Shown here piece after piece: positions 1 through 64,000 of a stretch of 64,000 nt of DNA (positions are counted from its first letter, which is position 1; every line of letters begins with the position of its first letter). The DNA is from Okeania sp. SIO1I7 (lineage in GTDB: Bacteria > Cyanobacteriota > Cyanobacteriia > Cyanobacteriales > Microcoleaceae). The translations under genes and the position numbers were made by a program. The DNA lies in contig JAAHGF010000019.1 of the NCBI GenBank assembly GCA_010672585.1, forward strand, positions 35,473 through 99,472, in the 5' to 3' direction. The notes below the pieces were generated by a model. It made no database searches. It saw only the letters and a program-made list of their open reading frames with translations, and was not told the DNA's origin.

Positions 1-357
1 CGCTGAGTTTTGCGGATATGTTTGATTTAACTATTGTCCAATAGTTATTTGATTTATATACAGTTAGAGGAAGCGATCGCTGAGTTTTGCGGATATGTTT
101 GATTTAACTATTGTCCAATAGTTATTTGATTTATATACAGTTAGAGGAAGCGATCGCTGAGTTTTGCGGATATGTTTGATTTAACTATTGTCCAATAGTT
201 ATTTTGATTTATATACAGTTAGAGGAAGCGATCGCTAAGTTTTGCGGATATGTTTGATTTAACTATTGTCCAATAGTTATTTTGATTTATATACAGTTAG
301 AGGAAGCGATCGCTAAGTTTTGCGGATATGTTTGATTTAACTATTGTCCAATAGTTA
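1..357. repeat. Tandem repeat, 77-78 bp unit, about 4.6 copies
   Basis: Units begin at 1, 78, 155, 233 and 311, so the periods are 77, 77, 78 and 78 bp; the last copy stops after about 47 bp. Each full junction carries a HIP1 octamer (GCGATCGC), and each unit carries a near-perfect palindrome with arms TAACTATTG/CAATAGTTA around a 2-nt centre. Copies are almost identical: one added T in the later units and one G-to-A change next to HIP1. The array may continue to the left of the window. No open frame crosses it. Confidence 0.95.
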
Positions 358-638
358 CAGCAGTTTCCGCATGAAGTACATCTCGGGAGTCTAGTCGCAG
401 TTATATACTTTCATGCAACAAAGCCGCTGACAACTATAGCCATTCTGAATAAGACTGAAACACTTTTTCGGCTGAAACTCTTTCAAGGCAAGAAACCCTT
501 ATCTCAATCTTAACTAGAATGACTTTAACGAAGTCAGAAGTCAGAAGTCAGAAGTTATTTTTGTAACGGGGTGAGCAACTCTCCAAAAATATTGCGCCTT
601 AAAAGGCGAGGTTTTATACCCATGTTATTTTGATAAAT
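358..638. other. Non-coding stretch after the tandem array
   Basis: No gene is visible. It holds a short AGAAGTC-type simple repeat at about 533-555. The same repeat occurs in many intergenic regions of the window and inside the chlH-like gene. Nothing else is recognised. Confidence 0.6.
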
Positions 639-2849
639 TTAAGAGTTTAAAAAATCTAAATGATTGCCATGTTTTGCCCGTAGAGAAGCTACAGAACCTT
701 GCAATTCTAACTTACCATTATCTAATAAAACAATCCATTCAGCCCGACTAATTACCCTTGGTCTATGACTAATAAAAATTGTTGTTTTACCACGACGATG
801 CAACAATAAATTCTCCAAAACTTCGGCTTCACTCACAGGATCTAAACCAGAAGTTGATTCATCTAAAATTAATACAGCAGGGTCATTAACCATAGCTCTT
901 GCTATTGCCAGACGTTGCCTTTGTCCGCCAGAAATATTTGCTCCAAATTCCCCTAAAACTGTTTGATATTTATCAGGTAAACGACTAATAAATTCATCTG
1001 CTCCAGAAATTTGACAAGCTTTAACGATTTGTTCAAAAGTTACTCCAGGTACTGCTAATTGAAAATTTTCAATAATCGAACGACTCCAAAAATGAGCATC
1101 TTGAGGAACTAATACTACCTGTTTTCTAAAAGAATCTATATCTAAATCTTGCAGATTATAAATCCCAACCTGAATATTACCAGACTGCACCGGATACAAA
1201 CCAGCAATTAATTTTGCCAATGTACTTTTACCACAACCAGATTCACCAATTAAAGCAATAGATTTACCACCAGGAAATTTCACAGAGAAATTTTCTAATA
1301 AATCAATTCTCCCAGCGTAGTGGAAACTAATATTTGAACAAATAATATCGGCTTTAGGACTAATTTTAACATTGGGTTTTTGATGAGTTTCATCTGTTTC
1401 TGGCGGATAATCAATTACTTCAGAAAGTCGTTTCGTAGCAGTCTGAACTCTGGTCAATTCATCCATCAATCCTACTAAAGTAGTAACCAAAGTTGACACA
1501 TATTGATTCATAGTAATAAAAGCCAATAACTGACCGATACTTAATTGTTCGGCGATGACTAAGTTACTGCCAAACCACAAGAGAAAAATATTAGCAATAT
1601 TACTAACTAAACCCGAAAAAGTATCATTCACAATCCCAATCTGAGTAGTTCTAAAACTCAAGTTAGCCAACTTACCAAACCTCCCTTGAAATTCCTCCCA
1701 AAATTGAGGAGCGCTAGAGGTAGTTTTGAGAGTCATTGCCCCCTTAAAAGTCTCTACTAAGACACCCTGATTTTCTGCCTCTAAAGCAAATAAACTTCTA
1801 GTTTTTTGCTGCAATATCGGCAACAAAGCAATAGTGGATAAAGTCATAATTACCGCCATAAAAACAGCAACTATACTCAGAGAAAAACTGTAAATACACA
1901 TCACAGTCAAAGAAACCAAAGCAATAAAAAATTGACTGGGCAAACTGACAATTACTTGAGAAACCAACTGATTAATTTCTTTAATATCCGTCAACCTACT
2001 AACAATTTCACCGCTACGTCGCGTCTCATAATACTTCAATGGTAAACGTAAAATTTTTCGCCCAAATTCCATCACTAACCCTAATTCTAAACGTTGGGCA
2101 AAATGAGCAATCATATTAGATTGAACTAATTCCAAACAACTGCTAAAAACATTCATCACAATCACAGCAATTACCACACTGGTAAGTAACTGAAAATCGC
2201 CCCGAACTAGCACATCATCAGTCAGAATTTGTACTAAAAAAGGAGAAGCAATAGAAAGCAAACCCAAAACAATATTCAGCAGAAAAACTTGAAGAAGAAT
2301 TTGACGATAATACCAAACTCGTCTGAGCCATCTGCTAATATTACTGACTTTTTCATCAGCTTCAGAAAAGAAGCGTTTTGGGTCAGGTTCTAATAATAAA
2401 CAAACCCAATCTCCCCAGGCTTCAGCTAATTCTTTTTTTGATAAAAAACGAACTCCCAGAGCAGGATCAGCAATAATATATTTATCTCCTTGTTTACCAT
2501 ACAAAACCACCCAATGATAGCCTTGCCAATGGATAATTGCTGGTAAAGGGGCACTTTCAATTTGGTCTAAAATTCCTGGATTTGCTTTGACAGACCTAGC
2601 ATTAAAACCAATAGTATCTGCACCTTGTTTTAAACCTAATAATGTGGTTCCTTGTTGATTAGTACCGATAGTTTCTCTAATACGATTTATTGTTAAATTA
2701 CGACCATGATATTTAGCAATAGAAGCCAAACAAGCAGCCCCACAATCTTCTTCACTTTGCTGGAGAATTAATGGATATTTATTAACATTATTTATTTCGC
2801 TATCGCTAGATGCTTTTGGTAATATTGGTACTGGTACTATATCTAACAT
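639..2849 (-). CDS. Peptidase-containing ABC exporter (C39 peptidase + ABC), bacteriocin/RiPP type
   Basis: A 736-aa exporter that would cut a leader peptide after a double glycine and pump the core out. Domains in order: C39 cysteine peptidase at residues 25-155 with catalytic Cys36 (motif EEDCGAAC), His112 (YHWVVLYG) and Asp128 (ADPA); a six-helix ABC transmembrane domain at about 180-460; an ATPase at 500-736 with Walker A GESGCGKST at 535, signature ISGGQ at 639, Walker B LILDE at 660 and switch His695. All catalytic residues are present, so it looks functional. The family is peptidase-containing ABC transporters (PCATs). The double-glycine precursor gene lies 315 bp upstream on the same strand, so that peptide is the likely substrate. 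No radical-SAM, LanM or YcaO maturase is visible nearby. Confidence 0.93.
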   Translation of the reverse strand: MLDIVPVPILPKASSDSEINNVNKYPLILQQSEEDCGAACLASIAKYHGRNLTINRIRETIGTNQQGTTLLGLKQGADTIGFNARSVKANPGILDQIESAPLPAIIHWQGYHWVVLYGKQGDKYIIADPALGVRFLSKKELAEAWGDWVCLLLEPDPKRFFSEADEKVSNISRWLRRVWYYRQILLQVFLLNIVLGLLSIASPFLVQILTDDVLVRGDFQLLTSVVIAVIVMNVFSSCLELVQSNMIAHFAQRLELGLVMEFGRKILRLPLKYYETRRSGEIVSRLTDIKEINQLVSQVIVSLPSQFFIALVSLTVMCIYSFSLSIVAVFMAVIMTLSTIALLPILQQKTRSLFALEAENQGVLVETFKGAMTLKTTSSAPQFWEEFQGRFGKLANLSFRTTQIGIVNDTFSGLVSNIANIFLLWFGSNLVIAEQLSIGQLLAFITMNQYVSTLVTTLVGLMDELTRVQTATKRLSEVIDYPPETDETHQKPNVKISPKADIICSNISFHYAGRIDLLENFSVKFPGGKSIALIGESGCGKSTLAKLIAGLYPVQSGNIQVGIYNLQDLDIDSFRKQVVLVPQDAHFWSRSIIENFQLAVPGVTFEQIVKACQISGADEFISRLPDKYQTVLGEFGANISGGQRQRLAIARAMVNDPAVLILDESTSGLDPVSEAEVLENLLLHRRGKTTIFISHRPRVISRAEWIVLLDNGKLELQGSVASLRAKHGNHLDFLNS

Positions 2850-2937
2850 AATGATTTAAATTAAAAATGAAAAATAACTATACTGACGATTTATTTCATC
2901 CCAAATAACTACTTCTGTTGACTAGGGAGCAAATCAG

Positions 2938-2964
2938 AAAAAGCACCCATAAAACTATGGATGC
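2938..2964 (-). terminator. Intrinsic terminator/attenuator between precursor peptide and exporter
   Basis: On the minus strand, arms GCATCCATA and TATGGGTGC form a 9-bp stem (one wobble) with a short loop, directly followed by a run of five T. It sits after the precursor gene and before the exporter gene. That fits strong expression of the peptide with partial read-through into the exporter. Confidence 0.7.
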
Positions 2965-3004
2965 CTCATTTGATTAAATATTAATCAAAGTTATAATTCC
3001 ACCA

Positions 3005-3155
3005 TTACCGAATAATTAATAATTAATAATTAAATAATTCTGGTTTAAAGCCAACCCTTTTAAAGGGAAAAAAAGTGCTAGGATATTTCCTTATATTCAA
3101 TACGGTTTTAACCAGAGGTGATTATCAATTATCCATTATAAATTATCCATTAATG
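3005..3155. repeat. Interspersed repeat family A, copy 1
   Basis: It shares the family layout seen about ten times here: a TTACCGAA-like start, TTTAAAGCC, a small hairpin CCCTTTTAAAGGG, an AT-rich centre, then AGAGGT(A/G)ATTAT and a TAAT/TCAATTATC-type simple-repeat tail. It lies in the gap between precursor peptide and exporter genes. Confidence 0.75.
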
Positions 3156-3164
3156 AAATAGCTT

Positions 3165-3398
3165 TTAGTAGCAACCACGACCACGATATCCACCATAACC
3201 ATAGCGACTACGACGGTAACCATAGCTTACAGAGCGACCGTATCCATACCCATCATGGTAGTAGCGAGAGCGATCGTAGCCATAATAACTTACACGGCGA
3301 CCGCGACCGTAACCATCACAACCACAACCACCATTAATAGTAGCAGATTCTTCAGTGGAAATATCGGAGAATAGTTCGTTGTTTTGAGTGTCTTGCAT
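3165..3398 (-). CDS. Double-glycine leader RiPP/bacteriocin-like precursor, Tyr/Arg/Gly-rich core
   Basis: A 77-aa peptide. The first 24 residues look like a double-glycine leader: acidic (LFSDISTEESATINGG), with cleavage expected after GG at 23-24. The 53-aa core starts CGCDGYG and ends GRGCY, so it has Cys near both ends. The rest is almost only Tyr, Arg, Gly and Ser, in two imperfect copies of a 21-residue unit (RRVSYYGYDRSRYY... and RSVSYGYRRSRYGY...). ATG at 3396-3398 is preceded by GAGA at a suitable distance. A matching C39 peptidase exporter lies downstream on the same strand. Cyanobacteria carry many such GG-leader peptides, but I do not recognise this core. What, if anything, modifies it is unknown. 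Confidence 0.85.
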   Translation of the reverse strand: MQDTQNNELFSDISTEESATINGGCGCDGYGRGRRVSYYGYDRSRYYHDGYGYGRSVSYGYRRSRYGYGGYRGRGCY

Positions 3399-3601
3399 GA
3401 TTTTTTTCTCAGAGTTAATTAGATCGACAAGCTAGTATAAATTTATGTTCATTTATTTAACTATCTTGTGATGTATAGTCTATTCTTCTTGAAGTGAAGT
3501 GCAGCTTCAGGATATTTTTTTAATTTCTATATGTCAGTTTTTGGGTAGTGGTGTACAAGTAGTGATTTTTGTAGTTTTGTTTCTGAAGGTGAAAGGGATT
3601 T

Positions 3602-3943
3602 ATATCATGTCCGGTTGAATAGTTATAAATAAATGATGGAGTCCTCAGGAGTCAGGAGGACCGAGTCATATTATGTCCGGTAGCATCGGTCTTGTATAGA
3701 GAAGGTAAGGAAGACCGAAGTTGGAAGAAGGAAGAAGCTTTAAGAAAAGGAAAAATTTTACTTATATGGCGGTAGATATTTCCCCAACTTTTACACGGGA
3801 CTATACCAACGGACATGATATCAGGAGGGAAGAAAGAAGGAACAAAGAAGGAAGAAGCAAGAAAAAAGAGGAAGAAAAGGAGAAAGTTTTTTGGTCGCGT
3901 GAGCGGAACGGAGTTCTATCACTAATTATCCGGACATAATCTT
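3602..3943. repeat. Compound family D repeat (ends ATCATGTCCGG / CCGGACAT)
   Basis: At least four copies of the family D end occur in 340 bp: ATATCATGTCCGG at 3602, TTATGTCCGG near 3672, CGGACATGATATC near 3811 and ATCCGGACATAAT near 3928. Between them are purine-rich GGAAGAAGG simple repeats. It reads as nested or adjacent MITE copies. A TTG-started open frame here (3721-3939) is low-complexity and not a gene. Confidence 0.6.
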
Positions 3944-4030
3944 ACTTATAAATATTACTACATCTATAGGACTACCAATTTTTTTAACTGTGATTTTTTG
4001 GTAATGTTTTTTGGGTAATGTTACCCCTCA

Positions 4031-4172
4031 AAACTATCTTGACCGAAAAATTGTGGTTTAAAGCCTCCCCTTTTAAGGGGATAATAAATAAAAATTTTCA
4101 TGATTAGTCAATCCTCTTCTTTTCAAGGAGAGGTAATTATTCATTATTCATTATTCATTATTCATTATTGAA
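4031..4172. repeat. Interspersed repeat family A, copy 2 (typical form)
   Basis: One of the clearest copies: ACCGAAAAATTGTGGTTTAA, then CCCCTTTTAAGGGG, AAAATTTTCATGATTAGTCA, CTTTTCAAGGAGAGGTAATT, then a (TCATTAT)n tail. Almost identical copies are at 38207 and 44919. It ends about 30 bp past the stop codon of the sigma factor gene. Confidence 0.8.
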
Positions 4173-4201
4173 AGACCACTAGACTGACAGCGCATTATTT
4201 T

Positions 4202-5089
4202 CTAACGAAGATATTCTCGCAAAATACGATTACGTTTTGGGTCTTCCAACTTTTTCAACGCCTTAGCTTCTATTTGTCTAATTCTTTCTCTGGTTAAATT
4301 AAAAGCATCACCGATTTCTTTCAGGGTTTTTTCTTGACCATCATCCAAACCAAATCGCATTCGTAACACATTTCTTTCTCGTTCAGTTAAAGTGTTGAGA
4401 ACAGTTTCTACGTCTTCTTGTAGGCAATTTTCAAAGACATATTTTGCTGGTGTTTCTCCATCAAATTCGATCGCTTCCTTATAGATGTTATTTTCTCCTT
4501 TGCCTATAGGAATTTCTAAAGATAACATTTCTTGAGCGCATTCTACAATAAATCGTAATTTCTCTGTGGTCATTTCCATACGTGTAGCGACTTCTTCCGC
4601 AGTTAAGAGACAACGTTCCATTGACATCTGTTTAACTGTTTTCTTAATTTGGGAAATCGTTTCATAGAGATAAACTGGTAAGCGAATGATGCGAGAATAG
4701 TCACAGATAGCTCTAGTAATAGCTTGTCTAATCCACCAAATACCATAAGTAGAAAATTTATAGCCTTTTGTATGGTCAAATTTTTCTGTGGCACGAATTA
4801 ATCCTAAACTACCTTCTTGGATTAAATCTTGGAAGTCTAATCCACGGTTTTGATATCGTTTGGCAATTGATGTCACCAGTCGCAGGTTAGCTGTCACCAT
4901 TTGATTTTTTGCCTGTCTACCTTGCTGGAGGCGATTGCGCAATTCTGGTATACTCATTTTTACAGCTGTTGCCCATTCTGTTTCATTAGGCGATCGCTTG
5001 AGTTTTTTCTCTAAATTTTCACGAATTTGTTCTAAAGCTAATAATTCATCAATTTGATGAGCTAAATTGATTTCTTCCTCAGGACGCAA
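4202..5089 (-). CDS. Group 2 sigma-70 factor, C-terminal main part (frame-broken gene)
   Basis: 295 aa holding sigma regions 2, 3 and 4: core binding and -10 recognition (FQDLIQEGSLGLIRATEKFD, YGIWWIRQAI), region 3, and a helix-turn-helix 4.2 (TLKEIGDAFNLTRERIRQIE). TTG at 5089 is the first possible start in this frame but has no ribosome site. The same frame stays open upstream and encodes the normal start of region 1.2 (DSIQLYYKEINKIPRL) plus a further 80 or so residues back to the A11 tract at 5378-5388. So this is the back part of a longer protein that begins at 5679. One extra A in the tract would join the two parts into about 492 aa. The domain set fits the group 2 (alternative, non-essential) sigma factors of cyanobacteria. 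Confidence 0.85.
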   Translation of the reverse strand: MRPEEEINLAHQIDELLALEQIRENLEKKLKRSPNETEWATAVKMSIPELRNRLQQGRQAKNQMVTANLRLVTSIAKRYQNRGLDFQDLIQEGSLGLIRATEKFDHTKGYKFSTYGIWWIRQAITRAICDYSRIIRLPVYLYETISQIKKTVKQMSMERCLLTAEEVATRMEMTTEKLRFIVECAQEMLSLEIPIGKGENNIYKEAIEFDGETPAKYVFENCLQEDVETVLNTLTERERNVLRMRFGLDDGQEKTLKEIGDAFNLTRERIRQIEAKALKKLEDPKRNRILREYLR

Positions 5090-5343
5090 GCGAGGTATTT
5101 TATTAATTTCTTTGTAATAAAGTTGAATGGAATCTTCTGTAAATGTTGCGATTGGAGGTTCTATATCTTGGTCGTAGCTACGTTCAACAGGCTCTTTATT
5201 GGTAAATTCTTCTGTAGATTCCCAATCATTTTGGGTGATATTTTCTAGCCAGTAGGTATCATAATAAGTAGGACTTTTACAATCAATTAACCACCATTTA
5301 ATTTTAATATTTATATTTTCTATTGTCTGAAGAGCAACTATTA

Positions 5344-5679
5344 CTAACTGATGATAGTTTTTTGTACAAATGAGTAATTTTTTTTTTTGCTTTTAGGAAG
5401 ACTTTGAGAAATAGTTATTATTTTTTCTTGAAGTTTACGGTTTGTTTTAAATTCTGCTTGTAGCAACTCCAACAAAAATATTTCTAAACTACCTTCTTCA
5501 TCGCTATGAATTTTGTAAACATTATCAATAGATGCACTGCAAGAAGTTGGTAATTCTAGCTGTTCAATCTCTAAATTTTCCAGTTCAAAATTATAGCTAA
5601 GTTTGTTAAACAAGGCTAGTATTTTTTTCGAGCTATTAATTTTTTTTAGATCGTCTATTTCTAATGAATGCCCTATCAT
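5344..5679 (-). CDS. N-terminal part of the frame-broken sigma factor
   Basis: Starts at ATG 5679 with GGAGA nine bases upstream; the TTG at 5697 is less likely. It encodes 111 aa and stops at 5344, shortly after an A11 tract (T11 on the plus strand, 5378-5388). The last residues before the tract (KLQEKIITISQSLPKS) continue sensibly in the other frame as LLICTKNYHQLVIVALQTI and on into sigma region 1.2. The joined N-terminal region of about 200 aa precedes the sigma core, and I recognise its flavour (LLICTKNY) from other cyanobacterial proteins but cannot assign a function. A real frameshift, transcript slippage at A11, or a homopolymer sequencing error would each explain the break. Confidence 0.6.
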   Translation of the reverse strand: MIGHSLEIDDLKKINSSKKILALFNKLSYNFELENLEIEQLELPTSCSASIDNVYKIHSDEEGSLEIFLLELLQAEFKTNRKLQEKIITISQSLPKSKKKNYSFVQKTIIS

Positions 5680-5699
5680 TATCGTCTGTCTCCACAATT

Positions 5700-6648
5700 A
5701 ATTTATGTTAATATGTTGAGTCTTTAATAGAGTTGTCGCTGCTTTTAGCAATTTTCGACCTAATCAAGTGACAAGTCTAATATATTGCGATTAAAAGCGT
5801 TATTATTTTTATTTTTTTGAGTTTGCTAAATTTATAAGAAACATTTTTTTGTGTTTTCTGAATATATAGTTGTAGTTTTTGAGAATAATTGCTTATTTTT
5901 CTGGTGTTGCTGATTCTGGGTATGATTTTGCCCCCCTAGCCCCCCAATTTTGGGGGGAATCAAACTCTAAAAGTCCCCCTTTTTATCCCCCTCCCGTCCC
6001 CCTTGGAAAGGGGGAAGCCAGAAGATGCTTCGCTTTTGAAAGATGGGGGATTTAGGGGGCTTGACCAGAAACAAACAATCGCGCATTCATACTTCAATTC
6101 AGCAACGCCATTTTTCTCTAGTTATTCAAAGATTCAAGTCAAGCAAAACTTTACCCAGGTCTAAGATAATTAGCGATCGCGCTTAATCATAGCTATCACT
6201 ATCATCAAAGAGCTTGATTATAGTTATTTTATATTATATCATATATATTATTTTATGTCAATATTTATTTTCAAATTCTTGATATTATCATATTTGTAGT
6301 CGCTCAACAAAGATTATATGTGTATATCATATTTAAAATTCTATGTCAAATTTTTATCATCTTGACTGATATCCAAAGAAAACAGTTAGGATGATTATTT
6401 ATACAGCATGAGATGAAAATTATGAGGTAATAGGCAACAGGGAAGAGGAAATAAAAATTAATGTATAGCAGTCGCCATTACTGTATTTGACATATCAAAA
6501 GCTTAAAACTTAGAAAAAACCAGATTTTTCTTTCTCTCCTAGATAACTAAAGCCTTCTTTCTTCTGCTATAAAACCGTACCTCAGCATCTTGAACAATAT
6601 GGTATTTATATTTAATTTAAAAATAGGGCGTTGGTGAAAAGAGGTATG
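5700..6648. other. Long non-coding stretch with family F C/G hairpin
   Basis: No credible gene. At about 5930-6062 there is a C-rich/G-rich element with a strong palindrome CCCCCCAATTTTGGGGGG (5940-5957) and repeated CCCCC/GGGGG arms; a related copy is at 8145-8235. The rest is AT-rich with no feature I recognise. Confidence 0.6.
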
Positions 6649-6860
6649 ATATCAAATCCGTTGGCTTCGGAGTAATATAATTCTGTTGATCTTCATACAA
6701 TTGGTAAGGGCAAATGCCATTTGCCCCTACATATGGTGTTTTCAAGGTCAAGCATGCGTAAGTCCTGATAAATTTTTTCCCTCCTGACTCGGTCCTCCTG
6801 ACTTTGTCCTCCTGACTCCTACTTCAAAAGATTTTATACCGATGCTACCGGATTTGATAT
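6649..6860. mobile_element. MITE-like family E element, copy 1
   Basis: Terminal inverted repeats ATATCAAATCCG and CGGATTTGATAT bound about 212 bp. The interior holds GTAAGGGCAAATGCCATTTG-type palindromic sequence and CTCCTGACT simple repeats. Copy 2, with the same ends and interior, is at 27118-27241. A family D end (TATCATGTCCAGATAA) abuts the right side at 6861. No transposase is encoded. Confidence 0.7.
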
Positions 6861-7199
6861 GATATCATGTCCAGATAAGAGCACGAACAAAAAACTTTTT
6901 CTCCTACTACTCTTTCTTCTTATTTCTTCCCTCCTGACTCAGTCGTTCCCCTCCCCTCCTGGGAGGGGGAGGGGCGAGGGGTGGGTTGACTCCTAAAGAA
7001 TTAAGATTAATATCATACACACACTTCAGCAACCCCAAAAATAGTTTTAAACATTAATATTAAAATATAACTTGTCAATCTTGATAATATATATTTATAC
7101 ATCTGCAATCAGCAGATAAAAGATTGAAGTAATGAATAATTATTAAATAGTCACTAGCAAAATAAACAGTTTTTATGAGGAAAAATTAGGAATAAAATT
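6861..7199. other. Non-coding stretch upstream of the DUF4126 gene
   Basis: It begins with a family D end and a CTCCTGGGAGGGG-type C/G repeat (6940-6985), then AT-rich sequence leading to the ribosome site of the gene at 7200. No gene seen. Confidence 0.5.
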
Positions 7200-7802
7200 A
7201 TGGAAACTTTATTAGGTATTTGTCTAGGTGTAGGTTTAAGTGCAGCTTGTGGTTTTCGCATATTTGTACCTCCTTTAGTCATGAGTATTGCAGCACAGTC
7301 AGGAAATTTACAACTGTCTTCTGATTTTGCCTGGATGGGCACCCCACAAGCAACAATAGCTTTAGGAGTTGGTGCATTTTTAGAAGTTGCAGCTTACTAT
7401 ATTCCTTGGGTAGATGAACTACTAGATATTGTCGCCACTCCAACAGCAGTCATCGCAGGTACAATCATTACAAGTTCATTTGTCAGTGACATGAGTCCAA
7501 TGTTACAGTGGACGATTGCTGCGGTCGTGGGAGGGGGTGCAGCGGGAACAGTGCAAGGTTTAACAGATGTGACCAGATTAGCATCTACGACTCTCACCGG
7601 AGGATTTGCAAATCCTGGAGTTTCCACAATGGAGTTATTAAGTTCCTCGGTGTTGTCAATTTTGGCGATTTCTGTACCAGTGTTCGCAGCTTTCCTCGTC
7701 TTTGTAGTAATTGGGTTATTATTATCAGGGGTCAAAACTTTGCATCGAAAGTTGAGGCAAAAAAATAATACAGAAATACCACCGACAGAAATAGAGCATT
7801 GA
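7200..7802 (+). CDS. DUF4126 domain membrane protein
   Basis: 200 aa, almost entirely hydrophobic segments rich in Gly, Ala and Val (for example VGGGAAGTVQGLTDVTRLAS and FVVIGLLLSG), ending in a short charged tail. The start METLLGICLGVGLSAACGFR and the overall pattern match the DUF4126 family, found in many bacteria with unknown function, probably in the inner membrane. ATG at 7200 follows TTAGGAATAAAATT, a fair ribosome site. It stands alone between repeat regions. Confidence 0.8.
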   Translation: METLLGICLGVGLSAACGFRIFVPPLVMSIAAQSGNLQLSSDFAWMGTPQATIALGVGAFLEVAAYYIPWVDELLDIVATPTAVIAGTIITSSFVSDMSPMLQWTIAAVVGGGAAGTVQGLTDVTRLASTTLTGGFANPGVSTMELLSSSVLSILAISVPVFAAFLVFVVIGLLLSGVKTLHRKLRQKNNTEIPPTEIEH

Positions 7803-7814
7803 CTTGGTTGATAA

Positions 7815-7975
7815 TTTACCAGAAACATCTCCGAATAATCAAAAATAAAATCAATTATCATACATAAATTATCAATTATTTCCCCATAAACCTACGGACG
7901 TTGCATACAACTTTCCTACCAGCTACTCCCTACTCCCTCTTTTCTAGAGATTTCTAATGTTGTATGCTTTTTCTA
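7815..7975. repeat. Family J repeat, copy 1
   Basis: It shares AAAAATAAAATCAATTAT, a CATCAATTATTTCCCC-like block and a TCTAGAGATTTCTAA block with a second copy at 29285-29400. The right part contains an inverted pair TGCATACAAC/GTTGTATGC. No coding. Confidence 0.5.
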
Positions 7976-8013
7976 GTCATTATCAACATAAATCTATGAA
8001 ACTAGAAAACTCC

Positions 8014-8117
8014 TATATAGTTCATAACTATAATTAACTTTGGGTAAATTATCGGGATTCTCCCAACAGTTTAATTTCTCTAAATCATTTTTATTTACTT
8101 CTAAATTCACTGCCCAT
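8014..8117. repeat. 104-bp direct repeat of the GT39 gene 3-prime end (outer copy)
   Basis: Exactly repeated at 8240-8343, where it encodes the last 30 or so residues of the membrane glycosyltransferase. The 122 bp between the copies is a family F C/G hairpin element (CCCCCCAACTTTGGGGGG at 8155-8172). This looks like a duplication tied to insertion or rearrangement. Confidence 0.9.
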
Positions 8118-8228
8118 CTGAAAAGTTTTTTGATACTGAATTTTGCCCCCCTAACCCCCCAACTTTGGGGGGAACAAGAGTCAATTTGTTTCTAAAAGTC
8201 CCCCAATTTTGGGGGATGCGCGGGGGCT

Positions 8229-9977
8229 TTACCGACAATTATATAGTTCATAACTATAATTAACTTTGGGTAAATTATCGGGATTCTCCCAACAGTTTAA
8301 TTTCTCTAAATCATTTTTATTTACTTCTAAATTCACTGCCCATAAATCTAGAGGTCTGGCCTTTTCTTTCAAGATTTTAGCAATTGTTGAATCTGGTAAT
8401 AATGCTGAATTTTCTTGTTTTTTTGCCAGAATAAATTCTAATGTTTCTGTTGGTAAATTAGTCTGTTTTTCCCAACGTTTAAAATATAAACCAATAGCCA
8501 TTAAAGCACGAATTTCTGAGTGAGTTTTATAACTCATGGCAATCAATATTGGGGCTTGAGATTTTGTTTGAATGACTTGGGCTAATAAGTCGGCTCGTCG
8601 TGATTTTTGATAGGCATAATTTGTGACTACACTTAAGGCTCCACACAATCCCATTATTAATATTATGACTACAACTTTTTTGCCTGTTGCTCTGAAAAAA
8701 TTGGGAATATTTTTAAACAGTTTGTTTCTTGTTTTTTTCTCGTCAATATTATTTTGCCAACAATTAGCCATACTTGACCCCAACAATAATAAAACTACAG
8801 GGAAATAAACAAAGCCATAACGAGCAACCAAAGATATATCTTTTCCTAAACCGTAAATTACAAATAAAAATAGTAGGATAGCAAACCCTAAAAATGCTCC
8901 TAATATTTGAAGAGAAAGACCTGTTGATGGAGAAGCGATCGCTACTTTCCATCCCCCCCATAAACTAGGAAAAATCCAGACTAAAACTAACAACATTATC
9001 ACGCCAGAAAGGATGCTAATAAAAGTACTTGTTCCCTCCACTGGCAACATAAATATCATTGTTATTCCCCATACAAATAAACGCAAGATAGGTTGCCAGA
9101 TTTCATCTAGGTCATAACTGGTATCGATCCAACTCGTCAAGTCATTGCCCGAAATACCTATCACTGCTGGCAACCACACCAAACAACCGACCAAACTCCC
9201 CAACCCAACAATATAAATGTGACACCAATAACGTTGAGAAAATTGTTTGATATCTCTGAGCAAAAACCAACCCATAACTAAGCCTTCCGCAGCGAGAGTC
9301 AATGCAAAAAAATAGTGGGTGGCAATGCCTAAACTATTAATTATTATCCAGAAACATCCTAACCATAAAGGTAATTTTTTTTGCTGTTGAATACAACGTA
9401 TTGCTTGGATGAGAAAAGCTAGAGAAATGATTATCCAGAGAATAGTTAGGGTATAATGACGAGCTTCTTGGGCAACATAAATGCCGTAGGGAGAAAGCGC
9501 CATCAGTGCAGCAGCTATTTGTCCCACTATCTGAGAGCGAAAGGCAAAACAACCAAGGGCAAATATTGCCGGAATAGCTAATACACCAAACAAAGCACTG
9601 AGCGATCGCCCTACTGCTAATGATACTATTTCTCCATCTGGGGTAAATATTTTTAGCCAAAAATGAGTCAGCAGAAAGTATAGAGGGGGATGAGTGCTTT
9701 CGGTCATGAGGTTGTGAATGACGTCGCTGTAGGGAATTGTTGCGTCGAAGCGCAGGGGTGAGAGGAGTTGTTGCCAAGTGATGACTTTATCTAGGGGGAT
9801 GTCAAGAAAATTATGACCGAGACTGTAACCTAAAGTGGATATTTCTATGGAGTCAGCGGGTTTGTTTGCCCAAAAATTGTAGCGGAGAATAGTACCTATT
9901 AAAATTGAGATGCTTAGTAGGAAATAGTTGAATTTATTTGTTTTTAGAGTTTTTATGGTGTTAATTATAATTGCCAA
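8229..9977 (-). CDS. GT39-type membrane glycosyltransferase (ArnT/PMT superfamily)
   Basis: 582 aa with about ten membrane helices and a large first outside loop holding the acidic motif (STHPPLYFLLTHFW, preceded by D and E residues), as in lipid-linked-sugar glycosyltransferases of the PMT/ArnT/GT39 group. It likely moves a sugar from a polyprenyl carrier onto a surface target. Start is TTG at 9977 with AAAAGG eight bases upstream; no ATG occurs until well inside the first conserved region. The C-terminus is altered: it now ends YELYNCR, while the outer 104-bp copy would give YELYRSFLVS, so the original tail was probably displaced by the family F insertion. Function should survive, since the change is after the last conserved part. 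Confidence 0.8.
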   Translation of the reverse strand: MAIIINTIKTLKTNKFNYFLLSISILIGTILRYNFWANKPADSIEISTLGYSLGHNFLDIPLDKVITWQQLLSPLRFDATIPYSDVIHNLMTESTHPPLYFLLTHFWLKIFTPDGEIVSLAVGRSLSALFGVLAIPAIFALGCFAFRSQIVGQIAAALMALSPYGIYVAQEARHYTLTILWIIISLAFLIQAIRCIQQQKKLPLWLGCFWIIINSLGIATHYFFALTLAAEGLVMGWFLLRDIKQFSQRYWCHIYIVGLGSLVGCLVWLPAVIGISGNDLTSWIDTSYDLDEIWQPILRLFVWGITMIFMLPVEGTSTFISILSGVIMLLVLVWIFPSLWGGWKVAIASPSTGLSLQILGAFLGFAILLFLFVIYGLGKDISLVARYGFVYFPVVLLLLGSSMANCWQNNIDEKKTRNKLFKNIPNFFRATGKKVVVIILIMGLCGALSVVTNYAYQKSRRADLLAQVIQTKSQAPILIAMSYKTHSEIRALMAIGLYFKRWEKQTNLPTETLEFILAKKQENSALLPDSTIAKILKEKARPLDLWAVNLEVNKNDLEKLNCWENPDNLPKVNYSYELYNCR

Positions 9978-10110
9978 TTTAATTACCTTTTAATCTCGTA
10001 AGGGCGTTAACGATAGTTATGCGAAGCAAACGGCCGTTCGCCCCTACAGGGTTTTGATATGACGTTTAATTATACAATATATTCTGTATTATCTTATATT
10101 AGCGATCACT

Positions 10111-10332
10111 CTAACCATTATCTCGCGCCACTCTCTCCTGAATTGCCTGTTCCATAATACGAATATTTTCTGGAATTGGTACACCTTCTTCAGTACAAAC
10201 AGGAGGATATCGTTTAACTTCCATTCCTGGTGGAATACGAAATAGCAATCGAATTGCTTCGATATCGTCTCGGTGTTCTAAAACGTAAGCTTTTAATTCA
10301 GCTTTAGTCATTTCTTCAAAATTAGGTTTCAT
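10111..10332 (-). CDS. DUF6887 family small protein
   Basis: 73 aa starting MKPNFEEMTKAELKAYVLEH, then RDDIEAIRLLF and VCTEEGVPIPENIRI. This matches the short cyanobacterial DUF6887 family. The ATG at 10332 overlaps the TGA of the upstream DUF6888 gene as ATGA, so translation is coupled; this decides the start over the upstream codon at 10344. The two families usually occur as a pair. Function is unknown; the size and tight pairing suggest a two-component small module, possibly toxin-antitoxin-like, which is inference only. Confidence 0.75.
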   Translation of the reverse strand: MKPNFEEMTKAELKAYVLEHRDDIEAIRLLFRIPPGMEVKRYPPVCTEEGVPIPENIRIMEQAIQERVARDNG

Positions 10333-10526
10333 AAAAAATACCATTCTCCACTCGGAGGAATCATAATTTGGATATCGTCACCTGCCAGAATAAAGACATT
10401 TCCCAATTTTTCATCAAAACGAAATAGGTGAATATCTTTGTAACTGTTAGACAACATTTGACAAACTCTCAGGCACGCTTGGGCTTGTTTATTAGTTGGG
10501 TTAATTGGTTTATCCTCACTCAACAT
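10329..10526 (-). CDS. DUF6888 family small protein
   Basis: 65 aa: NKQAQACLRVCQMLSNSYKD, then LFRFDEKLGNVFILAG and a conserved end IQIMIPPSGEWYFL. This pattern matches DUF6888, which precedes DUF6887 in many cyanobacteria. It is the first gene of the pair; its stop overlaps the next start (ATGA). No catalytic motif is evident. Confidence 0.75.
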   Translation of the reverse strand: MLSEDKPINPTNKQAQACLRVCQMLSNSYKDIHLFRFDEKLGNVFILAGDDIQIMIPPSGEWYFL

Positions 10527-10614
10527 TTAATTAATTCTAGCTAGGTTGTGCCACAAAACCCAATACTAGCTCAACAAATTTTATTCTAGCTTAGAAATTA
10601 CATTTGTAGATAAC

Positions 10615-10705
10615 CAGGACTTACGCAGTACTGCTACATAGAGCGTATAACTTGGTCATTATTGCTGATGTAACTACTATAATTAGTGCCGTTGCGTAAG
10701 TCCTG
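10615..10705. mobile_element. MITE family C, copy 1, with 5-bp target duplication
   Basis: 91 bp with 13-bp inverted ends CAGGACTTACGCA / TGCGTAAGTCCTG. It is flanked by the direct repeat ATAAC (10610-10614 and 10706-10710), so it is a clear transposition product. It has no coding capacity and needs a transposase in trans. Copy 2 is at 34764-34858; a lone end is near 6752. Confidence 0.9.
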
Positions 10706-10725
10706 ATAACAACAGTAATAAAGCA

Positions 10726-10827
10726 TCAATCAAAACCCCAGGAACATCTCACTCTCGTTGCATTTCCCAAACGTTGAGCTGATTCGACAATACTTTCTGG
10801 TAAATTGAGTGTGATTTCAACTGTCAT
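10726..10827 (-). pseudogene. Fragment of an antitoxin-like gene
   Basis: A 33-codon frame starting ATG at 10827: MTVEITLNLPESIVESAQRL then GNATRV, followed by RCSWGFD and a stop. The first 25 residues look like the start of the short ribbon-helix-helix-like antitoxins common in cyanobacteria; the sequence then leaves the family. The rest of the gene and any toxin are missing. MITE C copy 1 lies 20 bp further on. A dead remnant is most likely. Confidence 0.5.
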
Positions 10828-10951
10828 TTTTGATTTTTAAGGTAATTGATAATGTTGGGTTTCGTTGTATCGCTATACATAGGATTTGCTGAAAAAGTCT
10901 TTTGGTAAGCAAAGGAAAAATATCCTAATCTAAATTAATGAATTAAAAAGA

Positions 10952-13771
10952 TTATACTAAGTATGCTGCTAGCTTACCCACCCATTTCACGATAGATTTT
11001 GTAGCTTCTTTATTTTTTGACAAATAATTAATCACGTTTATTACTTGTTCTGCTTGTTGACGACTCATAAAATAGAGAAATAGTTTCTCTCTATGTTTAA
11101 ATGTTTCTGCATTATAATTTTCAATTTCTCTAATTACCCACCACTCCATTATTGCCGAAGTAAATGAATAGTTTGTGTTTTCTACAGTTCGTTTAATCAC
11201 ACATCGTTCTTCTAAATCCATTAATTCTCGTTCTTTATGATTGAAAACAACACTAATGTCACTCAAATCATAGCGTATTTTTTGTACGCGATCTTTCAAA
11301 TTATACAGTGCTATTAACATTAATAACTCTTGCTCTAATGGATTAGCAAGTTGCCATGTATCTTGAAAAAAATGTTTTGTTGCTGCAAAAAAATCTCTAG
11401 CAAATACCTCAGCACTAATAGTTTCTCCAGAGCGTATTGTGTTGTACAAAATAAACCCGGCATTTTGCAGTAAAGCTGGATTTCCACCTGCAATTTCTTC
11501 AATTCCCTCTCGTATTTCTCCTGTCATTGACATTCCACTAAGCAACATCCCTATTTCCTTGTCATTAAGTGGCGTTAATCGTTGAAATCCAAAATGATTG
11601 TACCAAGGAGATCCATCTGTTGTAAGACTAAAACCTTTTTCATTCAGGCGTCGCAATGAAGTCACAATCATTGAGAGGTACTTTCTTTCTTCCGAGTGAT
11701 GCGCCAAATTACGACATTCAGTCAAAAACACTTCTATATCAGTTTCAGTATACTGAGAGTGGGAGTTAAGAGTAGCATCATAATCATCTAAAAGTAGCAC
11801 TAAAAATTTATTTTGCTGACCTAATTTTTTCAAAATATAGCGCAGGTGATCTTTGGTTGATTTAGGCTTTTTTAGTAATTCTAGAATTATATTTTGTAAG
11901 ACAGAATCATCTTCAGTTTTTTCTCTAATTAAGTAAATAATCCTGCGCCAAAAACTAGCAGCCATGAAAGGCGTAATTTCTAGACAATTTAGATAAACAA
12001 TTACCGCTGTAGATGGATCTATATCTTGTGAGTGCCAAACTTGCTCAGATGTCAGCAGGTTAAGGAAAGAAGTCTTTCCCATACCAGGGGCACCCCAAAT
12101 AGCCAAATTACTGCGATTGTATATTTGGTCAAACGCGGTTGCGATTAGATTTTCCCGCCCCACAAAACGTTCTGGGGCAACTGGCTGACCAATAGTGAAA
12201 GGATTTCTCTCTATCTTTCTCTTTGGAGGTTGCTTAATTTCTATCAATCTTTCCTGTGCTAATGTGTTGTCAGGATCGAGATTTAATACTTTTTCAAACT
12301 GTTCCTTAGCTATTTCCCACTTTCTTTGCTCCATCAACTTTTGCCCGTAACCTAAAAGCGATTCCACTAACCCATCCTCAGCCAGGATTGGATTAACTTG
12401 ATATCCTCGTTGGTAAAATTCGATTGCCTTGCCAAAGTCTTCAAGCACCAGATATGCTTCTGCCAAATCAAATAAAACCTTGAAATGGTTGGGGTTGATT
12501 TCCAAAACCTGCTCGTAAATAGCAATGACACTCGTCAGCGTAACTAATGTTTGTCGCAACTCTGTCGCTAATTTATAAATATGACTAGCTTCTGAACTCA
12601 GATTCTCCAGTTCCTGTACTTCTCCTCTCAGAGAATATCGTTTCAATAGCCAACGACGAACTAATTCAATTTTTAGTCTATATCTAGGAACCTTCTCCAA
12701 AGGTAACTCTGAACTCTCTAGCGTATCTAAGACACCCCATTCAACTAATCGATCTGCTGCTTGAAACAGAGATTCTGTAGGCACAACTCCATACTCTTTC
12801 AACAGTGTCAATGGTTCCTTCACAACTTGAGTAGGTTTCATAGCTGCTATCCTTTGAGCTTCTGCTACTGCTGAGAATATCACTCGCTCCGGTACTGGCA
12901 GTCTATCCCGAAACCATGTTAACCCACCTTCAGCACTTTTAATTGCTCTATCTACAACAATATTATTCACATTTGCGCTCCTCACCTGCCAATTATTTTC
13001 TGCTTCTACCTGCTGGAAAACTTGAAAACAGATTACTTGTGTAAAATAGGGATGACCTGCGGAAAGTTCTAATATGGCTGCGATCGCATCCTCTCCATAT
13101 TCCAGCACTCCCTCAGCAGGTTTGGCAATCAACTGGGCAGCACTTTTGTCATCTAACAAACCAATTTCTTGATTTGGCGCTCTCCGAAATAAATTGAGTA
13201 GGTTCTTCATATCATCCAGTCGCCTTCCTACAACTGGAATAATGAAAAGTTGCTGATGATTTGAAATAATAGACCCTAAGTAGGGAAAAAAATCTTCTAT
13301 TGCTGATGTCGGATTATCATTGCTCAAGACATCAAATTCATCCAGTAACAAAACTAAATTTCGATCGCCTAAATTTTCAAATACTTGAGGTAAAAATTTT
13401 TCAGAAAAAATCTCACTATTTGCTTCTAAATCTGTCTTTAAAGGTGGCTTTATATTATCTTGTTTTAGCTCAACCTTTCTAATTATTTCTGTAGCTAAAT
13501 TTTCCAATACTTCTGCAAGAGTTAACCTAGCTTTATCTTGAAGATCGAAGTAAACAAAAACAAACTTATCTCCTCCCACAAAATTAGGAATTTGATATAA
13601 AACAGATGACTTACCTATTCTACGTTGACCATGTAACAAGATAACATCTTCATTATTGTTCAAGTTAGCATCTATAAAGTTAAACAGATTGTCTCTACCA
13701 AAAAATAATTCCTTTTCATAAATTGGACGACCAATGATATAGGGATTTTTTCGATTAGTTGAAGATATCAT
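10952..13771 (-). CDS. Double NTPase with central TPR (STAND-like AAA ATPase fusion)
   Basis: 939 aa with two AAA-type ATPase modules. Module 1 (about 10-385): Walker A GQRRIGKSS at 48 and Walker B LVLLLDEFD at 139. Then TPR-like helices at about 395-515. Module 2 (about 521-939): entry motif NPFTIGQPVAPERFVGRE, Walker A GAPGMGKTS at 560 and Walker B LVLLLDDYD. The architecture suits a STAND-type switch that binds partners through TPRs, perhaps signalling or defence; no effector domain is seen. The neighbouring gene (14080-15366) is a decayed paralogue of module 2, so the locus has undergone duplication. ATG at 13771; no clear ribosome site. Confidence 0.75.
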   Translation of the reverse strand: MISSTNRKNPYIIGRPIYEKELFFGRDNLFNFIDANLNNNEDVILLHGQRRIGKSSVLYQIPNFVGGDKFVFVYFDLQDKARLTLAEVLENLATEIIRKVELKQDNIKPPLKTDLEANSEIFSEKFLPQVFENLGDRNLVLLLDEFDVLSNDNPTSAIEDFFPYLGSIISNHQQLFIIPVVGRRLDDMKNLLNLFRRAPNQEIGLLDDKSAAQLIAKPAEGVLEYGEDAIAAILELSAGHPYFTQVICFQVFQQVEAENNWQVRSANVNNIVVDRAIKSAEGGLTWFRDRLPVPERVIFSAVAEAQRIAAMKPTQVVKEPLTLLKEYGVVPTESLFQAADRLVEWGVLDTLESSELPLEKVPRYRLKIELVRRWLLKRYSLRGEVQELENLSSEASHIYKLATELRQTLVTLTSVIAIYEQVLEINPNHFKVLFDLAEAYLVLEDFGKAIEFYQRGYQVNPILAEDGLVESLLGYGQKLMEQRKWEIAKEQFEKVLNLDPDNTLAQERLIEIKQPPKRKIERNPFTIGQPVAPERFVGRENLIATAFDQIYNRSNLAIWGAPGMGKTSFLNLLTSEQVWHSQDIDPSTAVIVYLNCLEITPFMAASFWRRIIYLIREKTEDDSVLQNIILELLKKPKSTKDHLRYILKKLGQQNKFLVLLLDDYDATLNSHSQYTETDIEVFLTECRNLAHHSEERKYLSMIVTSLRRLNEKGFSLTTDGSPWYNHFGFQRLTPLNDKEIGMLLSGMSMTGEIREGIEEIAGGNPALLQNAGFILYNTIRSGETISAEVFARDFFAATKHFFQDTWQLANPLEQELLMLIALYNLKDRVQKIRYDLSDISVVFNHKERELMDLEERCVIKRTVENTNYSFTSAIMEWWVIREIENYNAETFKHREKLFLYFMSRQQAEQVINVINYLSKNKEATKSIVKWVGKLAAYLV

Positions 13772-13876
13772 ATTAATTTTAAACTAGCTTGTTAGACCGA
13801 CACAATTAAAATGGTGCGTTACCACGGGTTGTTAAATGCCTTTCATAGTCTAAATCTTAGCCGTCTAACGCACCCT

Positions 13877-14031
13877 AATGGACTGTTTGAGCTAAAACTG
13901 TGCATTAGGGTAGGGACGTTGCATGTAACGTCCGTACGGGAGTAGGGGAGTAGGGGAGAAAGATTGTTGTTGGGTTTCGGTCCCTCAACCCAACCTACAT
14001 CTATTGCATCATTTCAGATGAAACAGTCCAC
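13877..14031. mobile_element. MITE-like element (ends TGGACTGTTT / AAACAGTCCA) with REP palindrome inside
   Basis: Inverted ends TGGACTGTTT and AAACAGTCCA enclose about 155 bp. Inside are a hairpin GGACGTTGCATGTAACGTCC and a REP-type palindrome TGTTGGGTTTCG...CAACCCAACCTAC at 13967-13997. The same palindrome appears twice next to the RAYT remnant at 21351. Confidence 0.6.
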
Positions 14032-14079
14032 TACAAAATTTTGCTGCAAGATTTTCACCATTTACCCTGTAACCATTGA

Positions 14080-15366
14080 CTAAAAAACAGCCTGTAAAAC
14101 GTTTACTAGCCTAGGAATCCATTTTATTACAGGTGCTACATCATCTCTATTTTCCCACAAAAATCCAATCACTTTTTTAACCCTCTCTAATTGCTTCTTA
14201 CTCATCAGATTGAGAAATATTTTCTTACGCTTTTCAAGTTCTTCATCATTACTATTCTTAATTTCCTGAATTACCCACCATTCCATCAAAGATGAAGCAA
14301 AAGAGTAAGTTGTTTTCTTTTCAGTTTTATTAAAGATAATTATGCCACGTTCCTCTAAATCATTTAATTTTTGCTCTTTTTGGCTAAAAATTATATCAAT
14401 ATTACCCAAGTCATAACGCTTCTTTGTTTCTGGCAAACGACCTTTTAAACGAGATAAAGCAATAAGTATTAAAATAGCTTGTTCTTCTTCAGTTGAAAGC
14501 TGCCATATTTTCTGAAAAAAATGTCTCGTTGCTGTTAAAAAATCTTTAGTAAATGTCTCAACATCAGAGGGTTTCTGAGACTGTAATTTATTGTACAAAA
14601 TAAATCCTGCATTTTGTAACAAAGTAGGGTTACTGCCAGCTACTTCTTGAATCCCATCGCGTAACTCAGGTGTCATTGGCAGTCCACTTAAAATATTTAT
14701 CACTTCCTGCTCCGTAAATCGCTCCAGTGGTAAAAAGAAATAATGATTAAACCAAGGAGATTTTTCTGGTGTTAGAGTAGGACCTATTTCATCTAAACGT
14801 CGCAATGAGGTAACAATCATTGACATATTTTGCCCCCCTGAATCATTTGCTAAATTACGGCATTCACTTAAAAAAATCTCTACATTTTTTGCTTTATATT
14901 TAGAGTTTTAACGCATAACAATATGATAATCATCTACCAGCAAAACTAAGTGTTTATTTTGTTCTCCTATCAGTCTTAATACTTGGCTAAAATCATCTTT
15001 ATTTACTTCTGGTTTAGCCAAAAATGTATTAATTTCTGAATAGAAAGAGGTATCTTTTTTAATTTTTTCAGCCAGTAAACTTAGAATTTCTCGCCAAAAT
15101 TTAGAAGGTAGGAAAGGTTCGATATTTACACAACTGAAATCAACAATAATAAATTCAGATGGATCGAACCCACGTTTCTGCCAAACTTCAGGAGACTTTA
15201 AATACTCTAGCAAAGAAGATTTGCCCATACCTGGACTTCCCCAAATTGCCACATGACCACGATTAGCTATTTGATCAAAAGTGCTATTAATTTCATACTC
15301 GTGCCCTACAAAACGTTCTGGGGGAACTGGTTGACCTACAGTAAAAGGATTTTTCGGATTTATCAT
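14080..15366 (-). pseudogene. Single-module NTPase, paralogue of 10952-13771 C-half, with internal TAA
   Basis: 429 codons in one frame, broken by a single TAA at 14908-14910. Before the stop: MINPKNPFTVGQPVPPERFV, Walker A GSPGMGKSS and Walker B LVLLVDDYH. After it, in the same frame, NSKYKAKNVEIFLSECRNLA continues into the same C-terminal region as module 2 of the 939-aa protein (SMIVTSLRRL and onward). Aligning both around the stop (DDYDATLNSHSQY versus DDYHIVMR-stop-NSKY) shows the same length, so it is a point nonsense change and not an indel. Probably a recent pseudogene. Confidence 0.8.
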
Positions 15367-15600
15367 TATATTTTGACTTGAATAATTTAGGAAGAAAGGA
15401 TTGACAGATAATAGTTCTGCTATTTTAGTTATTATAACTTTATAGGTAGGTTTAATTGATAGTGTATTAATAAAGTGTGGGAATGATTAAGAGGAAGTAA
15501 AGAAGTAAAATAGTTAAAAAATCCTTAAATTTGTGTAAAATAAAACTATCCTTAGTGAGAAAAATGAACAAACGACGATCAAAATAAAAAGTTGAAAAAT

Positions 15601-15975
15601 ATGACCAATGAAGGAGAAAAAATTAGTGCCATTCAAATCCAACAAATTCAAGCGATCGCCAAACAATACGACATAGGAACTTGCTCGCAATGTGCTGCTG
15701 CTATTAAATCATATTTAAAATCTCAGAACATTCAAGGCAGACATATTAGAGTTGAGACTTTTTCTCCATACGGATTACAAGGAATTATCTATGATGATGG
15801 CACAAATCAACAAATTGCCACCAATGGATTCCACGAAGGAATTGCAATTAATATAGGAGTAGAAAAAGTTTTTGATAATATTTACAATCAAGGAAAACCA
15901 ATAGACCAATGGTTCCAAGATTTAGTTGTTATTCCTGGCAATCAACTGAATTTAATTAACAAAGAACAATTTTAG
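15601..15975 (+). CDS. Papain-fold toxin domain protein (Tox-PL-2-like)
   Basis: 124 aa. An N-terminal helix (ISAIQIQQIQAIAKQYDIG) leads to the nucleophile region GTCSQCAAAIKSYL, with a central YGLQGIIYDDG strand and a NGFHEGIAI motif supplying the catalytic His. This matches the small papain-like fold toxins (Tox-PL-2) found in cyanobacteria, usually as the C-terminal part of polymorphic toxins; here it is free-standing. The reading start could be TTG 15592 or ATG 15601; I prefer ATG. The gene 22 bp downstream on the same strand is the likely immunity gene. Confidence 0.65.
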   Translation: MTNEGEKISAIQIQQIQAIAKQYDIGTCSQCAAAIKSYLKSQNIQGRHIRVETFSPYGLQGIIYDDGTNQQIATNGFHEGIAINIGVEKVFDNIYNQGKPIDQWFQDLVVIPGNQLNLINKEQF

Positions 15976-15997
15976 TAAAAACACAATAACAGTTACT

Positions 15998-16336
15998 ATG
16001 CTTAATTTTTCTGACCTTTTACCCGAAATAAAAAAAAGACCAACTCTCTATTTAAGTAGGTACTCAATCTTTGATTTTCAGTCTTTCTATTACGGTTACG
16101 ATCTAGCAAGAAATCAACTAGGATTACCCAGATCGGAAAAAGACCAACAATTTGAAGAGTTTTTGTTATGGTTACGGGAGAGATATAAAATAGAAACAAC
16201 TCAATCATGGGCAAGTCTAATCCTGTTTCATTCTGTAGATGAAAGAGACGCTTTACAACGCTTGTTTGATTTATGGGAAGAATTTAAAAATAGTAATGAA
16301 AGTTACGTTAAATCAGTAATAATGAACAAGGCATAA
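15998..16336 (+). CDS. Putative immunity protein paired with the papain-fold toxin
   Basis: 112 aa, mostly helical: MLNFSDLLPEIKKRPTLYLS, a FQSFYYGYDLARNQLGLP segment, then a WLRERYKIETTQSWASLILF block and an acidic Asp/Glu-rich helix (ERDALQRLFDLWEEF). I recognise this layout from short cyanobacterial proteins next to such toxins, but not a named function. It starts 22 bp after the toxin stop on the same strand, so co-transcription is likely. Immunity is inferred from context. Confidence 0.6.
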   Translation: MLNFSDLLPEIKKRPTLYLSRYSIFDFQSFYYGYDLARNQLGLPRSEKDQQFEEFLLWLRERYKIETTQSWASLILFHSVDERDALQRLFDLWEEFKNSNESYVKSVIMNKA

Positions 16337-16370
16337 CTGCTAAGTCATAAATTTTCATCTTCCCTTGTAT

Positions 16371-16483
16371 AAATACAGCAGATTCCAAGTACATGAAGTA
16401 CAGATATTAACAATTAAATGAATGCAAGTGCGGGCATCTTGCCCGCGATGGATATACCTCACAAAGTGGAATCCGCTGTATTT
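16371..16483. mobile_element. MITE family G, inserted into the antitoxin gene 3-prime end
   Basis: 113 bp with 17-bp ends AAATACAGCAGATTCCA / TGGAATCCGCTGTATTT (one mismatch). The centre carries GCGGGCATCTTGCCCGC. Diverged relatives lie at about 45055-45142 and 58450-58510. Its right end supplies the last seven codons and stop of the minus-strand antitoxin gene. Confidence 0.8.
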
Positions 16484-16722
16484 TCCCTACTAATTGCTTC
16501 ATCCGGTAGAGGAGAGATACGAGAATTAAGAGGTGCATTAATGAACTTGAATAATTTGTTTTCCCACTCGTCAATAGACACTTCAGATTGTCGATCGCCT
16601 CGAACATCAATAATTTCTTTTTCTATTAAACTTTCAATATATTTTTCAACTGATAAGTCTTGTAACTTAGCTTTCTCTCTAATCTGAGCTTCAATTTCCG
16701 GTTTTAAATTAATAGTAATCAT
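16459..16722 (-). CDS. Antitoxin-like protein with MITE-derived C-terminus
   Basis: 87 aa. MITINLKPEIEAQIREKAKL plus QDLSVEKYIESLIEKE resembles ribbon-helix-helix-like antitoxin N-termini; the later part (PLPDEAISREN) is the family's typical tail. From residue 81 onward the sequence (TADSTL) comes from the end of the MITE at 16371-16483, so the natural C-terminus is lost. The partner toxin gene, normally just downstream, is absent. It may still repress transcription or be a relic. Confidence 0.6.
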   Translation of the reverse strand: MITINLKPEIEAQIREKAKLQDLSVEKYIESLIEKEIIDVRGDRQSEVSIDEWENKLFKFINAPLNSRISPLPDEAISRENTADSTL

Positions 16723-16868
16723 TATCTTTGATTTACATTGAAAATATTGTTAAAGGCCGAAAAAATTATCACTTATGAAAATAATATAGCAGTCCTAAAA
16801 CATAGCGACAATAATTAGTCTTTTTCCGTTACCCTAATAGTACAGTAACTTTTATAAAAAATTAGGCC

Positions 16869-19800
16869 ATGAAACGCATTGTCTTAATCGCAGGTTTTGA
16901 ATCTTTTAACACTGGTTTATACCGTCAAGCAGCTCAACTGGCAACTTCCCAATGTTCAGATTTAGATATCCAAGTATTTAGCGATCGCGCTCTTTCCCAA
17001 GAACCAGAAACTGTCGCTACTGCTCTGGAAAATGCTGATGTTTTTTTCGGCAGTCTGCTGTTTGACTACGACCAGGTGTTATGGTTGCGCGAAAGAGTAC
17101 AACATATTCCCATCCGTCTTGTTTTTGAGTCAGCACTGGAATTGATGGCATTAACAAAATTGGGAAAATTTATTATTGGCGACCAACCGAAAGGAATGCC
17201 AAAACCAGTCAAATTTATTCTCAGCAAATTTTCCAGTGGGAGAGAGGAAGACAAACTTGCAGGTTATATCAGTTTCCTGAAAACAGGTCCGAAATTACTC
17301 AAATTTGTACCAGTGAAAAAAGTGCAAGACCTCCGCAACTGGTTGATAATTTACGGTTATTGGAATGCAGGTGGTACAGAAAATGTGGCTGCCATGTGTT
17401 GGGTGTTGGCAGAAAAATATTTAGATTTAAAAGTTGGAGAAATTCCCCCACCAGTGGAAACTCCCAATATGGGTTTGCTACATCCAGACTACCAGGGTTA
17501 TTTTGAGTCTCCCAAAAAATATCTGGAATGGTATCGCCAACAGAAGCAAACTTCTCCCACTCCAGTTGTAGGAATTTTGCTCTACCGCAAACACGTCATT
17601 ACTAAACAACCATACATTCCTCAACTTATCCGTAAATTTGAAGAAGCAGGTTTAACACCTCTACCTGTATTTATTAACGGAGTCGAAGGTCATGTCGCTG
17701 TCAGAGACTGGATGACCAGCGCGTGGGAAAGTCAGAAGTCAGAAGTCAGAAGTCAGAAGTTAGATGAAAGTCAAAAGTATGATTCTGTTGCAAGTCAAAA
17801 GTTAAAAGTTAGAAGTCAGAAGTATGATTCTGTTGAAAGTCAAAAGTTAAAAGTTAAAAGGCAAAAGTTGGAAGTTAGAAGTCAGAAGTATGATTCTGTT
17901 AAACCAATACTTTCCTTATCTCCCGAAGCAGTGAAAGTTGATGCAGTGGTTTCAACTATTGGTTTTCCATTGGTGGGGGGTCCTGCGGGTTCCATGGAAG
18001 CAGGACGACAGGTGGAAGTTTCCCAACGCATCCTCACTGCGAAAAATGTACCTTATTTTGTGGCAGCACCCCTACTTATTCAAGACATCCATTCTTGGAC
18101 GCGCCAAGGTGTGGGAGGTTTGCAAAGTGTAGTTTTATATGCACTGCCAGAATTAGATGGAGCGATCGATCCTGTTCCCCTGGGTGGTTTGGTGGGAGAA
18201 GATATTTATTTAATTCCCGAAAGAGTGAAACGTCTCACGGGTAGAGTCAAAAATTGGATAAAACTGCGTCAGAAAGCGCCCGCAGAAAGAAAAATAGCTG
18301 TTATCCTCTATGGTTTTCCTCCCGGTTATGGTGCTACAGGTACAGCAGCTTTATTAAATGTGCCGCGTTCTCTCCTGAAATTCCTCCACGCTCTGAAAGA
18401 GGAAGGTTACGACGTTGGGGAAATTCCCGAAGATGGGGAAGAACTTATTCGTCAAATTAAAGAAGCAGACGAAATTTATTCTTCTTCCTCTCCCTTTAAC
18501 AAGGATAAAACCCACTCCTCTTCTTCTTCCTCCCCCCTTGGGAAGGGGGGAACGAGGGGGGATCGAAACCAAGACCTTCCGGGAATGAGGGGGGATAACA
18601 ACCAAATCAATATTAAAACCCTAGAAAAATGGTTAGGTTATCTATCAACAACTCGCATGGAAAAACAATGGGGAAATCTCACCCGCACGGGTATAAAAAC
18701 CGATGGTGAAAATTTCCATATTGGCGGAATTAAATTAGGAAATATTTGGCTAGGAGTACAACCCCCCCTGGGAATTTCTGGCGACCCCATGCGCCTAATG
18801 TTTGAAAGAGATTTAACCCCCCATCCCCAATATGCTGCTTTTTATAAATGGCTCCAAAATGAATTTCAAGCTGATGCAGTTGTTCACTTTGGAATGCACG
18901 GAACTGTGGAATGGTTGCCCGGTTCACCCTTGGGAAATACTGGCTATTCTTGGTCAGATATTCTGTTAGGAAATATGCCACATCTATATATATATGCTGC
19001 TAATAATCCTTCCGAATCTATGTTGGCAAAACGTCGGGGTTATGGAGTATTAATTTCTCATAATATTCCTCCTTATGGTCGGGCAGGTTTATATAAAGAA
19101 TTAGTCAGTTTGCGAGAATTAATTTCTGAATATCGGGAAGAACCACAAAAAAATTCGGGGTTGCGGGAACCGATTTTTAAGAAGATTATTGATACTGGTT
19201 TAAATTCAGATTGTCCGTTTGAGTATGGCAAAAAATTAGGGATTGAATTTACTCCAGAAAATGCTCGGATGTTTAGTGCAGATGTAGTTAATCCCTATTT
19301 TGTCGAAATTTACGAATATTTGCAGGTAGTAGAACAAAGATTATTTTCTTCTGGTTTGCATACTTTGGGAGAAGTTCCGAATCAGGAGGAATTAAAATCT
19401 TATTTGGAGGCTTATTTTGGGGAAGAAATCGCAGGGCTAGACTCGGATTTGGGGCACGGATATCTCGACACGGATTTGGGGCACGGATATACGGATGATA
19501 GAGTTAATAAAGACGTGGGAAATATGCGGGATTTGTTGGTGCAAAATTCTGATAAGCTAGACTCGGATTTGGGGCACGGATATACGGATTATTCTGTTAA
19601 TCAAGATGCTGTAAATATTCGGGATTTATTGATGCAAAATACTGACGAACTGACTAATCTTTTGCGCGGATTAAATGGAGAATATATTCCCGCTGCTCCA
19701 GGAGGAGATTTATTAAGAGATGGTCCGGGAGTTTTGCCAACTGGTCGAAATATTCATGCTTTAGACCCCTATCGAATGCCTTCTCCTGCTGCTTATGAAA

Positions 19801-20921
19801 GAGGACGAGAAATTGCCAATAAAATTATTAATCAACATCTGGAAGAAAATAATAATTATCCCGAAACTGTGGCAGTAATGTTATGGGGTTTAGATGCTAT
19901 TAAAACTCGCGGTGAATCAATCGGAATTTTATTAGAATTAGTAGGTGCTGAACCAGTAAAAGAAGGTACAGGTAGAATCGTTCGTTATGAATTAAAGACT
20001 TTAGCTGAAGTCGGTCATCCCCGCATCGATATTTTAGGAAATTTATCTGGAATTTTCCGAGATAGTTTTGTCAATATCATTGAATTATTAGACGATCTAT
20101 TCCAACGAGCAGCAACCGCAGACGAACCCGTAGAACAGAATTTTATCCGCAAACACGCTTTAGCACTACAAGCGCAAGGTATAGAAAATGTTTCGGCACG
20201 GTTATTTTCCAATCCCGCTGGTGATTTTGGTTCCTTAGTAAACGACCGAGTTGTCGATGGTAACTGGGAGTCAGGGGATGAGTTGGGTGATACTTGGCAA
20301 GGACGAAATGTCTTCAGTTACGGTCGTCAGGACAAAGGTCAAGCACGACCAGAAATTTTGCAAGAGTTGTTAAAAGGTTGCGATCGCATCGTGCAAGAAA
20401 TTGATTCGGTGGAGTATGGTTTGACAGATATTCAGGAATATTATGCTAATACTGGTGGGTTAAAATTAGCAGCAGAAAAACAACGGGGTAAAAAAGTAAG
20501 TGCGAGTTTCGTCGAAAGTTTCTCCAAAGATACCACCCCCCGAAAATTAGAAGACTTGTTGCGGATGGAATATCGCACGAAATTATTGAATCCAAAATGG
20601 GCAGAAGCAATGGCAAATCAAGGTAGTGGGGGAGCTTACGAGATTTCCCAACGAATGACCGCATTGATAGGTTGGGGTGGCACCGCTAATTTTGCGGATA
20701 ATTGGGTTTATGATGGTGCCGCCGACACTTATGCTTTGGATGCAGAGATGGCGCAGAAATTACGGGAGGCAAACCCAGAAGCGTTTCGGAATATTATTGG
20801 GCGGATGTTGGAAGCGAACGGACGCGGTTTTTGGCAAGCAGATGAAGAGAAGTTGGAGAAATTGCGGGAGTTGTATGAGGTAGCGGATGAGGATATTGAA
20901 GGTGTGAGTAGCTTGGGTTAA
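16869..20921 (+). CDS. chlH: Magnesium chelatase large subunit (ChlH/BchH-type paralogue) with three in-frame repeat insertions
   Basis: 1350 aa. The large subunit binds protoporphyrin IX and receives Mg2+ with ATP hydrolysis by ChlI/ChlD. The start MKRIVLIAGFESFNTGLYRQ and regions such as VHFGMHGTVEWLPGSPLGNT and LLRDGPGVLPTGRNIHALDP are typical of the CobN/Mg-chelatase family. The N-terminus differs from the main cyanobacterial ChlH and looks like the second, BchH-like paralogue, which is about 1240 aa. The extra length is explained by three insertions: residues about 288-344 (repeated SQKLKVRSQKYDSV units), about 537-577 (Ser-rich, then GKGGTRGDRNQD) and about 856-924 (three SDLGHGY units plus a duplicated segment). 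The DNA of the first two matches intergenic repeats. Frame is kept throughout, so it may be functional. ATG 16869; only a weak ribosome site. Confidence 0.88.
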   Translation: MKRIVLIAGFESFNTGLYRQAAQLATSQCSDLDIQVFSDRALSQEPETVATALENADVFFGSLLFDYDQVLWLRERVQHIPIRLVFESALELMALTKLGKFIIGDQPKGMPKPVKFILSKFSSGREEDKLAGYISFLKTGPKLLKFVPVKKVQDLRNWLIIYGYWNAGGTENVAAMCWVLAEKYLDLKVGEIPPPVETPNMGLLHPDYQGYFESPKKYLEWYRQQKQTSPTPVVGILLYRKHVITKQPYIPQLIRKFEEAGLTPLPVFINGVEGHVAVRDWMTSAWESQKSEVRSQKLDESQKYDSVASQKLKVRSQKYDSVESQKLKVKRQKLEVRSQKYDSVKPILSLSPEAVKVDAVVSTIGFPLVGGPAGSMEAGRQVEVSQRILTAKNVPYFVAAPLLIQDIHSWTRQGVGGLQSVVLYALPELDGAIDPVPLGGLVGEDIYLIPERVKRLTGRVKNWIKLRQKAPAERKIAVILYGFPPGYGATGTAALLNVPRSLLKFLHALKEEGYDVGEIPEDGEELIRQIKEADEIYSSSSPFNKDKTHSSSSSSPLGKGGTRGDRNQDLPGMRGDNNQINIKTLEKWLGYLSTTRMEKQWGNLTRTGIKTDGENFHIGGIKLGNIWLGVQPPLGISGDPMRLMFERDLTPHPQYAAFYKWLQNEFQADAVVHFGMHGTVEWLPGSPLGNTGYSWSDILLGNMPHLYIYAANNPSESMLAKRRGYGVLISHNIPPYGRAGLYKELVSLRELISEYREEPQKNSGLREPIFKKIIDTGLNSDCPFEYGKKLGIEFTPENARMFSADVVNPYFVEIYEYLQVVEQRLFSSGLHTLGEVPNQEELKSYLEAYFGEEIAGLDSDLGHGYLDTDLGHGYTDDRVNKDVGNMRDLLVQNSDKLDSDLGHGYTDYSVNQDAVNIRDLLMQNTDELTNLLRGLNGEYIPAAPGGDLLRDGPGVLPTGRNIHALDPYRMPSPAAYERGREIANKIINQHLEENNNYPETVAVMLWGLDAIKTRGESIGILLELVGAEPVKEGTGRIVRYELKTLAEVGHPRIDILGNLSGIFRDSFVNIIELLDDLFQRAATADEPVEQNFIRKHALALQAQGIENVSARLFSNPAGDFGSLVNDRVVDGNWESGDELGDTWQGRNVFSYGRQDKGQARPEILQELLKGCDRIVQEIDSVEYGLTDIQEYYANTGGLKLAAEKQRGKKVSASFVESFSKDTTPRKLEDLLRMEYRTKLLNPKWAEAMANQGSGGAYEISQRMTALIGWGGTANFADNWVYDGAADTYALDAEMAQKLREANPEAFRNIIGRMLEANGRGFWQADEEKLEKLRELYEVADEDIEGVSSLG
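17731..17900 (+). repeat. In-frame simple repeat inside chlH-like gene
   Basis: Starts as a four-fold AGAAGTC-type repeat and continues as three units of about 45 bp (GTCAGAAGTATGATTCTGTT then AAAGTCAAAAGTTAAAAGTT). The same seven-base motif is common in intergenic DNA, for example at 533-555 and 31470-31505. It encodes residues about 288-344 of the large chelatase subunit, absent from relatives as I remember them. Confidence 0.85.
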
Positions 20922-20960
20922 GCGACAGCGAACCCAACACAAACCAAGATAATGTAATCT

Positions 20961-21109
20961 CATGTCCGGATAATTAGTGATAAAAAAAAGCTTCTCTTTA
21001 CTTCTTCTTTCTTCCCTACTGACTCCTGACTTCCCCTCCTGGGAGGGGTTAGGGGTGGGTAGACTCCTGACTCCTTAGTCGTTTATTTATAACTGTTCAA
21101 CCGGACATG
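20961..21109. mobile_element. MITE family D element
   Basis: Ends CATGTCCGG and CCGGACATG bound 149 bp of CTTCTTTCTT and CTCCTGGGAGGGG simple repeats, without coding capacity. The sub-terminal TTATAACTGTTCAACCGGAC is shared with the copy at 21408-21631 and with partial copies near 3602, 24050 and 41600. Confidence 0.75.
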
Positions 21110-21118
21110 ATATAACAA

Positions 21119-21148
21119 GTAGGTTGGGTTGAGGAACGAAACCCAACA
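21119..21148. repeat. REP palindrome, inverted copy
   Basis: GTAGGTTGGGTTGAGGAACG then AAACCCAACA, the reverse orientation of the copy at 21302-21332. Together they flank about 150 bp just before the RAYT start, the arrangement of a REP pair. Confidence 0.7.
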
Positions 21149-21301
21149 AAATAGTTGACCAAATCAGAAGTAGGTAGCGCTGCGCGATATGTTTGCGGAG
21201 CATTCCGTCAGGAAAAAGTGACAGCGCAACACAACAAAAACCAAGATAATAGTTTTATTTTTGGTTAGCGATCGCACCATCTCAAAAAACAAAAATAATG
21301 A

Positions 21302-21332
21302 TGTTGGGTTTCGTAACCTCAACCCAACCTAC
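21302..21332. repeat. REP palindrome next to RAYT gene
   Basis: TGTTGGGTTTCGTAACCTCA followed by ACCCAACCTAC; inverted arms GTTGGGTT/AACCCAAC. It ends 18 bp before the RAYT ATG at 21351. Another copy is at 13967-13997. Confidence 0.7.
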
Positions 21333-21350
21333 AAAACTAATTTTAACTTT

Positions 21351-21658
21351 ATGGAATATCGTCGGGCAAAAACACCAGGAGCAACTTATTTTTTCACAGT
21401 AGTAACATCATGTTCGGACGGGTCAGTTATAATAAAATTTAAGGACTCCGGGTACCGACAGTACCAAAGAAATACTGAAATTATCAATACTTTTCTCCAA
21501 TATTTTCTATGTATTCCTCCTTTCTTCCCTCCTGAGGACTGACTTCCCCTCCCAGGAGGGGAGGGGTTAGGGGTGGGTAGACTCCTGAGGACTCACAACA
21601 GTTATTTATAAGTATTCAACCGAACATGATATAACATACAACCGCCAGAAAATACTGA
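21351..21658 (+). pseudogene. REP-associated tyrosine transposase (RAYT) remnant split by a MITE
   Basis: ATG at 21351 gives MEYRRAKTPGATYFFTVVT, the typical RAYT (TnpA_REP, IS200-like Y1) start. It is then interrupted at 21408 by a family D element. After the element, 21632-21658 resumes as TYNRQKILT, the expected next residues, then stops. The catalytic HUH and Tyr regions are missing, so the gene is dead. REP palindromes flank it upstream. Confidence 0.8.
21408..21631. mobile_element. MITE family D element inserted into the RAYT gene
   Basis: Ends TCATGTTCGG (left) and CCGAACATGATA (right). TAACA occurs directly on both sides (21403-21407 and 21632-21636), consistent with a 4-5 bp target duplication. 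The split gene reads across if the element and one copy of the duplication are removed. The interior is CTCCTGAGGACT and CTCCCAGGAGGGG simple repeats. Confidence 0.8.
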
Positions 21659-21666
21659 CATGATGA

Positions 21667-21861
21667 TTATTTTTGGTTGGGATAGTTTTTTTCATCTGTC
21701 TGAGATTGCTTTGTAGGATTTTGTTCAGTTTCTGTAGGTTGACTGGATTTCATTAAACCAGAACCATGCCACAAAAAACTGACAATCATTATTTTAGTTA
21801 ATGCATTCAACTGCTCTAACTTTTCTTTGTTCATTGGTTGATTTATATTATTAGCTTGCAT
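21667..21861 (-). CDS. Small hypothetical protein
   Basis: 64 aa: a helical part NKEKLEQLNALTKIMIVSFL then WHGSGLMKSS, and a polar Gln/Thr-rich tail. I do not recognise it. ATG at 21861 has no good ribosome site; the ATG at residue 10 is an alternative. It sits in a repeat field, so it may be spurious. Confidence 0.35.
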   Translation of the reverse strand: MQANNINQPMNKEKLEQLNALTKIMIVSFLWHGSGLMKSSQPTETEQNPTKQSQTDEKNYPNQK

Positions 21862-22024
21862 GAATTTTGAGCCGATATTTATTCTTGATAAAGATTAACA
21901 AATCTTTCAATAGATATGCTGATGAATCCGGTGAGGGTAATTACTTAATTTAGAAAATTGATTATGGAGCGATCGGCTTTTCTACCATAGAATTACAAAT
22001 AAGTATTTCAGCACACTTTGACAT

Positions 22025-22296
22025 AATTAGGGCTTGCTGAAAAAGTCTTATGGGTGAGGGTAGGAGACAGGAGACAACCCACCCCTGACCCCTCCGGTGG
22101 AGGGAAAGACAGGATAAATGGGAATAATAGAGGAGGTAGGAGGAATTATTGTCAGAGTGATTTTTCTGCCATAATCATCCCAAAATACTAGCATGCATGG
22201 GCTTTTTGAGCTGAAAACAGGCGCACTTTTTTAAACCAAAAAACGCACTTACCAATATCAGTCAATGCTTTGATATTTAATCAGCAAGCCCTAATT
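22025..22296. mobile_element. MITE family B, copy 1
   Basis: 272 bp with perfect 16-bp inverted ends AATTAGGGCTTGCTGA / TCAGCAAGCCCTAATT. The interior has a GGGTGAGGGTAGGAGACAGG block, GAAAACAGGCGCAC and a TCAATGCTTTGATATTTAA block shared with copies at 26419, 38310 and 51945. No open frame. The remaining DNA from 21862 to 22807 is AT-rich and holds nothing else I recognise. Confidence 0.9.
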
Positions 22297-22807
22297 AATT
22301 AACTACTATATTATGCTTCAGTATTAATACATAACATTTCGGATGAGAATAAAATCGACAATTCTATTTTTCCGTACTTTTACTGAAATAGCGGTGATTT
22401 ATCTTCTTGATTTCATGTGATTTATACTATAGATACTATGTGATTTAAAACACAATATAAATTTTATCTAAAAGGTAAGAAATGTAGGAATTAATATCAA
22501 ATTAACTGAGAAATTTATAGCAATCCTCTTCATAGTTTTGTAGCAAATATTCACATCATTCTAGCATTAGATAACAGGGGTAAAAATTTCATAATTTTAT
22601 CTATAAACTTAGTTTTTTTTACAAATACTGCACAAGTTTATAAATATCAGAATAAGTCAATAGTCAGTAGTTAGTATTTAGAAGAAAGTAAAGAAGAAAA
22701 ATACTCTAATTTAGACTGTGCTTAGAAAACATCTTCGCACAATCAATAGTAAGGAATTAAATTCATAAATATTTTTCTTCTTCCTTCTTCCTTCTTCCTT
22801 CCTAATA

Positions 22808-23539
22808 TTAAGAAGCAAAATATTTACCATATAAACCTGGATATCTTTCTTTTATCCAACCACCTAATCCTTTTCTTGGGTCTCCCTCAAGTTGACGTTC
22901 AAGAGCAGCAATAATACCCTCATCCATCACCTCATCTATTAAATCAAAAATAAAGATATTACAATCTTCTCCTCGTCTAGATTGAAATTTATTAGCATTC
23001 AAATCAATTCCTAAATAAAAATCTATTGCTCCCTCTGTCTCAATATCACTACCTACACCAATCATTAAAATTTTAATCTCATCTTGACTATTGATATTAG
23101 AACAAGTTTTTCCAATAACATTAATAAATTCTTTACTATCATCAATTTGACCATCAGTATAGATAATTATAAAAGCACCTTTATCATCAGTTCTATTAGA
23201 AAACCATTGAGATACTGCCTCATTTAAAGTAGGAGCAATATAAGTCGCACCGCCAGGTTTATTTTCTTTAAAAGCAGCTTGTACTTGAGCAGCATCTCTG
23301 AGATAAATAGTTTTAGTCGGTTGTTGATTTCGATTGAAAAAATATAAAGTTAACTCATCACAAATTATGCCATAATCATCATCTTGTTCGGACAGAATTT
23401 CAAATACATGACCTTGTACAGTTTCTTGAAGATATTGCCAACGATTTTTGTTTCCTGTAGTAGCATCAGATATTGTCATGGAACCACTACGGTCTATCAA
23501 AATAAAAACATCGCGATTGTAAATTTGTGGAATTGGCAT
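22808..23539 (-). CDS. VWA domain protein
   Basis: 243 aa. A single von Willebrand A domain with a complete MIDAS start (DRSGS, residues 16-20), a conserved Thr in PGGATYI and an Asp in YTDGQIDD. Start ATG 23539 is chosen over the longer frame to 23638 because AGGAGA sits seven bases upstream and the protein then begins at the domain. It likely binds a partner through a metal ion; cyanobacterial relatives are often annotated as TerY-like or stress-related. It stands alone with no tellurium genes around. Cytoplasmic: no signal peptide. Confidence 0.85.
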   Translation of the reverse strand: MPIPQIYNRDVFILIDRSGSMTISDATTGNKNRWQYLQETVQGHVFEILSEQDDDYGIICDELTLYFFNRNQQPTKTIYLRDAAQVQAAFKENKPGGATYIAPTLNEAVSQWFSNRTDDKGAFIIIYTDGQIDDSKEFINVIGKTCSNINSQDEIKILMIGVGSDIETEGAIDFYLGIDLNANKFQSRRGEDCNIFIFDLIDEVMDEGIIAALERQLEGDPRKGLGGWIKERYPGLYGKYFAS

Positions 23540-23639
23540 ATTTTTCTCCTTTGGTAAGATTAATTCAGCAGGTTTTTGATAACTTATATTTTTGCAGATA
23601 TATCTACATATTTCTAAGATTTTACCAAACTTTGCCACT

Positions 23640-25011
23640 ATAAAAGATATCAGTAAATTAATTTATTTCATCCTACGTTCATCAAAATTAACAAAACTCA
23701 AAAAGGTATTCAACAATTAATAATTAATAATTAATAATTAACAATTACCTATCCTCGAAAACGGATAGGATTGACGCACTACCGAAAATTTTTTCTTTGT
23801 CTCTTGGTAGATTGAAGGCCAGGGAGGAGACCCAAAGAGTGACAGAGCCGCTCCGCTTTTCATGTTGTGGAGCAAAACGCCATTCCACCCTAAGGGAAGC
23901 TCCGAAGATCGACCGCTTTTCTCCTTTAAAGGAGAGGCTTTAAACCTTAATTATTTGGTAAAATTTATCACAGTTGTTGAGAAAAACATAATAAAAAAAA
24001 GGAAAAGTCTTTAATTTTTTTTGACTCTAGTAATATAATATCCGGTTGAATCTTTACATCAGTTTTCGAGTCTTGGAGGTACAAAGTTTTATGCTTTTAG
24101 GGAACAGATAAAACCGGATCTGAGAGCTAGGAATGAATAATAATTATGGATTAATCTTAAACTGTTTTTTGACCCCAAAAAGGCACTTGTCTTTATATGT
24201 CAATGCTTTTAGATTAGATCGGTCACGCCCTAATTATATCATCTCCGGTAGCATTGGTATTGTATAGAGAAGGTAAGGAAGACCGAAGTTGGAAGAAGCT
24301 TTAAGAGAAGGAAAAACCTTATAGAACCCATTTGGTATCTTCATAAATATCAAGTTTTTTTAGCTAGGAGTCAGGAGACAGGAGACAGGAGACAGGAGGT
24401 AAGAGGGAAGAGAGAAGAGAGAAGAGAGAAGAGGGAAGAGGGAAGAGGGAAGAGGGAAGAGGGAAGAGGGAAGAGGGAAAAGGGAAGAGGAGAGATGTGG
24501 GTTCGTGATCATACAAAAAATTCAACACACCAACACCAAGATTTTCGGTCAAAATTGATGGGCGAAAAGACTTGACTACCATAATTATATAGACCTCAAA
24601 TGGGTTCTATATAGCGCTAGATATTTCCCCAACTTGATACACGCTCCGATACCAACGGACATGATATTATACCATGCTAGAAAAAAGAATGTTACGAATA
24701 ATAAGCATGAGAAAAAGACTTTACAGGAGGTCTCCCTTTGACAAAGCGGTGCGACCCCGCGACGACGACAGCTCGCTTGCGGAACGCGCACTCCTTTTCG
24801 GGAACGCTGACCAAGAGAGGGAATGCGCACCAAGAGAAAAATAGAATTTACTAGCTCAAAACTGGTATTGAAGCTATTCCCGTGTGACTCGGTCCTCCTG
24901 ACTTCCCCTCCTGGGAGTGGGTTGACTCCTAAGAAATAGCCTAACTATTTGTAGCAAACATTCATAAAATTGGTATTATTAATTATTAATTATTAATTAT
25001 TAATTGTTGAA
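23640..25011. other. Repeat field without genes
   Basis: Contains an inverted family A copy with a nested H element (23707-23960), a fragment of a family B right end (about 24160-24235), family D parts (about 24040, 24237-24310, 24610-24680), GGGAAGAG and GGAGACA simple repeats (24366-24490) and an A-type TAAT tail (24975-25010). Open frames here (for example 24364-24582) are low-complexity and not credible. Confidence 0.7.
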
Positions 25012-26367
25012 CTACATCCATTTCAACTGCATTAAAAAATCAGCAATTCTCTGAGCTGCACCCGGTTTACCCATTCTCTGAACCCCATTTTTAGCAATTA
25101 ATTGTAGTCGCTGTGAATCATTTAGCAGAGACTTAACTGCATCTGCAACTTCTCTGGGATGCTTGACCAAAGTCACAGAAATTCCTAAAAGACGACTTTG
25201 AGCTTCCGCAAAAGCAGAAGTGAATTGAGGGCCATTGCCAGGAATAGCGATCGCTGGTTTCCCCAGACCAACAAATTGTTCCGTAGCAGTACCTGCCATA
25301 GCAATAGCTAAATTTCCCCGATGCACAAACTCTGGAAAAGCTTGTCGGTCTAAAATCAGACTAGCATTTTTATTCTGAGAAGTTAATTTAACAGGAAACT
25401 GAATACTCCCCTTTCCAGAAAAAAAGGTTGGTACAGGACGATCGACTGGCAGTTGTAAAATACTGTTTTGAGTATCAGTTCTCATCTCTTGTTCAACCTG
25501 CCAATGATTAGACTTGAGGAGTGTAATAAAAGGTTCTAAGCTTAAGTTAGGAGCGATCGCCCCCAGAAACAAAAATTTTTGCTGTGGAAAAGTTTCGAGT
25601 AACCCTACAACCGCTTGAATCATAATTTCCCAATTCGCATAAGCTTCTGGAGAACGAGATCCAGGCAATAAAGTAATCGTCACTTGGCGCTGCATTTCTG
25701 CATCAGAATGGTCTATTGACAGCAGAGAGTTGGAAAACTCTACACCATCCATCATGGGGTTTCCCACATAATAAGCTCGAATTGACTTTTTTCTGAGTAT
25801 TTGTGCTGTTAGATCGTCTCTAGCAAGTACCGCTCTACACTTACTCCGACTCATTAACCAACATTCCCAAGGAAAGTAAACCGAACCTGACCAATGCTGA
25901 AAACTTTCTACCCAATACTTGGACGGAAGTTTCCCAGTTTCATCTCGTATCAAATATTCTGATTTAGCAGTTCCTAAAAAAGCATAAGGTGCTCCACTCA
26001 ACCAAGCAAATAATAAAGGTACAATATCACCAACTGCAAAGATAACTACTTGATGACCTAATTTAGTTTCGGAACTTACCCAATATTTTAATGCCTTGAG
26101 TTGAGTAAAGGTCATTTTTAATAAACCACCTTTGACATCTTGCCATAACTGTTGCCTATCCATATAGATAAACCCGCCAGAAGGCATTCTTTGTCGGGGA
26201 CCAATAATTGAGAGACGAGATACTTTGGTATAAGCGTATCCTTCCCCAACTATAGGTAAGGCAGCAAGACTAGGAGGAAGAGGATATTTTTGTAATTCAT
26301 GTAAAATTTGAACTGCGATCGCGTCTTCCCCATGACCATTACTAAGGCAAAGTATCTTCAAAGTCAT
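25012..26367 (-). CDS. Lipid-A-disaccharide synthase-related protein (LpxB-like)
   Basis: 451 aa, GT-B type fold. The start LKILCLSNGHGEDAIAVQIL is the hallmark of a cyanobacterial LpxB-related family of unassigned function. Later motifs match a nucleotide-sugar-binding half (MAGTATEQFVGLGKPAIAIP, then GNGPQFT). True LpxB makes lipid A disaccharide; this family differs enough that the substrate is open. No membrane helix or signal. It stands alone; the upstream region has a family B MITE from 26419. Confidence 0.8.
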   Translation of the reverse strand: MTLKILCLSNGHGEDAIAVQILHELQKYPLPPSLAALPIVGEGYAYTKVSRLSIIGPRQRMPSGGFIYMDRQQLWQDVKGGLLKMTFTQLKALKYWVSSETKLGHQVVIFAVGDIVPLLFAWLSGAPYAFLGTAKSEYLIRDETGKLPSKYWVESFQHWSGSVYFPWECWLMSRSKCRAVLARDDLTAQILRKKSIRAYYVGNPMMDGVEFSNSLLSIDHSDAEMQRQVTITLLPGSRSPEAYANWEIMIQAVVGLLETFPQQKFLFLGAIAPNLSLEPFITLLKSNHWQVEQEMRTDTQNSILQLPVDRPVPTFFSGKGSIQFPVKLTSQNKNASLILDRQAFPEFVHRGNLAIAMAGTATEQFVGLGKPAIAIPGNGPQFTSAFAEAQSRLLGISVTLVKHPREVADAVKSLLNDSQRLQLIAKNGVQRMGKPGAAQRIADFLMQLKWM

Positions 26368-26418
26368 AATTAAAATTCGGCGTTGCTGAATTAGTATATG
26401 ATATTAATCTTAATTACT

Positions 26419-26750
26419 TAGGGTTTGCGCTTCACTCGTCTTATGGGTGAGGGTAGGAGACAACCCACCCGCGGGGCCCGACCAACCCACCCCTCGCCCC
26501 TCCCCCGACCGTGGAGGGGAGGGGAAGACAACCCACCCCTCGCCCCTCCCCCTCCCAGGAGGGGAGAAAAGGGTCGGGAGCGAGGAGGTAGGAGCGGGCG
26601 TTTTGTCCCAAGATTGTTCTGCCCAACTATGCGCCTAAAATACGCTCCTAGCATGAGCATCAATAGCTGAAAACCAGGCACTGCAATTCGACCCCAAAAA
26701 GGCTAAAATCTTTATCTGTAAATACTTTTAGATTTAATCAGCAAGCCCTA
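26419..26750. mobile_element. MITE family B, copy 2
   Basis: Ends TAGGGTTTGC and GCAAGCCCTA bound about 332 bp. Shared interior: TCTTATGGGTGAGGGTAGGA, GACCCCAAAAAGGC and TACTTTTAGATTTAATCAGC. The core is a CCCACCCCTCGCCCCTCCCC repeat array, source of spurious open frames on both strands. Confidence 0.85.
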
Positions 26751-27117
26751 CTTAGGAGTAAACCCACCCACGGTCCCCTCCCAGGAAGCAGGAGGAATGA
26801 GTCAGGAGGGAACAAAGAAGAAGAAACCCCGACTAGAAGGAGAAAGTTTTTTGTTTAGCTGGCGCATAACGCAGGTTAACGCGGAGCGCGGAATGGAGTT
26901 CTATCGCACTCTTATCTGGACATGATATCATATCTCAAATCACCAGCACCTAAAATTCAAACTAATAGTTCGTAATTGAAGCACCCTGAGAAGTAGTAGA
27001 AGTTAGGATACTATTTAGTATTCAGCACAATGAGTTGTCTTTTCAGAAGTCAGAAGAAAATTCTGACTACTGTCTAAAGCTAAACTCCTACATATTAACT
27101 AGCTTATAGTCGTTTTC
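26751..27117. other. Non-coding, family D-like right end and simple repeats
   Basis: Holds a D-type right end (TATCTGGACATGATATC near 26915) preceded by the GGAGAAAGTTTTTTG and GGAATGGAGTTCTATC blocks that also occur at 3880-3920. No gene seen. Confidence 0.5.
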
Positions 27118-27241
27118 ATATCAAATCTGTTGGCTTGAGAGTAATATAATTTGCTCAATCATCATACAATGCGTAGGGGCGAATGGCCATTCGCTCCTAC
27201 TCTTTAACACTGAATAACACCAACGCTACTGGATTTGATAT
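27118..27241. mobile_element. MITE-like family E element, copy 2
   Basis: 124 bp with ends ATATCAAATCTG and TGGATTTGATAT. The centre contains GTAGGGGCGAATGGCCATTC, a strong palindrome shared with copy 1 at 6649-6860. Confidence 0.75.
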
Positions 27242-27363
27242 CAGATAGATAAACCACACACTTGTGTACCACAACTGTAGTTAGGACCTTCTATGGAACG
27301 CCCCTAATACTAAAATGAAAACTGCTGTAATTCACTAAGATCAAGAGAAATTGGGGAATAAAA

Positions 27364-29205
27364 ATGAAAATGTTAAGAAACTTACAAGGGGGCAAATATA
27401 CATTAGAACAAGAATTAGGAAGGGGAGGTTTTGGTATTACTATCAAGGCTACTCATAATTATTTAGGACAACCCGTAGTGATTAAGACTCTCAATGAGTC
27501 TCTATGTCAACATCCCAACTTTCAGGAATTTCAAAGGAAGTTTCAGGATGAGGCAAGAAGACTCGCTTTGTGTGTCCACCCTAATATTGTCAGAGTCAGT
27601 GATTTTTTTGTAGAAGATAGTCAACCTTACATGGTGATGGACTATATTCCGGGTAAAACTTTAGCAGAAGTTGTATCTGGTGGACAACCTCTACCAGAGG
27701 CGATCGCTGTGCATTATATTCGTCAGGTAGGGAATGCTTTGATGGTGGTGCATCAAAATAACTTACTCCACCGAGATGTTAAACCCCAAAATATTATGCT
27801 ACGTCAGGGTACTGAGGATGCAATCTTAATTGACTTTGGTATTGCACGGGAATTTATTGCTGGTAAAACTCAGGTTCACACTAATTTGGTTTCTGATGGT
27901 TATGCTCCTCCGGAACAGTATTTTGTTCAAGGAAAACGTACCGCAGCAACAGATGTATATGGTTTAGCTGCAACTCTCTATACTTTATTAACAGCACGAC
28001 TGCCAATACCAGCAATGAGTAGAGCGCAACAAGAAATCCCTGCTCCCAGGGAGTTACAGCCTCAACTAAGTGGTACTGTTAATCAAGCAGTGCTAGAAGG
28101 TATGGCAATGGATATTCAACACCGACCTACAATTGTGGAGGAATGGATAAAATTGTTATCAAATTCTAGCACAACTAATTTACATTCAACTATCCAGGTT
28201 GTACCTCAACAGCATCCAGCTCATAATCTGGGAAATGGAAAAATTGCTACTACAAATATTCCTCCTACACAAAGACCTAAAAGAATATTGATGTGGGGTA
28301 TACCCGGAGCGATCGCTACTTTCACAGTAGGAACATTAGCAGCAATATTGTTAAATTCTCAGCCCTCTGACACGCCACCTATAGTTCAAACTCCCGCACC
28401 ATCTCCCACCGTTAGACCATCAGATATTGCTCAAACTCCTATATCAAAACCAACTGCACCTCCTACACCATCTCCAAAGTCTAATGATACGGAGCAATTG
28501 CCCAATTTTACTCCTACCCCATCACCATCTCCACCTCCAACCCCTACTCCTGTTCCTCCTATTGTTAGACCAACCCCTACTCCTTCACCTCCAGTTGAAA
28601 AACCTACACCCATACCACCTACAGTTGAGCCAACTCCAGTACTAACTCCAACTCCAACTCCAATACTAACTCCAACTCCAACTCCAACTCCGGTTCAACC
28701 TCCCCAAGATTCAGTTCCTGATATACCTATAGATTTAATACTGCCAGATAATATTCCTTCCGACCCTATTGATAATTCTACTATTAGGGATCGGTTGCCG
28801 ATTATTCGTGGTTTACCTCCAGGCACCTTAGAAAGTAAAGTAATAGAATTATTGGGAAAACCTACAAAAGTTAAAGAGCGTGGTTATTGGCCTAATACTA
28901 GGGCTGTGATTTATGATTTACTTCCTAATAAAGTTAGTCTAGGTTATCTATACGATCGGGACTCTCGTCGCTTACGACAAACTGAGTTGTCTGTGGCAGA
29001 TAGTATAGATAACCTAATGGTAAGAACCGCTTTCAGTGGTATGTTGAATTGGAGAATTACTCCAGAAATTAAGCAAGGACTGCAGGATGTGCGAAACCGT
29101 AAAATTAATCGCTACGAGTTTAAAACAGGTAATCTTGAAGGTCTAATTGAGCGTAGTAGGAATGATCTTGTCTATATTGGTGTGTGGGAAGATGATTTAC
29201 ATTAA
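27364..29205 (+). CDS. Membrane-anchored Ser/Thr protein kinase with unknown C-terminal domain
   Basis: 613 aa. Kinase domain at 12-265: Gly loop LGRGGFG, Lys41, catalytic HRDVKPQN at 136-143, DFG at 157-159, and APPE at 181-184, so all catalytic residues are present. One membrane helix at about 308-331. Then a Pro/Thr-rich linker at about 335-460, encoded by CTCCAA-type minisatellite DNA. A C-terminal domain follows at about 475-613 ([20 protein letters not shown] and onward), seen in cyanobacterial kinases, function unknown and probably outside. The layout suggests a receptor-type Hanks kinase. Start ATG 27364; no strong ribosome site. Confidence 0.88.
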
Positions 29206-29284
29206 GAGGGATTAGGGATTAGGGAGTAGGGAGTAGGGGAGTAGGGGAGTAGGGAGTAGGGGAGATTGAAGTAATTATTAGACA

Positions 29285-29400
29285 TCTGGTAAAAATCAAA
29301 AATAAAATCAATTATTATCCATATATCATCAATTATTCCCCCCTGTTCTCTGTTCTCTGTTCTCTGTTCTCTGTTCCCTCTTTGTCTAGAGATATCTAAA
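29285..29400. repeat. Family J repeat, copy 2, with CTCTGTT minisatellite
   Basis: Matches 7815-7975 in the AAAAATAAAATCAATTAT, CATCAATTATTCCCC and GTCTAGAGATATCTAA blocks; the middle is a repeated TTCTCTG unit. It precedes the tmRNA promoter. Confidence 0.5.
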
Positions 29401-29447
29401 TGACTCCTGAATTCTAAATTCTAAATTCTAAATTCTAAATTCAAAAG

Positions 29448-29476
29448 TTGTCATAATGAAAATAATTGTGTAATAT
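29448..29476 (+). promoter_or_regulatory. Sigma-70-type promoter of tmRNA
   Basis: -35 box TTGTCA at 29448-29453, 17-bp spacer, -10 box TAATAT at 29471-29476. The mature RNA begins 15 bases after the -10 box, so a short leader is trimmed or transcription starts close to the 5-prime end. Confidence 0.75.
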
Positions 29477-29490
29477 AAAAAGAATAACAC

Positions 29491-29882
29491 GGGGCATTAA
29501 CGGTTTCGACAGGGTGGTGAAATCTACTTTGTGATTCAGGTCGAGAGTGAGTCTTCTCTCGCAAATCCCGGGCTCAAAAAATAATAAGTGCAAACAACAT
29601 TGTACCTTTTGCTCGTAAGCAAGTAGCTGTAGCTTAATTGCGAAAATACCTCTTATAGGTTCGAGCGTCTGTAGTTTGACTCCGTTAAGGATTGCAGACC
29701 TAACCCCAACGGATGCACTGGTAAACTGCCTCTGGTCAGCTGCTGGTTAAGACTTTACTAGAGAATCCCGCCATCCGGGATAATGGATGGTCCCGGCTCT
29801 GAGGGTTAACAAGAGCTAAACCTGTGAATGAGCGAAGAGTAAATAGCCATTTTGGACATGGGTTCAACTCCCATATGCTCCA
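29491..29882 (+). ncRNA. ssrA: tmRNA (transfer-messenger RNA)
   Basis: 392 nt. 5-prime GGGGCATTAACGGTTTCGAC and 3-prime GGGTTCAACTCCCATATGCT then CCA form the tRNA-like end: GGGGCAT pairs with ATGCTCC and the T-arm is GGGTTCAACTCCC. The CCA is encoded. The tag frame starts GCA at 29590 and reads ANNIVPFARKQVAVA with TAA ending at 29637. This is a one-piece tmRNA. It rescues stalled ribosomes together with SmpB, and the tag directs proteolysis. The tag end QVAVA differs slightly from the common cyanobacterial KAAPVAA. Confidence 0.97.
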
Positions 29883-30130
29883 TTAAACAATTTGAAGAAG
29901 GCAAAAGGCAAAAGGCAGAAGGCAGAAGGCAGAAGGGAAAATTGCTAATTGATAGTCTTCGACACGCCACTCCGTCTCTACAAACCCCAAACAAATTTAG
30001 CACTGTGTAAACGGGGTATTAAACCCGCAAAAGAAAAGATAACAATTATCCTAAAGCCGTTTTTTGACTTTTGAGCATAAAGCGGTTTTTTTAGAGTCAG
30101 AGGTTGTTTGTAAAGAATTATGAAGTATTT

Positions 30131-30230
30131 TTACCGAAAAATTGTGGTCTAAAGCCTCGTCTTTTAAGGGGATAAAAAAGAGTATATTCCTGATGTCAAG
30201 CCTCCTTATTGCAGAGGTACCGATCGCCGA
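30131..30230. repeat. Interspersed repeat family A, diverged copy
   Basis: Recognisable by TTACCGAAAAATTGTGGTCT, AAAGCC and CTTTTAAGGGGATAA; the right half is worn. It lies downstream of tmRNA. Confidence 0.6.
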
Positions 30231-30334
30231 TAACTGAAATGACCCCCAAGGAAATTGGGTATTGCAGACTGCAAAGTCTAGGATAAATAACTAAGTTTTT
30301 ACAGTTTAAAGGGCGATATAGCTGCTGCTAGTGT

Positions 30335-30450
30335 CGCTACGCGGAAGTCAAAAGTCAAAAGCGAGTGCGTAATTCTGAGGTCCCCTCAGAATGTAAGACA
30401 CACTCAAGACAGTCAATCATTTTTGATTGGTAAGGCTTTTAGGATTTTGT
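30335..30450. repeat. Family I repeat, copy 1
   Basis: CGGAAGTCAAAAG, TGCGTAATTCTGAGG, ATGTAAGACACACTCAAGAC and TTGATTGGTAAGGCTTT recur in the same order at 37933-38040. Function unknown. Confidence 0.6.
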
Positions 30451-30666
30451 AACTGGTTAGTTATTTCTGTCATCCTGCACTAGGCTTAGCCAATGCTTTA
30501 CTTTACAAAAGCAAACAGTCTCTTAGAGGCTGTGTAACCTACAATTCCGCACTTCAAAATGTAGCAGGAAAAATCTTAACTTCTTCTTTTCTCCTGTCTC
30601 CTGTCTCCTGTCTCCTGACTACTTCTTTTTGAATATGTAGCAAAAACTTGAGTATTTTGATTAGCT

Positions 30667-30757
30667 AAAAAATAAAAGCCCCTTTGTCAATCTTGACCAA
30701 GGGACAAATAACTATCAGGGTGCATCTACTAAACGTAGTATAACACCCATAAGGGGC
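30667..30757 (-). ncRNA. Candidate structured small RNA, tandem copy 1
   Basis: On the minus strand a closing stem GCCCCTT/AAGGGGC ends in TTTTATTTTTT, like an intrinsic terminator. Inside are GGGTG/CACCC enclosing CTAC/GTAG, and a TTTGTC/GACAAA hairpin. It is about 85% identical to the copy at 30842-30930, with changes that keep pairing. Its own promoter is less clear than that of copy 2. I do not recognise the family. Confidence 0.55.
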
Positions 30758-30841
30758 AAAACCCACTATTTCAATAATTTAAAAAAAATATCATAAATCG
30801 AACAAAACATAAGTTTCATTAAAGTAAGCACCCATATCATC

Positions 30842-30930
30842 AAAAAAAAAGCCCCTTTGCCAAAATTGACCAAGGGACAAATAACTATCAGGGTGCATCT
30901 ACTAAACGTAGTATAACGCCCTTAAGGGGT
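30842..30930 (-). ncRNA. Candidate structured small RNA, tandem copy 2
   Basis: Same fold as copy 1, read on the minus strand: ACCCCTT...AAGGGGC followed by nine T. A 5-prime GGGG just before ACCCC could form a rival GGGG-TTTTA-CCCC hairpin. It has a good minus-strand promoter 17 bp spaced (30942-30970), which puts the start near 30935. No protein gene follows, so it is probably a free small RNA of about 95 nt. Confidence 0.6.
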
Positions 30931-30941
30931 AAAACCCCTCA

Positions 30942-30970
30942 TTTATATATTTTTTTTTATTATGATACAA
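30942..30970 (-). promoter_or_regulatory. Predicted promoter of the copy 2 small RNA
   Basis: Minus strand -35 TTGTAT (30965-30970), 17-bp spacer, -10 TATAAA (30942-30947). The expected start lies about 7 nt downstream, at the GAGGGG that opens the small RNA. Confidence 0.55.
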
Positions 30971-31124
30971 ATAAGCATTGATAATGTGTAGTAAAAGTTT
31001 ATTTTAAATAGTAAAAAAATCAAGTGTACAGCTATATATTTTAATTAAAGTGTAACTTGAAAAGAAGAAGATATAGAACCCTTATGGTATCTTTGCAGGG
31101 GGTATGTCCTTTTGGGATAGAATT

Positions 31125-31345
31125 CATTAATTGATAATGGATCATGGATAATTGATAATTACCTCGGGTTTTAACCGCTACGGAATTGAATATAAGGAAT
31201 ATTTTCTTTTCTTGGTCGATGGTCGGACAGCGCAGGTTTCGGAGCCATCCCACCCTACGGGAAAGCTGCGAAGAGAGAACTCCGTTCCGCTGTCGCTAAC
31301 GACCGCTTTTTTTCCCCTTAAAAGGGCAGGGCTACCGCGATCGCC
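31125..31345. repeat. Family A repeat (inverted) with nested H element
   Basis: A-type tail and GGTTTTAACCGCTACGGAAT on the left, CCCCTTAAAAGGG on the right. Between them is an H element (GGTTTCGGAGCCATCCCACC ... GTCGCTAACGACCGC). Open frames across it are spurious. Confidence 0.6.
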
Positions 31346-31550
31346 AACCGTCATAGAAAAATATGTCCCATTATCAAAATAATTGGGTCGCGCAACCCCG
31401 CCTTGATTGGCGCTCGGGTTTTTGGAGAGTGGCTCACACATCCCCTACTTCCCCTCCTGGGAGGGGTGGGTTAACTTCTGACTTCTGACTTCTGACTTCT
31501 GACTTCGTTAATTTGATATCCTAAAAATCAAGAGTCAAACTATTTAAACT

Positions 31551-33575
31551 ATGCCTGTAGTAAACCCTCCCACCATCATCAACTTTCCTTTAGCTGCCGT
31601 AGTCGGACAAGAAGCAATCAAACTAGCCCTATTGTTAGCAGCCGTCGATCCGGGATTAGGAGGAGTTGCCATTGCTGGCCGTCGTGGTACTGCCAAATCG
31701 GTAATGGCCAGAGCGCTACATTTACTCCTGCCTCCCATTGAAATTGTTCAAGGGTCTATTAGTAACTGTAATCCTAACTATCCCGAAGAATGGGACAACC
31801 AACTATTAGAGCAGTATGGCGACCCCACATCAGTAGAAATTCCCACTGAAGTTATACCCGCACCTTTTATTCAAGTTCCTCTAGGAGTAACAGAGGATAG
31901 ATTATTAGGTTCGGTAGATGTAGAAAAATCAGTCAAACAGGGAGAAACAGTTTTTCAACCAGGATTATTAGCATCAGCTCACCGAGGAGTATTATATGTA
32001 GACGAAATTAATCTGCTGGACGACAATATTGCCAATTTATTACTCACAGTCCTCACAGAAGGACGAAATCAAATAGAACGAGAAGGCATTAGTTTTCAAC
32101 ATCCTTGTCAACCTCTATTTATTGCTACCTATAATCCAGAAGAAGGGCCACTGCGAGAACATTTGCTGGATAGAATAGCGATCGCCCTCTCAGCAGATAT
32201 GGTTTTAGGTTTAGACCAAAGGGTGGAGGCAGTAGAACAAGCTTTAGCTTATGCTAAATCTCCCCAAGCATTTCTCGAACGATATGCAGAAGATATAGAT
32301 AATCTCAAAACTCAGATTCTTTTGGCTAGGGAATGGATAAAAGATGTCACCATCACTAACGAACAAATCCAATATTTAGTAGAAGAAGCAATTCGTGGAG
32401 GTGTGCAAGGACATAGGGCAGAACTTTTTGCCGTGCGAGTAGCCAAAGCATCAGCAGCAGTGGATGGACGGACAACAATTAATGCCGATGACTTGCGTCG
32501 GGCCGTGGAATTAGTTATTGTGCCACGGGCAACAATAGTGCCAACTCCTCCAGAAGAGGAGCAACAACCCCCACCTCCACCACCACCCCCACCAGAAGAC
32601 CAGTCTCAAGATGAGCAAGAGGAGGATGAGGATGAGGACGAGGAAAACCCGGAACCTCCAGAGGAAGAAGAGGCAAGTATTCCTGAAGAATTTTTGTTTG
32701 ACCCGGAGGGAGTGGTGCTGGATGATAGTGTGCTGATGTTTGCTCAAACAGCAAACCGTCAAGGTAAGTCTGGTAGTCGGAGTGTGATTTTTTCTGAAGA
32801 CCGGGGGCGTTATGTGAAGCCAATGTTGCCCAAGGGTCAGGTCCGACGTATTGCGGTTGATGCGACTTTGCGAGCTGCTGCTCCTTATCAGAAGTCTCGC
32901 CGCGAACGTCAGCCAAATCGTAAAGTGATTGTGGAACCTATTGATATGCGAGCAAAGCGTTTGGCCAGAAAGGCTGGTGCTTTGGTGGTGTTTGTGGTTG
33001 ATGCTTCGGGTTCGATGGCGTTAAATAGGATGCAGTCGGCGAAGGGAGCGGTGATGCAGTTGTTGACGGAAGCTTATCAGAGTCGGGACCAGGTGTCGTT
33101 GATTCCTTTTCGGGGGGAACAAGCGGAGGTTTTGTTACCGCCTACTCGTTCGATAACTACAGCGCGACGACGTTTGGAAAAGATGCCTTGTGGTGGGGGT
33201 TCGCCTTTGGCCCATGGTTTGACTCAGGCGGTGAGAGTGGGTGTGAATGCCAAGCAGTCTGGTGATGTTGGGCAGGTGGTAATTGTGGCTATTACAGATG
33301 GGCGGGGTAATATTCCGTTGGCGCGTTCGTTGGGTGAACCGATATTGGATGATGAGAAGCCGAATATTAAGGAGGAGTTGTTGGAAATTGCTGGTAAAGT
33401 TCGGGGTTTGGGGATTCAGTTATTGATGATTGATACTGAGAATAAGTTTGTTTCGACTGGGTTTGCCAAGGAGTTGGCGAAGCAAGCAGGGGGTAAGTAT
33501 TATCATTTACCTAAGGCGACAGATCAAGCGATCGCTGCTATGACTCAGAATGCTCTCAAGGATGCTATTGGGTAG
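31551..33575 (+). CDS. chlD: Magnesium chelatase ATPase subunit D
   Basis: 674 aa. The D subunit forms a ring platform with ChlI and contacts ChlH to insert Mg2+ into protoporphyrin IX, the first committed step of chlorophyll synthesis. N-terminal AAA+ domain at 5-330, with GRRGTAKS at 43-50 and [10 protein letters not shown] at 147. A Pro/acidic linker at 334-380 (nine Pro in a row, then Asp/Glu runs). C-terminal VWA domain at 478-674 with MIDAS DASGSM at 484-489. Length fits ChlD (about 670-680). A small inverted repeat TTGGGTA/TACCCAA spans the stop codon but has no T-run. The chlH-like gene is 10.6 kb upstream, not in one operon. Confidence 0.95.
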
Positions 33576-33639
33576 CCCAATACCCAACTAAGAGGTGGTT
33601 AGACCAAGCCTAATACGCACACCAGATATTTCCCTAGTC

Positions 33640-33748
33640 TGGATTACCGAATAATTAAGGTAAAAATCCTCTCACTCGCTGTGGAGAAACAAGAAAAAAT
33701 TTTCCTTTTATTCAATCCTCTTCCTTTTAGGGAGAGGTAATTATCAAT
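33640..33748. repeat. Interspersed repeat family A, copy upstream of IscB remnant
   Basis: ATTACCGAATAATTAAGG at the left, AAATTTTCCTTTTATTCAAT and CCTTTTAGGGAGAGGTAATT on the right. Its right end abuts the first coherent codon of the IscB/RRXRR remnant, so its insertion or a linked deletion probably removed the gene's front. Confidence 0.7.
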
Positions 33749-33750
33749 TA

Positions 33751-34323
33751 TTGAACTGTGGGCAGAAATGGGCGATGAAGCAATTGGAGTCTATTGCACC
33801 AGTCAAGACCGTCTTAGGTTGCCAGGAAAATGGCAATGGTACCAGTCAAATCCGGAAGCATTTGGGACTGACAATAATCACAGACAAGAAGGCTCAAACA
33901 CCAGAGTCTCATGCAGTAGATGGCATAGCCCTAGCTGCTACAGAGTTCATTAGGTTTGGACTGGTACCCAAGATTGGCTACGACTTGCACACATGGATTG
34001 GGTCTGTCACCATTACCTCTGCAACATTCAGGACGATCGCTAGACCTGAATACTTTCGTAGAGCATTGCATTTTGACAACGCTGACAAGGGAGGAAAACG
34101 CAAGCGTAAGGGTGGAACCATTACCCCATTTGGTGTGCGCTGTGGCGATCGAGTTATGGCTACCAAGTCTGGTGAAACTGTGATTGGTTGGGTAGGTAGC
34201 TATACCCAGACAGCCAAGTCCAAAAATATCAGCGTATATGACCACAACTGGAAACGGTTCGGGCAGTTCGCACCAAGTAAGGTACGGCTCATTCAGAGGT
34301 CGAACAAGCTATGCGTAGCGTAA
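33751..34323 (+). pseudogene. C-terminal remnant of an IscB/RRXRR-family (HNH, RNA-guided type) endonuclease
   Basis: 190 codons. It opens with NCGQKWAMKQLESIAPVKTV and carries the family's late RuvC motif ESHAVDGIALAATEFIRFG, with the conserved His and Asp. It ends with the RKRKGGTITPFGVRCGDRV, GWVGSY and ISVYDHNWKRFGQFAPSKV segments typical of cyanobacterial RRXRR/IscB-like proteins. The N-terminal RRXRR, first RuvC motifs and HNH are missing, cut off by a family A repeat. TTG 33751 is not a true start. No guide RNA (HEARO/omega type) is recognised next to it. Confidence 0.7.
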
Positions 34324-34763
34324 CAGCGGTTAAAGCCACACGAGTAGCTTTTCAGACCTGGGCTATTCGCGACAGAGATTCCAAGCATCCCGAATTGTTT
34401 ACTTGAAAGGGAGTAGGGAGTAGGGGGCAAATTTCAACCTTTTTTCCCTACTCTACTGTAGTCTACCGAAATGAAAACTGCTATAATTTCACTCCTGGTA
34501 AAATATAGGAAACGAGAAGCATCGGCCTTGGGAAGAAAAAATACACTAGACATAAGCGTGAAAAATCATGTATAGAGGTTTAAAAAAGTTCCCTACAAGA
34601 GTTAGAGAAAAGAGTTATTTATTTACTGGATGTATCTACTTATCTCTAACCTGAAACATTTACCGCCCATAATACTCAAGATATATTGCTGATTAGACCA
34701 CTTCTATAACCTACCTACATCCATAAATAGGAGAGAACTTATGTATAATAATTATTATAATAT
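34324..34763. other. Non-coding stretch before MITE C copy 2
   Basis: Nothing beyond short GGGAGTAGGG repeats (about 34410-34435) is recognised. Confidence 0.5.
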
Positions 34764-34858
34764 CAGGACTTACGCATCAGGTACGAAAAATTAGGATTTG
34801 AGATTGCTTCCGGTGTCGGTCGCTTCGGAGGAAAATACGTTGTACTACGTAAGTCCTA
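34764..34858. mobile_element. MITE family C, copy 2, with 5-bp target duplication
   Basis: 95 bp, ends CAGGACTTACG / CGTAAGTCCT(A). Flanked by AATAT at 34759-34763 and 34859-34863. The interior is unlike copy 1, so only the ends define the family. It ends 33 bp before the start codon of the 963-aa fusion gene and may affect its expression. Confidence 0.88.
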
Positions 34859-34891
34859 AATATATTATATATACCAATTTTAAATAAATTA

Positions 34892-37783
34892 ATGAATATT
34901 TTAGGTAAAAATTGTCATATTCCTGCAGAAAATCTACAATGGAGTGAACGTATCACCATTACTCAAGGTGATATTATTTCTCAGCAAGTAGAGGCAATTG
35001 TTAATCCAACTAACAATAATCTCCGCAGTTACGGACTATGTACCAAAATTCATCAAGCAGCAGGAGAAGCACTAACAAGTGCAACCAGACAAATAGAATG
35101 GCTCGATATCAGTGAAGCTAAAATCACTAAAGGCTATCAACTCCAGGCTTCATACATCATTCACACTTGTGCCCCAGTTTGGGATAAAACTAACAGCCAA
35201 ACCTCTAGTCAACAGTTAGCTCAATGTTATCATAACTGTCTGGAGGTAGCAGCAAAAAATCAAATTAATACTCTCGCTTTTCCCTGTATCAGCACTGGAA
35301 TGCGCGGGTTTCCCAGAGATTGGGCTGCAAAAATAGCCATGACAGAAGTGGTGAAATTTTTACAACACAACTCTCTCCCCTGGAAAATAATTTTTGTCTG
35401 TCGCGAGTCAGATGATTACGAACAATATCAAGTACATCTACCAACTGATATAACTTCTCCCACTTTCTCCGAACAAACTCAAGCCCAAATTGCGAAAAGT
35501 TTAGTTGCTCAAATTGAATGTCAGCGTAGAGTCGCTATTATTGGCAGTACTTCCTTTTGGGGTGTGACTACGGAGGCAATATGCAAAGCTACTGGTAGAC
35601 AACTGGCAACATTAGAAAATTTAGCTCTGTTGACGGGTGGAGTTATGGGGGTACCCGAAGCAGTCTCCCTGAGTTTCTGGCGAGAGTGTCAACAGCAAAA
35701 TAAATTTGCCCCAGTTTACCATATTCAACCTGCTGGATTTGAACTGTGGGAATATGGTGTAAATTTGTATGGAGGCAAAACCTTATCTGAGCGCCGAGAA
35801 ATTCTGGCTCAGATGGCATCAATATATATACTTATTGAAGGTGGGCCTGGAGCTAAACAGGAGGCAGAAACTGCAATGGCAGCAGGTGCAGTGGTGATTC
35901 CGGTGGGAGTAACGGGAGGTTTTGCTAAGGAACTTTATCAAAAAATGTCTCGTCCTTATTATATACCTTTCCAGTTGTGGCAAAAGTTAGGGGAAGGCTA
36001 TATTTCATCGGAAACTGTGGCAGAAGCGATCGCTCAAATTATGGAAAAAATCTGGCAACGTCCCAAAGATGTGATGTTTAACCCTGACAAAAAATCTGTT
36101 ACCGATCTAGAATTGCGTTCAGCACTAGGGGTTAATTACCGGAAGTTGCGAGATTTATTAGCAGCATCTCAATGGCAAAAAGCAGACTGGGAAACTTTCC
36201 GCTTGTTTTGTGAAATTGCCCTGAGAGTAGAAGTACACAAAGGTGTTAGGGAAATTCGGGAAATTTTGAAGACAATTAACAAAAATACTCAACCAGATAG
36301 ATTTTACGAACTCACTGACTTGCTGCAATATTATCAGACAATGTTTCACAGTATTCATCAACAGGAGTTTCCTTCTTCTTCATTTTATGGTTATCTTCCT
36401 GGTTGCCTCAATTGGAAATTTATTAATAAACTACCTTTACTAGATTTACAAACAATTGATTTACTTTGGATGGTATATTCTTGTGGGCATTTTGGTTTCA
36501 GCGTGCAGGAAAGAATTTGGCAGACATTATTTACTCAGGATGAGGCGAAGGTAGAGGAAAATTTTATCAGTTGTGTAGGACGCGGTTATTCTCAAGGTGA
36601 AGATGCTTATCAGGAGGGTGAAAATTTTACCCTGAGTTCTCCAGAGGGGTTGTTACCTTGGCTTAACTGGTATGATGCTGGGGGTAATCTTCACGGTATA
36701 GAATGTGATGGCAAGTTACGTTATTTGACGGGTGGGTTTGCTCAGAAGGGTGTGATGAGAAAGCTATGGCAAGAGGGAATTCGCAAAAGGTTGGAAGTGG
36801 GAGATAATGATTTTTCTAATTGCGTGCTCAGTGGTTTAAATTTGCAGGGTTTGAATTTTCAAGGTGCTAATCTCAGGGGTGCCGATCTACGGAATGCTAA
36901 CTGTGAGGGAGCAGTATTTGCCGATGCCGATCTTAGAGGTGCTAATTTAGTAGGAGCCAAATTTTCAGTGGGAGCTTTGCAAGAGGCAGTTATCGACCGG
37001 AGTGATGGGTGCAGTCGTCAATGGTTGAAATCTTATACTATTCTAATTGTTGATGATTCTATTATTGTTCGTCAACTTTTGAGTACGACTTTTACTAATG
37101 CTGGTTATGAGGTAGAAATTGCTAGAAATGGAGTAGAAGCTTGGGAAAAATTACAAAATAATTTACACATTGACTTAATTTTATTAGATCTAGAAATGCC
37201 AAGAATGGATGGTTATGAACTAACTAAAAAAATCCGAAATGATTCTAAGTTGAAAAATATATTAATCGCTATTTTGACTAATCGTAGTATACCTAGAAAT
37301 AAGCAGAAAGAAATTCAGGAAGAATTTAATTATTGTTGTTATTTGAACAAACCTTTTGCTGAGGAAAAAGTGTTAGAAACAGTCAATAATATTTTCAACA
37401 GAAGCGTGAAGCCTGAGACTATTCTAATTGTGGATGATTCTATTACTATTCGTGAACTTTTGAGTATGACTTTTATCAAAGCTGGCTATCAGCTAGAAGT
37501 AGCAAAAGATGGCTTAGAAGCTTGGAATAAATTGCAAAATAATTTACACATTGATTTGATTTTATTAAATATAGAAATGCCGAAGATGGATGGTCAAGAG
37601 TTAGCTTTGAAAATTAGAAGAGATTCTAAGTTACAAAATTTACCAATAGTTTTTATGACTTCTCGGGGAGCATCAAGAATGGGCGTACCAATTGAAAAAT
37701 TAGTTAAAAATTGTGCTTACTTAACAAAACCTTATGTTGAAGAAAATGTGTTAGATACTGTAAAAAGTTTATTGAAGAAATAA
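34892..37783 (+). CDS. Macro - SLOG - GUN4-like - pentapeptide - REC - REC fusion protein
   Basis: 963 aa, cytoplasmic. Macro domain at about 18-185 (TQGDIISQQVEAIVNPTNN; loop ISTGMRGFP), which binds ADP-ribose in this family. SLOG/LOG-like Rossmann domain at about 208-390 (LLTGGVMGVPEAVS; EGGPGAKQEAETAMAAGAVV), which binds or cleaves nucleotides. GUN4-like domain at about 404-600 (ALGVNYRKLRDLLAASQW; DLQTIDLLWMVYSCGHFGFS; SSPEGLLPW), a porphyrin-binding fold, here with an insert of about 70 residues. Pentapeptide repeats at 639-690. Receiver 1 at 715-835 with phospho-site Asp766, acidic D721/D722, T796 and K820. Receiver 2 at 843-963 with D848/D849, T923 and K946, but Asn893 at the phospho-site, so it is a pseudo-receiver. 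The two receivers are near-repeats (WxKLQNNLHIDLILL). No membrane or DNA-binding part. No ribosome site before ATG 34892. Confidence 0.85.
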   Translation: MNILGKNCHIPAENLQWSERITITQGDIISQQVEAIVNPTNNNLRSYGLCTKIHQAAGEALTSATRQIEWLDISEAKITKGYQLQASYIIHTCAPVWDKTNSQTSSQQLAQCYHNCLEVAAKNQINTLAFPCISTGMRGFPRDWAAKIAMTEVVKFLQHNSLPWKIIFVCRESDDYEQYQVHLPTDITSPTFSEQTQAQIAKSLVAQIECQRRVAIIGSTSFWGVTTEAICKATGRQLATLENLALLTGGVMGVPEAVSLSFWRECQQQNKFAPVYHIQPAGFELWEYGVNLYGGKTLSERREILAQMASIYILIEGGPGAKQEAETAMAAGAVVIPVGVTGGFAKELYQKMSRPYYIPFQLWQKLGEGYISSETVAEAIAQIMEKIWQRPKDVMFNPDKKSVTDLELRSALGVNYRKLRDLLAASQWQKADWETFRLFCEIALRVEVHKGVREIREILKTINKNTQPDRFYELTDLLQYYQTMFHSIHQQEFPSSSFYGYLPGCLNWKFINKLPLLDLQTIDLLWMVYSCGHFGFSVQERIWQTLFTQDEAKVEENFISCVGRGYSQGEDAYQEGENFTLSSPEGLLPWLNWYDAGGNLHGIECDGKLRYLTGGFAQKGVMRKLWQEGIRKRLEVGDNDFSNCVLSGLNLQGLNFQGANLRGADLRNANCEGAVFADADLRGANLVGAKFSVGALQEAVIDRSDGCSRQWLKSYTILIVDDSIIVRQLLSTTFTNAGYEVEIARNGVEAWEKLQNNLHIDLILLDLEMPRMDGYELTKKIRNDSKLKNILIAILTNRSIPRNKQKEIQEEFNYCCYLNKPFAEEKVLETVNNIFNRSVKPETILIVDDSITIRELLSMTFIKAGYQLEVAKDGLEAWNKLQNNLHIDLILLNIEMPKMDGQELALKIRRDSKLQNLPIVFMTSRGASRMGVPIEKLVKNCAYLTKPYVEENVLDTVKSLLKK

Positions 37784-38309
<526 letters not shown>

Positions 38310-38556
38310 AATTAGGGTCTGCTGAAAAAATTGGTTGGTGGGGTAGGACACGGGGACGTGGAGACGCGGGGACGCGGAGATGGGAGCACAGACAACAGTT
38401 TCGGCCATTTTATGTGAAGAAATTTTCTTGAATTTCAGCAGAAAATTTCAGTAAATTGATGCCAATAAGAGCCATAAACTAGGAGATAAATTGAATATAA
38501 AAAGCTCCATTACCTTAGCTATCCTAACTTTTAGCTTTATTCAGCAAGCCCTAATT
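38310..38556. mobile_element. MITE family B, copy 3, nested in a family A repeat
   Basis: 247 bp with 17-bp ends AATTAGGGTCTGCTGAA / TTCAGCAAGCCCTAATT (one mismatch). The interior (GGGGACGTGGAGACGCGGGG, ATTTCAGCAGAAAATTTCAG) differs from copies 1, 2 and 4. It sits inside the TAAT-rich tail of a family A repeat, which resumes at 38557 and runs to about 38605. Confidence 0.88.
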
Positions 38557-38616
38557 ATTCATTATTAATTATTCATTATTAATTATTCATTATTAATTGT
38601 TGAACTATTCCCTATT

Positions 38617-40110
38617 ATGAAACTTTTACTAAATTATTTGACAATTATAATTAGCTTATTTTCCCTGCAAAACTTAGCTTTAGCAGAAACAAATACTCTA
38701 GAAAATCAACCTCAAAAACCTCCGTCAGTAAAAATATTTCCTACGAATTTTCAGCCAGAAACAGCAGAGCAAAAATTAGCTGAAGCAGACAGACTTTATT
38801 TAGCAGGAGAAAAAGTAGCGGCCGAAAAACTTTACCGAGAAGTAAAAGAACCATTTTCTGAAGATATTGAAGCTAAAATTAATCGTCCTAAAGCAATTTA
38901 TGAACCCACAAAATTACCAGTAACAGCTCAAGTTTATTGGCGACAAGTACAAGAAGGGTTAGCCAAAAATCTAGAAACTCAAATATTTGTAGCTTTAGAA
39001 TTATTAGTCAAAGAATATCCTGAATTTATTCCAGCTCATATTAAACTTGCAGAAGTATTAAAAGCTGATGAACAAACAGAATTAGCCTTAGAAATATTAC
39101 ATCAAGCAGCGAATTTATATCCTAACGAACCAGAATTAATGAAAGCTCAAATTACTGCCCTAGCAAATGAAAAAAAATGGTTAGAAGCAACTTTATCTGC
39201 CCAACAATTTGCTTTAATGAATCCCGAACATTCCCAAGTTGATGAATTTAATCAATTAGCAGAAACCTACAGAAAAAAATTTCAGTCTCAGCTCAAATCA
39301 AAATTAAGAGGAAATACAATTGCTAATGTTGTAACTGGTGCTTTAGGAGTAGCTCTAACTGGTAATCCATTTGCTGCTATGAATGCAGTTCAAACAACAG
39401 CATTAATGCTCCGAGGAGAATCAAGAATTGGCAAAAATTTAGCAAAATCTGCCACTAAAAGTTTACCTATGGTTGAAGATGAAACAATTCTTGAATATGT
39501 TGATACTATGGGGCAAAAACTTGCAAAAATGACTGGTAGAGACGAGTTTGAATATCAGTTTTATATAATCAATGATGAAAACCTTAATGCTTTTGCTTTA
39601 CCTGGTGGGCAAATATTTATTAATTTAGGAGCAATAGTTAAAACAAATTCTGAAGCAGAATTAGCAGGTTTACTTGCTCACGAACTAGCTCATACTGTAT
39701 TATCTCATGGATTTCAGTTAATGTCTGAAGGTAATTTAATTAGTAGCGTTACTCAATATATTCCTTATGCGGGTGGTGTAGTTAGTAATTTAATTGTACT
39801 TAACTATAGTAGAGAAATGGAACGCCAAGCAGATGTACTAGGAACGCGAATTTTAGTATCAGCAGATTATGCAGCAGATGGGGTTAGAAATTTGATGAAT
39901 ACTCTGAATAAAGACACAGAAGATAGAGGTATTATTGCTTGGTTATCTACTCATCCAGAGACAGCAGAAAGGGTACGTTATTTAGAGGAGTTAATTGTTA
40001 ATAGTGGTTATAATCGTTATGCTTATGAAGGAGTAGTTTATCATGGGAAAATTCAGGCAAAAGCTAAAGCATTATTAGTAGAAAAGAAAAAGGATTTTTC
40101 AGAAATTTAG
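38617..40110 (+). CDS. M48 family metalloprotease with TPR region, exported
   Basis: 497 aa. A signal peptide at 1-24 (LLLNYLTIIISLFSLQNLALA, cut before ETN). TPR-like helices at about 100-225. A Gly/Ala helix at 228-260 and an M48 peptidase domain at about 280-480 with zinc motif HELAH near 355 and the downstream Glu in EMERQADVLG. The order signal - TPR - M48 recalls a BepA-like envelope quality protease with its modules reversed. It probably acts in the periplasm or outer-membrane assembly. Downstream is a GGGGAGTAGGG minisatellite. Confidence 0.85.
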   Translation: MKLLLNYLTIIISLFSLQNLALAETNTLENQPQKPPSVKIFPTNFQPETAEQKLAEADRLYLAGEKVAAEKLYREVKEPFSEDIEAKINRPKAIYEPTKLPVTAQVYWRQVQEGLAKNLETQIFVALELLVKEYPEFIPAHIKLAEVLKADEQTELALEILHQAANLYPNEPELMKAQITALANEKKWLEATLSAQQFALMNPEHSQVDEFNQLAETYRKKFQSQLKSKLRGNTIANVVTGALGVALTGNPFAAMNAVQTTALMLRGESRIGKNLAKSATKSLPMVEDETILEYVDTMGQKLAKMTGRDEFEYQFYIINDENLNAFALPGGQIFINLGAIVKTNSEAELAGLLAHELAHTVLSHGFQLMSEGNLISSVTQYIPYAGGVVSNLIVLNYSREMERQADVLGTRILVSADYAADGVRNLMNTLNKDTEDRGIIAWLSTHPETAERVRYLEELIVNSGYNRYAYEGVVYHGKIQAKAKALLVEKKKDFSEI

Positions 40111-40553
40111 ATAGGGAATGGGGAAGTAGGGGAGTGTGGGAGTAGGGGAGTAGGGGAGTAGGGGAGTAGGGGAGTAGGGGAGTAGGGGAGATTAAATATT
40201 GAAGTAATTATAGAGTTATAAACATATACTATATAATTGGATTCTTCCTCCTTTTGATTCCTGACTCCTCCCTGATTATTTACCGAATAATTAAGATTTA
40301 AAGCCTCTCCTTTAAAGGAGAAACAAGAAAAAGTTTTCCTTTTAGTCAATCCTTTTCTTATTCAAGGAGAGGCAATTATTAATTATTAATTGTTGAAAAT
40401 ATCATCTCCGAATAATAGCGTGACAAAAAAACCTTCTCCCTTTAAACCTTTCTTTTCCTTCTTTCTTTCCCTTTCTCCTTCCTCCTTCTTCTTTCTTCCT
40501 TCTTCCTTCTTCTTTCTTCCTTCTTCCTTCTTCCTTCTTCCTTCTTCAAAAAA
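40111..40553. other. Minisatellite and family A repeat, no gene
   Basis: GGGGAGTAG repeated about seven times (40129-40190), a family A copy at 40278-40395 and a CTTCTTCC-rich tract at 40450-40553. No coding. Confidence 0.7.
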
Positions 40554-40952
40554 TTAATTCGACTTACCATCACTACCTAAATATTCTCGGTAGGAACAAA
40601 TTTTATCCCCTCTCACATCAAAAGAAACTGCTACTCGATTTTTATAAGCTTTTCCCCACATCGGACCTTCATCCCGAAATTCAAATACTACTGTTGTTTT
40701 GTTGCTAGTAATATTGTCTAAAGAAGTAATTAAAAGTCCTTCACTATAAGCTTCAGAAACATACTGAAAAAATTCTCTAGCGCGGTCTTTTCCTTCGTTT
40801 AAACCATGAAATTTTCCTACGGGAAACCAAAAGGTAAAGTCATCAGTAAGCATATCCAAAAATGCTTCCCATTCTCCAGTTGCTAAACCATGAGTAAATT
40901 TATCAAATGCTTTTTTAGCAACGGTAATTGTGTTTATTTCTGTTTGAGTCAT
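40554..40952 (-). CDS. NTF2-like / SnoaL-type protein
   Basis: 132 aa, one alpha+beta NTF2-like fold: N-terminal helix, DMLTDDFTFWFPVGKFHG strand pair, a central helix and a final NRVAVSFDVRGDKICSYREY sheet. The fold hosts isomerases, polyketide cyclases and binding proteins, so no reaction can be named. ATG 40952. It stands alone. Many such genes in cyanobacteria are annotated only as nuclear transport factor 2 family. Confidence 0.8.
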   Translation of the reverse strand: MTQTEINTITVAKKAFDKFTHGLATGEWEAFLDMLTDDFTFWFPVGKFHGLNEGKDRAREFFQYVSEAYSEGLLITSLDNITSNKTTVVFEFRDEGPMWGKAYKNRVAVSFDVRGDKICSYREYLGSDGKSN

Positions 40953-41273
40953 TGTGGATTTTTACAACAATTATATATGTATATAGCGCTACGCGCTAGG
41001 AAATAGGGAATGTAAGCATTTCCTGCGGAATGCTGCGCAAACAACTATTAGCTGTCAGCTCTCAGCAATAAGACTATCCACTTAAGGACAGCGTTTAAAT
41101 GAATATAAACTTTAAAGTCAAGGAAGCCGACTTTCATATTAAGGTTTAATTATAGCTCAATTGATTAACCTTTTATCGCACGCCAAAAACAATAATAGCA
41201 ATTATTTGTATGAAGTAAAGATATCTTGTTAGTTATTTACCTTATGAAGCTAACTGATAACTGATAACTGAAA

Positions 41274-41585
41274 TTACCGAATTATTAATAATTAATAATT
41301 AATAATTAAATAATTCGCGCCTTGAAGCCTCCCCTTTTAAGGGGAAAAAAGCGGTCGTTAGCGCAGCGCACCCGTTGGGTGGGATGGCGAGGTCTCGGAG
41401 CCATATCCAATCGAGCAAGACAGCGGTCGTTAGCGCAGCGCACCCGTTGGGTGGGATGGCGAGGTCTCGGAGCCATATCCAATCGAGCAAGAGAAGAAAT
41501 AATATTTCCTGATATTCAATTCCGTAGCGGTTTTAACCAGAGGTAATTATCAATTATCAATTATCCATTATCAATTAATGAACTA
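41274..41585. repeat. Family A repeat with tandem nested H element
   Basis: An A copy from ATTACCGAATTATTAATAAT to the TCAATTATC tail. Inside, at 41351-41494, an H element occurs twice in tandem with a 72-bp unit (GCGGTCGTTAGCGCAGCGCA ... CCAATCGAGCAAGA). H elements sit at the same place, beside the CCCCTTTTAAGGGG hairpin, in A copies near 23830 and 31215. Confidence 0.8.
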
Positions 41586-41663
41586 CTCCCTGATTTATAA
41601 GTATTCAAGGGAACATCATATTAGAGATTTAAGAAATAAGCTCAACTTAAACAATCTAAAAAT

Positions 41664-42188
41664 TTAAAATACTTTATAAATAACAGCTCCTGTTTCGGGG
41701 TGATTATCCATTTCCAATAAGCCCTCTTTATATAATTTTTTTAACAGTTCTTTCATTTCTGGTACTGTTTTATTTGTAGCAATGATACAATCTGCTATTG
41801 AAATTCCATCTGGATTTTCCTTAGCGAGTTGAAGAATAATTTGTGTGTCTGATTTTGGGGGATTAGTTTCTAACATTCTCACTATTTGTTCTTGAGAAAA
41901 GTAATTATATATATCCCCAGAATCTAATTGTTTCTTGAAATTTTTGAGATTTTTCTGTTCTACCATTCCAGGAATAAAGAAGACATCAAACAATTGACCA
42001 ATTCCTAATAAACCCGCAGTAGCTAACCACAAACTACCAGTTACATATTTCCCAGAATAAAATCTATGTAATCCGCAAATACCTAAAAAACCAGAACACC
42101 ATAAAAGGTAAGCCATACCTGTATTTTTAGTTTCATATACTTTGGGATTATTAATAGTTTTAGATTTGTTCATTTTTTTACTTTCCAT
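41664..42188 (-). CDS. TM2 domain protein with winged-helix-like tail
   Basis: 174 aa. TM2 domain at about 25-75: two membrane helices with GLHRFYSGKYVTGSLWLAT between them and a DVFFIPGMV end. A cytosolic tail at about 95-174 looks like a small winged-helix (LAKENPDGISIADCIIATNK; ELLKKLYKEGLLEMDN). Such TM2-wHTH proteins are common in cyanobacteria and of unknown role. Starts ATG 42188 or ATG 42173; GGAAAG before the second makes it plausible. It stands alone. Confidence 0.82.
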   Translation of the reverse strand: MESKKMNKSKTINNPKVYETKNTGMAYLLWCSGFLGICGLHRFYSGKYVTGSLWLATAGLLGIGQLFDVFFIPGMVEQKNLKNFKKQLDSGDIYNYFSQEQIVRMLETNPPKSDTQIILQLAKENPDGISIADCIIATNKTVPEMKELLKKLYKEGLLEMDNHPETGAVIYKVF

Positions 42189-42409
42189 CTAAATAAACAA
42201 CCTTATTTGAACTTTATATCTGACTCAATTACAGAATTCTTACCTATAGAAAACTTCACCCAATTAGATGAATAAACCTGAAATTTTGATCTTTTTCTTT
42301 TGGGTTTAATACCCCGCCGTCACTTGCGGTGTTTACAATTGTTTGGGGTTAGAGTCCCCATCCACTTTTTCCTTCTTCCTTCTTCCTTCTTCCTTCTTCC
42401 TTCTTTATT
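42189..42409. other. Short intergenic stretch with C/G hairpin and CTTCCTT repeat
   Basis: Contains CCCGCCGTCACTTGCGGTG and GGGGTTAGAGTCCCC small inverted repeats, then a (CTTCCTT)n tract. No gene. Confidence 0.4.
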
Positions 42410-43495
42410 TTAAATATAACGAACTAAACTAGAATCTATATCTTCTATCTTAGCACAGCCACTCAATGCCATTGCCACTTCTAATTCATCGCGCAATAAA
42501 TCCAACAAATGACCCGCCCCTGCTTCTCCATCCACTGCTAGTCCCCACAAAACCGGACGCCCAATTAAAACAGCTTTTGCCCCTAATGCTAATGCTTTGA
42601 GAATATCTGTACCGCGACGTATACCTCCATCCATCAGTACATCAACTTGATGTCCCACTGCTGCAACTACTTCTGGGAGAGCATCAAGAGTAGCGATCGC
42701 TCCATCTAATTGCCGACCTCCATGATTAGAAACAATAATTCCTTTTGCCCCATGTTCTACTGCTCGAATGGCATCATCTTCCCGCAAAATTCCTTTAACT
42801 ACTATAGGTAATGATGTCAATGACTGCAACCACTCTATATCTCTCCAGGTAAGAGCTGGATCTAGTTGATTGGCAACATAAGCAAATAACCCAGACTCAT
42901 CTTCTGTTTGAGGAATTTCTAAATTTGCCATCGACTTTAAATTAGCTAATTCCATGTCAGATGGTAAAGTAAACTTATTTCGGCGATCGCGTTCTCTTAT
43001 GCCCAAAATTGGCGCATCAACTGTCAAACACAATGCTTGATAACCTGCAGCTTCAGCTCTTTCTACTAAAGCACGGGTTAGAGCACGGTCGCGATGTACA
43101 TAAAGTTGAAACCAAAAATTTTTTGGCACATTTGGAGCTAATGCCACATCTTCTAAACTTTTAGTGGACATAGTACTTAATACCATTATTGTACCTAAAT
43201 CCGCTGCTACTCTTGCTGTTGCTAGTTCTCCTTCTGGATGTGCTAAACATTGAAAGGCCATAGGGGCGATTAAAATTGGCATTTTAATATCCTGTCCCAA
43301 AATTTTTGTAGTTAAATTTCGCTGGCTAACATTTACTAACATTCGAGGTCGTAGTTTATATCGTTCATAAGCAGTACGATTATCTTGCAAAGTAATTTCA
43401 TCCCATGCGCCACTAGCATAATAATCTTGTGCCATTTGAGATAAATGTTGTATTGCCAAAGATCCATACTCAAAGATATTAATTGGTTTGTTCAT
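42410..43495 (-). CDS. FMN-dependent alpha-hydroxy-acid oxidase (lactate/glycolate oxidase family)
   Basis: 361 aa TIM barrel that oxidises a 2-hydroxy acid, passing electrons to O2 or another acceptor. FMN contacts and active site: PILIAPMAFQCLAHPEGELA, FQLYVHRDR, LTVDAPILGIRERDRRNKF and VSNHGGRQLDG (catalytic His and substrate Arg), then DGGIRRGTDILKALALGAKA and IGRP. Cyanobacterial relatives act on L-lactate or glycolate; motifs alone do not choose between them, so no symbol is given. ATG 43495. No partner genes. Confidence 0.9.
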   Translation of the reverse strand: MNKPINIFEYGSLAIQHLSQMAQDYYASGAWDEITLQDNRTAYERYKLRPRMLVNVSQRNLTTKILGQDIKMPILIAPMAFQCLAHPEGELATARVAADLGTIMVLSTMSTKSLEDVALAPNVPKNFWFQLYVHRDRALTRALVERAEAAGYQALCLTVDAPILGIRERDRRNKFTLPSDMELANLKSMANLEIPQTEDESGLFAYVANQLDPALTWRDIEWLQSLTSLPIVVKGILREDDAIRAVEHGAKGIIVSNHGGRQLDGAIATLDALPEVVAAVGHQVDVLMDGGIRRGTDILKALALGAKAVLIGRPVLWGLAVDGEAGAGHLLDLLRDELEVAMALSGCAKIEDIDSSLVRYI

Positions 43496-43755
43496 TATTG
43501 TTGGTAATTGGTAATAATTAAATGGTAATTGTCAACAGTTTCAATAGTGTTTGTAGGTCTGATGCTGTAGATGAGAAAAATTTATCTAATACCTAAGTTA
43601 AACAAAAGACAGTTTTGCGGAAATTGAACGTGAATACTCACTACTAAATCTCGTCATAACTAATTATCAAAATATTATAAGTTTTGGATAAAAAATTAAT
43701 TTATATCGTATCATAATCTTGTACTATTTAGAGTATATTGCTTATCGAAAAAATC

Positions 43756-44172
43756 ATGGTAAATTTGAATACTAACGATCGTCTCAAGCGAGAGATACTA
43801 ACAAATTCTAAAATCATTGCCGTGGTGGGTCATTCCGATCAACCAATTCGTACTAGCTATCAAATTGCTAGATTTTTACGAGAGGTAGGTTATAAAGTTT
43901 ATCCTGTTAATCCAGTGGTTCAAGAAATTGATGGTCAACCTAGTTATGCTGCTTTAATAGATATTCCTGAACCTGTGGATATTGTTAATGTTTTCCGCCG
44001 TTCTGAATATTTACCAGAAATAGTAGATTCAGCGATCGCTATTCATGCCAAAACTATTTGGACTCAGCTAGGTGTTAAAGATTGGCAGTCAGCAAATAAA
44101 GCATTAGATGCAGGTTTAAATTTAGCAATGGATGTTTGTATTAAGGTTGAGTATTTGCGACTTCTTGGCTAA
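43756..44172 (+). CDS. CoA-binding (YccU-like) domain protein
   Basis: 138 aa Rossmann-type CoA-binding domain: IIAVVGHSDQPIRTSYQIAR, then GYKVYPVNPVVQEIDGQPSY and a VDIVNVFRRSEYLPEI block. No ligase part, so it is the stand-alone type of unknown role. ATG 43756 is preferred to TTG 43738 because the family starts here. The 3-prime end overlaps the convergent membrane gene by 32 bp. Confidence 0.85.
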   Translation: MVNLNTNDRLKREILTNSKIIAVVGHSDQPIRTSYQIARFLREVGYKVYPVNPVVQEIDGQPSYAALIDIPEPVDIVNVFRRSEYLPEIVDSAIAIHAKTIWTQLGVKDWQSANKALDAGLNLAMDVCIKVEYLRLLG

Positions 44173-44872
44173 TCATTTGCTGATTTTTATCTAGTCTTTT
44201 GCCCAGAAAAAGTAAAAATCCATAGGCAATTAAATTTTCACCAATTAGTTCAAAAAATTCTTCAAAAGCAATGCGAATTTTTTCAATAAAACTCATTAAA
44301 AAATCTTGTGTAAATAATAAACTGAGCAAAGGTTGAGCAATATCTTTAAAAATTTCAGCTCCAAATCCTCCAATGGCAAAAATCAGCATTCCTAGTAATG
44401 CTAAAAAAGTTTCTCGACGATAGGAACGCCACAAGAATTGTAAGTCTGAGTAAAAGAGAATCAAAGGCATAATAAAAATAATTATATATATTTGCAGCCA
44501 ACCACGTTCGCCTAACCAAGGAATCCAGTTTTTTAGTTGTAGATGAATTTTAAACACTTCATCAATAGCGCCGTAAATTAAGAGCATAGCAAAGGTTAAT
44601 TTAAACCAATTAGAAGGGGAAATTTGAGAATGCCATTCTTTGAAAAGTAATATCAAAGGTATCAATCCAATTATCAATAAATGTAATGCTTGTAAGAGAG
44701 AAGAAATAGTCATTTGACCGTTCATATCAAATAGGGGATAGGATTTACCTCTAATCAAGATACTGCCAAGATAAATTAGAACTAATAAAATTTCAAAAAT
44801 AATGAAGCTAACTAGCAGGAAATTTAGAGTTTTTTGGTATGGCGATTTCTGAAAGTTGTTAAGGTCGATCAT
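44141..44872 (-). CDS. Hypothetical multi-pass membrane protein
   Basis: 243 aa with about six hydrophobic helices (for example LLVSFIIFEILLVLIYLGSI, LFFLIGENLIAYG-like end). Acidic residues occur inside helix-adjacent loops (GAIDEVFKIHLQL). I do not recognise the family. ATG 44872. Its end overlaps the convergent CoA-binding gene by 32 bp, so transcripts of both could interfere. Confidence 0.65.
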   Translation of the reverse strand: MIDLNNFQKSPYQKTLNFLLVSFIIFEILLVLIYLGSILIRGKSYPLFDMNGQMTISSLLQALHLLIIGLIPLILLFKEWHSQISPSNWFKLTFAMLLIYGAIDEVFKIHLQLKNWIPWLGERGWLQIYIIIFIMPLILFYSDLQFLWRSYRRETFLALLGMLIFAIGGFGAEIFKDIAQPLLSLLFTQDFLMSFIEKIRIAFEEFFELIGENLIAYGFLLFLGKRLDKNQQMISQEVANTQP

Positions 44873-44918
44873 TATGATTAAACTCTTGAATATTTAAACT
44901 ATTTATAAGAAAAAAATT

Positions 44919-45054
44919 ACCGAAAAATTGTGGTTTAAAGCCTCCCCTTTTAAGGGGATAATAAAGAAAAATTTTCATCTCTTTGTCAATCCTCTTCTTT
45001 TCAAGGAGAGGTAATTATTCATTATTCATTATTCATTATTCATTGTTGAAGACA
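44919..45054. repeat. Interspersed repeat family A, typical copy
   Basis: Near-identical to 4031-4172 and 38207-38309: ACCGAAAAATTGTGGTTTAA, CCCCTTTTAAGGGG, TTTTCAAGGAGAGGTAATTA, (TTCATTA)n tail. Followed at 45055-45142 by a diverged family G element. Confidence 0.8.
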
Positions 45055-45142
45055 GATTCTGTGGTATATGAGGTACAAATATTAATGATAAAGTGTGGGT
45101 ATCTTGCCCACCACAGATGTACCTCACTGATGATCGGATTTT

Positions 45143-45737
45143 TTATATCAAGTAACATTAATCACTGCAATGTAGGGAGGTTGCATACAACATCCCAACG
45201 AGGTTGGGTAAAGATTGTTTATTACAGTTATTTAATGAGACATGATATTAATCCTATGTAACTCATCTATCACATGGATTTTACTAGCAGCAGCAATAAT
45301 AATGGACTGGTAAAAGTTGATAGGAGTCCCAATGATAGCGATTTTGTGTATTGATATAAAATGCTTATCAAAAAAGCATCATAGTCTAAATTTAGCTCAT
45401 TAAAGTTGTGTAAGTCCCACTACTAAATTCAATAGCTCTACACTTCTGTATATCTACTTAAAGCTTACAAACATGAAATCCTTAATTACGGAGAAACACC
45501 TATAAAAAAGTTATTTTGTCAGTGATCTAAATCATTACTTATCCGTTATTTTATCAGTACGTAGGTTGATACAAAGCTTATACTGTAAATGTGGCACATC
45601 AGTAATAATACTGTTGAGAGAAAAAGTTCTTATAAGTTGATCCAGAAGGATTTGTGAGTTAATTAATTCACAAAAGTTTAATTAGAACAGGTCTCTATGC
45701 TGAAAAATATTCATTAAGTATTGTGGAATATACTGAA
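45143..45737. other. Non-coding stretch before 45738
   Basis: A family D-like right end (GAGACATGATATTA near 45236) is visible; otherwise nothing recognised. Confidence 0.5.
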
Positions 45738-46172
45738 ATGAGAAACCCTTTTATAAAAATAACCTCTATAACTATTAGTACTATTCTTAGCTGCAGCACG
45801 ATCAATATAAATTCAGCACAGGCAACTAATAATGCCTCAGAATTTTTTTTAACCGCTCAGGCAACTCAAACAGATATTAAAATAGAACCTACAACTGTAA
45901 TTGATGATGTTATTAACTCAAAAGCTAATAAAGCTAATAATGAGGCAATAGCAGTTACAAAACTTATGATTTTACTGTTACAAAAAAGTAATTTAAAATT
46001 AAAGTTTATTTACACTTACAGCCAAACAGACTTGATGATGGCAAAGGTAGGAAATTTGAAATATAGTCTTAATCCTCATCAAGAAAGCTCTCAACCACTA
46101 ATAGATCCAGGTACATTATTGGGAGTAAGCTTAATTAGTATCAGCTATTTACTTGCAAAAAAAAGACCCTGA
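45738..46172 (+). CDS. Exported hypothetical protein with possible degenerate sorting tail
   Basis: 144 aa from ATG 45738 (a GTG at 45723 is possible). Signal peptide at about 1-27 (SITISTILSCSTININSAQA). The middle is polar and unknown. The last 25 residues, LIDPGTLLGVSLISISYLLA plus KKRP, have the shape of a PEP-CTERM tail (Pro, hydrophobic helix, basic end) but lack the PEP triplet. No ribosome site. Unrecognised function. Confidence 0.5.
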   Translation: MRNPFIKITSITISTILSCSTININSAQATNNASEFFLTAQATQTDIKIEPTTVIDDVINSKANKANNEAIAVTKLMILLLQKSNLKLKFIYTYSQTDLMMAKVGNLKYSLNPHQESSQPLIDPGTLLGVSLISISYLLAKKRP

Positions 46173-46262
46173 TAAATTATCAGAGTTAAATATATTAAAA
46201 ACATCTTTGAAGTCAAAAATTGTTTAATATTTGAATTTAACTAATTTGGAGCTAATGCTCAT

Positions 46263-47153
46263 CTAATTATTTTCTGACTCTTCTACCTGAGTTTCAGTAG
46301 AATTTGATTCTGGAGATCCTTGTGCTTCAGAATCAGAATTAGCTGAAACTTCCCGCTTAATTTGATCTTTAAATCCCGCAGGAGCTAAATCTATTGCCAG
46401 ATTAAAAAGCTCTTGAGCAGCTTCATTATTACCTTGCTCCCTGAGCATAATTGCCTTAGCTAAAACAGGCCGAAAATCTTCAGCATTGCCCTTAATTGCT
46501 TCATCATAAACAGCGATCGCCTCATCGTAGCGTTTTTGCTCTGCATAAACCTGCCCCAAAATCAACTGCACTGAAACCACATCAATACTGCCAGCTTCCA
46601 CTTGATTTGCAACAGGAGCAGCTTTTAGTGTATCCTGTAATAAACCAATAGCAGCTTCCGGGCGCTCCTGTTGTAACAACAAATTAACCAAACCCTGCAA
46701 AGCTTTTAAATTTCCAGGTTTAGCTGTCAGAAGGGAACGATAGATTTGAGCAGCACCTTCACGATCGCCCGTGTATGTCTTCGCTTGAGCCAGCAGTACA
46801 TTATAATCTGTATTACCAGGATTTAGTTCAGACAATTTTTCTAATGGAGGTATAACCTCCTCAATATTACCCTTCCCTGACTGAATTAACTCCAACTTAA
46901 CTTGTAAAAGTCCTTGTAGTGCAGTTTGATTATCTGGTTCCCTTTGTAAAACTAACTCATAACCCCGTGCTTGTGCCAGTAAATCTGCTTCTCGATCTGC
47001 TACAGGAGTCTGAGTTGAAGAAGGAGTGGATTGACCATTATTTTGATTGGCCTCTAATAGTCCCCCTAATAAAGGAGATAGAGAAAATCCTAAAAAAGCA
47101 ATTATGATCAACACCACCACTGCCATCAAAAAACCACGACGTTTATCTACCAT
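46263..47153 (-). CDS. Membrane-anchored TPR protein
   Basis: 296 aa from ATG 47153, chosen because the family starts MVDKRRG; the longer frame to 47204 overlaps the transposon end. One N-terminal membrane helix (about 8-33), a Ser/Thr/Gln linker, then about five TPR units (ALQGLLQVKLELIQSGK; YNVLLAQAKTYTGDREGAAQ; LILGQVYAEQKRYDEAIAVY) and an acidic Ser/Glu tail. Probably a scaffold on the membrane; no enzyme motif. A TnpB remnant lies directly upstream. Confidence 0.8.
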   Translation of the reverse strand: MVDKRRGFLMAVVVLIIIAFLGFSLSPLLGGLLEANQNNGQSTPSSTQTPVADREADLLAQARGYELVLQREPDNQTALQGLLQVKLELIQSGKGNIEEVIPPLEKLSELNPGNTDYNVLLAQAKTYTGDREGAAQIYRSLLTAKPGNLKALQGLVNLLLQQERPEAAIGLLQDTLKAAPVANQVEAGSIDVVSVQLILGQVYAEQKRYDEAIAVYDEAIKGNAEDFRPVLAKAIMLREQGNNEAAQELFNLAIDLAPAGFKDQIKREVSANSDSEAQGSPESNSTETQVEESENN

Positions 47154-47182
47154 GAGATTAAATTCGGTTCTACTGAACTTAT

Positions 47183-47606
47183 TTACCTTGTGACATACTC
47201 CCACACTAAGCTGACGCGCATTGTGTGGGCTTCTCGTTTCTCAATCCCGGTACCCCGTCGGACTCCACGAGCTTTAAGGACGGAATGCCCTACCGCCCTG
47301 TGTTTTACATTTCTGGCAGCATTTTGATCACGACACATCACAATGCCACAATGCGGACAGGAATGAACTCTATCTGATAATTTTTTTGAAACCTTTTCAC
47401 CACAATTTGAGCAATCTTGGCTTGTACCATTGGGATTCGCAGCTATTGTTTTCTGCCCAGCTTTCTCAGCTTTGATAGCAAGAATAGTTAGGAATTGTCC
47501 CCCAAATCGCATCATTGATTGATTTACTCAAATGAGTTTTAGCTAGTCCTTTAATATTTAAGTTTTCATAAGCAATCACTTCATTTTTTGATAAAAGTTC
47601 GTTGAT
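47183..47606 (-). pseudogene. TnpB (IS200/IS605 OrfB) remnant
   Basis: The last 110 codons form an open frame with a zinc ribbon (CSNCGEKVSKK ... CPHCGIVMCRDQNAARN) and an active-site Asp in CRDQNA. Upstream, in a different frame, are [20 protein letters not shown] and [15 protein letters not shown], also TnpB. The frame break is at a G5 run near 47505-47510; four G would restore [16 protein letters not shown]. Further upstream the gene is lost. TnpB is a guide-RNA-dependent nuclease in this IS group; this copy is dead. Confidence 0.8.
47200..47229 (-). mobile_element. IS200/IS605-type right-end hairpin
   Basis: Perfect 7-bp arms CCCACAC/GTGTGGG with a 16-nt loop, at the 3-prime end of the TnpB remnant and followed on that strand by AGTATGTCAC. 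This is where the sub-terminal palindrome and guide-RNA scaffold end lie in such elements. Confidence 0.65.
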
Positions 47607-48348
47607 TTAGCTAAATTTTCTCCACTGGCTGAAAATCTGTGGTAATTCCACCTAATAAAAGCTTTTGATGAATTTTAAAACTTTGCTACTCTATTCAATT
47701 ATTTTCGGGATATTTTCAGGTTAATGGATTTCTGAACTACTTTTCTAGGCAACCTACTCTTAAAAGTTTTTTACAGGATTTCAAGACGGAGAATTAATGA
47801 TAATTCAATTACATTAGCTTAGTTATTGCTTTTGTTATTGTAGCAAGCTATCAAATATTTCCACAATTTATTTATTATGGATATGTCCAATTTTTTTTCA
47901 TTTCCTACGATATACTAAACGAACAAGCTAAGTTAATTAAAGAATTATTGAAAATTTACGGATTAATCAACAATATAATTGGATTAATAACAATAGTAAG
48001 GTTAATCATCCTACCTGATACTAAATTTTTTCAAGTAGGCTGAAATAAAAGTTGCTCGGACTACCCGATGAAAATCAAAAATTATGGCTTTAGGTCTTGC
48101 TTGAGCAGTTGCTCAAAGAAACCTAAAGTTTTCATAATATATCTTAGAGTTCCAGCCTAGGTTAATTAAGTCCGATTTTAGTCTAAATCTTGAGCGATAT
48201 CAACAACTCAGGCAAAAATAACTATGTTATCGTTGGATATCTGGGCATTTAAACTAATTATTGACTGACCTAAGACTGAGACTTCTAATATAGTATTTTT
48301 CTATAATTCCCATAATAAGGGATGTATCTCTGCCCCTAGGAATTTTTT
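47607..48348. other. Non-coding stretch
   Basis: No gene or repeat recognised. It may hold further decayed left parts of the IS element and the promoter of the gene at 48349. Confidence 0.4.
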
Positions 48349-49536
48349 ATGAATTCTTCTATTAATAACTCCCAAAAGACAAATAATTCTATAACATCTC
48401 ACCAGGCCCACCCTAGTGAGGCAGCTATTCACGAAGCAGATGGTAAGGAAAGCCTCTCTATACCAATTCATGGTCAAGTTGATGAGGGCTTTGTAAAATC
48501 AACTAATAAATCTTCAGGTAAAGAGATGGCCAAAGAAAATGATAGAAATATTGATACTTTAACTGTGACAGATAATCAGCCATTAAATTCTTCGGAATAT
48601 AAAGATTTAGATCGAAATGAAATTGATACTCCTAATCAAGATAATACCATTGTGCGACAACATCCAATTGCTCCCCCAAGCGAACCAAAACAGTATCGAG
48701 CTATAGGTTTAGTTCGAGGTCGTTATCAACCTTCTACAGAACAATTTACACGGGGCAATTTACAAACTCCAGATGGTTCAGAAATAGATGCTGTATTGTT
48801 AGGTCGGGTAATGAGTCTATTAAAAAATCATCTAGACCTAGAGGAAGAACATCTGTGGGTTGTTTATCCTCGTACTAGACAAGAAAATGATGACCTACAT
48901 ATTCAAATTATGGGGGTATGGGAACCAGAAACCCTCAGAAAAATTAAAAATACTCAATCAAAAGATGAAAAACAAGATAATGTTATTTCTTCTTTGACTA
49001 TTTCTCCCACTGCTGAAGATAATCAAAGTGAAGAAATACCACAAGCATCAGAAGATATAGATAATTCTCAACAAACTACTATTGTTACTGATGATGAAAC
49101 TCAAACAGATAGTTTATTAAGCTTAAATGATGGTTATTTTTCCATACGAGGAGAAGTAATTTATCAATCTCAAGAAGAAGAATATATAATAGTTAGAGTT
49201 AAACAATCTCCTCGCAAAGATGAAGATACTCCCAGGTTTTTCAAACTGAAACTCAAGGGGAATTTAGGCGATCGCCCACTGAATCGTTTCTGGGATTTAC
49301 ATATTCAAAGGCAGGATACATTTCTTGTCGTTCAATATGCTAATGATATAGGTAGTCTATTTGTTAATAATCGTCGTAAGCCTCCATTTAAAGGTCGAAA
49401 AACATTTAATGATAATAGAAGAAGTAATTATTCTCGCAGACCTACTTCCCAGAGTTATAATTCGGCAAATTCAGCTCCAACTAGAAAAGAGCCGATTCCT
49501 AAACCTACTAAAAAAAAGAAAAATGCAGATGAGTAG
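48349..49536 (+). CDS. Conserved cyanobacterial hypothetical protein
   Basis: 395 aa. A polar, disordered N-terminus (1-105) leads to a first conserved block (YRAIGLVRGRYQPSTEQFTR; DAVLLGRVMSLLKNHLDLEE; HLWVVYPRTR), an acidic linker, a second conserved block (DGYFSIRGEVIYQSQEEEYI; FFKLKLKGNLGDRPLNRFWD) and a basic Arg/Lys-rich tail (RRSNYSRRPTSQSYNS). I know this pattern from cyanobacterial genomes without a function. The basic tail could bind nucleic acid. AGGA lies before ATG 48349. Confidence 0.75.
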   Translation: MNSSINNSQKTNNSITSHQAHPSEAAIHEADGKESLSIPIHGQVDEGFVKSTNKSSGKEMAKENDRNIDTLTVTDNQPLNSSEYKDLDRNEIDTPNQDNTIVRQHPIAPPSEPKQYRAIGLVRGRYQPSTEQFTRGNLQTPDGSEIDAVLLGRVMSLLKNHLDLEEEHLWVVYPRTRQENDDLHIQIMGVWEPETLRKIKNTQSKDEKQDNVISSLTISPTAEDNQSEEIPQASEDIDNSQQTTIVTDDETQTDSLLSLNDGYFSIRGEVIYQSQEEEYIIVRVKQSPRKDEDTPRFFKLKLKGNLGDRPLNRFWDLHIQRQDTFLVVQYANDIGSLFVNNRRKPPFKGRKTFNDNRRSNYSRRPTSQSYNSANSAPTRKEPIPKPTKKKKNADE

Positions 49537-50398
49537 GATAATTTGTTTTTGTTTTGTTTAGAGTTTTGAACGACAAAGTTGTGAGAATTTTATCATCATA
49601 AGCATACTTGGGAAAAAGGAAAGAAAGGAGTATCTAACTAAATTATCAATATCTTTAATATTAAGTACCTATGCCAAATTAATTTAATATTTGTAATTAG
49701 GGAGTAGGTAGTAGGGCACAGAAAATATACCTTAGTAATCAGAAGTATAAAATTAATGTGGCTTTACTACTTATCCCCTATAGCAAACCTATGACAAATT
49801 AGTTTAATATTTGTAAGTACAGAGTAGGGAACACAAAATATACCTTAGTAATCAGAAGTATAAAATTAATGTTGGTTGAGTGCTTATAGCCTATAGCAAA
49901 CTTAATAAATAAGTAGACAAAATTCAACACGAAATAACAGTAGTAATTCATTAATGGATAATTGATAATTGATAATTGATAATTACCTCTCCCTTTTAGG
50001 GAGAGGATTGACGCTTAAGGAAAAGATTTATTTTTTTCCCCTTGAAAGGGGAGGCTTTAAACCTGAATTATCTAATTATTTAATTGTTTAATCATTAATT
50101 ATTTCGGTAAATTTCTCCAAACTATTCTGACCCGTACCATTCTGACTCCTAACTTCTGTACTACACTAATCAAAAAACTCTCTTAACTCTATATCCTTAC
50201 CCATAAAGGGTCTAATAACCCACCTTCTACAAGGTGTTGACAATTGATTGGGTTTATAAGACACGAAATTGCAGGTCGTTGACTATCCCCATCCAATTTT
50301 TCCAACAAACTCAGTCCTAAATCGCTTTTTCCTTCTTCCTTCTTTCCTTCTCTCCTAGATAACTAAAGTCTTCTTCCTTCTTCCTTCTTGAATCAAAA
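49537..50398. other. Non-coding: tandem 115-bp repeat and inverted family A repeat
   Basis: Two diverged copies of a unit of about 117 bp (49668-49786 and 49787-49902) share CCTATG(C/A)CAAATTA and AAATATACCTTAGTAATCAG. An inverted family A copy spans 49952-50108. A (CTTCCTT)n tract ends at 50390. No gene. Confidence 0.6.
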
Positions 50399-51553
50399 TT
50401 AACTTTCTAGAAATGGTAAAAAAGTTCTATTCATAGGAATTGGAGCAACTGATTCAGTTAGAGTAAATTCTCCCGCTTCAATCCATTGTTTTAACTCTAA
50501 AGCAATTTGATGAGAAAGGAAAATACTGGCAAGAGGGGCACTTCTAACAAGTTTGCCCTCTATTTTTATACGACCAGACTTGAGTTGAGCATAACTAACT
50601 AAACCAAAAGTTGGACGCACCCGACGGGGAATAGAAAAATCTACTACTGGTGCCACAATATCTTGGTCTTGAATAGCACAGTTAGCTACTACTTTCTCAT
50701 TCAAAACAGGTAAAGGAATGCCCACACCCAACATAATTGAGGGACCATGATTTTTGAAATAGCAGCCACGCACCCATTTAGATTGCATTTGTTTAGCGTC
50801 TCCAATTAAGGCCAAAGTAGCAGCAGGTCCAATGGGAGTACGATTAGGTAAACGTTTTTGTAAAGGAAAGTGTTGAGTACCTTCCCAAGTTATATATCCA
50901 ATACCGCCGCCCAAAAATATGCGGGTACCAAGACCAATTACTTGTAAGTCTGGGTCATTGAATAGCGGAGAGATAGCACCAGTATTAGAATAAACTGCAT
51001 TACCTAAATTTGGCATTAGAGGGCCAAGATAGGTAAATAGAGGGCGATCGCCACCGTTCACACCAACTATAAAATTTTGATATAGATTTCGTGGATTGAA
51101 TAAATAAAACTGGTTAATTGTTTCACGGGTAATTGTAGTTTCAAAGGTAGCTCTGGGATAACAATCTGTTACTTGACCAATTGCTCTAAGATGGACAGGT
51201 TTACCTGCAATTAGGTCTTCAATTACATGACCACCACCTCTTTCTTTAGATTCTTCATTATCTTCAGGTATTTGAGTAGCGCCAATATATAAATCTACAG
51301 CCCCAAAGCCCGAATAAGCAGAAATACCATCTAACCAGCAGGAGCGAATTTTAATTGGTGGGTCGGTATGTCCTAGATTAATGATGGCTCCAGAGGACTC
51401 CATTTGCTCAAAAGTCCCGGTGGTAATTACATCAACTTCTTTTGCTACTTGGGTAATACTGGTTTCAGCAACTCTAGTTTTTATTTCTGTTATTGTGGAT
51501 ACAATGGCTTTTTTGTTGATAATTTTGTCGTTAATTTCAGCAATTGTTCTCAT
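50399..51553 (-). CDS. DUF39 homocysteine biosynthesis protein
   Basis: 384 aa. The start RTIAEINDKIINKKAIVSTI and the blocks SSGAIINLGHTDPPIKIRSC, GGGHVIEDLIAGKPVHLRAI and IFLGGGIGYITWEGTQH match DUF39, which in archaea makes homocysteine from aspartate semialdehyde with sulfide. The cyanobacterial form lacks the C-terminal CBS pair of some archaeal members. The ferredoxin-type partner is not nearby. ATG 51553; no ribosome site. The catalytic role here is inferred by family. Confidence 0.85.
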   Translation of the reverse strand: MRTIAEINDKIINKKAIVSTITEIKTRVAETSITQVAKEVDVITTGTFEQMESSGAIINLGHTDPPIKIRSCWLDGISAYSGFGAVDLYIGATQIPEDNEESKERGGGHVIEDLIAGKPVHLRAIGQVTDCYPRATFETTITRETINQFYLFNPRNLYQNFIVGVNGGDRPLFTYLGPLMPNLGNAVYSNTGAISPLFNDPDLQVIGLGTRIFLGGGIGYITWEGTQHFPLQKRLPNRTPIGPAATLALIGDAKQMQSKWVRGCYFKNHGPSIMLGVGIPLPVLNEKVVANCAIQDQDIVAPVVDFSIPRRVRPTFGLVSYAQLKSGRIKIEGKLVRSAPLASIFLSHQIALELKQWIEAGEFTLTESVAPIPMNRTFLPFLES

Positions 51554-51748
51554 CAGGAAATAATATTTTTTGCGATACTTAATTGTGACACTTAATGTGG
51601 TTTCAAAATTAACTTTCTTTGTTCAAGGGAAGAAGGAAAAAGCTAACTCCATAAAGTTTAGTTTGATCTAAATACGACTATTATTGCGCTTCGCATCTCT
51701 TTGAAATTCTCCCCTCACTTCTAGTAATTTCAGCAGAAAACTACAAAT

Positions 51749-51979
51749 CTAATCAGGAGTTACAGGATTTCGGCAAGGTTCAAATAAAGCAGTTGTTGTG
51801 GCGAAACGACCTAATAATTCTAATGCTTCTGGGTTTCCTTGAAGTTCTGGTTGTGGTGAAAACAAAACATCTATTTGCCTAGCTTCTCCTCGCACTTCAC
51901 GAGGTGCTTTTACTTCACCAATAGTTGATAGTAATTCTTCTAAATAGGGTTTGCTGATTAATTCTAAAAGTATTGACAT
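51749..51979 (-). pseudogene. Fragment of a conserved cyanobacterial gene with MITE-supplied start
   Basis: 76 codons. Residues 13 on (LEELLSTIGEVKAPREVRGE; QIDVLFSPQPELQGNPEALE; LLGRFATTTALFEPCRNPVT) match the N-terminal part of a larger cyanobacterial family of unknown function. Residues 1-12 (MSILLELISKPY) are encoded by the terminal repeat of MITE B copy 4, including the ATG. The frame ends with PD-stop where relatives continue. So the start is new, the end is lost, and the gene is probably dead. Confidence 0.65.
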
Positions 51980-52345
51980 ATAAAGGTTTTAGCGTTTTAG
52001 AGTTGAAAAAAGTGCGCCTGTTTTCGGTAGAAAAAGCTCATGCATCCTAGTATCTTAGGATGATTATGGCAGAACAATCTTGGGACAAAACTTAGCTCCT
52101 ACCTCTTCGCTCATTCCCATTTCTCCCCTCCCCTCCTGGGAGGGGTTAGGGGTGGGTTGGGAGAGGTTAGGGGTGGGTTGGGAGGGGTTAGGGGTGGGTT
52201 TGATCCCGTCTCCTGTCTTCCCCTCCTGGGAGGGGCGAGGGGTGGGTTTGATCCTGTCTCCTGTCTCCCCCTCCTGGGAGGGGGAGGGGCGAGGGGTGGG
52301 TTGTCTCCTACAAAGAGCAAAAAGACTTTCCATACGCAAACCCTA
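51945..52345. mobile_element. MITE family B, copy 4, with C/G minisatellite
   Basis: About 401 bp, ends TAGGGTTTGC / GCAAACCCTA, opposite in orientation to copies 1-3. Shared interior: GTATTGACATATAAAG, AAGTGCGCCTGTTTTCG and CTAGTATCTTAGGATGATTA. The middle (52125-52305) is an array of CCCTCCTGGGAGGGGTTAGG-type units which gives false open frames on both strands. Confidence 0.85.
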
Positions 52346-52448
52346 AATATTGTTTAGCAAATTGGTCATAAGGGAATCTGGTCATCAAATTTTCTTGCTT
52401 TTCTAAAATTTCTCTGAAATTTCCTAACAAACTCGGTTTCTGTCCTTC

Positions 52449-52646
52449 TCATTCCAGATTCTGAACTTGTCCCCAAAGTCGCCACCCCAATAATATCCCT
52501 ACAACTATTGGAGGTGTGAGTACAGCAATAATGGCGTTGGTTGCTGTGGAGGGAATGGAAAGATAGGGGCCAGCATATTTGATCGAGAGGGAAAGTCCAG
52601 CAGAGAGAATTAGAACTTTGAGAATGAAAGTTATTTGATTATTCAT
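52449..52646 (-). CDS. Small two-helix membrane protein
   Basis: 65 aa with helices at about 8-25 (ILKVLILSAGLSLSIKYAGP) and 35-57 (TNAIIAVLTPPIVVGILLGW). I recognise it only as a small cyanobacterial hypothetical. ATG 52646; divergent from the methyltransferase gene with 100 bp between. Confidence 0.6.
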   Translation of the reverse strand: MNNQITFILKVLILSAGLSLSIKYAGPYLSIPSTATNAIIAVLTPPIVVGILLGWRLWGQVQNLE

Positions 52647-52748
52647 ATTACGATGTTACGATCAACACTTATCTCAATCAAAATTTAATCTACTCATAAT
52701 TATACAGAATAGGTATATTTATAACTCAGCACTACCAATCAAACAATT

Positions 52749-54068
52749 ATGAACTATCAAGAATCAGAACTACAAGCAAAAATTCGTCAACAATTTGATG
52801 TAGTAACTTATCCTAGAATACCTGTAGAAAAATCTCCTAAAGATGACTATGAATCACTTTTTATTCATAATCTAGTCACACCATATTATCTGAGAAATCA
52901 AAAAGTCATAGAAACAGAAGGTAAAGTAATTTTAGATGCAGGATGTGGCAGTGGTTATAAAGCATTAGTATTAGCAGAAGCAAATCCAGGGGCGAAAATA
53001 GTTGGTATTGATATTTCAGAAAAATCTGTAGAATTAGCTCGTAAACGTCTGCAATATCATGGTTTTGATAATGCTGAATTTCATGTATTGCCCATAGAAG
53101 AATTGCCAAATTTAGGTTTAGAATTTGACTATATTAATTGTGATGAAGTGCTTTATTTATTGCCAGATATAGTAGTAGGTTTGCAGGCAATGAAATCTGT
53201 TTTAAAACCGGATGGAATTATTAGAACAAATCTCCATAATTCACTAGGGCGTTATGACTATTTTAGAGTACAGGAAGTCTTTAAAATAATGGGGTTAATG
53301 AATGAAAATCCTGGAGAAATGGAAATGGATCTAGCCAGGGAAACTTTGGCAGCTTTAAAAGATTCAATCATACTTAAACGGCAAGTTTGGAGGCCAGAGG
53401 AAGCAAAAGATGAAGAATGGATACTGAGTAATTATCTATTATTGGGAGATAAAGGTTTTACCATACCACAGGTATTTGCTGCTTTGAAAAATGTCGATTT
53501 GGAATTTATCAGTATGGTTAATTGGCGACATTGGGAAATTATGGATTTGTTTAAAAATGAGGATGATTTGCCAGCTTTTTTAGGAATGAGTTTGCCAGAG
53601 ATTTCTGTGGAGGAGCGACTACATTTATTTGAGCTATTACAACCTATACACCGTTTACTAGATTTTTGGTGTGGTCATCCCCAACAAGGTCAATCTTTTG
53701 TAACTGTTTCAGAATGGATTAACTCTGATTGGCAAAAGGCCAAAGTACACCTCCATCCTCAGTTACAAAACTCTCAAGGTAGGGAGGATTTGATTAACTG
53801 TGTCAATAACCATAAACCTTTCGAGATTAGCAATTATGTAAAGTTGCCCACTTTAGCACCTATCCATATAGATAGTAGTATTGCTGTTTGTCTCCTGCCT
53901 TTATGGGATGGTGTCTGTACTGTTGAATCTTTGGTGGAAAGATGGCTTAAAATTAGACCATTAGACCCGATTACTCTGGAATCTGTGGGCCAGGAGAGAG
54001 CAGGGAAGGAAGTTAAGGAATTATTGGATACTTTAGACCCTTTTCTATATGTGCTTTTGGAACGTTAG
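52749..54068 (+). CDS. Class I SAM-dependent methyltransferase with C-terminal extension
   Basis: 439 aa. Methyltransferase fold at about 45-170: VILDAGCGSGYKALVLAEA (SAM loop), VGIDISEKSVELARKRL, then FDYINCDEVLYLLPD and VLKPDGIIRTNLHN. The C-terminal 250 residues are a helical region found with this type in cyanobacteria, ending in a FEISNYVKLPTLAPIHI block. Substrate unknown. ATG 52749; no ribosome site. Confidence 0.82.
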   Translation: MNYQESELQAKIRQQFDVVTYPRIPVEKSPKDDYESLFIHNLVTPYYLRNQKVIETEGKVILDAGCGSGYKALVLAEANPGAKIVGIDISEKSVELARKRLQYHGFDNAEFHVLPIEELPNLGLEFDYINCDEVLYLLPDIVVGLQAMKSVLKPDGIIRTNLHNSLGRYDYFRVQEVFKIMGLMNENPGEMEMDLARETLAALKDSIILKRQVWRPEEAKDEEWILSNYLLLGDKGFTIPQVFAALKNVDLEFISMVNWRHWEIMDLFKNEDDLPAFLGMSLPEISVEERLHLFELLQPIHRLLDFWCGHPQQGQSFVTVSEWINSDWQKAKVHLHPQLQNSQGREDLINCVNNHKPFEISNYVKLPTLAPIHIDSSIAVCLLPLWDGVCTVESLVERWLKIRPLDPITLESVGQERAGKEVKELLDTLDPFLYVLLER

Positions 54069-54473
54069 ATCCCCCCAATCCCCCTTATCAAGGGCAGGGC
54101 TAATTCTTTGTCGTAGCTAGAATATTTACAACCCTATATTTTTTTGAGTTCCTGTGCTTCCCCCTCTTCCCCCTCTCCCCCCTTTTCCTTTTTTCTCTGG
54201 TGACAATAAATAGACCCTGGGGACTAAGGGGAGATTTAAATAATTTTGATTGAATAACCTGAAGATTGCTTCTTTCCAACCCGTTCCAGTGGCAATGACA
54301 TAGTAAAAATCAATTGCTTTTGACATTTGATTGATGACTTTTGACTTATGTGAAACAGTATTTTAGATGTCTCTGAAAAAAATTTCAGTCAGGATGATAT
54401 GAAGGTATCCGAAACTGGGTAAGTTAGATTCAGGAGATAAATTTTATTTGTCCAAATTCTTATAGGAGAAAAC
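54069..54473. other. Intergenic stretch before the pilin gene
   Basis: A CCCTTCCCCC-type C-rich tract on the left; no gene. The pilin ribosome site AGGAG precedes ATG 54474. Confidence 0.5.
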
Positions 54474-54983
54474 ATGAAAACTGAATTTAAAGCTAAGTTC
54501 TTACAGCACGTTGCTAAGAAGAGAAAAGAAGAGGGTTTTACCCTGATTGAATTGTTGGTGGTTATTATCATTATCGGAATTTTGTCTGCTATTGCGCTGC
54601 CTTCTTTCTTGAACCAAGCTAATAAAGCGAAGCAGTCTGAAGCTAAGACATATATTGGTTCAATGAACAAAGCTCAACAAGCTTTTTACGCTGAAAAAAC
54701 AACTTTCTCGACCGATATAGTTGCCTTAGGAGTAGGTATCAAAACTCAAACTACCAATTATACCTATGAGTGTACTCAGTCAGGTCTGGATGGAGGTGTG
54801 TGCCATGGTCAAGGAATTAACACAGCTGCCCTGAGGTCTTATGGAGGTTCAGTCTATTTGCTTACTGCTGGTGGAGATACTACAACTACTTCCCTTCTTT
54901 GTGAAACTACTGGACCTGGTGAAATTACAGCAATGGATGCTGGGGATGACGAATGTGGTGATGATGCAGATCTAGTTGAATAA
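54474..54983 (+). CDS. Type IV pilin, PilA/GspH-like major or minor pilin
   Basis: 169 aa. A prepilin leader ending KKRKEEG, cut by PilD before FTLIELLVVIIIIGILSAIA (Phe+1, Glu+5), then the long N-terminal helix to about residue 60. The globular part carries four Cys (ECTQSG, GGVCHGQ, LLCETT, DDECGDD), so disulfides and a D-loop are likely. Very close to PilA1-type pilins of cyanobacteria, which serve motility, DNA uptake and flocculation. AGGAG ribosome site. A strong terminator follows. Confidence 0.93.
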   Translation: MKTEFKAKFLQHVAKKRKEEGFTLIELLVVIIIIGILSAIALPSFLNQANKAKQSEAKTYIGSMNKAQQAFYAEKTTFSTDIVALGVGIKTQTTNYTYECTQSGLDGGVCHGQGINTAALRSYGGSVYLLTAGGDTTTTSLLCETTGPGEITAMDAGDDECGDDADLVE

Positions 54984-55013
54984 CTAAATACTAATTTGTC
55001 TGAGAAAGAAATT

Positions 55014-55078
55014 AAATCACCATCAGTTTTCGGAAAGAGAAATAACTTCTCTATTTACTCTGTAGCTGATGGTGATTT
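55014..55078 (+). terminator. Terminator of the pilin gene
   Basis: Arms AAATCACCATCAG and CTGATGGTGATTT form a 13-bp stem with a 39-nt loop that holds a second hairpin (AGAGAAATAACTTCTCT). TTTTCTTTG follows. Placed 31 bp after the pilin stop. Confidence 0.85.
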
Positions 55079-55083
55079 TCTTT

Positions 55084-55531
55084 GATAATTAACTAATATT
55101 GCTTAGGGTTCGGGGAATAATTTACTCTAGATTACGGCACAATTGCTACCTTGAAGAAAAGGAATTTTGTTTACTAATGTAGGCTTAATTTTGTTTCTAG
55201 CACTAACTCAAATACACCGTATTCGGTGGTTTATGAAGTACAGTGGCAATAGATTTTAAAATAGTTTTTGAAGTATAGATAATGGTTTAATTTTTGTTGC
55301 GCCAATCTACTAAAATTCCTGTACCACATTTACATGGAAGACCTTGTATATAAAAGTCTGTAGTCACTGTTTTTGATGGAAGTTTTGATCAAAAATGTAA
55401 AACTAACATTTGGAATAGTAGCTTTTTGAAAGTAACCAATTAAATATTAACACTTCCCCTTCTAATAAGACAAAAGTTTGTATTATTTGTAAATTTGATT
55501 AATTTAGTTTTTATATTTAAAATAAACTATT
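55084..55531. other. Non-coding stretch before GT41 gene
   Basis: No gene or named repeat recognised between the pilin terminator and 55532. Confidence 0.45.
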
Positions 55532-57766
55532 ATGTATTCATCTAATGTTAAAGCTATTGATTGGCATGAACAAGCTCATAAAGCTCTGTTAAAAGGTAAC
55601 TATTTTGAAGCAATAAAATTATATGAAACCGCCATAGAAGATGAACCAGAGCAAAAGTATTATTACTGGAATCTAGGATTATTATTATTGCTCGATGGTA
55701 AAGAAGAAGAAGCACAAACTACTTGGCTGTTTGCCATGACTGATGGAACTGATGTGGAGGTAGAAGAATGGACAGCAGACCTATTAGGAGTGCTAGATAC
55801 CGAAGCAAAGCGACAAGAACAACTTCAAGACCATACTGTTGCTTGGGCAATTCGTCAGCATATACGAGAAATAAGTCCAACTAATCTGATCAATTTACTT
55901 TACCTCATCCAATTAAGTATAAAATTAGAAAATTACAATAGCGATGAAATAATTTCTTACGGGGCGATCGAGCTTCTAGAATCAGATATAAAAGTTGATA
56001 TCGATTCTGAAACTTTAATGGAAACATTAAGGCAAGTATTAAATTATAATCCTCTAGACTCTTACTCATTGAAGCTAGCAAAAGCTTGTATTTCTCATGT
56101 CAAGAACAACAAAACTTTTATAAAAATTTTACTACAAACTGCTTTTCGAGTGTCGGTTTTAATGTATCAACCTAATGTATCTGCTAAATTTGCGGAGCTA
56201 GGTTTAGAATTGGAACCTGATAATACAGATGTATTAATAGAATTAGCTACTGTTTATCAAAACGCAGGTGAAACTGATAGAGGAATTGAAGTAGCTAAAA
56301 AAAATTATTCTTTGTCAGATAATTTGCCCGATAAAATATATGCTAATTACATGATTTTGCGAGGTTTAATATATGGTGCTCATGGTAATTCACAACAGGT
56401 AAATCTATTTTTAGAGCGTCAGAAGTCTCTATTAACTTCTTTATTTGAGTTGCAACCAATGGACTTGACTCAAGCAACTACCATGCGCTTATTTAGCACT
56501 CCTTTCTTCTTTCCATACGTTAGGGATGACCCCGAAACTAACAAATATCTTAATCAACAGGTAGCTCAAATATGTCAAAAAAATATTTTACGGTATGGTC
56601 GAAGTAAATTAGAACGTTTGAGAGAGCAGTATCCACACATTCAAAATATTAACCCAGTTACCAAAACTTTAAAAATTGGATATCTTTCACATTGTCTGAA
56701 AACTCATTCTGTAGGTTGGTTAGCGAGATGGTTGTTTCATTATCGTAATCGAGATAAGTTTGAAGTATATGCTTATTTAATAAATTCCAAAGGCAGAAAC
56801 GATATTTTGCAGAATTGGTACGTCGAGCAAGTTGATCAAGCACATCAGTTCTCTCCTGGTTCCCATGAAATTATCGATAGAATATATGAAGACAAACTTG
56901 ATATTTTAGTCGATCTTGATAGCATTACTCTTGATGTTTCCTGTGAAATAATGTCAATTAAACACGCACCTGTTCAAATTACCTGGCTAGGTTGGGATGC
57001 TTCTGAGTTGCCATCAATAGATTATTTTATTGCCGATCCCTACGTTTTACCAGAAAATGCACAGGATTATTACAGCGAAACCATTTGGAGATTACCTCAA
57101 ACATACATTGCAGTAGATGGGTTTGAGGTAGGTATATCAACTGTGCGTCGTGATATCCTGGATATTCCTAGCGATGCAGTAATTTATCTTAGTGCCCAGA
57201 CTGGTTACAAGCATAACTCTAGTACTGCATATATACAAATGCAGATTCTTAAAGAAGTTCCTAATAGCTACTTTTTGATTAAAGATTTAGTCACTAATTC
57301 TGAATCAGTTCAAGCTTATTTTGCTGAGATAGCAGCAGAAATTGGAGTTAATCCAGATCGCTTGCGACATATGCCTATGGTTCCTACTTCTCAAATCCAC
57401 AGAGCAAATTTAGCTATTGCAGATGTTGTACTCGACACCTACCCCTACAACGGCGCAACAACAACAATGGAAACTTTGTGGATGTGCATTCCCATGGTAA
57501 CGCGAGTAGGTCAACAATTCGCTGCCCGCAACAGCTATACAATGATGATGAATGCTGGTATCACTGAAGGTATTGCTTGGAGTGATGAAGAATATGTCGA
57601 GTGGGGAATCAGATTAGGGAAAGATGAAAAATTACGTCAGGAAATATCCTGGAAGTTAAGAAAATCAAGGCAAACCGCTCCATTGTGGAATGCAAAACAG
57701 TTTACCCGTGAGATGGAAAAGGCTTACGAGCAAATGTGGCAGAGGTATATTAAAGGTGGGAGTTAG
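55532..57766 (+). CDS. TPR - O-GlcNAc-transferase-like (GT41) protein
   Basis: 744 aa. TPR units at 8-75 and about 225-300 (WHEQAHKALLKGNYFEAIKL; AELGLELEPDNTDVLIELAT). A C-terminal GT41-type domain at about 375-740 in GT-B fold: LKIGYLSHCLKTHSVGWLAR, APVQITWLGWDASELPSIDY, FIADPYVLP, then ADVVLDTYPYNGATTTMETL (UDP-sugar-binding helix). It probably adds a sugar to Ser/Thr of proteins. Next to the pilin and a glycosyltransferase cluster, pilin or surface glycosylation is a fair inference. ATG 55532. Confidence 0.88.
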   Translation: MYSSNVKAIDWHEQAHKALLKGNYFEAIKLYETAIEDEPEQKYYYWNLGLLLLLDGKEEEAQTTWLFAMTDGTDVEVEEWTADLLGVLDTEAKRQEQLQDHTVAWAIRQHIREISPTNLINLLYLIQLSIKLENYNSDEIISYGAIELLESDIKVDIDSETLMETLRQVLNYNPLDSYSLKLAKACISHVKNNKTFIKILLQTAFRVSVLMYQPNVSAKFAELGLELEPDNTDVLIELATVYQNAGETDRGIEVAKKNYSLSDNLPDKIYANYMILRGLIYGAHGNSQQVNLFLERQKSLLTSLFELQPMDLTQATTMRLFSTPFFFPYVRDDPETNKYLNQQVAQICQKNILRYGRSKLERLREQYPHIQNINPVTKTLKIGYLSHCLKTHSVGWLARWLFHYRNRDKFEVYAYLINSKGRNDILQNWYVEQVDQAHQFSPGSHEIIDRIYEDKLDILVDLDSITLDVSCEIMSIKHAPVQITWLGWDASELPSIDYFIADPYVLPENAQDYYSETIWRLPQTYIAVDGFEVGISTVRRDILDIPSDAVIYLSAQTGYKHNSSTAYIQMQILKEVPNSYFLIKDLVTNSESVQAYFAEIAAEIGVNPDRLRHMPMVPTSQIHRANLAIADVVLDTYPYNGATTTMETLWMCIPMVTRVGQQFAARNSYTMMMNAGITEGIAWSDEEYVEWGIRLGKDEKLRQEISWKLRKSRQTAPLWNAKQFTREMEKAYEQMWQRYIKGGS

Positions 57767-57845
57767 GTTAGGTAGAAGCGATCGCTAGTGTTAAAATTAC
57801 TGTGAAAATTAATGTGAGGTTATCGGATAATTACAGGATAAATAA

Positions 57846-58424
57846 ATGGCTAAAACAGTTGAATTGAATAACTATGGAGTATGGCAGTCTGGCTATATTG
57901 TGCTGGCAGAAAATAACACACACTGCCTTTTAGCTAGACACTCTTTAGATAGTTGTAGCAGGAGCAATTTATCACAGCCTCTGATAAAAGAAATTACAAA
58001 TACTAGACCAGAGGAAGATATAAAGCTGAAAGGTTTTTTCACAACCATTGAACAATTAATTGAATATCACATAAAATCATGGCATACGGATACACTACAG
58101 ATGGTCGCCGAGTTTACCAAGACGACAAAGGCACATGGCTTATTGAAGAGCGCGACGGTACAGTTAGACAAGCTACACCAGAAGAAATTGATGAAGCATA
58201 CGGAGATTCAGGCCAATGATATTGTAATTGTGATTGGTTGGCCAGGCAAATATCGTGTTATCTACAACACGAGGGAATTTGCACTTGTTGAAGGTATTGA
58301 TGCAAGTTGTGTGCAGTCCGGGTGGAGTAATGCTCCTAACTATGGTTGGTGCAGAGACTTTAAACATTATGTACATTCATCAAGTCTTCAAAAGGAAAGT
58401 CAAAAGTCAAAAATCAAAAGTTAA
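57846..58424 (+). CDS. Hypothetical protein, possibly composite
   Basis: 192 aa. AGGATAAATAA precedes ATG 57846, a good ribosome site. The N-terminus (MAKTVELNNYGVWQSGYIVL) and C-part (NDIVIVIGWPGKYRVIYNTR; ASCVQSGWSNAPNYGWCRDF) look protein-like, but the middle (58079-58219) reads better in another frame. The last 12 residues (KESQKSKIKS) come from the AAGTCAAAAGT repeat. Unrecognised. Confidence 0.45.
   Translation: MAKTVELNNYGVWQSGYIVLAENNTHCLLARHSLDSCSRSNLSQPLIKEITNTRPEEDIKLKGFFTTIEQLIEYHIKSWHTDTLQMVAEFTKTTKAHGLLKSATVQLDKLHQKKLMKHTEIQANDIVIVIGWPGKYRVIYNTREFALVEGIDASCVQSGWSNAPNYGWCRDFKHYVHSSSLQKESQKSKIKS
58079..58219 (+). CDS. Small overlapping open frame, acidic
   Basis: 46 aa in a frame shifted from the gene at 57846: MAYGYTTDGRRVYQDDKGTW then LIEERDGTVRQATPEEIDEA and YGDSGQ. 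Its composition is more like a real protein than the overlapped segment of the longer frame. No ribosome site. Either a nested gene or the true frame of a shifted gene. Confidence 0.35.
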   Translation: MAYGYTTDGRRVYQDDKGTWLIEERDGTVRQATPEEIDEAYGDSGQ

Positions 58425-58598
58425 AAGTAAGAATTTCAGCAAGGAAATTCTTTACAGCAGATTATACTTTGGTGAGGTACACCTGTCGCGGGCAAGATGC
58501 CCGCACTACAAACATTTGACAAAAAAAGTCAAAAGTTTGATATGATACCATCGGAATCTATATGAACTTTTAATTGAATACTCTGCACGGTCAACCTC

Positions 58599-60239
58599 CT
58601 ATTCTTTGGTCTGAAAACTATGGATTTTTTCTGGCAAGCTATTGAGTTCAATTACAGGAATATTTTCTGCTTTGAGTTGAGCTTTTGCCTCCTGATTTTC
58701 ATCTTTCAACTTAATTCGCCCTTGCAACTGAGGAATTAAAGCTGACCACTGCATTTGACTCAACTCACCAACTAAAATAATTTCTGGCCCTTCATCTACC
58801 TCTAACTCTTCCTCCATTAACAAATTCATCGCTACGCTAGACAAAATTAAATCTGCATCTTCAGCAGAAATATTGCTGTTATCTACCAAGAGAGTTATTT
58901 TACTTTTATCTGGATGAGTCAGCAGACTTTTAATTACTTCTTGTAATTCTAATCCCACCATTTCTTCTGGTTGCGACCAGTCTGGGAATGTGATTAAATT
59001 AACTTCTGTTAGCGAAAAAGACAAGCTCTGGGTAACAAAGTGTCCTAAAATTCCCCCTCTAGTTTTCGTGTTTTGCTTATCGCTAACTATCTCCAGAAAA
59101 CGCAAGGCGGTGGGAACTGGTGAATAATTTTCAATTGCCCACTCTCTACCTGCAATGGAGATTCTTTCTAAAATTTCTGGTTCCTCCACAAGGCGATCAA
59201 CTGTTGCCTGCATGTCGTCTAAATCTATACCGATATAGTGTTTCCAATTTTCCGGCATCACTGGTAAATTAACACCATACTTATCAAAATCAATATGAAA
59301 CGTCACACATCCAGCAGCTAAAGACTCCCAAAATCTCCAACTATCCCACCATTCAGCATGAAATTTTTGACCATTGTTATTTGGAACTACACAACCTCCA
59401 AAAGTTGCACAAGCAGCAGATTTTGTTAATCTTTGATAATATGCAGGATGATGCCGTTTACCAGTTTTTTGCCATAACAAATAGTGATAATTATCTTCTG
59501 GCGATCTATCAAATTTTTCAGTTGAAAAGTCTAGTTTGAAAATGTTTTGAATTAAGGAGTAAAAACCTTCATCAGCAATTTTTCTTAACGGGAAGTCTAC
59601 CTTATATCTAACCAATTTATTATCTTGTATGTAATCTGTTCTCTGTAGTCCTGGAATTTTGAGTGAGGCATCTATGCCAAATAATAATAATACGTCATGT
59701 TTGACTCTATAGTTGATTAATAATTTTTTTTCTCTAGCATCAAATTTACAAATTTCTTGAGTGTCTTGGAGGATACGATTAGAAATGCCAAATACCCAAG
59801 GTACAACATTATCGGGATATTGATAGACGCTATTACAACCCGTTCTCAGGATGAAATCAAAATTTTCCAATAATGGAAAATAGGATAAATAACTTGGACC
59901 ATCTATATCATCCAAATAAACCGTTACATATTTTCTTTTCGGGTCGAAGAAACTTTCAGGTAACCTTTGATTGTATTGAAGCCAGTGATTACTTAAAACT
60001 ACAAATGGACAATCCCAATGATTCACGCGAGAGTCATAATTAAAAAGATATGATTCAGAATCATATCCAGTTTTCCAGTTGTTAAAATTAGCATAAAATG
60101 GAACTCCCAGCATTTTCAGTCCATCAGCTATATTAATCATTAAATGCTCATAAGCTTGTTCGTGGGATAGATAAAAATATATTAAACCAGGAAAACTGCA
60201 TTGATTTGTTGATAGCGTCTTAGTTGTAGTAATTTGCAT
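58599..60239 (-). CDS. Glycosyltransferase with shared C-terminal domain
   Basis: 546 aa. Residues about 15-395 form a GT1/GT4-type glycosyltransferase (late motif WWDSWRFWESLAAGCVTFHI with the EhhhxG-like Glu, then IDLDDMQATVDRLVEEPEIL and SIAGREWAIENYSP). After residue 415 a separate 120-aa domain (LITFPDWSQPEEMVGLELQE; NISAEDADLILSSVAMNLLM; VGELSQMQWSALIPQLQG) is shared with the glycosyltransferase at 63075. Probably makes a surface polysaccharide or glycan. The last gene of the four-gene minus-strand cluster. Confidence 0.8.
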   Translation of the reverse strand: MQITTTKTLSTNQCSFPGLIYFYLSHEQAYEHLMINIADGLKMLGVPFYANFNNWKTGYDSESYLFNYDSRVNHWDCPFVVLSNHWLQYNQRLPESFFDPKRKYVTVYLDDIDGPSYLSYFPLLENFDFILRTGCNSVYQYPDNVVPWVFGISNRILQDTQEICKFDAREKKLLINYRVKHDVLLLFGIDASLKIPGLQRTDYIQDNKLVRYKVDFPLRKIADEGFYSLIQNIFKLDFSTEKFDRSPEDNYHYLLWQKTGKRHHPAYYQRLTKSAACATFGGCVVPNNNGQKFHAEWWDSWRFWESLAAGCVTFHIDFDKYGVNLPVMPENWKHYIGIDLDDMQATVDRLVEEPEILERISIAGREWAIENYSPVPTALRFLEIVSDKQNTKTRGGILGHFVTQSLSFSLTEVNLITFPDWSQPEEMVGLELQEVIKSLLTHPDKSKITLLVDNSNISAEDADLILSSVAMNLLMEEELEVDEGPEIILVGELSQMQWSALIPQLQGRIKLKDENQEAKAQLKAENIPVIELNSLPEKIHSFQTKE

Positions 60240-60309
60240 ATTAATTTAATAATAATGAAAAATTCCTATTTGAGGATATAAATACTTGGGAAGTGTTAAT
60301 AGATTTTAT

Positions 60310-62211
60310 TTATTTTGTAATAACTAGACATACATCTGGATTATAAGAGTCAGATTCTTTTTTTCGAGACTCATTTTTAACATTGACATGGTGAATTGTA
60401 AATTTTTTTTCTAAACCCTTACTTTTCACCAAGACCCAAAGCAAATACTCCGGATCGTTACTTCCCGTATCTAAACCTAGTGAAGAACATTGTTTTTCAA
60501 TCATTAAGTTTAGAATATTGTTTAAAGACTGATAGGAATCAGAAGCAGCAAAAAAATAAATTTCTTCTCGTTTTAAAGACAAAATTGACTCCGATCTAAT
60601 ATATATTTGATTTTGGTAGAATATCCTATATGAAACTAGAGGATGACGCATGGGAATCAAGCTATAAATAATGGCTACAAATGCTAGTACAACTGATAAC
60701 ACTCGCTGCATACTAATAGACAAGCAGGAATTAATGAAGTAACCAACAACTGGAGCGCTGAGAATAAAATAAGGAAGTAATAAACGATTTGCCCAAGGTT
60801 GCCATTTTAATAAAAGACAAAATAAAATAAAGCCTGTCAAGTTTCCTATTGTTAGTTCTAGTAAGCTAAATAATTTCTGGTTTTTGCGTAAAATTATGAC
60901 AGCCAGTAAAGTCAAAATAGCTAACAATAATAATCCCAAATGGATGGGACTACCAACAACATCTTCATCTGGAATTACCATTGTCCATGCGGATTTTGAG
61001 AAAAATACTCTTCCACCAAAAAAAGTAGTTTCTAAAGCGTTAGTATCTAGATTCAGAATGTTGTTATGGATAGCCTCAACCCACTGCCAAAAAAATGTAA
61101 ACGGCACGTTTAAGGCTAAATTTCTGAGTAAATTTGAGGTGAACTGACTTAAGCCAAAGATTGTATTTATAGTGCCTGTATCAGTTCCAATAATATTTCC
61201 AAATACTTGGAAATTACGATAGTAAAATGGCAAGGATAATATTAAACTGAGTATAAAAATTGTCAAGGTTGCGATCGCACTACCAACCAGAGCTTTAGAC
61301 AGTCGATTAATGTTTTTAAATCTATTTATCAGAGTACGAATACCAAAAACTACCAACAAGGGGATGCCAAATATAACTGCTGTTGGTTTAGTTAGTATGG
61401 CTAAACCCAGAGATGTAGACAACCAAAAAATATCTTTTGGAGAATAATTATCGTTTTGAAATATAAAATATGCGAAGCATACTAACCAAAATGAAACTAT
61501 AAGATCGGTTTGGGGGGTAGTAGATTGCATAATAGCCATCGGAATACTAGCACAAACTAAAGCTGTTATAGCTTGAGTGTGAATGCCAGCAACATTTTTG
61601 GCAATCAAAGATGTTCCGATAATACTACCTAAAAATCCCCACCACTGAAGGCAATTAGCAAAGCGATCGCTACCAGCAAGAATTTGTAAATGAGTGATTA
61701 TGTAGCCTGCACCAGGCGGAAAAGCAATTTGACGTAGATTATGGGTTGGATAATGAGCTACGCTTTGATGTTGAATCCAATACATGACTCTTGGTATATG
61801 ATAAGTTAAAGAGTCATAATTATTTGGAGGTGCTATTAATGCCGTCACTAGACAAATACTCAAAATTATAATAATTGCTATAACTGCAACTTTGTTAGCT
61901 AAATTTTGATTTTTAAAACTACTCTTAATTTGTTGGCAAATAGAGTATGAGCTTAAATAACTTCTATTTCTATAAATTAAAAAAATTGCACAACCGGAAT
62001 TAATGGCAGCTATTGCGGCCCAGACAAAAACAAGGGATGCAAATGTTAAAGATTTTCCTAAGCTCAAAAACTCAGTTGTAACGGCAATAATTAATCCGTG
62101 AAGAATTGACGTTTTCAAAAAAGCTCTTCTGAAACCATTAGTTTGATAATTGCTCACCGTCAAGCCTATAAAAGTTGCCACGAGAGATACAAAAATTAGT
62201 GCAACAGCCAT
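60310..62211 (-). CDS. Membrane glycosyltransferase, PMT/GT39-like
   Basis: 633 aa with about eleven membrane helices. A first outside loop holds PPNNYDSLTYHIPRVMYWIQ (the acidic Asp) and HNLRQIAFPPGAGYIITHLQ, as in lipid-linked-sugar transferases. AAGGAG seven bases before ATG 62211. 34 bp after the GT2 gene that makes the lipid-linked donor type, so the two likely work together. Confidence 0.8.
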   Translation of the reverse strand: MAVALIFVSLVATFIGLTVSNYQTNGFRRAFLKTSILHGLIIAVTTEFLSLGKSLTFASLVFVWAAIAAINSGCAIFLIYRNRSYLSSYSICQQIKSSFKNQNLANKVAVIAIIIILSICLVTALIAPPNNYDSLTYHIPRVMYWIQHQSVAHYPTHNLRQIAFPPGAGYIITHLQILAGSDRFANCLQWWGFLGSIIGTSLIAKNVAGIHTQAITALVCASIPMAIMQSTTPQTDLIVSFWLVCFAYFIFQNDNYSPKDIFWLSTSLGLAILTKPTAVIFGIPLLVVFGIRTLINRFKNINRLSKALVGSAIATLTIFILSLILSLPFYYRNFQVFGNIIGTDTGTINTIFGLSQFTSNLLRNLALNVPFTFFWQWVEAIHNNILNLDTNALETTFFGGRVFFSKSAWTMVIPDEDVVGSPIHLGLLLLAILTLLAVIILRKNQKLFSLLELTIGNLTGFILFCLLLKWQPWANRLLLPYFILSAPVVGYFINSCLSISMQRVLSVVLAFVAIIYSLIPMRHPLVSYRIFYQNQIYIRSESILSLKREEIYFFAASDSYQSLNNILNLMIEKQCSSLGLDTGSNDPEYLLWVLVKSKGLEKKFTIHHVNVKNESRKKESDSYNPDVCLVITK

Positions 62212-62245
62212 GATTTACTCCTTTTAATGGAAATATTTGTGCGTA

Positions 62246-63064
62246 TTATTTCATTGATTTTAATGGATTTTCCTTGCAATAATTCTCTATCAATTCAGGA
62301 AGTCGATAAAAAGATGATTTTAAGTTACAAAATAAGTTGAAGCGAAAAATATACCACAAAGCAGCTAAACCATCTTTCAAACCTATCTTTTTGCCTTCTG
62401 CATAGGTTCGCCCATAATAGCTTATAGGCACTTCATAAACTGGTAAACCTACCCGAGCTAATTTAGCTATTTTAGCAGTAACTTCAATTTCAAAGCCAAA
62501 GCCGTCAGATTTAATTACCATATTACGGATAATTTCACCCCGGAAAGCTTTGTATCCAGTCTCTATATCTGTCATATTCAAATTTGTGAATAAGTTAGAT
62601 AAAAATGTTAAAAATTGATTTGCTAAAAAGTGATGAAAATAGAGTACTCTTGCTGCTCGACGGACTAAAAAGCGAGAACCATAAACTGCACCAGATTTAC
62701 CTTCCACAAGTGGTTGGATTAACTCGGGAATTTCTCGGGGGTCGTATTCTAGATCGGCATCTTGAACTACGACAATATCACCTTTTGTGTTGAGAAATCC
62801 TTTTTTCAGAGCATTTGTTTTGCCTGCATTGCGTTCAGAAACGACTACAGCTACTTTTGGATACTTTTGAGCTAGCTGTTGGATAATTTCTGGAGTTTTA
62901 TCTGTTGAACCATCATCCACTATCGCTACTTCTAAGAGGTTAGGCAAATTCATAACTAAGTCAACCACAGTTGCTATAGTTGATTCTTCATTATAAACAG
63001 GTATCACTACTGACAAATAAAGACTTTGATTATCAAAAGCGCGTGCTGTTTTGGAATTAAACAT
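62246..63064 (-). CDS. Glycosyltransferase family 2 (dolichol-phosphate-sugar synthase type)
   Basis: 272 aa from ATG 63064; the longer frame to 63139 would overlap the upstream gene, and 11 bp spacing fits an operon. GT2 motifs: YLSVVIPVYNEESTIATVVD, VAIVDDGSTDKT, VVVQDADLEYDPREIPELI (DxD), VYGSRF and DIETGYKAFRGEII. It likely charges a polyprenyl phosphate with a sugar for the membrane transferases downstream. Confidence 0.9.
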   Translation of the reverse strand: MFNSKTARAFDNQSLYLSVVIPVYNEESTIATVVDLVMNLPNLLEVAIVDDGSTDKTPEIIQQLAQKYPKVAVVVSERNAGKTNALKKGFLNTKGDIVVVQDADLEYDPREIPELIQPLVEGKSGAVYGSRFLVRRAARVLYFHHFLANQFLTFLSNLFTNLNMTDIETGYKAFRGEIIRNMVIKSDGFGFEIEVTAKIAKLARVGLPVYEVPISYYGRTYAEGKKIGLKDGLAALWYIFRFNLFCNLKSSFYRLPELIENYCKENPLKSMK

Positions 63065-63074
63065 TTTAGCTATT

Positions 63075-64000
63075 TTAAACTTCTTTGATTTGAACAGAAG
63101 CAATATTTTTAAGTTGTGTAATTGCCTCTTCATTCTCATGTTCCAACTTAATCCAACCTTGCAATTGAGGAATTAAAGCAGACCACTGTATTTGACTCAA
63201 CTCCCCAACTAAAACAATTTCTGGTCCCTCATCTACCTCTAATTCTTCCTCCATTAACAAGTTCATTGCCACACTAGATAAAATTAAATCTGCCTCTTCA
63301 GCAGAAATATTGCTGTTATCTACTAATAGAGTCACCTTAGCTCTATCTGGATGAGTCACCAGACTTTTAATTGCTTCTTGTAATTCTAATCCCACTGTTT
63401 CTACTGGTTGCGACCAATCTGGGAATATAATTAAATTGACATCCTTGAGACTTAAACGCTCTAAAGTTGCCTTTATTAAAGTCGAACTCATAATATCAGC
63501 CATTTTACCCCAAGAGAACTTTTTAACTTGTACCAAACCAGCAGCAATTAAGGAGTTACGCACTTTTGGCTTTTGCACTTCACACAACGCATCCGTTAAA
63601 CCATCAACATCATTAGCATCAACATATATAGCAGTTTCCCCTGCAACTTCAGGAATAGAAGCATTGGCACAAGTAATGACCGGACAACCACAAGCTAATG
63701 CTTCGGCGATGGGCATCCCAAAACCTTCGTATAAAGAAGGATAAACTAAAGCCACTGCACCAGAATAAGCGACTTTTAGTTCCTCATCGCTGAGTATCAG
63801 TGAATGTACGACAGTGCCAGTAGCATATTCTCTGTATTCGTTAGCTAGAGTGATACCACTACCCGTGCAGACTATTTCAAATCCTTGTATACTGTGAAGT
63901 TGCGAAAAAGCTCGGAAAAATAAAATAGCGTTTTTATAGTTACCACCAGCACCTACCAAAAGAAAATAGGGTTTGCTGATACCGTATTTATATTTAAAGG
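63075..64000 (-). CDS. Glycosyltransferase family 4, partial, with shared C-terminal domain
   Basis: The frame runs off the window: upstream codons to 64000 read KYKYGISKPYFLLVGAGGNY, a GT4 acceptor motif. Then the retaining GT-B C-half: LVYPSLYEGFGMPIAEALAC (donor Glu pair), IPEVAGETAIYVDANDVDGL. After this comes the same domain as in 58599-60239 (LIIFPDWSQPVETVGLELQE). It is the first visible gene of the cluster. The N-terminus lies beyond 64000. Confidence 0.88.
   Translation of the reverse strand, partial: FKYKYGISKPYFLLVGAGGNYKNAILFFRAFSQLHSIQGFEIVCTGSGITLANEYREYATGTVVHSLILSDEELKVAYSGAVALVYPSLYEGFGMPIAEALACGCPVITCANASIPEVAGETAIYVDANDVDGLTDALCEVQKPKVRNSLIAAGLVQVKKFSWGKMADIMSSTLIKATLERLSLKDVNLIIFPDWSQPVETVGLELQEAIKSLVTHPDRAKVTLLVDNSNISAEEADLILSSVAMNLLMEEELEVDEGPEIVLVGELSQIQWSALIPQLQGWIKLEHENEEAITQLKNIASVQIKEV

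Follow-up and report, generated by a model that had tools for sequence, protein, structure and literature searches.

A macro-SLOG-GUN4-pentapeptide-receiver fusion protein with a patchy distribution among Okeania and Hydrocoleum genomes

Domain order and genomic setting

The window, the whole stretch of 64,000 nucleotides analysed from Okeania sp. SIO1I7 (genome of 9.48 Mb in 109 contigs), carries an open reading frame at 34892..37783 on the + strand that begins with ATG, has a start region alike in its relatives, and encodes a product of 963 aa. From the N-terminus, and all on the + strand, it comprises a macro domain (aa 18-185, 34943..35446), a SLOG domain (aa 206-395, 35507..36076), the first part of a GUN4-like domain (about aa 403-450, 36098..36241), an insert (about aa 451-512, 36242..36427), the second GUN4-like part (about aa 513-610, 36428..36721), pentapeptide repeats (about aa 641-700, 36812..36991), receiver 1 (aa 714-835, 37031..37396), and receiver 2 (aa 841-963, 37412..37780). 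A preliminary description, made from the sequence without database searches, had proposed this order, including the two nucleotide-type folds macro and SLOG, and Pfam bore it out, with every family above its curated cut-off: Macro 107.1 bits, GUN4 82.9 bits (two stretches), Pentapeptide 53.0 bits, Response_reg 145.3 bits (two stretches), and, for the SLOG domain, LDcluster4 31.7 bits (cut-off 26.3) and STALD 29.6 bits (cut-off 24). The naming of the SLOG families reportedly goes back to Burroughs et al. in 2015. The same description had put the insert at 70 residues, and the present analysis gives about 60-70. No account of the macro-SLOG-GUN4-pentapeptide-receiver order was found in the open-access literature, as had been claimed, and partial pairings (SLOG-Macro, GUN4 fusions) are published; the parts are known and the combination is new, a novelty of order and not of kind.

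The fusion gene stands alone, as the preceding ORF is 0.57 kb away and an M48 peptidase gene (38617..40110, +) starts 0.83 kb on; further upstream lies a gene for a D-type Mg-chelatase protein (ChlD-like; 31551..33575, +). Promoter-like sites (21 vs 14.2 expected) and terminator-like sites (3 vs 3.9 expected) outlined no clear unit. The window also holds a STAND-type NTPase with TPRs (10952-13771), a ChlH-like gene (16869-20921), and a Ser/Thr kinase (27364-29205), and its other scanned ORFs were housekeeping genes or had no Pfam assignment. Pfam found no TIR, SIR2 or histidine kinase domain in 30 of the 38 other window ORFs of at least 90 aa, the nearest ones included; TIR_2 had seven matches elsewhere in the genome. 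The most hydrophobic 19-residue segments of the fusion protein (≤1.6) lie in the SLOG and receiver cores, and hydropathy does not separate membrane from soluble proteins here, since two controls from the window reach only 1.61-1.62; the protein is probably cytoplasmic.

Distribution, forms and selection

The closest named relatives are records titled Okeania and Hydrocoleum, and five more such genomes share the order macro-SLOG-GUN4-pentapeptide-receiver, four with the gene intact and one with it split. With the source genome, these fall into two genus-level groups, Okeania titles occurring in both: the first (g1) holds SIO1I7, SIO2B3 (G250, locus L057) and SIO2C9 (G608, L056), and the second (g5) holds SIO3I5 (G285, L059), SIO2F4 (G613, L058) and Hydrocoleum CS-953 (G612, L060). 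Five of the six fusion genes are intact; that of CS-953 is split within the macro domain, by either decay or assembly error. The three g1 genes encode two receivers and the three g5 genes one, and the insert in the GUN4 domain is present in all six.

In a sample of 291 genomes of the order, three (SIO1I7, SIO2B3 and SIO3I5) gave a match that spans almost the whole of aa 1-640, and among 61 family genomes the SLOG domain was present in seven, comprising the six fusions and G586, whose SLOG frame has only 205 codons. A phylum-wide draw of 386 genomes gave three matches to this SLOG, from the source genome, from G282, and from a short broken piece in G495. The G282 locus (L029) encodes SLOG-GUN4-pentapeptide-receiver with neither the macro domain nor the GUN4 insert, whereas a further locus (L061) encodes macro-SLOG with none of the other domains; these two layouts show the modules to be mixed, with macro-SLOG forming a unit. 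The contig scan that pointed to the named relatives used strict peptide patterns and says nothing on the absence of distant ones; in viral contigs, one pattern scan returned 11 matches, of which none was a relative. Of plasmid records, 358 matched and none covered 80% of the query, and the 15 plasmid matches listed all start at residue ≥673, within the receiver part or immediately ahead of it.

Ratios of dN/dS (Nei-Gojobori, own script; six pairs, or three for receiver 2, with small counts within g1) were below 1 in every domain: 0.09-0.19 for macro, 0.14-0.36 for SLOG, 0.03-0.35 for the GUN4 halves, 0.15-0.64 for the insert, 0.09-0.29 for the pentapeptides, 0.24-0.41 for receiver 1, and 0.29-0.65 for receiver 2, where constraint was weakest. 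The linkers were looser, at 0.31-1.56 (aa 186-205) and 0.25-0.87 (aa 611-640). Because the order recurs in five further genomes and dN/dS is mostly well below 1, the fusion is no accident of assembly; the combination is real and conserved, though rare and patchily distributed.

Gene order in g1 is chlD, fusion, M48 peptidase. In g5, other genes lie upstream of the fusion, and the M48 gene follows whole in SIO2F4 and as its last 100 residues only in SIO3I5. Two genomes of these groups retain apparent traces of loss: in G607 (g1), the space between chlD and M48 holds fragments from the receiver 1 end together with a piece of receiver 2, the rest of the fusion being gone, and in G616 (g5) the DNA upstream of M48 contains short, degraded stretches of receiver sequence (weak matches, E 6e-10 to 5e-5). 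No relic was found in the 2.1 kb of contig upstream of M48 in G153 (g5), and in G609 (g1) contig ends fall exactly between chlD and M48. This pattern suits an accessory gene whose home site lies beside M48 and which was lost on more than one occasion. The same relics, the split frame in CS-953 and a receiver 2 dN/dS of up to 0.65 would also suit a short-lived, decaying domain mosaic with no settled role; this is improbable, however, given ratios of 0.03-0.36 for macro, SLOG and both GUN4 halves over six pairs and an identical order in two genus-level groups.

Residues and folds of the individual domains

The macro domain aligns over its full length with MACROD1, MACROD2 and bacterial MacroD proteins. 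In MacroD enzymes, the Asp of the GGGVDG loop matters for catalysis. At this position the loop reads RSYGLCT or GYGLCS (ISPGLCS in L061), giving a motif GLC(T/S) in which Cys (Cys50 in the window protein) takes the place of the Asp in 7/7 macro-SLOG sequences. From these residues, the macro domain is more likely a reader than a hydrolase.

The SLOG domain has the Rossmannoid fold and GG-G-E loop of its superfamily. Of the modelling proposed at the outset, the SLOG part succeeded, with an AlphaFold model at pLDDT 87.9 that matched the SLOG domain of BcThsA in Foldseek (E 1.6e-8), and the GUN4 part failed, its model (pLDDT 46) being unusable. Foldseek ranked the ThsA SLOG with 3'cADPR nearest, and a second aligner tied ThsA, TM1055 and a Moco-binding protein. 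It is very unlikely that the domain binds molybdenum cofactor or another pterin, making the protein a metabolic regulator with no link to NAD signalling: this would leave the coupling to the macro domain unexplained, and Moco carriers rank 28th and lower in Foldseek.

An alignment of nine SLOG sequences showed an invariant E-R-R (300-302) and EGGPG...E (316-324). LOG-type phosphoribohydrolases carry a catalytic Arg and Glu and the motif GGxGTxxE. Both R301 and E324 are invariant in all nine sequences, including two that come from non-cyanobacterial MAGs; LOG and PpnN are also among the fold matches (Foldseek, VIA-align), and the SLOG superfamily is described as including enzymes of the N-glycosidase/ribohydrolase type (PMC9503650). 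Hence the protein may instead be a receiver-gated nucleotide hydrolase, its SLOG domain acting as a LOG/PpnN-like N-glycosidase or ribohydrolase that is switched when receiver 1 is phosphorylated, and its macro domain binding the ribose product or the substrate; we regard this as a serious but doubtful alternative, since the Thr of the LOG motif is Ala in all six fusions and the top Foldseek match is a sensor domain.

In favour of a sensor, position 403 of the BcThsA chain 6lhx falls opposite E324 in a weak sequence match (best ThsA E values 9e-4 and 2e-3), and E403 of BcThsA is described as coordinating 3'cADPR (PMC10022894). The EGGPG loop resembles TRPM2, again weakly (E about 0.03), whose SLOG region is reported to bind ADPR (PMC13143021). 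Together, the macro and SLOG modules point to ADPR chemistry. PADLOC matched the SLOG domain to ThsA models (best E 4e-6) and the GUN4 domain (E 6e-21) and one receiver (E 4e-8) to PD-T4-6 models; these matches were taken as domain sharing and not as membership in either system.

The fusion resembles ThsA in a SLOG fold near that of ThsA and in the Glu that contacts 3'cADPR; it differs in joining macro and SLOG in one chain, in the added GUN4, pentapeptides and receivers, and in lacking a SIR2 effector domain, absent among the 12 Pfam families found at E ≤1 in the window protein, as well as a ThsB (TIR) neighbour, of which there was none in 30 of the 38 other window ORFs. In the TM-macro type of ThsA, the macro domain is described as binding ADPR and as hydrolysing neither of the two substrates offered (PMC11204291). 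DNA viruses have SLOG-Macro fusions with the same pair of domains, for which an action on ADPR derivatives has been put forward (PMC9503650); the present fusion, in contrast, is chromosomal and carries GUN4 and receivers, and the viral SLOGs mostly belong to another clade.

The GUN4 domain matches solved GUN4 structures (1z3x, 1y6i; phmmer and hmmsearch, best phmmer E 6e-11), and its fold is predicted from this sequence match, since the model of the stretch failed; in that low-confidence model (pLDDT 46) the insert is mostly helical. In Synechocystis GUN4, F196 and R214 are described as contributing to porphyrin binding (PMC8967248), and the bilin motif is given as LxNxLR (PMC10156173). The fusion shares the sequence family of GUN4 proper (sll0558 type); however, the equivalents of F196 and R214 are E577 and D595, and only the Asn of LxNxLR is retained (N592). 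The source genome has a separate, canonical GUN4 (L001, its best GUN4 match), the sole row to combine the Phe, Asn and Arg in an alignment of the window protein with ten own-genome rows (a single frame supplying two of them), from which L011, L018, L020 and L022, having no motif, were left out; L006 and L024 carry an Arg where R214 falls, and most paralogues have gaps at the site. The porphyrin or chlorophyll sensing proposed in the preliminary description is therefore weakly supported.

A more specific form of this idea, a tetrapyrrole sensor in which GUN4 binds porphyrin or bilin and acts on the ChlD and ChlH encoded nearby, gains from the ChlH-like and ChlD-like genes within the window, the GUN4 match of 82.9 bits and the retained Asn of the bilin motif. 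It is nevertheless quite unlikely: besides the Glu and Asp at the two contact positions and the separate GUN4 with residues of the F196/R214 type, chlD adjoins the fusion in g1 only. It was absent from the upstream 5.4 kb in SIO3I5 and 3.5 kb in SIO2F4, and in SIO3I5, SIO2F4 and CS-953 chlD and fusion lie on separate contigs of fragmented assemblies. A Mg-chelatase link through these neighbours was rejected on that ground. The loss of contact residues argues that the GUN4 part of the fusion has another role than tetrapyrrole sensing, and we propose that it may act as an adaptor.

The source genome has 23 GUN4 matches. Fifteen frames besides the window protein were scanned for partners with Pfam (L001 and four fragments stood outside the scan): four are GUN4 only, and 11 carry a further domain, in the combinations TIR-TIR, NACHT, KAP (twice), trypsin, caspase (twice), kinase (three times) and kinase-GUN4-GUN4-macro. 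Like the fusion, such proteins join a GUN4 paralogue to signalling or effector domains; unlike them, the fusion has GUN4 in mid-chain with an insert, and no SLOG or receiver partner was seen in the 15 frames. PMC7159879 describes fusions of GUN4 with kinases, caspases, trypsin and TIR and proposes that GUN4 senses tetrapyrroles in them, and caspase homologues with GUN4 are described in Microcystis (PMC5756287). A GUN4-kinase gene is tabulated as one of those mutated in a cyanobacterial strain resistant to phage (PMC10811720), a listing that does not by itself show a role. The TIR-TIR-GUN4 protein (C66) was considered as a dedicated messenger maker or fixed partner and rejected: relatives at E ≤1e-60 occur in two of 60 family genomes, the source and G607 (51% over aa 146-417), so that among the six fusion genomes only the source has one.

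Receivers are marked by the residues DD, D, T/S and K. Receiver 1 has all of these (D721, D722, D766, T796, K820), with its phospho-acceptor D766 encoded by GAT at 37187-37189, and receiver 2 has D848, D849, T923 and K946 with N893 (AAT, 37568-37570) in place of the phospho-acceptor Asp, as initially described. The AAT codon is found in all three intact two-receiver genes and Asn also in the decayed G607 copy; from these residues, receiver 2 is apparently not phosphorylatable. Identity to the single receivers of SIO2F4 and SIO3I5 is 75% and 69% for receiver 1 and 59% and 54% for receiver 2, and the two receivers share 56% with each other; receiver 1 is thus the counterpart of the single one, and receiver 2 was added or has evolved faster. 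Phosphotransfer to D766 is likely though not certain, since conflict-system receivers without histidine kinases are proposed in PMC8195603 to be nucleotide-responsive switches.

A possible role in reading ADP-ribose-type nucleotides

We tentatively favour, at somewhat less than even confidence, an accessory reader of ADP-ribose-type nucleotides that is gated by receiver 1, uses GUN4 as an adaptor, and belongs to a cyanobacterial stress or conflict repertoire of GUN4 fusions. The nucleotide reading rests on the proximity of the SLOG model to BcThsA with 3'cADPR, the alignment of E324, the TRPM2-like loop, the MacroD-like macro domain with Cys for Asp, the macro-SLOG pair standing alone, and the published view of the viral fusions; the place in the repertoire rests on the GUN4 partners in the genome. 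Further grounds are selection on each domain, the patchy occurrence of the gene, and the traces of it left at the home site in G607 and, on weak matches, in G616. In this scheme, NAD cleavage would yield ADPR, cyclic ADPR isomers or base-exchanged ADPR, which macro and SLOG would read, the macro domain binding without hydrolysing. Because most known tetrapyrrole contacts are gone from the GUN4-like domain, it would serve as adaptor and not as porphyrin sensor, with the pentapeptides as a putative spacer. Some kinase would phosphorylate receiver 1 at Asp766, and receiver 1 would gate the complex; in the two-receiver form, receiver 2 may be a fixed dimerisation partner. A role against phages is possible.

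Two distinct nucleotide pathways against phage have macro and SLOG domains as their sensors. An extended and quite unlikely version of the reader would have one chain with the sensor folds of both Thoeris types (SLOG and a non-hydrolytic macro) read two NAD-derived messengers simultaneously, have its degenerate GUN4 domain in common, as an adaptor, with the cell's own TIR-, caspase- and NACHT-GUN4 proteins, and be armed or disarmed by a phosphorelay through a live and a dead receiver. If this were true, cyanobacterial GUN4 paralogues would be an adaptor family of immunity, and nucleotide immunity would be linked to two-component control. Here GUN4 has lost two known porphyrin contacts and yet stays under selection; in the case of this protein, that calls into question the tetrapyrrole-sensor reading of GUN4 fusions as given in PMC7159879. 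A protein in which two-component control governs a joined macro and SLOG pair would be evidence that such nucleotide signals are integrated by bacteria, and the role of the many GUN4 paralogues in filamentous cyanobacteria becomes testable.

GUN4 proteins elsewhere in the genome

Besides the macro-SLOG-GUN4-pentapeptide-receiver fusion, the genome of Okeania sp. SIO1I7 encodes a second combination of GUN4 and macro domains, a kinase-GUN4-GUN4-macro protein (G000:C88:174496-175998; 906 aa scanned). A TIR-TIR-GUN4 protein of 476 aa (G000:C66:399814-401241), whose gene is adjoined by another TIR frame, had a relative in just one other genome among the 60 family genomes (E <= 1e-60). At G000:C77:134000-139000, a kinase-GUN4 frame ends within GUN4, with a separate GUN4 tail ∼1.2 kb beyond; this kinase-GUN4 is an interrupted gene.

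Macro and SLOG relatives

Two short ORFs, one from an Eisenbacteria MAG and one from a Gemmataceae MAG (L062 and L063), belong to the fusion's own SLOG subfamily (GSTSFWG). Macro-like stretches were also observed at the C-terminal end of two 608-aa ORFs (L031 and L034), with an Asp loop that differs from that of MacroD, as it also does in the fusion; judged by eye, the front part of these ORFs looks like a von Willebrand-type protein.

Mg-chelatase genes and other neighbors

A STAND-type NTPase with TPRs and two AAA stretches (939 aa) is encoded on the reverse strand of the window at 10952-13771. In L056, the fusion locus of G608, the C-terminal 43 residues of the M48 peptidase encoded downstream of the fusion are repeated twice downstream of the M48 gene (11250-11733), these two copies lying 355 bases apart.

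The window also holds a ChlH-like gene (16869-20921; 1350 aa) and a ChlD-like gene (31551-33575; 674 aa), the starts of which lie <15 kb apart; in G282, which carries a SLOG-GUN4-pentapeptide-receiver protein without macro, ∼0.8 Mb separates ChlH from ChlD. In three fusion-carrying relatives (G285, G613, and G250), matches to ChlH were interrupted near residues 870-924 while the open frame was continuous, which suggests a variable in-frame stretch at approximately these residues.
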